This document shows, one piece after another, positions 1 through 21,518 of a stretch of 21,518 bases of DNA. The notes under the pieces were generated by a model, which worked only from the letters and a program-made list of their open reading frames with translations, was not told where the DNA came from and ran no database searches. A program made the position numbers and the translations under genes. The stretch lies in IMG/VR virus record IMGVR_UViG_3300034375_006125, positions 1-21,518 of that record. One strand, written 5' to 3'. How positions within the stretch are numbered: position 1 is the first letter of the stretch; the number at the start of each line of letters is the position of its first letter. This DNA is from a virus.

Positions 1-908
1 GTGTTCATTGACCAAACACCTGGTGCAGATTTTGGTGTACCTGGTTCTTTTACAATTACTACACCTGATCCACCTTGCCCTCCTGGTTTAGGAGCCCCAC
101 CTCCACCGCCACCGCCACCACCGCCAGTGTTTGTTGTTCCTGCAGTTGCATCTTGATGAGGAGGAGCACATCTTGCTCCATTGCCTCCTCCACCTGTTCC
201 ACCTGTTCCAACAACATTATAACCCGATCCACCGCCACCACCTGCATAAATTGAACCGTCAAATGGAATACCTGCTCCACCTGGTCCACCTGCTGGTTGT
301 GAAGGATCCGAAGCATTACCACCTACAGCTGAACCACCACCGCCACCACCACCGCCGGAATCTCCTGGACTACCTGCTGGAAATAAACTTCTTCCACCTG
401 GAAAACCTTGACCACATACACCTGTTCCAAATCTTTGAGATTGTGCACAACTATCAGCTTGACCAGCACCACCACCTGATCCGCCGGGTTGTCCACCATA
501 TTGAGCTCCTGAAGGTGTATTTCTAGAACCACCTCCACCGCCACCTGTTGCTGTAACAGTAGCACAACCAATTACAAAAGAAGAAACACCACCATCTCCA
601 CCTGTAACTGATCTACAACCTGATCCTGCTCCACCAGCTCCAATAACAACAGCACCTAATGCTGCGCCACCTGTAACTGGAACACCTGTTGCTGTTTTAT
701 ATCCACCACCTCCGCCACCACCGCCAGAGTATCCACCATAATCATCTCCACCACCACCTGCACCTGCTGCTACTACTATGTAATCTACAGTTGTTGTTGT
801 TGGTTGAGTTGTAACTGCTGAGGGTGTACTGGCTGTAACTGTTGTTTTTACTTCAGCGATCGCTGCGTTAACTGTGTTGACTGGTCCGATAATTCCGCCA
901 TTTGCCAT
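1..908 (-). CDS. Glycine-rich phage fibre/adhesin, C-terminus cut by window edge
   Basis: The frame is open from the ATG at 908 to the window edge (302 complete codons, no stop), so the true C-terminus lies outside. Residues 1-40 are Ala/Thr-rich. From about residue 42 (VDYIVVAAGAGGGG) the protein becomes strongly glycine-rich, with runs of 8, 8 and 10 consecutive glycines separated by short variable segments, several containing Cys (five in all). Near the visible end are GGSGVVIVKEPG and APGVWSM, a combination typical of glycine-rich domains in phage tail fibres and adhesins. A strong ribosome site, GGGAGG, lies just upstream. By position it is the last structural gene seen in the leftward block. 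A receptor-binding or fibre-tip role is inferred from composition and family resemblance; the exact receptor cannot be told. Gly runs use mixed GGT/GGC/GGA codons, so they are not a simple DNA microsatellite. Confidence 0.75.
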   Translation of the reverse strand, partial: MANGGIIGPVNTVNAAIAEVKTTVTASTPSAVTTQPTTTTVDYIVVAAGAGGGGDDYGGYSGGGGGGGGYKTATGVPVTGGAALGAVVIGAGGAGSGCRSVTGGDGGVSSFVIGCATVTATGGGGGGSRNTPSGAQYGGQPGGSGGGAGQADSCAQSQRFGTGVCGQGFPGGRSLFPAGSPGDSGGGGGGGGSAVGGNASDPSQPAGGPGGAGIPFDGSIYAGGGGGSGYNVVGTGGTGGGGNGARCAPPHQDATAGTTNTGGGGGGGGGGAPKPGGQGGSGVVIVKEPGTPKSAPGVWSMN

Positions 909-922
909 AGCTAATTACCTCC

Positions 923-1312
923 CTATGCTATTACGTCGTATGATACAAAAATTTCTAGATCACCTGACGCACTAGCTCCTCCTTGAAGAGCATCACTTTC
1001 TTGCATATAGATTGGCGTATCTAATAATACTAAAGATGCATCCGCTGGGACTGAAATTGTTTTTGCTAAATAAATTGTTCCGACATTTCCTGCGGCACCT
1101 GTTGCTGCAGAAGTAAAAGCAGCTTTGACAACTTTAACAGAAACGTCTGCTGCTGAAGTTCCATCAACATTAGCTACTGTAATTCTATTTATTTTAACAA
1201 CTTTACCAGAACTGATTGCTGCAATAATAACATTTGAATCACCTGTTCCTAATGCAAGTCCTTGCGACTCACCGTTAATTGTTGCGACGTTTACTATATT
1301 TGGATTTGCCAT
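923..1312 (-). CDS. Small virion structural protein (marine-phage family, 129 aa)
   Basis: Complete ORF with ATG at 1312 and TAG stop. It begins MANPNIVNVATINGE and has a central SGKVVKINRITVANVDG segment followed by VPADASLVLLDTPIYM and ends LEIFVSYDVIA. From memory, small all-beta proteins with this layout recur beside fibre genes in marine phages, where they are usually called structural or hypothetical. No membrane segment, signal peptide or catalytic motif is visible; composition is beta-strand rich with Ala/Thr/Val. It sits 14 bases upstream of the glycine-rich fibre gene, whose ribosome site overlaps this gene's stop region, and 21 bases after the preceding fibre-like gene. A head- or fibre-decoration role is an inference; molecular function is unknown. 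Confidence 0.7.
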   Translation of the reverse strand: MANPNIVNVATINGESQGLALGTGDSNVIIAAISSGKVVKINRITVANVDGTSAADVSVKVVKAAFTSAATGAAGNVGTIYLAKTISVPADASLVLLDTPIYMQESDALQGGASASGDLEIFVSYDVIA

Positions 1313-1333
1313 AATTTAATTCCTTTTAGTTAT

Positions 1334-1951
1334 TTAACCGAAAATCATTGCCATTGCAATAGCTTTTCCTGTTGTTACTCCTGTATCTGCTTGAAATGTT
1401 GGGGCTGTTCCAGAACCTGTTGATTTTAATACAAATCCACTTGTTCCCTCAGAAACCGCACCAAAAGCGCCTGATGCATTTACTTGAACTTGACCTGTTG
1501 TTCCTGCTGGAGAAGTTGCAAGAGCAATTTCTGTAATATTTGGATTAGTACCATCATCAGCTTTAGCATTTACAATTTTAAAGCCTTTATTCGTAGCTGC
1601 CCAAGTTACACTTGTTCCACTTCCTGTTGCATATTTAAACTCAACTGTGTGAGCACCTGTTGTTCCATTTTCTATAAAATAAAAATTTTCAACATCTATT
1701 GGAATTGTTACAGTTATATTTCCTGTAATTGTTCCTGTTAATTTAATACTTCTTGTAGCTAACGTAGCTCCTGTACCACCATCTGTAACAGTTAGAGTAG
1801 TAGCACCTGTTCCATTAACTGCTTGTGATTTAAAACCACCAGATATTTGTTCTAAAATATTTAAATTAGTATTAGTTTTTGTTCCCCAAGTACCAGCATT
1901 TTCGCCGGTTACCATTAGTTCAACGCCAAGTCCTGTATATGTTGATGCCAT
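1334..1951 (-). CDS. Tail-fibre-like virion protein (205 aa)
   Basis: ATG at 1951 is preceded by TAGGAG. The N-terminus, with LGVELMVTGENAGTWGTKTN followed by ILEQISGGF, matches a widespread marine and cyanophage virion family that often begins MAST...ELMxTGExxGTWGTxTNxN. The middle (residues about 45-125) is beta-rich with TLTVTDGGTGAT and NFYFIENGTTGAHTV. The C-terminal part carries SEGTSGFVLKSTGSGTAPTF, a module common in phage fibre shafts, and ends GKAIAMAMIFG, a tail also common in such proteins. It lies in the left-end structural cluster between the cupredoxin-like repeat protein and the 129-aa structural protein. A fibre or appendage role is likely by family and context; the receptor or partner is unknown. 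Confidence 0.72.
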   Translation of the reverse strand: MASTYTGLGVELMVTGENAGTWGTKTNTNLNILEQISGGFKSQAVNGTGATTLTVTDGGTGATLATRSIKLTGTITGNITVTIPIDVENFYFIENGTTGAHTVEFKYATGSGTSVTWAATNKGFKIVNAKADDGTNPNITEIALATSPAGTTGQVQVNASGAFGAVSEGTSGFVLKSTGSGTAPTFQADTGVTTGKAIAMAMIFG

Positions 1952-1964
1952 AAATTTTGTTCTC

Positions 1965-3188
1965 CTATGCCGCTTTAGTTGTATCTACATCTGTATATGA
2001 GGTATTTGATCCTAAGTCAACATTTCCATAGTGTAGAATTCCAAATTGTGTACCTATATTAGCAGTTATCTCAAATCCAGTCAATCCAAGAACTATGTCT
2101 GGTGTAGTTACATCAGAAGCATTTAATGTTCCTGTAGCTAGTAAACTATCTGTAATAGTAACACCCGTGTTGTTACTAGGTGTTATAGCTCCTACTGAAC
2201 CAGTGGCCAATAAGCTTGTTGTTATAGGGACAATTATAGTAGTAGCATCAATAAGATTTCCTACTCTACCTGTTATCTCTAAACTATCTAATAAAACATT
2301 AATATTATCTTTTGGTGCAAGTGTGCCTAAACTTGCAGTCATAGAAAATGCTGTTAATCCTATTTGAATATCAGCACCATCTAAAATAGTTGGTGTACCT
2401 AAAGAACCTGTTGTTAATAAACTTTCAGATAATACTAAATTGTTATCAAAGAAAGGATCTAAAGCTGCTAAACTTCCTGTTATTTCAAATCCAGATAAGA
2501 CTATTTCTTGTTTAGTTTCTGCTGTTAAAGTTCCAAGTGACATTGTCATTGGAAAAGCTGGAAGTGTTTCTTTTCCTGCATCTACACTACCCCAACCGTT
2601 TTCTCCCCAATCTAAAGTACCCCAACCAGGAAAAACTGTAAATTCTAAATCAGTATCAAGTGTACCCGTTATTTGTAAACCTGTTAATGTAACTGTTTCA
2701 TCTCCTTGAGCAGCCCAATTACCTTGACCCCAATTCATTGCACCCCATGAAGTTTGAGTAAGGTCTATAATTCCACCCATACCAATACCATGCACCCAGC
2801 ATGCAAAATAAAAATCAATGGTGTCAGGAGCAGTTTGTGTAATTTCTATCCATCTTGTACTAGCTGCATTAAACGAAGTCGTGTTCATGTAAGTAGCTTC
2901 ACTAACTGCACCATCTAAATAATAATCTACATTATTTGTAATAATGCCGGCTCTCATTGTAGAGGTACTTAAACTATCTGAATTTGTAAAAAGTGCAGGA
3001 TGATTATCGTTAGTTGCATTAGATTGATCTAATCTAATAGTAGCACCTGCTACCCACGGTAATTTATAATTAGTTGAACTTGGGTCAGTAGTGGGTTGTG
3101 CACCATTAATAAAATAAACATTACCAGTACCACCTGCTCTAAATGTAGTTCCTGTTCCGACTGTAACTGTGAAAGTTGTGTCAGCCAT
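1965..3188 (-). CDS. Virion protein with cupredoxin-like domain and nine 23-residue repeats
   Basis: 407 aa; ATG at 3188 follows GGGAG. Residues 1-145 look like a small all-beta cupredoxin-type domain: VYFINGAQP, then DNHPALF with His63, then FACWVHGIGMGG with Cys130, His133 and Met137. This His...Cys-x2-His-x3-Met set matches the type 1 copper ligand pattern of plastocyanin-like proteins, although I cannot show that metal is bound. Residues 148-201 contain three Trp/Gly motifs (SWGAMNWGQGNW, GWGTLDWGENGW). Residues about 166-380 are nine imperfect copies of a beta-strand pair (V-L--F-ITGSLG-L) spaced about 23 residues apart. It sits within the tail/fibre gene group. A role as an extended appendage or fibre with a cupredoxin-fold head is inferred. 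Confidence 0.7.
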   Translation of the reverse strand: MADTTFTVTVGTGTTFRAGGTGNVYFINGAQPTTDPSSTNYKLPWVAGATIRLDQSNATNDNHPALFTNSDSLSTSTMRAGIITNNVDYYLDGAVSEATYMNTTSFNAASTRWIEITQTAPDTIDFYFACWVHGIGMGGIIDLTQTSWGAMNWGQGNWAAQGDETVTLTGLQITGTLDTDLEFTVFPGWGTLDWGENGWGSVDAGKETLPAFPMTMSLGTLTAETKQEIVLSGFEITGSLAALDPFFDNNLVLSESLLTTGSLGTPTILDGADIQIGLTAFSMTASLGTLAPKDNINVLLDSLEITGRVGNLIDATTIIVPITTSLLATGSVGAITPSNNTGVTITDSLLATGTLNASDVTTPDIVLGLTGFEITANIGTQFGILHYGNVDLGSNTSYTDVDTTKAA

Positions 3189-3201
3189 AGGGTTTAACTC
3201 C

Positions 3202-3705
3202 CTATGATGTTAATCTGATGATTGCAGATGTTGCGTTGTTAGTTGGAAACTCAATAGAAAAAGTTCCGTTAGAAACTGTTTTGTTTCCACCAAAAGATAC
3301 TACAGCTACTGCTTTATTAGAAACGGATGAATTATAAATCACACATCCTGCTGTTGTAAAAGTTGCTGAAGTCCAGGCATTACTGTTTGCTACTGATAAA
3401 TCTGCAAAAGAAGTAAATGATGTTACTGTCGTAGTACCAACACCTGATAAAGTTAAAGTTCTGCCACCTGCTGTGTAAGCAGTGTTTGAAGCTCCACCAT
3501 CAGTTTGACTTTGACTAACTTCATTTGTTGAAGTTGGAACAGCGTTAGCTGAAGTAGGTGCTGCATAAGCAGTTGTAGTTGTACCTAAAGATGCTGAAGT
3601 TGTAAACAAAGCTAATTTAAAAGTGTTTCCACCTGCTGCGAAATCATGTTCGCCGCCAAGTAATTCTGCTTTAAAACTGTTTGGAAGTGCTGATGTTATT
3701 GCCAT
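3202..3705 (-). CDS. Conserved virion structural protein (167 aa)
   Basis: ATG at 3705 follows TAGGAGA. The start, MAITSALPNSFKAELLGGEH followed by a GNTFKLALFTTSASLG segment, is characteristic of a very common phage and prophage family of about 110-170 aa. Later come AYTAGGRTLTLSGV, CVIYNSSVSNKAVAVVSFGG and a C-terminal FSIEFPTNNATSAIIRLTS, the usual closing beta strands. This copy is at the long end because of a Thr/Ala/Ser-rich insertion at about residues 40-75. No catalytic residues or membrane segments are visible. It lies between the adaptor-like gene and the cupredoxin-repeat protein. Function in the virion is not established for the family as far as I know; a structural role rests on context. 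Confidence 0.75.
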   Translation of the reverse strand: MAITSALPNSFKAELLGGEHDFAAGGNTFKLALFTTSASLGTTTTAYAAPTSANAVPTSTNEVSQSQTDGGASNTAYTAGGRTLTLSGVGTTTVTSFTSFADLSVANSNAWTSATFTTAGCVIYNSSVSNKAVAVVSFGGNKTVSNGTFSIEFPTNNATSAIIRLTS

Positions 3706-3728
3706 AATTTTTTATCTCCTAATTCCTT

Positions 3729-4475
3729 TTACTTTGAAGGGGAAGGCGAGTCAATATATAATCTGATAGTTCCATCATCATAATCATCTCTTCTTCTTCT
3801 TCCAACTTGCTCAATTGCAAACTGTTGTAACTCTTGTTTATATCTGTTTTCGTAATATGTCAACATATCCATTGGACCTTTTAAAAATCCAAATGCCTCT
3901 ACTAAACAAGCATATAATAGTCCATTAGGGAAATTAACGCTTAAATAGTTAGATGTAACGGTAGAAGACAAACCAGGTGGTCTTCTTACAAAATTAACTT
4001 GAAAAGTATATGTTTTATCTGGACATGGTGCAAACATAATAGTTCCTGAACTACTATCAGTATTACCTGTCATCGTAGTATCTCCTCCAAACATAGCATA
4101 ATATTTAGGTAAACCTCTTCCAGTAGTTGCACTATTTCCTTGGTCTGCAAACTTATTAAATTCATTTAAAAATGTAACATCTCTTTTTTCTAAATATACT
4201 TGAGTATCTGGTGTAGTATCATCCTCAGTAATTTGAATTGATCTAACAGCTAAACAACCAGCTGGAGCATTAATGTATTGTTGTCCAATAACTAATGAAC
4301 CTACCATAGAAGCTCTATCTGAATCTGTGTTTAAATCTCTCATTACTCTTAAACAAGCATTTCCAATAAATTGATCTGTAACCGTTGCAGTAAAAACAGA
4401 AGTATCAACTTCACAGTAATTTTGAATTGCTGAAGTTAAAGTTGCGTATGTGAATCCGTCGTTTACAAATGCCAT
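3729..4475 (-). CDS. Phage adaptor-like (head-tail connector) protein, 248 aa
   Basis: The N-terminus (YATLTSAIQNYCEVD, then FIGNACLRVMRDLNTD), the middle (GRGLPKYYAMFGGD, IMFAPCPDKTYTFQVNFVRR) and the C-terminal helices (LLYACLVEAFGFLKGPMDML, YYENRYKQEL) follow the layout of the adaptor family known from SU10/phiEco32-like podoviruses. In those phages a ring of adaptor subunits sits under the portal. The C-terminus is basic then acidic (GRRRRDDYDDG). The ATG overlaps the stop of the preceding 276-aa gene by one base (TAATG), so translation is probably coupled. Family recognition is from pattern memory and could be checked by profile search. The alternative is another minor head-tail joining protein. 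Confidence 0.65.
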   Translation of the reverse strand: MAFVNDGFTYATLTSAIQNYCEVDTSVFTATVTDQFIGNACLRVMRDLNTDSDRASMVGSLVIGQQYINAPAGCLAVRSIQITEDDTTPDTQVYLEKRDVTFLNEFNKFADQGNSATTGRGLPKYYAMFGGDTTMTGNTDSSSGTIMFAPCPDKTYTFQVNFVRRPPGLSSTVTSNYLSVNFPNGLLYACLVEAFGFLKGPMDMLTYYENRYKQELQQFAIEQVGRRRRDDYDDGTIRLYIDSPSPSK

Positions 4476-5305
4476 TATTGTGGTCCTATCGCTTTTAATG
4501 TTACTGGTCCTGAAGATGTATTATATCCTCCTCCACTAATTTGTCCAGTAATTGCTGTTCCAGCAGTCGTTACATTATAATTATTCAAAGGATCAGAAAG
4601 ACATCTTGCAGTAGCTCCAGCATTATGTGCTGCAGCGGTGCTTGAAAAAGTCCCTCTTACAACCCCTTCTAATTCATTTGTAGAACTAATCCCAGTATAA
4701 ACCAAAATTTCCGTACCCATTTTAATTGCATTAATAGGTGTACCTCCAGAAAAAAAATTTACACTTCCTGGTGTACGAGGACTTTCTACTCCAAATCCAG
4801 TTGCACTAGTTAAAATAATTCCAGTTGTTTGCGTTGCATCAATGGTAGTAGTAATAGTTGTAGTTGTTGAAATACGTTTACCTGGAATAATAGTAAAGCC
4901 ATTAAGATCACAAATTTGAGCTCCAGTTATACCATCTATATTAGCAATATTATTAAAAGCACCTGCAATACCAGAAGGCCCTCTAAATTTTACAAAACTT
5001 CCATACTGTCTTCCATGGTTTTCTTCAAAAATATTTATAATACCACTACCAGCTGATAATGTACTAATAGGGTTAAAACTTAAAAATCTTAAACTATCTG
5101 GTGAATCTTGTTGAGGTCTTGTAGTAGGTAAAGCTGTTGGATCTGCGGCACTTGGTTTTGGATCTAGTTGAGGTTGTTTACTTTCAAATTCTGAATAATG
5201 TACAAATAAACCATTCCACTGAGTAACCATTTCATTCCAGGGGAATGCTTGACCACTAATGTCTGATATTGCTAATGCGTATTTTCCTTGAGCATATCTT
5301 GCCAT
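4475..5305 (-). CDS. Conserved marine-phage structural protein (276 aa)
   Basis: The start, MARYAQGKYALAISDISGQ followed by FPWNEMVTQWNGLFVHYSEF and a KQPQLDPKP segment, is a signature I recall in many marine-phage structural proteins located beside connector genes. The C-terminal two thirds are beta-rich, with a Thr-run (ISTTTTITTTIDATQTTG) and a ...NAIKMGTEILVYTGIS...LEGVVRGTFSSTAAAHNAG block. That block resembles short beta modules in phage baseplate or fibre proteins, where a value is followed by VRG---T-A--H--G. ATG at 5305 lies 2 bases after the preceding stop, with no clear ribosome site of its own, which suggests re-initiation. Its stop overlaps the adaptor-like gene. It may join the tail to the head or form a collar; the exact function is unknown. 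Confidence 0.7.
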   Translation of the reverse strand: MARYAQGKYALAISDISGQAFPWNEMVTQWNGLFVHYSEFESKQPQLDPKPSAADPTALPTTRPQQDSPDSLRFLSFNPISTLSAGSGIINIFEENHGRQYGSFVKFRGPSGIAGAFNNIANIDGITGAQICDLNGFTIIPGKRISTTTTITTTIDATQTTGIILTSATGFGVESPRTPGSVNFFSGGTPINAIKMGTEILVYTGISSTNELEGVVRGTFSSTAAAHNAGATARCLSDPLNNYNVTTAGTAITGQISGGGYNTSSGPVTLKAIGPQ

Positions 5306-5307
5306 AA

Positions 5308-6063
5308 TTAAACGCTAGGATAGTAGGTTTTCGGTGTAATGTACGTACTTGTTTCCGAACCATCCGCTGCCTCCGCTCTTAGTAATTCATCTTCATATAA
5401 CAATTTTAAATTTTGTGTTCTTTCAGGTGCATATTTTAAACTTAAATAATATGCTAATCCAGCACACATACATGGCATATAGTAATAAGGAATATCAACA
5501 CCATTAGTGTAGTTTCCAACATCTTCTATTCTACTCATGTAATAAAATTGAATTTGATCTCCTGCCTGACTTGCACTGGGAGTTGTATATAAAGTTATGG
5601 ATACTCTATCTATAAATCGTTGAACCCAATATTGAGAAGGTTGTCCTTGAGCTAATTTATTAGACAACGAAGAATAAGTAGATCTAGATATTTTAGTTAA
5701 AGGTGAATCAGATTGACTTGTTGTACCGGCATTATTTCTATAAGACGCTTCAAACACATCATCAATACCATAAATTGCTGCTCCTGCAGCATCTAACAAA
5801 GTAGAAGTACCATCAGTGTCTGAACGATAACCAATGTATTCGTTTGTACCTGCAACTAATGTAGCGTATCCATCAGCAATTTGCCAAAGATGTATTCCTC
5901 TATTAGCCCATTCTTGAAAAAGTAAATTTAAAGATCTTCTAGCAGTTTTTAACTGGTAACCAGCAACTCCTCTTAGTCCACATCTTTCATAACCTTCTTC
6001 GATAATTTCGTCGATAGAAAAGTTTTTTCCAAAAACTGTAGTTCCTGAAGTTGTATTTGCCAT
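5308..6063 (-). CDS. Head-tail connector/tail accessory-like protein (251 aa)
   Basis: Begins with SIDEIIEEGYERCGLRG then LKTARRSLNLLFQEWANRGI and HLWQIADGYATLVAGTNEY, followed by TKISRSTYSSLSNKLAQGQP and YWVQRFIDRVSITLYTTPS. It ends with DIPYYYMPCMCAGLAYYLSL and KYAPERTQNLKLLYEDELLR. This alpha-then-beta-then-alpha order is that of the connector/tail-accessory family found next to adaptor genes in podoviruses, with functional analogy to P22 gp4. ATG at 6063 follows TTAGGAT. The gene is complete, of usual length for the family, and abuts the 276-aa gene. A position at the portal-tail junction is inferred from family and neighbours; the assignment as gp4-type rather than another connector is uncertain. 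Confidence 0.65.
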   Translation of the reverse strand: MANTTSGTTVFGKNFSIDEIIEEGYERCGLRGVAGYQLKTARRSLNLLFQEWANRGIHLWQIADGYATLVAGTNEYIGYRSDTDGTSTLLDAAGAAIYGIDDVFEASYRNNAGTTSQSDSPLTKISRSTYSSLSNKLAQGQPSQYWVQRFIDRVSITLYTTPSASQAGDQIQFYYMSRIEDVGNYTNGVDIPYYYMPCMCAGLAYYLSLKYAPERTQNLKLLYEDELLRAEAADGSETSTYITPKTYYPSV

Positions 6064-6069
6064 GTAATC

Positions 6070-6678
6070 CTAACCGTCAAAGAAGAATGTTGCTGAACCT
6101 AAACCTGTTACGTCTGTGTATGCTCCATTTGAAAACAAGATACCATTATCTGGAATATACGGATCTGTTTGATTAGTTACTCCACCAGGAATTCCAAGCT
6201 GTAATCCAATTACTCCTGTAATAGATGAATCTCTAACAATTAAACTAACTGCATTTGTTGAAGAATGCACATGCATTCCTCTTAATCTTGTTCTACCAGA
6301 AAAAATTGGTCCTGACGCAGAAGCATTAGTTCCTATAGATAAACTTGTAGCAGTTGTTGGTTTTGAAATTTGTGTGACTGAAGTAAATACTTGTGTTGTG
6401 TCATTGTTTGCACTTCCACCGGGTCCTGTGTGTGTAGCTGTAACAGGTAAACCATTTTCATCGGTACCTGTAATTGTAAAAACAATTGCGTTAGTTGTAG
6501 CACTACCTGATGTAAATTTTAATGTAGTTGCAACATTACTCCAATTATCAAACCCTGCTGCCGTAGCTGCTAAAACAATATCTGTAGTCCCCGTAGTTGT
6601 TTGGTTGGCGGCTACATTCGTTGTACTAGCACCTAAAGGTGCCATGAATTTTGCTTTTACTGCTGTTACATTACTCAT
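6070..6678 (-). CDS. Putative virion structural protein (202 aa), beta-rich
   Basis: ATG at 6678 follows TTAGGAGA. The protein starts MSNVTAVKAKFMAPLGASTT and is rich in Ala, Thr, Ser and Gly. A central VFTITGTDENGLPVTATHTG and a later TRLRGMHVHSSTNAVSLIVR suggest repeated beta strands; the C-terminus is GLGSATFFFDG. No catalytic motif, signal peptide or membrane helix is visible. It lies six bases upstream of the connector-like gene and just downstream of a stable UUCG hairpin. Composition and position are like those of small head or head-tail structural proteins in marine phages, but I do not recognise a named family. Confidence is high that it is a gene, low for any specific role. Confidence 0.7.
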   Translation of the reverse strand: MSNVTAVKAKFMAPLGASTTNVAANQTTTGTTDIVLAATAAGFDNWSNVATTLKFTSGSATTNAIVFTITGTDENGLPVTATHTGPGGSANNDTTQVFTSVTQISKPTTATSLSIGTNASASGPIFSGRTRLRGMHVHSSTNAVSLIVRDSSITGVIGLQLGIPGGVTNQTDPYIPDNGILFSNGAYTDVTGLGSATFFFDG

Positions 6679-6700
6679 AATTTTTTTCTCCTAATTTATT

Positions 6701-6724
6701 ACTAGAGCCCCGAAGGGCTCTAGT
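6701..6724 (-). terminator. Perfect 10-bp stem with UUCG tetraloop (terminator or processing hairpin)
   Basis: On the minus-strand transcript the sequence is ACTAGAGCCC, then TTCG, then GGGCTCTAGT: a perfect 10-bp stem closed by a C-UUCG-G tetraloop, one of the most stable RNA loops known. It lies between the stop at 6734 and the start at 6678. The bases that follow (AATAAATTAG) are not a U-run, so it is not a classic intrinsic terminator. It may instead pause polymerase, protect the 3' end of the upstream message, or mark a processing point. Confidence 0.6.
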
Positions 6725-6733
6725 TAAATTTTA

Positions 6734-7651
6734 TTAGTTAGTTGGCGCGTAAGTAATGCCTCTGTCTTGTGATGCCATAAAGTAATCACTAGTTAGAGTA
6801 TTAGTTACTGCTGCTGTTAAAATCATATCCCAAGTCAATCCCATTCTTGCAGCTGCAGTTGCAGTTGGTGGAAAGGTATCATAAGCTACTGCTGCTTGTG
6901 ATTGAGTTCCTGCTACAAATTGAGAACTAGATACACCATTTGCTGTTCTAGAAGAACAAGAAGCGTAAAGTCTTCTGTTAATGTAATAATTAACTGAACT
7001 TGATTTTACTTGTCCGTTAGCTGCTGTTGCTGGTGAGTTTACTAATTCAAAACCTAAAGTAACAAAAGTGTTTGCCGCCATTGTTCCTAATGTAACTAAG
7101 TTTGGATCAGTAGGAGTAAGTTGTAATTCAGCACCATTTGGTCCTTTAATACAAGCTGTTAATTGAGCAGCTCCTGCTAAACTTTTAAAACCAACAAGGT
7201 TTGTAACTGCTGCACCAAAAGTACTACCTGCTGCCGCACCTTCTTCAGCTAATCCCCAAAAAGTATTGGGAGCGCCTGCGTGAACGCCAGTTGTTATAGT
7301 TCCTGTTAATTTTGTTCTACATTCAAAGTATAATCTATTGCCTCTTGATGCTGGAGTAGCGAAGTTCATGTTACCTTGAATTAAAGTTCCATCATTTATT
7401 GCACCTACTGGTACAGTAGAAACTTCTCCATTTAAACTACCATCATTACCTAATGTAGCTAATGTAGTTGGACTGTTAACTGCTGCTATTACAGACCAAA
7501 AGTTTCCTGCTGCAGCTCCTGCATTGAAGACATGATCTAAAAAATCGTCCATGTAATAAACTTGATCCGGCCAATTTCCAATATTTAAATTTTGAAGTGC
7601 CGGTGTTGCGCTTGAGAATTTTACTGCGCCTTTAAAGTGTGTTCCTGCCAT
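6734..7651 (-). CDS. Virion protein, possibly lectin-like jelly-roll (305 aa)
   Basis: I choose ATG at 7651 (MAGTHFKGAVKFSS) because it follows AAAGGAA at good spacing. An in-frame ATG at 7732 would add 27 residues but has no ribosome site. After the N-terminal strand, MDDFLDHVFNAG leads into a beta-rich body: NRLYFECRTKLTG, NTFWGLAEEG, NLVGFKSLAG, FVTLGFELVN, SVNYYINRRLYAS and MGLTWDMILTA. This order of strands with a Trp/Phe-rich core resembles concanavalin-like folds used in phage decoration or fibre proteins; the fold is an inference. It is the first gene behind a plausible internal promoter and a structured leader, and it is followed by the UUCG hairpin, so it may be transcribed at its own level. 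Specific function is unknown. Confidence 0.65.
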   Translation of the reverse strand: MAGTHFKGAVKFSSATPALQNLNIGNWPDQVYYMDDFLDHVFNAGAAAGNFWSVIAAVNSPTTLATLGNDGSLNGEVSTVPVGAINDGTLIQGNMNFATPASRGNRLYFECRTKLTGTITTGVHAGAPNTFWGLAEEGAAAGSTFGAAVTNLVGFKSLAGAAQLTACIKGPNGAELQLTPTDPNLVTLGTMAANTFVTLGFELVNSPATAANGQVKSSSVNYYINRRLYASCSSRTANGVSSSQFVAGTQSQAAVAYDTFPPTATAAARMGLTWDMILTAAVTNTLTSDYFMASQDRGITYAPTN

Positions 7652-7683
7652 TTTATTTTTCCTTTGTTTCCCAGTGTTAAATT

Positions 7684-7729
7684 GGTATTGCAGTCTCTGG
7701 GTGCGTACTACTACACAAGCCTGAATACC
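7684..7729 (-). promoter_or_regulatory. Structured 5' leader upstream of the 305-aa virion gene
   Basis: On the minus-strand transcript GGTATTCAG (from 7729) can pair with CTGCAATACC (to 7684) as a nine-pair stem with one bulged C. It encloses about 27 nt that include a possible small inner pairing (GTGT with ACGC). Just upstream, 7731-7748 is a perfect AT-only palindrome (seven-base arms, four-base loop). The ribosome site AAAGGAA is downstream and free. This may be a translation-control or stability element; no known riboswitch class is recognised. Confidence 0.35.
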
Positions 7730-7761
7730 CATAATAAAAAATTATTATATGTAGTGTGTAA

Positions 7762-7790
7762 TTTATATCTTAGTTTTAAGTAGAGTGCAA
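7762..7790 (-). promoter_or_regulatory. Putative sigma70-type promoter for the left-end virion genes
   Basis: On the minus strand TTGCAC (7790-7785) is separated by exactly 17 bases from TATAAA (7767-7762), close to the consensus -35 and -10 boxes. It is in the gene-free stretch between the 69-aa ORF and the 305-aa virion gene, and would give a leader of about 100 nt. The capsid terminator lies upstream, so a fresh promoter here makes sense. Prediction by eye only. Confidence 0.4.
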
Positions 7791-7833
7791 GAGAGCCCTA
7801 GGTATTTATGCATTTCAGCGATGTAGCTTTTGA

Positions 7834-8043
7834 TTAAGTAGCTACAGAAACTTGTGGAGCAGCGCCTTCGACAGAATTCTGTCTATGTGCAATGGCAGCT
7901 TCTTCAAGCTTGATCTCAGTGATAACTTGTTTAACTTTGTCATCAATTCTGACCATTTCAAGAGTATATCTATTATTGTCAATATGCTCCTGTTCCCACT
8001 TCAACTCCAAGGACCTTTTTTGTTTGTATAGGTCTTGTATCAT
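7834..8043 (-). CDS. Small helical protein of unknown function (69 aa)
   Basis: ATG at 8043 follows GAGGAGG six bases upstream, one of the strongest ribosome sites in the window, and it starts inside the end of the 84-aa gene (65-base overlap). Residues 1-55 (IQDLYKQKRSLELKWEQEH, then IDDKVKQVITEIKLEEAAIA) are charged and helical, likely a coiled coil; the tail EGAAPQVSVAT is flexible. It lies between the capsid terminator and the next promoter. I recognise no family. Small coiled-coil proteins here could be assembly or chaperone-like factors, but nothing in the sequence settles this. Confidence 0.65.
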   Translation of the reverse strand: MIQDLYKQKRSLELKWEQEHIDNNRYTLEMVRIDDKVKQVITEIKLEEAAIAHRQNSVEGAAPQVSVAT

Positions 8044-8233
8044 CTATAACCTCCTCAAAAGTTATTCGATTAATTACAGGGTTATATAATTCCCCCATAT
8101 GTTCCCAGATAATACTTTTTTCTCCGAGTTTGTCAAGGATTGACTGTTCAAGAGAAATAGGGTCATCTTCAGCTAAAACTTTAAATTTAGCATGATGATC
8201 ATACGCCCATATATTTACTAGGAAATTTTTCAT
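7979..8233 (-). CDS. Small protein of unknown function (84 aa) downstream of capsid terminator
   Basis: ATG at 8233 follows AAAGGTG. The protein reads MKNFLVNIWAYDHHAKFKVL, then SLEQSILDKLGEKSIIWEHM, YNPVINRITFEEVIDDTRP and a C-terminal VLGVEVGTGAY. It appears alpha/beta, soluble and slightly acidic, with no membrane segment. The first codons lie 16 bases past the capsid-gene terminator stem, so expression needs read-through of that terminator or a promoter I cannot see. The final 65 bases overlap the next gene and contain its ribosome site (codons for EEV spell GAGGAGGTT). No family recognised. Confidence 0.65.
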   Translation of the reverse strand: MKNFLVNIWAYDHHAKFKVLAEDDPISLEQSILDKLGEKSIIWEHMGELYNPVINRITFEEVIDDTRPIQTKKVLGVEVGTGAY

Positions 8234-8248
8234 TTACACCTTTATAAT

Positions 8249-8281
8249 TAAAAAAAGGGCCGTTTTTAGGCGGCCCCTTAA
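8249..8281 (-). terminator. Rho-independent terminator after the major capsid gene
   Basis: On the minus strand the capsid stop is followed by AAGGGGCCG, a loop CCTAAAAA, then CGGCCC and seven T. The stem is six GC pairs extended by a G-U and two A-U pairs, and the U-run is on the minus-strand side only. This is a textbook intrinsic terminator 12 bases after the stop codon, limiting read-through from the strongly expressed capsid gene. Confidence 0.85.
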
Positions 8282-8292
8282 TATTCTATTTA

Positions 8293-9213
8293 TTAGTTAC
8301 CTTCAACTCCGAAAATACCTCTATAGTCAGATACACCGAAAGAATATCTTTCTCTCGCTTTGTATCTTACGTTTCCTGTTGAGAAATCACCTTCCATTTT
8401 AGTTTGGATAGGTAGTCTTTCAAAGTACTTCATACCATTTGGTACATCAGTGATAATGTAGAAAGAATCAATGTCTGTTAGGTAGTGGTTTACTCTGTAA
8501 CCTTCAGGTACCATCCCCATGTTTTTAAGTGCATTGATGTCATTGTCTGCAGTACCAGTTCTACCTTGAGATTTTAATAGTCTCTCAGCGTTGAATTGGT
8601 TTTCAGAAGGAACAATCATTTTCATTCCTCTAGCTGCAATCTTTAACCCTCTTTCATCAGTCATTCCAGCGATGTCTATCATAGACTGCTCTAATGATGT
8701 TTCATTAAGGTCTGCTTGTGTTGCTAGTGTGTTAGACACAGTTCCAGCAATAGTCGGGTGCGCAGTGCTAAATAAATTAACATTGTCACCTGATTGGAAT
8801 GCATTTGCTGCTGCAATTCCAGGTAGACCTTGGTTTAACGGTGTAGCAGCTTTAATCTGCTTTGCGTTAGCCATAGATCTTGCTAGTGCTTTTGTGTATC
8901 TAGACGCAAGTCTATCATACAAGTTATCTTCCATAGCTTCTTCAGTTAAAGCAAATGCAAGTGCCACAGTTTCATTTGTGTATCTTGCAGTATATGTTTC
9001 TTGTGCGTTGTCGAATGCAACTGCAGAACCCTCAGGTTTTACATAAGCATTGGCAAAGCCAGATAACATTACTTCTTCTTCAAACGCTCTGTCTGATGTT
9101 TCCTTCGCATAAATTTCTTCATGCTCAGAATCGTATCTTTTATACTCAAGGCCGAACAAGGCGTTTAAACCTGGCTCAAGCTCTTTTACGAGTTGTTGTC
9201 GTGATATAGCCAT
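8293..9213 (-). CDS. Major capsid protein (Mu gpT-like family), 306 aa
   Basis: Forms the icosahedral shell. ATG at 9213 follows AAGGAG. Recognisable blocks in order: QLVKELEPGLNALFGLEY; RYTNETVALAFALTEEAMED; NLYDRLASRYTKALARSM; VNLFSTAHPTIAG; LEQSMIDIAGMTDERGLKI; TADNDINALKNMGMVPEGY; VNHYLTDIDSFYIITDVPNG; GNVRYKARERYSFGVSDYRG. These match the gpT-type (HK97-fold) capsid proteins of marine podoviruses, at typical length (about 300 aa). No separate protease domain is fused. It follows the decoration-like gene by 12 bases and ends in a strong terminator, as expected for the most abundant structural gene. Scaffold and GroES genes lie upstream in the same direction and probably assist its folding and assembly. 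Confidence 0.9.
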   Translation of the reverse strand: MAISRQQLVKELEPGLNALFGLEYKRYDSEHEEIYAKETSDRAFEEEVMLSGFANAYVKPEGSAVAFDNAQETYTARYTNETVALAFALTEEAMEDNLYDRLASRYTKALARSMANAKQIKAATPLNQGLPGIAAANAFQSGDNVNLFSTAHPTIAGTVSNTLATQADLNETSLEQSMIDIAGMTDERGLKIAARGMKMIVPSENQFNAERLLKSQGRTGTADNDINALKNMGMVPEGYRVNHYLTDIDSFYIITDVPNGMKYFERLPIQTKMEGDFSTGNVRYKARERYSFGVSDYRGIFGVEGN

Positions 9214-9225
9214 AATTTATACTCC

Positions 9226-9819
9226 TTATATCCCAGCTACGCCAGAGCCTAGTAAATGAGTATTAATCATTACTCTAAAATTCACATTCGCTGTTGCGTA
9301 ATCTGAATTTTCAGGGTCTCTTGACTTGCCGATTATTTTTAGTTGTTGAACAGTTTGAGCGATCGAACCTTGATCTAACTCCATAGCTGATACTCCGTTT
9401 ATTGCTGTACCAGTTCCCATTGAAACAACGTCTGCTGTCGAAAAAATGTCCGCTTGTGACATAGCCGCTGCCGCTGCGTTTGATTGAATCTCAAACATTT
9501 GGTAGGGGTTGTCATATACGAACGCTTCGATTTCACCGCCATTAGCAGGTGTAATTGCACCTGGGTACTGATTTCTAAACGTAGGTTTTTGTGTTGTTGG
9601 GTCATCGTAGAAACATCCCCAGAATGCGCCGAGATTAGAAGTATTACCTGCTGTAGTAATATCTATGTAACCTGCTGCTACTCCTATAACTAAATCACCT
9701 TGGAAGATCGTTGAAGCGTCTCCAGGTAAAATGTTATATTGAGTCATCCCAGTGGAATCATCTTGCTGACCGACACTTTTTAACGGTCTAAGACCGAAAG
9801 CTGCATCTTGATTAGCCAT
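9226..9819 (-). CDS. Putative head decoration/minor capsid protein (197 aa)
   Basis: ATG at 9819 follows AGAGGA. The protein begins NQDAAFGLRPLKSVGQQDD and has TIFQGDLVIGVAAGYIDITT, GAFWGCFYDDPTTQKPTF, GEIEAFVYDNPYQMFEIQS and a C-terminal YATANVNFRVMINTHLLGSG. The pattern, a short beta protein beginning DAAFGxRP and lying immediately before the major capsid gene, is frequent in marine phages, where it is taken to be a capsid-associated or decoration protein. No enzyme motif is visible. A pair of weak promoter boxes lies upstream, so this gene and the capsid gene may have extra transcription. The decoration role is inferred from position and family recollection. Confidence 0.7.
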   Translation of the reverse strand: MANQDAAFGLRPLKSVGQQDDSTGMTQYNILPGDASTIFQGDLVIGVAAGYIDITTAGNTSNLGAFWGCFYDDPTTQKPTFRNQYPGAITPANGGEIEAFVYDNPYQMFEIQSNAAAAAMSQADIFSTADVVSMGTGTAINGVSAMELDQGSIAQTVQQLKIIGKSRDPENSDYATANVNFRVMINTHLLGSGVAGI

Positions 9820-9859
9820 ATTATTTATCCTCTGTTTGTAACTATTTCTAGTTACGATT

Positions 9860-9889
9860 AATGTAAATTCGTTGGGTCGTAATTGTTAA
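9860..9889 (-). promoter_or_regulatory. Weak putative promoter upstream of the decoration and capsid genes
   Basis: In the 77-bp gap before the decoration-like gene, the minus strand shows TTAACA (9889-9884) and TACATT (9865-9860) with an 18-base spacer. The match to consensus is moderate (5/6 and 4/6). It would be a sensible place to boost capsid expression. Visual call only. Confidence 0.25.
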
Positions 9890-9896
9890 AAAACTT

Positions 9897-10394
9897 TTAC
9901 TTACCACCGAAAGATTTGCTAGAGCGACTATCATAACTGATAGGCATGCTCGGGTGCTGATCCCTCAGTAGATCGTTTTTAACTCCTTCAACTCTTTCCT
10001 TAGCTTTATCTGAATAAAACTTGGCTCGAGCTTCTGCGATCTCGTTAGGTATTCTGGCCAGCAACAGACCTCCAACTCCGATGATTCCCTTGTATTTGCC
10101 GTCTCCCACAATTGGAAAACTGGTACCTTCGTATTCGTCGGCTCTAACTAACTCATATCCTGATCTTAATTTACCAGCAATATTTTTAGTGTCGTCGAAT
10201 CCTAGGCTTTCAGCTCTTATCCATCTGTGTCGGAATCCATCCGGCGGCGCTGGGGCATCTAAAGCATTCGGTTCTTTCCACTCAACAGGACGCTTGGTAG
10301 CTTCTCTGCTGTCGGATGCACGGGAGTCTCTTACTACTTCTTCTGTAACCTCCGTTTTAATTTCTTCAGTTACGTTAGTTTCATTTTTTTTCAT
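9897..10394 (-). CDS. Conserved phage protein of unknown function (165 aa) between scaffold and capsid genes
   Basis: ATG at 10394 is read from AGAGGAG lying inside the last codons of the scaffold gene. The N-terminal 45 residues are charged and probably disordered. The conserved core is FRHRWIRAESLGFDDTKNIA, GKLRSGYELVRADEY, GDGKYKGIIGVGGLLLARIP and NEIAEARAKFYSDKAKERVE, ending SKSFGGK. I recall this RWIR...SGYELVRADEY...GLxLARIP core as a regular neighbour of scaffold and capsid genes in marine phages, but I know no defined function. No membrane helix: the hydrophobic stretch IIGVGGLLLA is short. A role in head assembly or as a minor virion protein is inferred from position. Confidence 0.7.
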   Translation of the reverse strand: MKKNETNVTEEIKTEVTEEVVRDSRASDSREATKRPVEWKEPNALDAPAPPDGFRHRWIRAESLGFDDTKNIAGKLRSGYELVRADEYEGTSFPIVGDGKYKGIIGVGGLLLARIPNEIAEARAKFYSDKAKERVEGVKNDLLRDQHPSMPISYDSRSSKSFGGK

Positions 10395-10400
10395 ATGCGA

Positions 10401-11381
10401 TTACTCCTCTATGTTTAATTGTTTAGCATATTCTTCAAGTGGCACATTCAGTTTTCTAGCAATTGCTACCTGTGATGATGTGAGTTGCACAGTTCTGCGA
10501 CCAGCTTTATTTACCCCTCGCGTAGCCGAAGCTACAGTTTGAGTTGGCTTAGTCGTATTTGTAGTATTATTACCAAATTTGTGGGGAAATTCAAGTTTTA
10601 TTCTTTTATCTAACTCGACATAATAATCCTCACTCTGTGGGTCAAATCCTTCTTCTTCCACCAATTTTTTGTGCATATCAAACGCTGTGTAGGTCATGGC
10701 GTTATCTTTGCCAAACCATGCATTTTGTTCTGCCCATTCTGTTGCTCTCGCATCAGGTTTTGGTGCTTGATCTTGTTGAATATTAAGTGGTTGTTTTAAT
10801 ACTTCACCTACCTGTTTTTTTTCTCTAGCAGTATTTTGTACCTTCATTTCTGCTAGTCTTGCTTCTTCATAACCAAGTTTAGCAATTTCTTTTTGTGCAT
10901 TAACTTCAGCTGTGATATCGCCATCTTCTCTAGCTTTTCCTAATTTAGCTTGAGCAGACTCTAAAGAAGAAACAATTCTATTTTCCATTTCTGAAACATA
11001 TCCTGTATCTAATTTAGATAATCTTTCTTTAAGAGTTTTTTGTTCGGTTAAAACAGAACGCGCATACTTAGTAGCTTCCTGTTCTCTTCTCTCAGACTCA
11101 CGCATACGTTTAGTAAGTTTAGCGATTCTTTTCTTAACTCCATCACTATAGTCTTCAAGTTCTTTTTCTTTATCATTTACTGTTTTTGTTTCTGTAATAA
11201 GTTCTGCAGGTTTTTCTTCTGGAGCTGGTGTTTCTTTAATAGTAACCTCTCCTTCAGGTTTTGCTGCAGGAACATCAACTGGTTGTTGTCCTTCTTTTAC
11301 AGTTTCTTCTGGTAATGTGACTTCGGCTCCAGGACCGTCTGTTGGTAAGTCTATGATCTTATCGTTTTTGTCCTCTGGCAT
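10401..11381 (-). CDS. Capsid scaffolding/assembly protein (326 aa)
   Basis: Residues 1-70 are acidic, Pro-rich and low complexity. Residues about 72-200 are a highly charged helical/coiled-coil region (KELEDYSDGVKKRIAKLTKR and following). Residues 213-268 hold a conserved block (ATEWAEQNAWFGKDNAMTYT, then FDPQSEDYYVELDKRIKLEF). The C-terminus, residues 295-326, is a basic helix (RRTVQLTSSQVAIARKL) followed by an acidic end. This is the usual organisation of phage scaffolds, whose C-terminal basic helix contacts the capsid protein. It lies two genes upstream of the capsid gene, as expected. ATG at 11381 follows ATAGGAGA. Its last codons (IEE) encode GAGGAG, the ribosome site of the next gene. 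Confidence 0.8.
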   Translation of the reverse strand: MPEDKNDKIIDLPTDGPGAEVTLPEETVKEGQQPVDVPAAKPEGEVTIKETPAPEEKPAELITETKTVNDKEKELEDYSDGVKKRIAKLTKRMRESERREQEATKYARSVLTEQKTLKERLSKLDTGYVSEMENRIVSSLESAQAKLGKAREDGDITAEVNAQKEIAKLGYEEARLAEMKVQNTAREKKQVGEVLKQPLNIQQDQAPKPDARATEWAEQNAWFGKDNAMTYTAFDMHKKLVEEEGFDPQSEDYYVELDKRIKLEFPHKFGNNTTNTTKPTQTVASATRGVNKAGRRTVQLTSSQVAIARKLNVPLEEYAKQLNIEE

Positions 11382-11396
11382 AGTTTCTCCTATTGG

Positions 11397-11837
11397 TTAG
11401 TATTGATGCAAGATATCCGTTGGATCCTTGACTGTTGCTAAAATTTCGTCGTCATTTAGCAGACGTACTTCACCACCTTCAATTTGAATTCTTGACCCAG
11501 AATAACGTGCAAAGACTACCCAGTCTCCTAACTTGCACCAAGGTCCAGATTTCTCAAATCTTTTTCCTGTGTAACTTTCAGGTCCCATTGCTAAAACATT
11601 TCCAACTTGAGAACCTACTTGTTGTTTTTCTAAAGTAGACTCATTCATAATAAGTCCACCTTTAGTTTTTTCATCCATTTTAAATGGTAAAACTAAAATT
11701 CTCCAACCTGTTGGTTGAGGAAGTAAAGACTTTACATCTTTTTCTTTTTTTGGTTCTGATTTTTTTACACCAACAAGTGGTGTATTTGTTAACTCAATTT
11801 TTGGGCTTGAGTTTGTGGATATTGTCGTCTTCGTCAT
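11397..11837 (-). CDS. groES: Phage GroES-type co-chaperonin (Cpn10), 146 aa
   Basis: GroES caps the GroEL chamber and helps fold phage capsid proteins, as T4 gp31 does. ATG at 11837 follows AAGGAG. An N-terminal extension of about 40 residues precedes the Cpn10 domain. The domain starts PTGWRILVLPFKMDEKTKGG, where residues 55-73 (DEKTKGGLIMNESTLEKQQ) align with the GroES mobile loop (E. coli loop core SAGGIVL). Then come VGNVLAMGP, a long insert, WCKLGDWVVFARYSGSRIQI and the end LNDDEILATVKDP, matching the family's DILA-V end. The gene overlaps the preceding 77-aa ORF by 44 bases. It stands next to the scaffold and capsid genes, which fits a role in folding the major capsid protein with host GroEL. 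No groEL is seen. Confidence 0.88.
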   Translation of the reverse strand: MTKTTISTNSSPKIELTNTPLVGVKKSEPKKEKDVKSLLPQPTGWRILVLPFKMDEKTKGGLIMNESTLEKQQVGSQVGNVLAMGPESYTGKRFEKSGPWCKLGDWVVFARYSGSRIQIEGGEVRLLNDDEILATVKDPTDILHQY

Positions 11838-12027
11838 TGTTTTGCTCCTTGTCTTTTAGCAGGTTAGAGATTTCCTGTAAAACTAGTTGATATGCTTTTA
11901 GTTGTCCTACCATATACTGATATTTGTCCCAATTGTCAACTTGACCATTTATCAATACGTTTGAGATACCATCTTGAGTATCTTTAACTTGTTTTTGTAA
12001 CTTAAATAGTAAATTAATGCCGTCCAT
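11794..12027 (-). CDS. Small helical protein of unknown function (77 aa)
   Basis: ATG at 12027 follows AAAGGAT, three bases after the stop of the preceding 60-aa gene. Residues 1-60 are mostly helical with heptad-like spacing (INLLFKLQKQVKDTQDGISN, YQYMVGQLKAYQLVLQEISN), then an acidic and Lys-rich tail (EQNNDEDDNIHKLKPKN). The 3' end overlaps the GroES start by 44 bases and carries its ribosome site. Small helical proteins of this type are common beside GroES and scaffold genes in marine phages, but I recognise no named family. Possible coiled-coil assembly factor. Confidence 0.65.
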   Translation of the reverse strand: MDGINLLFKLQKQVKDTQDGISNVLINGQVDNWDKYQYMVGQLKAYQLVLQEISNLLKDKEQNNDEDDNIHKLKPKN

Positions 12028-12030
12028 TAT

Positions 12031-12213
12031 TTATCCTTTCTTAACTGGTATACCACCACTTGGGTAACCAAATTTATTACTTCCCATAACTGGGGAATAT
12101 CCTGCTGCATTCGATAGGCCACCGTCAGCCATTTTTTTAGGCACACAATTAGGTACCATTTTTTTGCCTTTCTTTTTCATGCCTTTTTTTTCGTAACCAT
12201 CCCAACAAGCCAT
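12031..12213 (-). CDS. Small basic two-Cys protein with GG motif (60 aa)
   Basis: Reads MACWDGYEKKGMKKKGKKMV then PNCVPKKMADGGLSNAAGYS, ending GIPVKKG. Cys3 and Cys23 flank a Lys-rich core, and the CW-GY---GMKKK--KMVPNCVP pattern is one I recall repeatedly in uncultured marine-phage proteins, either alone or embedded in longer ones. ADGGLS belongs to the GG[ILV] motif family seen in its neighbours. It starts by TAATG overlap with the previous gene (ATG at 12213), with GGAGG supplied by that gene's Gly-Gly codons. The function is unknown; the Cys pair could form a disulfide or metal site, which cannot be told from two residues. Confidence 0.7.
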   Translation of the reverse strand: MACWDGYEKKGMKKKGKKMVPNCVPKKMADGGLSNAAGYSPVMGSNKFGYPSGGIPVKKG

Positions 12214-12410
12214 TATTTTTTTCCTCCAGCTCCTAAAGGTTTACCGATTAAACCCCCCTTTTTTTTAGCTTCTTCTCTCATTTCTGCTAGGACATATAAT
12301 ATAGCTGATTGTAACGACATATCAGCACCTATTTCTTTTACCCGTCTTTCAATTTCTTTTTTATCTTCTGCACTTTTATTTTTTGTGTAGCTATCTAGTA
12401 AACCAGCCAT
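12213..12410 (-). CDS. Small helical protein ending in GG-rich tail (65 aa)
   Basis: MAGLLDSYTKNKSAEDKKEI, then a long amphipathic helix (about residues 13-52, with SLQSAILYVLAEMREEA), then the Gly/Lys tail KKKGGLIGKPLGAGGKK. KGGLI is an instance of the motif shared by neighbouring small proteins. The final GAGGKK codons double as the ribosome site (GGAGG) of the next gene, and the stop overlaps its ATG (TAATG). The start at 12410 overlaps the upstream repeat gene's stop in the same way but with only a weak site (AGAAG). No family recognised. Confidence 0.65.
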   Translation of the reverse strand: MAGLLDSYTKNKSAEDKKEIERRVKEIGADMSLQSAILYVLAEMREEAKKKGGLIGKPLGAGGKK

Positions 12411-12697
12411 TATCTTCTAAACCCTTTAGTAGCTAGTTTAGGGAAACCTTTGATCAATCCTCCAGAAGCTTTTTCTTCTACTTTTTTCTTTTTTTGAATA
12501 TACTTAGATTCACCTTCAGTTTTATCTTTTTTAGTAATCCATTCTTTTTTTTCGTCAGCTAATTCTTTTTTTACTTTTTTAGTAATCCAGGAATTTTTTT
12601 TTTCATTTGTTTTATCTTTTTTTTGAATCCATTTATTTTCAACTTCTTTTTTAATTTCTGGTTCTATTTCTTTTTTTTTAGTAATCCAATCAGACAT
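12410..12697 (-). CDS. Lysine-rich five-copy (W/Y)I(T/Q)KK repeat protein (95 aa)
   Basis: The protein is built from five copies of an aromatic-Ile-(Thr/Gln)-Lys-Lys unit at W4, W23, W37, W53 and Y66 (DWITKKKE, KWIQKKDKT, SWITKKVKK, EWITKKDKT, KYIQKKKK). They are separated by Glu/Lys-rich helical linkers of 13-19 residues. It ends with ASGGLIKGFPKLATKGFRR, which contains the local GG motif. Very high Lys content predicts a strongly basic protein. ATG at 12697 follows GGAGGTAAAAAATA, an excellent ribosome site formed by the Gly-Gly codons of the holin-like gene. Possible roles are nucleic-acid or membrane binding through regularly spaced Trp/Lys; none is proven. I recognise no family. Confidence 0.65.
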   Translation of the reverse strand: MSDWITKKKEIEPEIKKEVENKWIQKKDKTNEKKNSWITKKVKKELADEKKEWITKKDKTEGESKYIQKKKKVEEKASGGLIKGFPKLATKGFRR

Positions 12698-13086
12698 TAT
12701 TTTTTACCTCCATTATTACGAAATATTTGTGTTCCTTTTATACCATAGATGCTCGCAACGACAAGAATCCATAAATTTGTAAACCATGACGGGAGTGCCG
12801 CAAAATGCTCAAAAAAAATATTTACTTTGTCCATCGCTGTCGGATCATCTGATACGACTGCCCAGGCCAGGATTGCTATTGGCGCCGAGAGAATTATCAA
12901 AACTGCCTCGTCCTTCCAATCTGATTGTCTAGCCTCTAACAATTTTCCTTGGTAAGCTTCCTTACCTTCGGCCATACGAGATGCATGCATAAGCTGTGCA
13001 TCTGACATAGCTATTTTCGTCTTCTGTTTGTTAGCGTAAATTTTACTTCCAGCAGAAACGGCTAATTTAATTGCCGACAACCACAT
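12697..13086 (-). CDS. Holin-like / internal membrane protein (129 aa, GTA-holin-type)
   Basis: Residues 1-58 form a basic amphipathic helix region (IKLAVSAGSKIYANKQKTKI, LEARQSDWKDEA). Two hydrophobic helices follow: about 62-78 (VLIILSAPIAILAWAVV) and 97-115 (ALPSWFTNLWILVVASIYG). A DDPTAMDKVNIFFEHF loop lies between them, and the C-terminus is GTQIFRNNGGKK. The DWKDE-then-two-helix arrangement resembles the 3TM gene-transfer-agent holin family. Holins open the inner membrane for lysis, but in marine phages similar proteins lie in the structural block and could instead be virion or ejection proteins. No endolysin is adjacent, so the lysis role is tentative. The ATG at 13086 has only a weak upstream site and probably depends on translation of the gene before it. 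Confidence 0.6.
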   Translation of the reverse strand: MWLSAIKLAVSAGSKIYANKQKTKIAMSDAQLMHASRMAEGKEAYQGKLLEARQSDWKDEAVLIILSAPIAILAWAVVSDDPTAMDKVNIFFEHFAALPSWFTNLWILVVASIYGIKGTQIFRNNGGKK

Positions 13087-13089
13087 AGC

Positions 13090-13287
13090 TTAATACCAAG
13101 TTGCTTTAACTGGTTTTTTATCTTTTCTTAAAGCTTTGGTTCCTCTAACATTTACTGTTTGAGATTCTGTAGGGTTTGTAGTTTCAATTACAACACCACC
13201 TGTAGCACAACCGTCTTTTGTAACTCCTGGTCCTACAGTAACTTTTGGTTCTTTAACAAAACCAGATCCTATTTGCCAATTTTTCAT
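13090..13287 (-). CDS. Small conserved basic protein of unknown function (65 aa)
   Basis: MKNWQIGSGFVKEPKVTVGP, then GVTKDGCATGGVVIETTNPT, ending RGTKALRKDKKPVKATWY. The N-terminal half is beta-like and Gly/Val-rich with a single Cys; the C-terminal RGTxALRKDKKPxKATWY resembles tails I recall in marine-phage small proteins. The start at 13287 is joined to the previous gene by TAATG, and its ribosome site GGAGGA is encoded by that gene's final Gly-Gly-Gly-Leu-Ala. No membrane segment or enzyme motif. Likely a minor virion or assembly protein by neighbourhood only. Confidence 0.65.
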   Translation of the reverse strand: MKNWQIGSGFVKEPKVTVGPGVTKDGCATGGVVIETTNPTESQTVNVRGTKALRKDKKPVKATWY

Positions 13288-13469
13288 TATGCTAGTCCTC
13301 CACCTTTAAAGGCTCTTCCCATTCCTCTTTGAGCAATGCCGCCACCTTTTAAACTTTTAACAATTCTTTTCTTTTCGTCTTTTAAATTTCTTTTACCTTT
13401 TTTAGTAAAAGCTTTTTCTGAATCAACTCTTCCAAGTTCTTCCAGTTTATTCATTCTTGATGAATTCAT
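13287..13469 (-). CDS. Small basic protein with double GGG(I/L)A motif (60 aa)
   Basis: Residues 1-40 are charged and helical (KLEELGRVDSEKAFTKKGKR). The C-terminal third is LKGGGIAQRGMGRAFKGGGLA, with two GGG-hydrophobic-Ala motifs flanking an Arg/Phe segment. The last GGGLA is encoded GGT GGA GGA CTA GCA, which is also the ribosome site for the next gene, so selection on translation may explain that copy; the internal GGGIA copy has no such reason. ATG at 13469 lies in a TAATG overlap after AGAGGAGCAGAA. No known family; the motif is shared with the neighbours on both sides. Confidence 0.65.
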   Translation of the reverse strand: MNSSRMNKLEELGRVDSEKAFTKKGKRNLKDEKKRIVKSLKGGGIAQRGMGRAFKGGGLA

Positions 13470-13654
13470 TATTCTGCTCCTCTAGATTCGTCTCTTCTAT
13501 CTTTATAGCTTTGAGTCTTTGTAGATTCTTTGCCATCTCTCATTCCTAAAGATTCGTCAAGTCTATCGTTCGCGCCTTGTTTCTTAGATCCACTAGCTTT
13601 ACTAGAATTAGGGTATCTTTCAATATAAGGTCTATTTCCAAAATCATTTCTCAT
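13469..13654 (-). CDS. Small highly charged protein of unknown function (61 aa)
   Basis: Reads MRNDFGNRPYIERYPNSSKA, followed by many Ser, Lys, Asp and Arg residues, to DRRDESRGAE. Composition predicts an unfolded, soluble peptide; there is no hydrophobic core. ATG at 13654 follows ATAGGAGA, a good ribosome site, 11 bases after the 510-aa gene. Its last codons (SRGAE) carry AGAGGAG for the next start. That arrangement supports it being translated even though I recognise no family. It could be a small DNA-binding or virion accessory peptide. Confidence 0.6.
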   Translation of the reverse strand: MRNDFGNRPYIERYPNSSKASGSKKQGANDRLDESLGMRDGKESTKTQSYKDRRDESRGAE

Positions 13655-13665
13655 AATATTTTCTC

Positions 13666-15198
13666 CTATTGTTTTTTTACTTTAAATAATCCGGCAAGTC
13701 CACCACTATTTGCATTAAAAAAGGACTTACGTCTTGCTTGCCTATCTCTAATAAGTCTTAATGTAGCTAAATCAGATAGCGAAGATGTGGGTTCTTCTAC
13801 TATTACTTTTTCTTCTAAAAACTCTGGAACTACAGGGATAATAGCGTTATTAGATCCATCATTATCTCCACCATTAAATGTCGTTGTTTTAGTAGTGTTA
13901 TTTTTAGCAGTATTTTTATTTGTAGTATTAAAGCTATTAAACTTATCCACAACAGCTTTACCTATTTCAGTATCTAAAGCTTTTTGAATAGTATCTATTG
14001 TAGTATCTATCGTCTTAACATCAATTCCTGTTTTTTTAGATATTTCTTTTTTTGCAGTACTTGTTAAAACATCTTTTACAGTCTCTTTGACTCCTTTAGT
14101 TTTAGTTTTTTTTGAAACTAAATTTGCAACGTTAAAAGCTGTTTTTACATTAGAAATTGATTTAGCAACTTTTGTAACTGCAGGATTAATTAACCCCAAT
14201 GAACCAATAGTTAAAACAATATCTAATAAACCAAATTTTGAAGGATTAAGAGTTTTATCTACATCTTTTATATTTTTATTAATATTTTTAACAGCGCTCT
14301 CGTGCCAAGTGTCTTTTCCTTTTTTTCCAAAACCAGTTCTACTAGAAAACAAATCTTTTTTATTATAATCTTGATAAGAAACTGGAGTTGTATACGTATA
14401 TGTTTCACCCGCTTTTGGTCCTTTTGTAATTGTACCTGTAATAGTTTTATTTCTTGTTTTAGGCGCATTTTTCCATTGGTTCCCTCTTGCTATATCTTGA
14501 GGTGTAGGTTCTTCGTCCGATGTTTTAGTTTCAGCTTTTGTAGATGTTTTAGAAGTTCCTGAAGGTGTGTGTGGGTTAGGTCTATCTTTATCGCCACTTC
14601 CAGTTTTATCTGAACTTCCATGAGTTCCTCCATAATTATCACTTGGTGGATAAGCAGGGATTCCTTCTTTAGTCATTGTTTTTTGTCCACCTAAATTTTC
14701 TAAAGTCTTAGCTTCTCCAGGTGTAATGTAAGCCAACATGTGTGGCTGACCTTTAATATTTTTTGTAGCTTTTCCACCTTTATTCATAAACAAAGTTGTT
14801 GCAGATTGGTCGCTTGATAAAAAAGGTTGTTTCTCTGGTGCAGCTGCCATTAAATTAATTCTGTCATCAACCATAACTTCTTCACCGTCATCGGCTTCAA
14901 CAAATTCCATGTTAGCTTCTTCAGTTCCTAAAATACCTGCTTCACCTGCATCCGATGTAGACATTTCTAAAGTGTATTTTTCTAAGTACTCATCGTGCTT
15001 ATCATTTAATGCTGCAAGCTCTGGATTTGTTTCGTAAATTTTTTTCCAACCTTCGTATTGTGGATCTGTTCCGTCTGCTTGTTTTTTTCTAAACATAGAA
15101 GCAACACCACCTTTATTGTAATCTTCAGAAAATTTTTTAGCTACCTCTGGTTCGTTAGCAAATAAATATCTTCTTTGTTTTTCAGATTTAAATGGCAT
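13666..15198 (-). CDS. Modular phage protein with KSEKQRRYL head and GG motifs (510 aa)
   Basis: I choose ATG at 15198 (MPFKSEKQRRYLFANEPEVA) rather than the codon at 15210, because MPFxSEKQRRYL is the usual start of a recurring phage N-terminal module and TAATG overlap links it to the preceding gene. Residues 29-36 are KGGVASMF. Residues 133-182 hold another marine-phage module (TLFMNKGGKATKN, HMLAYITPGEAKTLENLGG, KEGIPAYP). Residues about 185-300 are disordered and Ser/Thr/Lys-rich. Residues 321-365 include a hydrophobic/amphipathic stretch (GLLDIVLTIGSLGLINPAV), then Lys-rich helices. The C-terminus, 498-510, is SGGLAGLFKVKKQ. This could be an internal virion or ejection protein; that is inferred from size, membrane-active-looking helices and its place after the portal. 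Confidence 0.65.
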   Translation of the reverse strand: MPFKSEKQRRYLFANEPEVAKKFSEDYNKGGVASMFRKKQADGTDPQYEGWKKIYETNPELAALNDKHDEYLEKYTLEMSTSDAGEAGILGTEEANMEFVEADDGEEVMVDDRINLMAAAPEKQPFLSSDQSATTLFMNKGGKATKNIKGQPHMLAYITPGEAKTLENLGGQKTMTKEGIPAYPPSDNYGGTHGSSDKTGSGDKDRPNPHTPSGTSKTSTKAETKTSDEEPTPQDIARGNQWKNAPKTRNKTITGTITKGPKAGETYTYTTPVSYQDYNKKDLFSSRTGFGKKGKDTWHESAVKNINKNIKDVDKTLNPSKFGLLDIVLTIGSLGLINPAVTKVAKSISNVKTAFNVANLVSKKTKTKGVKETVKDVLTSTAKKEISKKTGIDVKTIDTTIDTIQKALDTEIGKAVVDKFNSFNTTNKNTAKNNTTKTTTFNGGDNDGSNNAIIPVVPEFLEEKVIVEEPTSSLSDLATLRLIRDRQARRKSFFNANSGGLAGLFKVKKQ

Positions 15199-15494
15199 TA
15201 ACACTTCCACTTTCTTAATGACTTATTAATTCTTGAATTAGGATCATTAGCTGTTTTAGAAGATGTTAGTTTTTTCTTCATCCCACCCATTCTAGCGCAA
15301 AAAGATTTTTTTCTTGATCCGCCTTCTGGTTGTGGTGCTTTTAAATTAGATCCCGGGTTTGCTTTATTATATGAAGCTCTACCTTTAGCATTTAATCCAC
15401 CGGACTCAGATTTACCTTCCTTACGCTGCCAAGCAGGCGTTCCGCCTCTCTTGAAAGAAGCACGAACCGCTCCCATTCCAAGAGTGGCTCTCAT
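15198..15494 (-). CDS. DUF6321-like small basic phage protein (98 aa)
   Basis: After MRATLGMGAVRASFKRGGTP the core reads WQRKEGKSESGGLNAKGRAS, YNKANPGSNLKAPQPEGGS, RKKSFCARMGGMKKKL and ends NDPNSRINKSLRKWKC. The SGGLxxKGRxxYxxxNPGSxLKxPQPEGGSRKKSFCARMxG pattern with terminal LRKWxC is a well-marked small phage family that I believe is DUF6321; the function is unknown to me. Two Cys (in SFCARM and the final residue) and many Lys/Arg suggest nucleic-acid contact or a disulfide. Both ends are one-base TAATG overlaps with neighbours. The family recurs near terminase/portal genes of marine phages, which fits this place. Confidence 0.75.
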   Translation of the reverse strand: MRATLGMGAVRASFKRGGTPAWQRKEGKSESGGLNAKGRASYNKANPGSNLKAPQPEGGSRKKSFCARMGGMKKKLTSSKTANDPNSRINKSLRKWKC

Positions 15495-15643
15495 TACGCT
15501 TTACCCTTATTTTTTTTACTATTTGGAAACCCTGCTTTCATATTAGCATAAGCTTTAGGTGTAATTGTACTTTTAGCTTTACTTTTTGACGTCCCAGCTT
15601 TTTTTTTCGCATTAATGTTCGCGTATAGACTATTTTTTACCAT
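15494..15643 (-). CDS. Small Lys-rich LYANINxKKKAGTS protein (49 aa)
   Basis: The 49-codon frame runs from ATG at 15643 (2 bases after the portal stop) to a TAA overlapping the next ATG. It reads MVKNSLYANINAKKKAGTSK, then STITPKAYANMKAGFPNSKK and a Lys/Asn tail. The pattern LYxNINxKxKAGTSxxKxxSTIxxxAYxNMKxGF is one I recall as a frequent very small marine-phage protein located beside portal and DUF6321-like genes. Its ribosome site lies in the portal's last codons (AAGGACCAAGGAG region). The function is unknown; strongly basic, perhaps nucleic-acid binding. Confidence 0.7.
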   Translation of the reverse strand: MVKNSLYANINAKKKAGTSKSKAKSTITPKAYANMKAGFPNSKKNKGKA

Positions 15644-15645
15644 AA

Positions 15646-18165
15646 TTAACTCCTTGGTCCTTTTAATGTACTTACATCAAATCTTTTAGTTGCATCAGCT
15701 TTTGCTTTTGCTTGATTAGACATTTTTTGTTTAGTTAGTGAAGTTTCAGCTCTAAGTTCAGCTAAATCTTCGGTTTGATCCATTTTTTCTTGTTGATAGC
15801 TTTGGTTCATCATAGCTTTCATCTTATCTAGATTCAACCTTGCATCGTCTTCTTTTTGTTTTCTTAAATTGTCTTGAGCTTTAATATCCAGTTCTCTTGC
15901 TCTTAATTTAGCAATTGGATCATTACCTAAATCGCCCATTATTTTATTTTGTTCTTTAACAAACTCTTCAGTCATCTCAGAAATTAAAACAGCTTTTCTA
16001 GATTCAATTTCCATAACTAATCTATCCATTTCTTGTTTAAGTTCTGGATTTTGTTGTGCTTCAGGATTTTGCATCATTTGCTGTAATTGGCCTACTTGCA
16101 TTATTTTTTCTTGCATCTCCATTTGTACCTGTTCATCAGCCATTAATGAAATATGTTCAAAAATATTTTTTTCTAATGAACCCATAATAACAGGACTATT
16201 TTGTGCCATAGTTGTAGACATAAAAGAAAGATGAGCTGCAATGTGAGCTTGATGATCTTGTCCTGTAAAAGCTTCAAAAGGAGTACCCGCTAAAGCATCG
16301 ATATGTTCTAGAGCTGGATTCTTAGGAGCCGGCTCTGGCGGTGGTGGTAATATTTGATCAATATTTTTAACACCAATCGCTTGATACATATCTTTGTAAG
16401 CTGCATATAAATCGTGCATTTCTGGATTAGATTGAGCTAATTGTAATTCTGTTTGAGCAATAGAAACTCTTTGAGTTGATGAAAATATATTTGGATCAGC
16501 AACTGGTAAAACATCTATTCTGTCGTCAAAGTCAGCTTGTTTAATTTGTTTGTCCGCACCTACTACTTCATATGGATAAACCGCGGGAAGGTAAGTTGAA
16601 AAAACATCCGACAATAAAGTAAACTCATTTTTCATAGAAGCATACAATCTTTTGTGGATCGCTGACATGACTCTTGAACCACGTTCTAAAAGAGCTACAG
16701 TTGTTCCAACAGCCGCCTGCTGGTTCCCGTCGCCAACTTGCATGTCAGCAATTGACGCGAATCTCTGTCCAGCCTGAACACAAATACCCATCAACTGTAA
16801 TAATGTTGCAGAAGGTTCCTTGTAAGGCAAAGTCATAAAAGCATCTCTTAGATTTCCACCAGGTGCATCGACATCTCGAAACTCACCTGGTTGCAATGAT
16901 TGAGCATCGTTGTTTACACGAATCCCTCTCATCTTAAATCCTGCTGGTAAATTGGAGAGTGTACCAGCATCAATTAGTTGTCGTAAGGCAGACGTCGCTG
17001 CTCTTGTTAAACCACCAATCATATGAATTAATCCAAAACCATAAAAGCCTAAACCCGGTAAAAATTTAAAATGAACAAAATAATCAATTTTTCTTTTTTT
17101 CGGATCATCAACTTTATAGTTTCTTCTAATTGATAATACTTTTCTAGAACCACTGTCTACTGTTATGATGTAAGGAACTTTAATTCCTGTAGGCATTCCA
17201 TCAGGTGCTCTATCTTCAAAGCCTTCAAGATCTAAATCAGTATGAACTTCAATCAACGTATACATTTTATTGTTTTTTTGTTGACCGTTCATTTCGGTAC
17301 CTTCTAGTTCTCGTTCTTTTTTCTTAACTTCAGTTTCTTCTGCATAAGGTGCAAAAATTTCTATGTCTCTATAGAAACCTGCAACTTGTTGTTTACGTAA
17401 ATCATTTTCTGAAATTTTTATTGTATGACAAATTGCTTCAGCATCTTCTAATGAAGTTGCGGTGTAAGGCACTACTAAATCATCAGCAGGGACAAATTTA
17501 GAAACTGCTCTTCCTAACAAGTCATCGTAATAAACTTTTTTAAACGTCGAACCAGCTAATGGCAGATAAAATAACATCTGATCAAACTCAGGTTCATACT
17601 CTTTCATAACGTTCATAATTTCATAATTCATGAAATCTCTAACCCGTTGTGACTGAGCTTCTTTTTCTGGAGTTGAGGCTCCTAGAATTTGAGTTCTAAT
17701 TGGACCATCGGCTGGTAATAACTCTTTGTAAGCTTGCGCTTGAAATTGTGTAACAGCTTCTGCAAGTACTGGATGCGTTGCACCACTTGCTCCTTGAAAC
17801 GGTTGTGTACGTTGCTCAAACTGAAAACCTAAAAGATCTAACCCTTTAGAGTATGATCTTTCCCATTCTCTTCTTGATTCTTTGTAATCTGTGTAGTTAC
17901 CAAAAAGTTCTGAACCTAATGGTTGTAAAATTGAATCTGGTAAAATTGCTGCTAAATTTGAATAATGCTCATTGCCTTGTGAAGGCGCTGCTGCACCTGG
18001 ATCAAAATCTACATCAACTGAACCATCTGGATTTTCTGTAATCTCTGTATTATCAGGAGAGGGCATAGATTCTTGCATTTCTGCAACAACTTCTGTCTGT
18101 TCCTCTTGTGAAGGTATAGTTATATTTTGCCTTACGTTCGGTAAGGATTTATCTACGTCTGCCAT
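15646..18165 (-). CDS. Portal protein (839 aa)
   Basis: Forms the dodecameric ring at one head vertex through which DNA is packaged and ejected. I choose ATG at 18165 (MADVDKSLPNVRQ) because it follows TTGGAGA; the ATG at 18207 has poorer upstream sequence. The N-terminal 100 residues are acidic. The portal core includes LLGFQFEQRTQPFQGASGAT, FDQMLFYLPLAGSTFKKVYY, VPADDLVVPYTATSLEDAEA, FLPGLGFYGFGLIHMIGGLT, AATSALRQLIDAGTLSNLPA and NQQAAVGTTVALLERGSRVM. The last 250 residues are Gln/Met/Lys-rich helices, probably a barrel or coiled coil protruding into the head. The length is at the large end, as in P22-like and phiEco32-like portals. It lies two genes downstream of the terminase. Confidence 0.88.
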   Translation of the reverse strand: MADVDKSLPNVRQNITIPSQEEQTEVVAEMQESMPSPDNTEITENPDGSVDVDFDPGAAAPSQGNEHYSNLAAILPDSILQPLGSELFGNYTDYKESRREWERSYSKGLDLLGFQFEQRTQPFQGASGATHPVLAEAVTQFQAQAYKELLPADGPIRTQILGASTPEKEAQSQRVRDFMNYEIMNVMKEYEPEFDQMLFYLPLAGSTFKKVYYDDLLGRAVSKFVPADDLVVPYTATSLEDAEAICHTIKISENDLRKQQVAGFYRDIEIFAPYAEETEVKKKERELEGTEMNGQQKNNKMYTLIEVHTDLDLEGFEDRAPDGMPTGIKVPYIITVDSGSRKVLSIRRNYKVDDPKKRKIDYFVHFKFLPGLGFYGFGLIHMIGGLTRAATSALRQLIDAGTLSNLPAGFKMRGIRVNNDAQSLQPGEFRDVDAPGGNLRDAFMTLPYKEPSATLLQLMGICVQAGQRFASIADMQVGDGNQQAAVGTTVALLERGSRVMSAIHKRLYASMKNEFTLLSDVFSTYLPAVYPYEVVGADKQIKQADFDDRIDVLPVADPNIFSSTQRVSIAQTELQLAQSNPEMHDLYAAYKDMYQAIGVKNIDQILPPPPEPAPKNPALEHIDALAGTPFEAFTGQDHQAHIAAHLSFMSTTMAQNSPVIMGSLEKNIFEHISLMADEQVQMEMQEKIMQVGQLQQMMQNPEAQQNPELKQEMDRLVMEIESRKAVLISEMTEEFVKEQNKIMGDLGNDPIAKLRARELDIKAQDNLRKQKEDDARLNLDKMKAMMNQSYQQEKMDQTEDLAELRAETSLTKQKMSNQAKAKADATKRFDVSTLKGPRS

Positions 18166-18298
18166 TTGTTTTCTCCAATCTTTCTGGTTTATCTTGTTTT
18201 TGTTCATTAATCAAGCCTCTAGGCTCCGGGCCCTTTAGCGGAGGTATTTCTTTCCATTTCACGTGTTTCATGTTTTTAACTAATGTTGGGTTTTTCAT
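18149..18298 (-). CDS. Small basic protein overlapping the portal start (49 aa)
   Basis: ATG at 18298 overlaps the stop of the 287-aa gene (TAATG). The 49 codons read MKNPTLVKNMKHVKWKEIPP, then LKGPEPRGLINEQKQDKPER and end GRRR. The last 17 bases overlap the portal gene, whose ribosome site GGAG lies within its codons. The VKWKEIPPLKGPEPRGL core resembles a KW..IPPxKGPxPxGL motif I recall in small genes before portals in marine phages. This, with both couplings, supports a real gene. Function unknown. Confidence 0.6.
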   Translation of the reverse strand: MKNPTLVKNMKHVKWKEIPPLKGPEPRGLINEQKQDKPERLEKTNGRRR

Positions 18299-19161
18299 TA
18301 TCTTTTTCTAAAATGATTAGCGATACCGCCTTGAGCAAACAAAATATCATCTGTTGTAAAATCAATATCAATTGTTTCTCGATCAAATTCTGGATCTTCA
18401 GCGCCACGGCCTCTGTTATCTTTAATATCATTAAGATAATTTGCATAAGCGGCAGCAACTTTAGTACTATTCTCGTTTGGAATATTTTTAGTAGCTTTCG
18501 TTCCATAAATTTCTTCAAAAACCATTATTGGGTCCTTACCAGCTGCTAAATCTTTAGATTGTTTTTCTGATAGGTAATCTGAGTTCATAACAATGTAACG
18601 AGCCACTCCTTTAGCGTTAGCAAACTCATTATTTTCATTATAATTCATTTTTAAAACAGACTCAGCGTCTAATGCGCTTTTGTCCGTAATTTTTGGTTTA
18701 AGTTCTCCTCTAGCAAAGGCCATTTTTTTTGCTTTCTCTGCATCCGCTATTGTTTTTGCAATTTCTATGTTTTGAATTATTTTATCAACCAATGGACTAA
18801 CAGATTCTGGTCTCTTGACGCTAGGAACTGGCGACTTGGACTCTTTTGTTAGTTTAATAACTTGTGCAGATTTTAATTTAGAAGGATTTTTTGATTTTTC
18901 TATGTCTTTTAAGTTTTGTAAAAATTTTTCTTGCTCTTTTGGTTTAGAATTTTTTAAAGTTCGAGCAGTTAACTTAATTTCTTCAATAAATTTTGCTGGA
19001 AGCTTACGATTTTTTGCAATCCATAACAAAGCTTCTTGAGATACTGGGTTGTTATACAAACTTTTACCCATTTTTTGAATATTGCCACCAATCCCTAAAA
19101 TATCTTTAGGTTTAATTCCTAGTCTTGCTAGAATTTTATAAATTTCTATTAAAACTTTCAT
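18298..19161 (-). CDS. Protein of unknown function between terminase and portal (287 aa)
   Basis: Mostly helical and Lys-rich. Residues 1-55 carry LIEIYKILARLGIKPKDI and LLWIAKNRKLP; residues 60-110 are basic and low complexity; residues 165-255 contain NEFANAKGVARYIVMNSDYL and STKVAAAYANYLNDIKDNRG. The extreme C-terminus is ILFAQGGIANHFRKR, the GG[ILV]A motif found again in six downstream genes. ATG at 19161 overlaps the terminase stop by one base. No enzyme motif or membrane helix. Place and charge would allow a packaging accessory or internal virion role, but the family is not recognised. Confidence 0.65.
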   Translation of the reverse strand: MKVLIEIYKILARLGIKPKDILGIGGNIQKMGKSLYNNPVSQEALLWIAKNRKLPAKFIEEIKLTARTLKNSKPKEQEKFLQNLKDIEKSKNPSKLKSAQVIKLTKESKSPVPSVKRPESVSPLVDKIIQNIEIAKTIADAEKAKKMAFARGELKPKITDKSALDAESVLKMNYNENNEFANAKGVARYIVMNSDYLSEKQSKDLAAGKDPIMVFEEIYGTKATKNIPNENSTKVAAAYANYLNDIKDNRGRGAEDPEFDRETIDIDFTTDDILFAQGGIANHFRKR

Positions 19162-20654
19162 TAATAATATGTTTTGTTAACTGTTGGCATAATTTGATCC
19201 TTATAATCTTCAGGGTGACCTAAAAAACCACCTTGTCTAAATCTCATTACTGCTTGAGTTGTACTATCGACTAAGTCATCATTATCACCAAAAGGAAAAG
19301 CAGCACATTCCTCTATGACTTCTTGCGCAAACTGTAAATGTGTAGGCGCCCACACTTGTCCACTCTCAAAAATGGGAGCAACGGAGTTTACTCTAGAGTG
19401 TTTATCATTACCTCTTGAAGGTGTAAAGTTAATTACAGGGATTCCCATGGCTCTAAGCTCATAGGTTAATGGTAATCCTGATGCCTTAGCTTCAATTAAA
19501 ACTGTTTCTGGATCCCAGTACTTATATAATTTTAAAGCTTCACGTCTGAGTTCTGGAAATTCAAAACGATCTTTAACTGCATCTAATAAAATTAGTTGTT
19601 GAGGACTATCTTCATTCTCACGAAAAATACCCCAGGTCGTAATGGCTGAGTAATCGGCAGTTTCTTTTTTTAAAAATGCAGTATCGTAAGATTGGATAAC
19701 ATGATCACACGCGGGTATGCCTCTATCCTCCGGCCACTTCTTCCACCAGTCCCTTTTAATTAATGCACCTTCTTCAGAAGTTGGATTTTGCATATACTGT
19801 GCATTCCATTTTGGAAGGGCAACCGATGCTTTAACATTTAATAATTGTTCTAGTTCCCAGTACTCTGGCCACACCGGTGTATTGTTAGGAAGGATCGCAG
19901 GAAACTCAACTACTTCCCACTGATCTGCTTTGGGGTCTGCAGCTTGTGCTGCTTGTAACATGCCTGTTAGATCCTTGGTATTCCATCGAGTCATAACGAG
20001 TACAATCATTCCACCTGGTTGAAGACGTTGACGTGGACCTGACGTGTACCATTCATAAGCCCGCTCTAAAGATTTAGCATTCATAGCGTCTTGCTCTGAA
20101 TGAGGATCATCGATGATAAGTAAGTCCGCACCACGACCGGTTACTGCTCCCTCGACACCAACTGCAAAATACTCGCCCCCTTGTGCTGTCTGCCAGCGAC
20201 CAGCGGCTTTACTATCTTCTTGTAGTCTAGTTGGAAAAACTTCTTTGTATTCCTCACTGTCCATTAAGTGTTTAGCCTTACGACCAAACCTTACAGCAAG
20301 TTCGGCTGTGTGAGTTGCTTGAATTATTTTTAATTTTGGTCTGTTACCGATCATCCAGGCTGGTAGTAGGAAGGATGCAAATTCAGATTTTGTATGTCTG
20401 GGTGGCATATTCACAATAAGCCTTTTAGACTTTCCAGATTTTAAATTATTAAATTTTTCTGCAATAATTTTATGATGCTCCCCCTCTATAAAATCAGGCC
20501 ACATATGTTTTACAAAATCCATAAAATTTTCCTGAATTTTTCTATGCCTTTGTTTTTCGTCTTTCTTAACAACTAGCTTTTTTAACTCTTTCCTAGTTTC
20601 AGGGTCTAGGTTCTCAATGTTTAAATTTTTTAAAATATTTTTTATATCAGGCAT
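19161..20654 (-). CDS. terL: Terminase large subunit (ATPase/nuclease), 497 aa
   Basis: Drives DNA packaging into the prohead and cuts the concatemer. I choose ATG at 20654 (MPDIKNILKNLNIENL); a TTG at 20675 would add seven residues, and neither has a clear ribosome site. The ATPase domain has a Walker A variant (VNMPPRHTKSEFAS, about residues 81-94), a Walker B (ADLLIIDDPHSEQDA, 176-190) and a coupling motif (VLVMTRWNTKDLTG). The RNase H-like nuclease domain shows Asp324 in QSYDTAFLKKETADYSA, Glu388 in VLIEAKASGLPL and acidic residues in GDNDDLVDSTTQ (about 457-466). Length and order are typical. It is the first gene of the leftward block. No small terminase gene is visible nearby. Confidence 0.93.
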   Translation of the reverse strand: MPDIKNILKNLNIENLDPETRKELKKLVVKKDEKQRHRKIQENFMDFVKHMWPDFIEGEHHKIIAEKFNNLKSGKSKRLIVNMPPRHTKSEFASFLLPAWMIGNRPKLKIIQATHTAELAVRFGRKAKHLMDSEEYKEVFPTRLQEDSKAAGRWQTAQGGEYFAVGVEGAVTGRGADLLIIDDPHSEQDAMNAKSLERAYEWYTSGPRQRLQPGGMIVLVMTRWNTKDLTGMLQAAQAADPKADQWEVVEFPAILPNNTPVWPEYWELEQLLNVKASVALPKWNAQYMQNPTSEEGALIKRDWWKKWPEDRGIPACDHVIQSYDTAFLKKETADYSAITTWGIFRENEDSPQQLILLDAVKDRFEFPELRREALKLYKYWDPETVLIEAKASGLPLTYELRAMGIPVINFTPSRGNDKHSRVNSVAPIFESGQVWAPTHLQFAQEVIEECAAFPFGDNDDLVDSTTQAVMRFRQGGFLGHPEDYKDQIMPTVNKTYY

Positions 20655-20839
20655 AATTTTACTTATGGGTGTCAAAATGTTTTTACAGGGTACGTACGCC
20701 TAAATCAAACATATTATCCGAGAGTAGTGGGACCCCTTTTGACGTTGTGTGTAATACTTTTTATATATTACAGCTTTTTTCGGATTGGGTCTGGTACCTC
20801 TATTAAAATGCCGTGCGCGCGAGCGGGCGCAAAATGCGC

Positions 20840-20856
20840 TGCAACCTGTGGTTGCA
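20840..20856. repeat. Inverted repeat TGCAACC-TGT-GGTTGCA
   Basis: Perfect seven-base arms around a three-base loop, in the GC-rich part of the intergenic region. The inner CAACCTGTGGTTG recurs as CAACCTGTAGTTG at 21062-21074. Could be a protein-binding site or a small hairpin. Confidence 0.5.
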
Positions 20857-20875
20857 TGTGTCCTGTTCCTTGCGC

Positions 20876-20891
20876 GTGACATATATGTCAC
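20876..20891. promoter_or_regulatory. Perfect 16-bp palindrome GTGACATATATGTCAC
   Basis: Both halves match exactly (GTGACATA/TATGTCAC) with no spacer. A dimeric regulator would bind such a site. Half-sites are GTGAC/GTCAC with a six-base centre, so the spacing differs from a CRP site. Intergenic position supports an operator role. Confidence 0.45.
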
Positions 20892-20989
20892 ATGTGTGTT
20901 GCATAATTACAACTACTATATTTAGTGTGGCCCAACCGCTGCAGTCTATACGTTACCGTTAGATAATCACGGCGGGGTTGATATAACTA

Positions 20990-21006
20990 TATAAGATAAT
21001 CCTATA
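20990..21006. promoter_or_regulatory. Near-palindromic 17-bp repeat, copy A
   Basis: TATAAGATAATCCTATA is symmetrical about its central A except for one position pair (A/C). The reverse complement closely matches copies B and C. It is followed by TATTAGTCAAG; copy B has a related TATGTCAAG, so A and B share a longer direct repeat. Confidence 0.5.
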
Positions 21007-21074
21007 TTAGTCAAGTGCAATAGTGTCGCAGGCCAGATTAGAACCATTCTAAACGTGAATACAACCTGTAGTTG

Positions 21075-21089
21075 ATGCAGTATCTGCAT
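21075..21089. repeat. Inverted repeat ATGCAG-TAT-CTGCAT
   Basis: Perfect six-base arms around a three-base centre, directly following the second CAACCTGTRGTTG copy. May be a regulator site or a small hairpin in a leader; nothing more can be said. Confidence 0.4.
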
Positions 21090-21108
21090 ACATTCTATAG
21101 TTGCATTG

Positions 21109-21114
21109 TATAAT
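21109..21114 (+). promoter_or_regulatory. Consensus -10 box TATAAT (possible rightward promoter)
   Basis: A perfect TATAAT lies in TTGCATTGTATAATATATACC. The -35 side is poor (TGCATA at 21085, 18 bases upstream). The surrounding AT-rich sequence also offers a possible leftward box, so direction is uncertain. Confidence 0.25.
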
Positions 21115-21146
21115 ATATACCACCATCCCCAGCCGCCGTCCAAGTG

Positions 21147-21163
21147 TATAGGATAATCTTACA
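21147..21163. promoter_or_regulatory. Near-palindromic 17-bp repeat, copy B
   Basis: TATAGGATAATCTTACA, then TATGTCAAG. It matches copy C at 16 of 17 positions and copy A (at 20990) at most positions. The dyad arms are TATAGGAT and ATCTTACA. Confidence 0.5.
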
Positions 21164-21204
21164 TATGTCAAGAAGTTTATTTCACTTTAATGTAAATAAA
21201 TATC

Positions 21205-21232
21205 TTGCTTATATAGGATAATCTTATATACT
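21205..21232 (+). promoter_or_regulatory. Putative promoter of the rightward genes, overlapping repeat copy C
   Basis: TTGCTT (21205-21210) and TATACT (21227-21232) are 16 bases apart, about 40 bases before the 21271 start. The spacer is filled almost exactly by the dyad repeat copy C, which is the layout of a repressible promoter. The -35 match is weak. Confidence 0.35.
21212..21228. promoter_or_regulatory. Near-palindromic 17-bp repeat, copy C
   Basis: TATAGGATAATCTTATA: arms TATAGGAT and ATCTTATA are reverse complements apart from one pair (G/T). It lies between the putative -35 and -10 boxes of the rightward promoter, so a bound protein would block transcription. Confidence 0.5.
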
Positions 21233-21270
21233 TTTAATATGACACAAATAAAACAACACGGAGGACACTA

Positions 21271-21411
21271 ATGGAATATGTATTATTAATCGTAATACTA
21301 GGGATAATTGCGGCAGGTGTTTGGGTAGCTAAACACAACCAGCAATTTATTGATGAGCAAAATAAAAGAATAAGACAGGACCAAAAATGGAGGGATAACA
21401 ATGCCGGCTGA
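21271..21411 (+). CDS. Small single-span membrane protein (46 aa), first rightward gene
   Basis: ATG at 21271 follows CGGAGG, a strong ribosome site. The protein reads MEYVLLIVILGIIAAGVWVA, then a charged tail of 26 residues (KHNQQFIDEQNKRIRQDQKW and following). Residues 3-20 form one hydrophobic helix with a short outside N-terminus and a long polar tail, like small phage membrane proteins (holin accessory, superinfection or lysis-timing peptides). No specific family is recognised. Its end overlaps the next gene by 11 bases and carries that gene's ribosome site (GGAGGG). This is the first gene on the opposite strand and may belong to the early region. Confidence 0.65.
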   Translation: MEYVLLIVILGIIAAGVWVAKHNQQFIDEQNKRIRQDQKWRDNNAG

Positions 21412-21518
21412 TTATGGACTAACAATAGATAAGTTAATTGATCATAATAAACTTCAAAATAAAATGATCGCAGGTCAAATAGATGAGCTTACAATTCTTA
21501 GAGGTAAGCTCGCAACTG
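21401..21518 (+). CDS. Rightward gene, C-terminus cut by window edge (39+ aa)
   Basis: ATG at 21401 follows GGAGGGATAACA. The visible part reads MPADYGLTIDKLIDHNKLQN then KMIAGQIDELTILRGKLAT and remains open to the edge. It looks helical and charged. Start, overlap with the previous gene and ribosome site support it. Too little is visible to name a family. Confidence 0.55.
   Translation, partial: MPADYGLTIDKLIDHNKLQNKMIAGQIDELTILRGKLAT

Follow-up and report, generated by a model that had tools for sequence, protein, structure and literature searches.

This study concerns a family of cupredoxin-like modules of phage tails, in which the ligand set typical of copper proteins has been kept. In fold and in their four candidate ligands these modules resemble the blue copper proteins that serve photosynthesis and respiration. 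Its representative in the window (the whole stretch of 21,518 nucleotides that was analysed) forms residues 1-145 (positions 2754-3188, minus strand) of a 407-residue tail-module protein (ORF 1965-3188, minus strand), where it is followed by WG motifs and then by 'LTGFEITGSLGT' repeats of about 25 residues. Annotation libraries give such domains only as 'tail fibre' or 'unknown', and the present assignment provides a name for them. Direct computational support exists for the predicted cupredoxin fold, for the order and register of the ligands, for their near all-or-none conservation and for exchange among tail proteins.

Characteristics of the 407-residue protein

Within the tail module, the ORF lies downstream of the genes that encode portal, capsid and tail proteins. 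Comparison of the domain with ten relatives from other contigs indicated purifying selection (dN/dS 0.17-0.36), which argues that the ORF is a real gene, and from its position in the tail module together with its relatives we infer that its product is a virion protein.

Four candidate copper ligands had been pointed out in a preliminary description of this DNA, and translation located them at the positions proposed, with the proposed spacing C-x2-H-x3-M. These are His63 in the sequence NDNHPALF (codon 3000-3002, minus strand), Cys130 (2799-2801, minus strand), His133 (2790-2792, minus strand) and, as candidate axial ligand, Met137 (2778-2780, minus strand). Cys130 is the only cysteine of the whole protein, which has three histidines (63, 133 and 386).

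The C-terminal two thirds, beyond the domain (1965-2750, minus strand), contain WG-x3-5-WG motifs and then approximately eight 25-residue 'LTGFEITGSLGTL' repeats; this part is common to many related viral contigs. An AF2 model of all 407 residues reached a pLDDT of 39.5 (below 40 in the repeat part), too poor for interpretation outside the domain.

Predicted fold

The same description had suggested a cupredoxin fold, and structural comparisons agree with it. Modelled by AF2 with alignment A2 (see below), the domain alone displayed a pLDDT of 88.7 and a pTM of 0.84. The best 50 rows listed by Foldseek for the PDB, headed by an E of 6.9e-4, consisted entirely of copper nitrite reductases and multicopper oxidases. 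VIA-align placed rusticyanin first, at a Z of 7.5 over 109 residues (2.9 A), a value which, like any Z below 8, can reflect a common arrangement and is weak alone. Cupredoxins occupied 45 of the best 50 rows listed by VIA-align; the other five were one aspartic-peptidase fold (SO1698, Z up to 6.8). Matches in BFVD were largely structural proteins of cyanophages and other marine phages.

The ligands are placed in the model as in cupredoxins: His63 immediately precedes the strand 65-68, Cys130 ends the strand 125-130, and His133 and Met137 lie at the turn and the start of the strand 134-144. A cupredoxin beta-sandwich fold is thus supported for the predicted structure.

Relationship with known cupredoxins

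At an E-value of 0.01, the window domain matched nothing in Pfam, PHROGs, NCBIfam, PDB sequences or the phage collection. Relatives were reached stepwise, close ones from IMG/VR first and more distant ones afterwards. A single scan showed a larger clade, with the motif C-x2-H-x2-M ('YYYCTNHSGMGG'), to be present on at least about 600 contigs of viruses, and L049-L051, L163, L167 and L169 are intermediates between this clade and that of the window.

The relationship with cupredoxins was also apparent at the profile level. The broad family profile scored 34.7 (P 1.4e-5) against a reference profile built from five cupredoxins (plastocyanin, amicyanin, pseudoazurin, rusticyanin and azurin), which retrieves the expected PDB entries; the reversed control reached 11.8 and the best of 60 column shuffles 15.3. 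A narrower profile alignment brought His63, Cys130 and His133 into register with plastocyanin His37, Cys84 and His87, Met137 falling one residue earlier than the plastocyanin methionine due to the shorter loop. The ligand order of copper proteins, initially read from the single sequence, is therefore confirmed by this register with plastocyanin and by the invariance of all four residues in A2.

Individual family members matched sulfocyanin (4.4e-5), SoxE (4.5e-5), rusticyanin (0.013) and plastocyanin (0.025), and single-sequence hhalign comparisons were insignificant. More plastocyanin-like copies occur in cyanophages: P-SSM2 attained 21.0 bits with PF00127 (Copper-bind), the highest value among the relatives, against a cut-off of 21.2 bits, and S-H9-1 matched rusticyanin at 7.8e-4. 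The window domain itself gave no match with PF00127. Homology to cupredoxins beyond the fold is hence reached by the broad profile and by family members, the window sequence alone remaining below it. On these grounds we assign the domain to the cupredoxin superfamily but leave it outside PF00127. PDB matches of the A1 and A2 profiles to efflux pumps and antibody heavy chains were rejected as chance or as Ig 'YYC' look-alikes.

The best matches, both structurally and for family sequences, were rusticyanin and sulfocyanin (SoxE), which share the His-Cys-His-Met set. Rusticyanin, however, is a soluble periplasmic electron carrier with C-x4-H-x4-M and His-Ser, whereas the window domain, built into a tail protein, displays C-x2-H-x3-M and His-Pro. 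Like plastocyanin, amicyanin and pseudoazurin (PF00127), the domain has a C-x2-H-xn-M hairpin and a first histidine before strand 4. It differs from these proteins by a three-residue loop between His and Met, by a helix-containing insert (residues ~69-110) and by not being a free electron carrier. The loop has three residues in the window clade ('HGIGMGG') and two in the larger one, the latter being the length found in amicyanin.

Cyanophages encode plastocyanin (petE) as a metabolic gene (PMC3037559), which is likewise a cupredoxin gene of marine phages. It is host-derived and acts in the infected cell, in contrast to the tail domain, which is separate from it and fused to structural proteins. 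Viral nirK is also a metabolic enzyme (PMC8115048). The literature searched, mainly openly accessible journal articles, yielded no description of a virion protein that contains a cupredoxin.

Conservation of the candidate ligands

Alignment A2 comprises 84 diverse relatives sharing 27-94% identity with the window domain. Among its members, all of which were required to carry C-x2-H-x2/3-M, only ten columns were invariant (V10, N23, Q55, N60, H63, P64, C130, H133, M137 and G138). Copies that failed this filter beforehand were only contig-end truncations or second copies in two cyanophage proteins. The probability that four columns named in advance should all fall among ten invariant ones out of 145 is 1.2e-5 if shared ancestry is ignored. 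Moreover, a query ending before the cysteine, and hence blind to Cys, His and Met, recruited copies with the same ligand picture. Each of the 84 domains contained exactly one cysteine, which excludes its involvement in an intradomain disulphide.

Of the 258 distinct copies considered in total, 249 retained the complete set of four ligands; the copies share ancestry, so that these counts do not represent independent events. Two of the remaining copies were incomplete: L020 is interrupted by a contig end, and in L285 only the second half aligned, with Cys, His and Met present. The seven true exceptions consisted of six copies lacking Cys, His and Met jointly and one lacking Cys alone. Four of the six (the second copy in S-SM1 gene 104, L374, L281 and L286) had lost every ligand that could be judged; in the other two, which are the second copies of S-H9-1 and ACG-2014h, one His remained. 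Independent losses among homologues had been named in the preliminary description as the pattern that would speak against a common site; what emerged is that nearly all copies are complete and that six of the seven true exceptions lose Cys, His and Met together. Such block loss is predicted by a shared metal site, and the degenerate copies, some of which share a protein with an intact one, constitute a natural control.

S-SM1 gene 104 (L375) codes for a baseplate-region protein in which one copy has the four ligands and another displays Q, A, S and L instead. The single copy lacking only Cys comes from a Poribacteria MAG (Candidatus; L252, 2586-2879): Ser replaces Cys, both His and the Met are intact, and the ORF is about 1,800 residues long. 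It is the only copy of this type that was found.

Distribution and exchange among tail proteins

A copper or redox site in a phage particle had at first been considered unusual. This view has to be corrected, since marine phages commonly possess the domain. A query typical of the family, modelled on L062, matched 88 records out of 50,697, and by organism tally every one of these was a marine or estuarine phage; cyanophages, Prochlorococcus, Pelagibacter and Methylophilales phages as well as uncultured seawater phages were among them. S-TIM5, Baldr and HTVC028P are examples of isolates with the domain. A scan of genome contigs for a cellular source gave only six loci, all from MAGs or a single-cell assembly and probably on viral contigs; none was a clear cellular case.

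Within its carriers the domain may be N-terminal, internal or C-terminal, and tandem arrangements also occur. The annotations of its carriers are baseplate wedge, gp9 tail-fibre connector or tail fibre, as given both by PHROG matches and, for the gp9 connector and tail fibre, by the genes of isolates. Six PHROG tail families (30742, 693, 708, 677, 6005 and 32294) recognised the domain in up to 74 of the 84 members; their annotations name a tail fibre, a baseplate wedge or a structural protein, and neither cupredoxin nor copper figures in them. For phage S-SM1, Sullivan 2010 found 41 virion proteins (PMC3037559). In the Synechococcus phage ACG-2014d (L022, 2002-5466), the domain interrupts a YHYH domain (PF14240): YHYH motifs lie ahead of it, and the last part of the Pfam match (profile positions 136-184) comes after it.

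Among related phages, three different neighbouring tail genes bear the domain. Besides the 407-residue protein, this concerns homologues of two tail-module proteins which, in the window, are without it. The first (4475-5305, minus strand) has homologues that terminate in the domain in L046, L051 and L059; its N-terminal 67-76 residues are 49% identical to the proteins of L059 and L046, and L046 has both carriers. The second (5308-6063, minus strand; phrog_12985) shares 48% identity across 242 residues with the C-terminal portion of a 365-residue protein of 023Pt_psg01, which has the domain at its N-terminus. In HTVC027P and HTVC023P, related carrier proteins are present and searches did not find the domain. 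This switching of carriers, together with the absence from HTVC027P and HTVC023P, points to an exchangeable accessory whose ligands are kept on any carrier.

Putative copper site and role

We propose that the domain is a cupredoxin which phages have taken up as a module, shuffled among tail, baseplate and fibre proteins and displayed on them. Its residues His63, Cys130, His133 and Met137 would form a mononuclear type-1-like copper site in the loops at one end of the beta-sandwich. As judged from sequence and model, this predicted site is likely to bind copper. Classical type 1 sites have Asn or Ser after the first His, hydrogen-bonding the Cys sulphur. In the present family this residue is near-universally Pro, which, along with the three-residue loop between His and Met, leads us to expect an altered colour and potential of the site. 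The bacterial cytoplasm being copper-poor, the site would probably be filled after lysis or in the periplasm or seawater, and the copper-loaded domain would act at the particle exterior. Its role would most likely be that of a metal-stabilised or metal-tuned adhesion module aiding the engagement of the tail with the host surface, in preference to that of an electron carrier. Taken as a whole, this explanation (a shuffled tail cupredoxin with a type-1-like copper site, serving surface adhesion) appears to us a probable one. The specific role in attachment by metal-tuned adhesion, considered separately, is possible rather than probable, and anything beyond display on the tail is guesswork.

The main competing explanation, which we consider rather unlikely, would see in the cupredoxin fold no more than a module for adhesion or carbohydrate binding, copper-free in the particle, where the four residues serve folding or packing. 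Phage tails often bear Ig-like and other beta-sandwich adhesion modules. Nine of the 84 relatives weakly matched CBM_4_9 (best 9e-5), which the window domain did not match, and the Pro following the first His could be understood in the same way, as could the equal invariance of the non-ligand residues N23, Q55, N60 and P64. Yet packing poorly explains why a lone invariant Cys, two His and a Met should be found precisely at the ligand positions of cupredoxins, or why most degenerate copies drop these residues as a group while their remainder is still recognisable.

Tail copper might also serve host recognition by deceit, an outer-membrane receptor taking the tail for a metal source. An iron version of this scheme (Ferrojan Horse) was put forward for the HxH motifs in tail fibres of marine phages (PMC11705849). 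The HxH sites of T4 gp37 and of these fibres resemble the putative site of the present domain as metal sites on a phage tail, those of marine phages being proposed ones. The iron is attributed to paired His at the tip of the tail fibre, whereas here a single beta-sandwich holds a putative site that contains Cys. Occurrence of the domain on fibres and baseplate connectors, and in marine phages only among the 50,697 records, would suit a copper Trojan Horse. However, a type-1-like site buries its copper, and the carriers include baseplate and adaptor proteins besides fibre tips. We know of no receptor for the recognition of a copper tail, and regard this explanation as distinctly unlikely.

Very much the same can be said of a structural clamp formed with another metal, e.g. 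zinc, or with Cu(I) only, which we think has a slender chance. Soft sets of Cys and His ligands accept zinc or Cu(I), and apo-cupredoxins readily bind zinc; nevertheless, zinc has little use for an invariant Met, and His/Cys/His/Met in cupredoxin register is the signature of copper. Finally, a redox-active site swapping electrons with host or seawater partners at adsorption or entry is highly improbable: the ligand set is that of electron-transfer cupredoxins, but neither a partner protein nor an accompanying redox domain is associated with this module, which moves among unrelated tail proteins, and its His-to-Met loop varies by clade.

If the proposed tail cupredoxin does bind copper, a metal site would be present in the tails of phages that infect dominant ocean bacteria (picocyanobacteria, SAR11 and OM43). 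This would extend the idea of iron in phage tails to copper and offer a testable handle on phage attachment. A broader suggestion, which we hold to be doubtful, is that, in many of the most common phages of the ocean, shuffled cupredoxin sites would hold between one and several copper ions per tail, so that the particles would form a copper-binding pool in seawater and use the metal in adsorption.

Host and neighbouring genes

The terminase of the 21.5-kb phage fragment was closest to that of Pelagibacter phage HTVC027P (73% identity), which makes a SAR11-like host likely on sequence grounds. A GroES-like co-chaperonin of the phage (11397-11837, minus strand; phrog_3188, E 4e-21) is encoded amid the structural genes, and one is annotated at the same place in HTVC027P and 023Pt_psg01. 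At the edge of the window, an open-ended, truncated ORF (3-908, minus strand; phrog_2295, E 6e-30) is very glycine-rich and probably codes for a tail tip or fibre protein.
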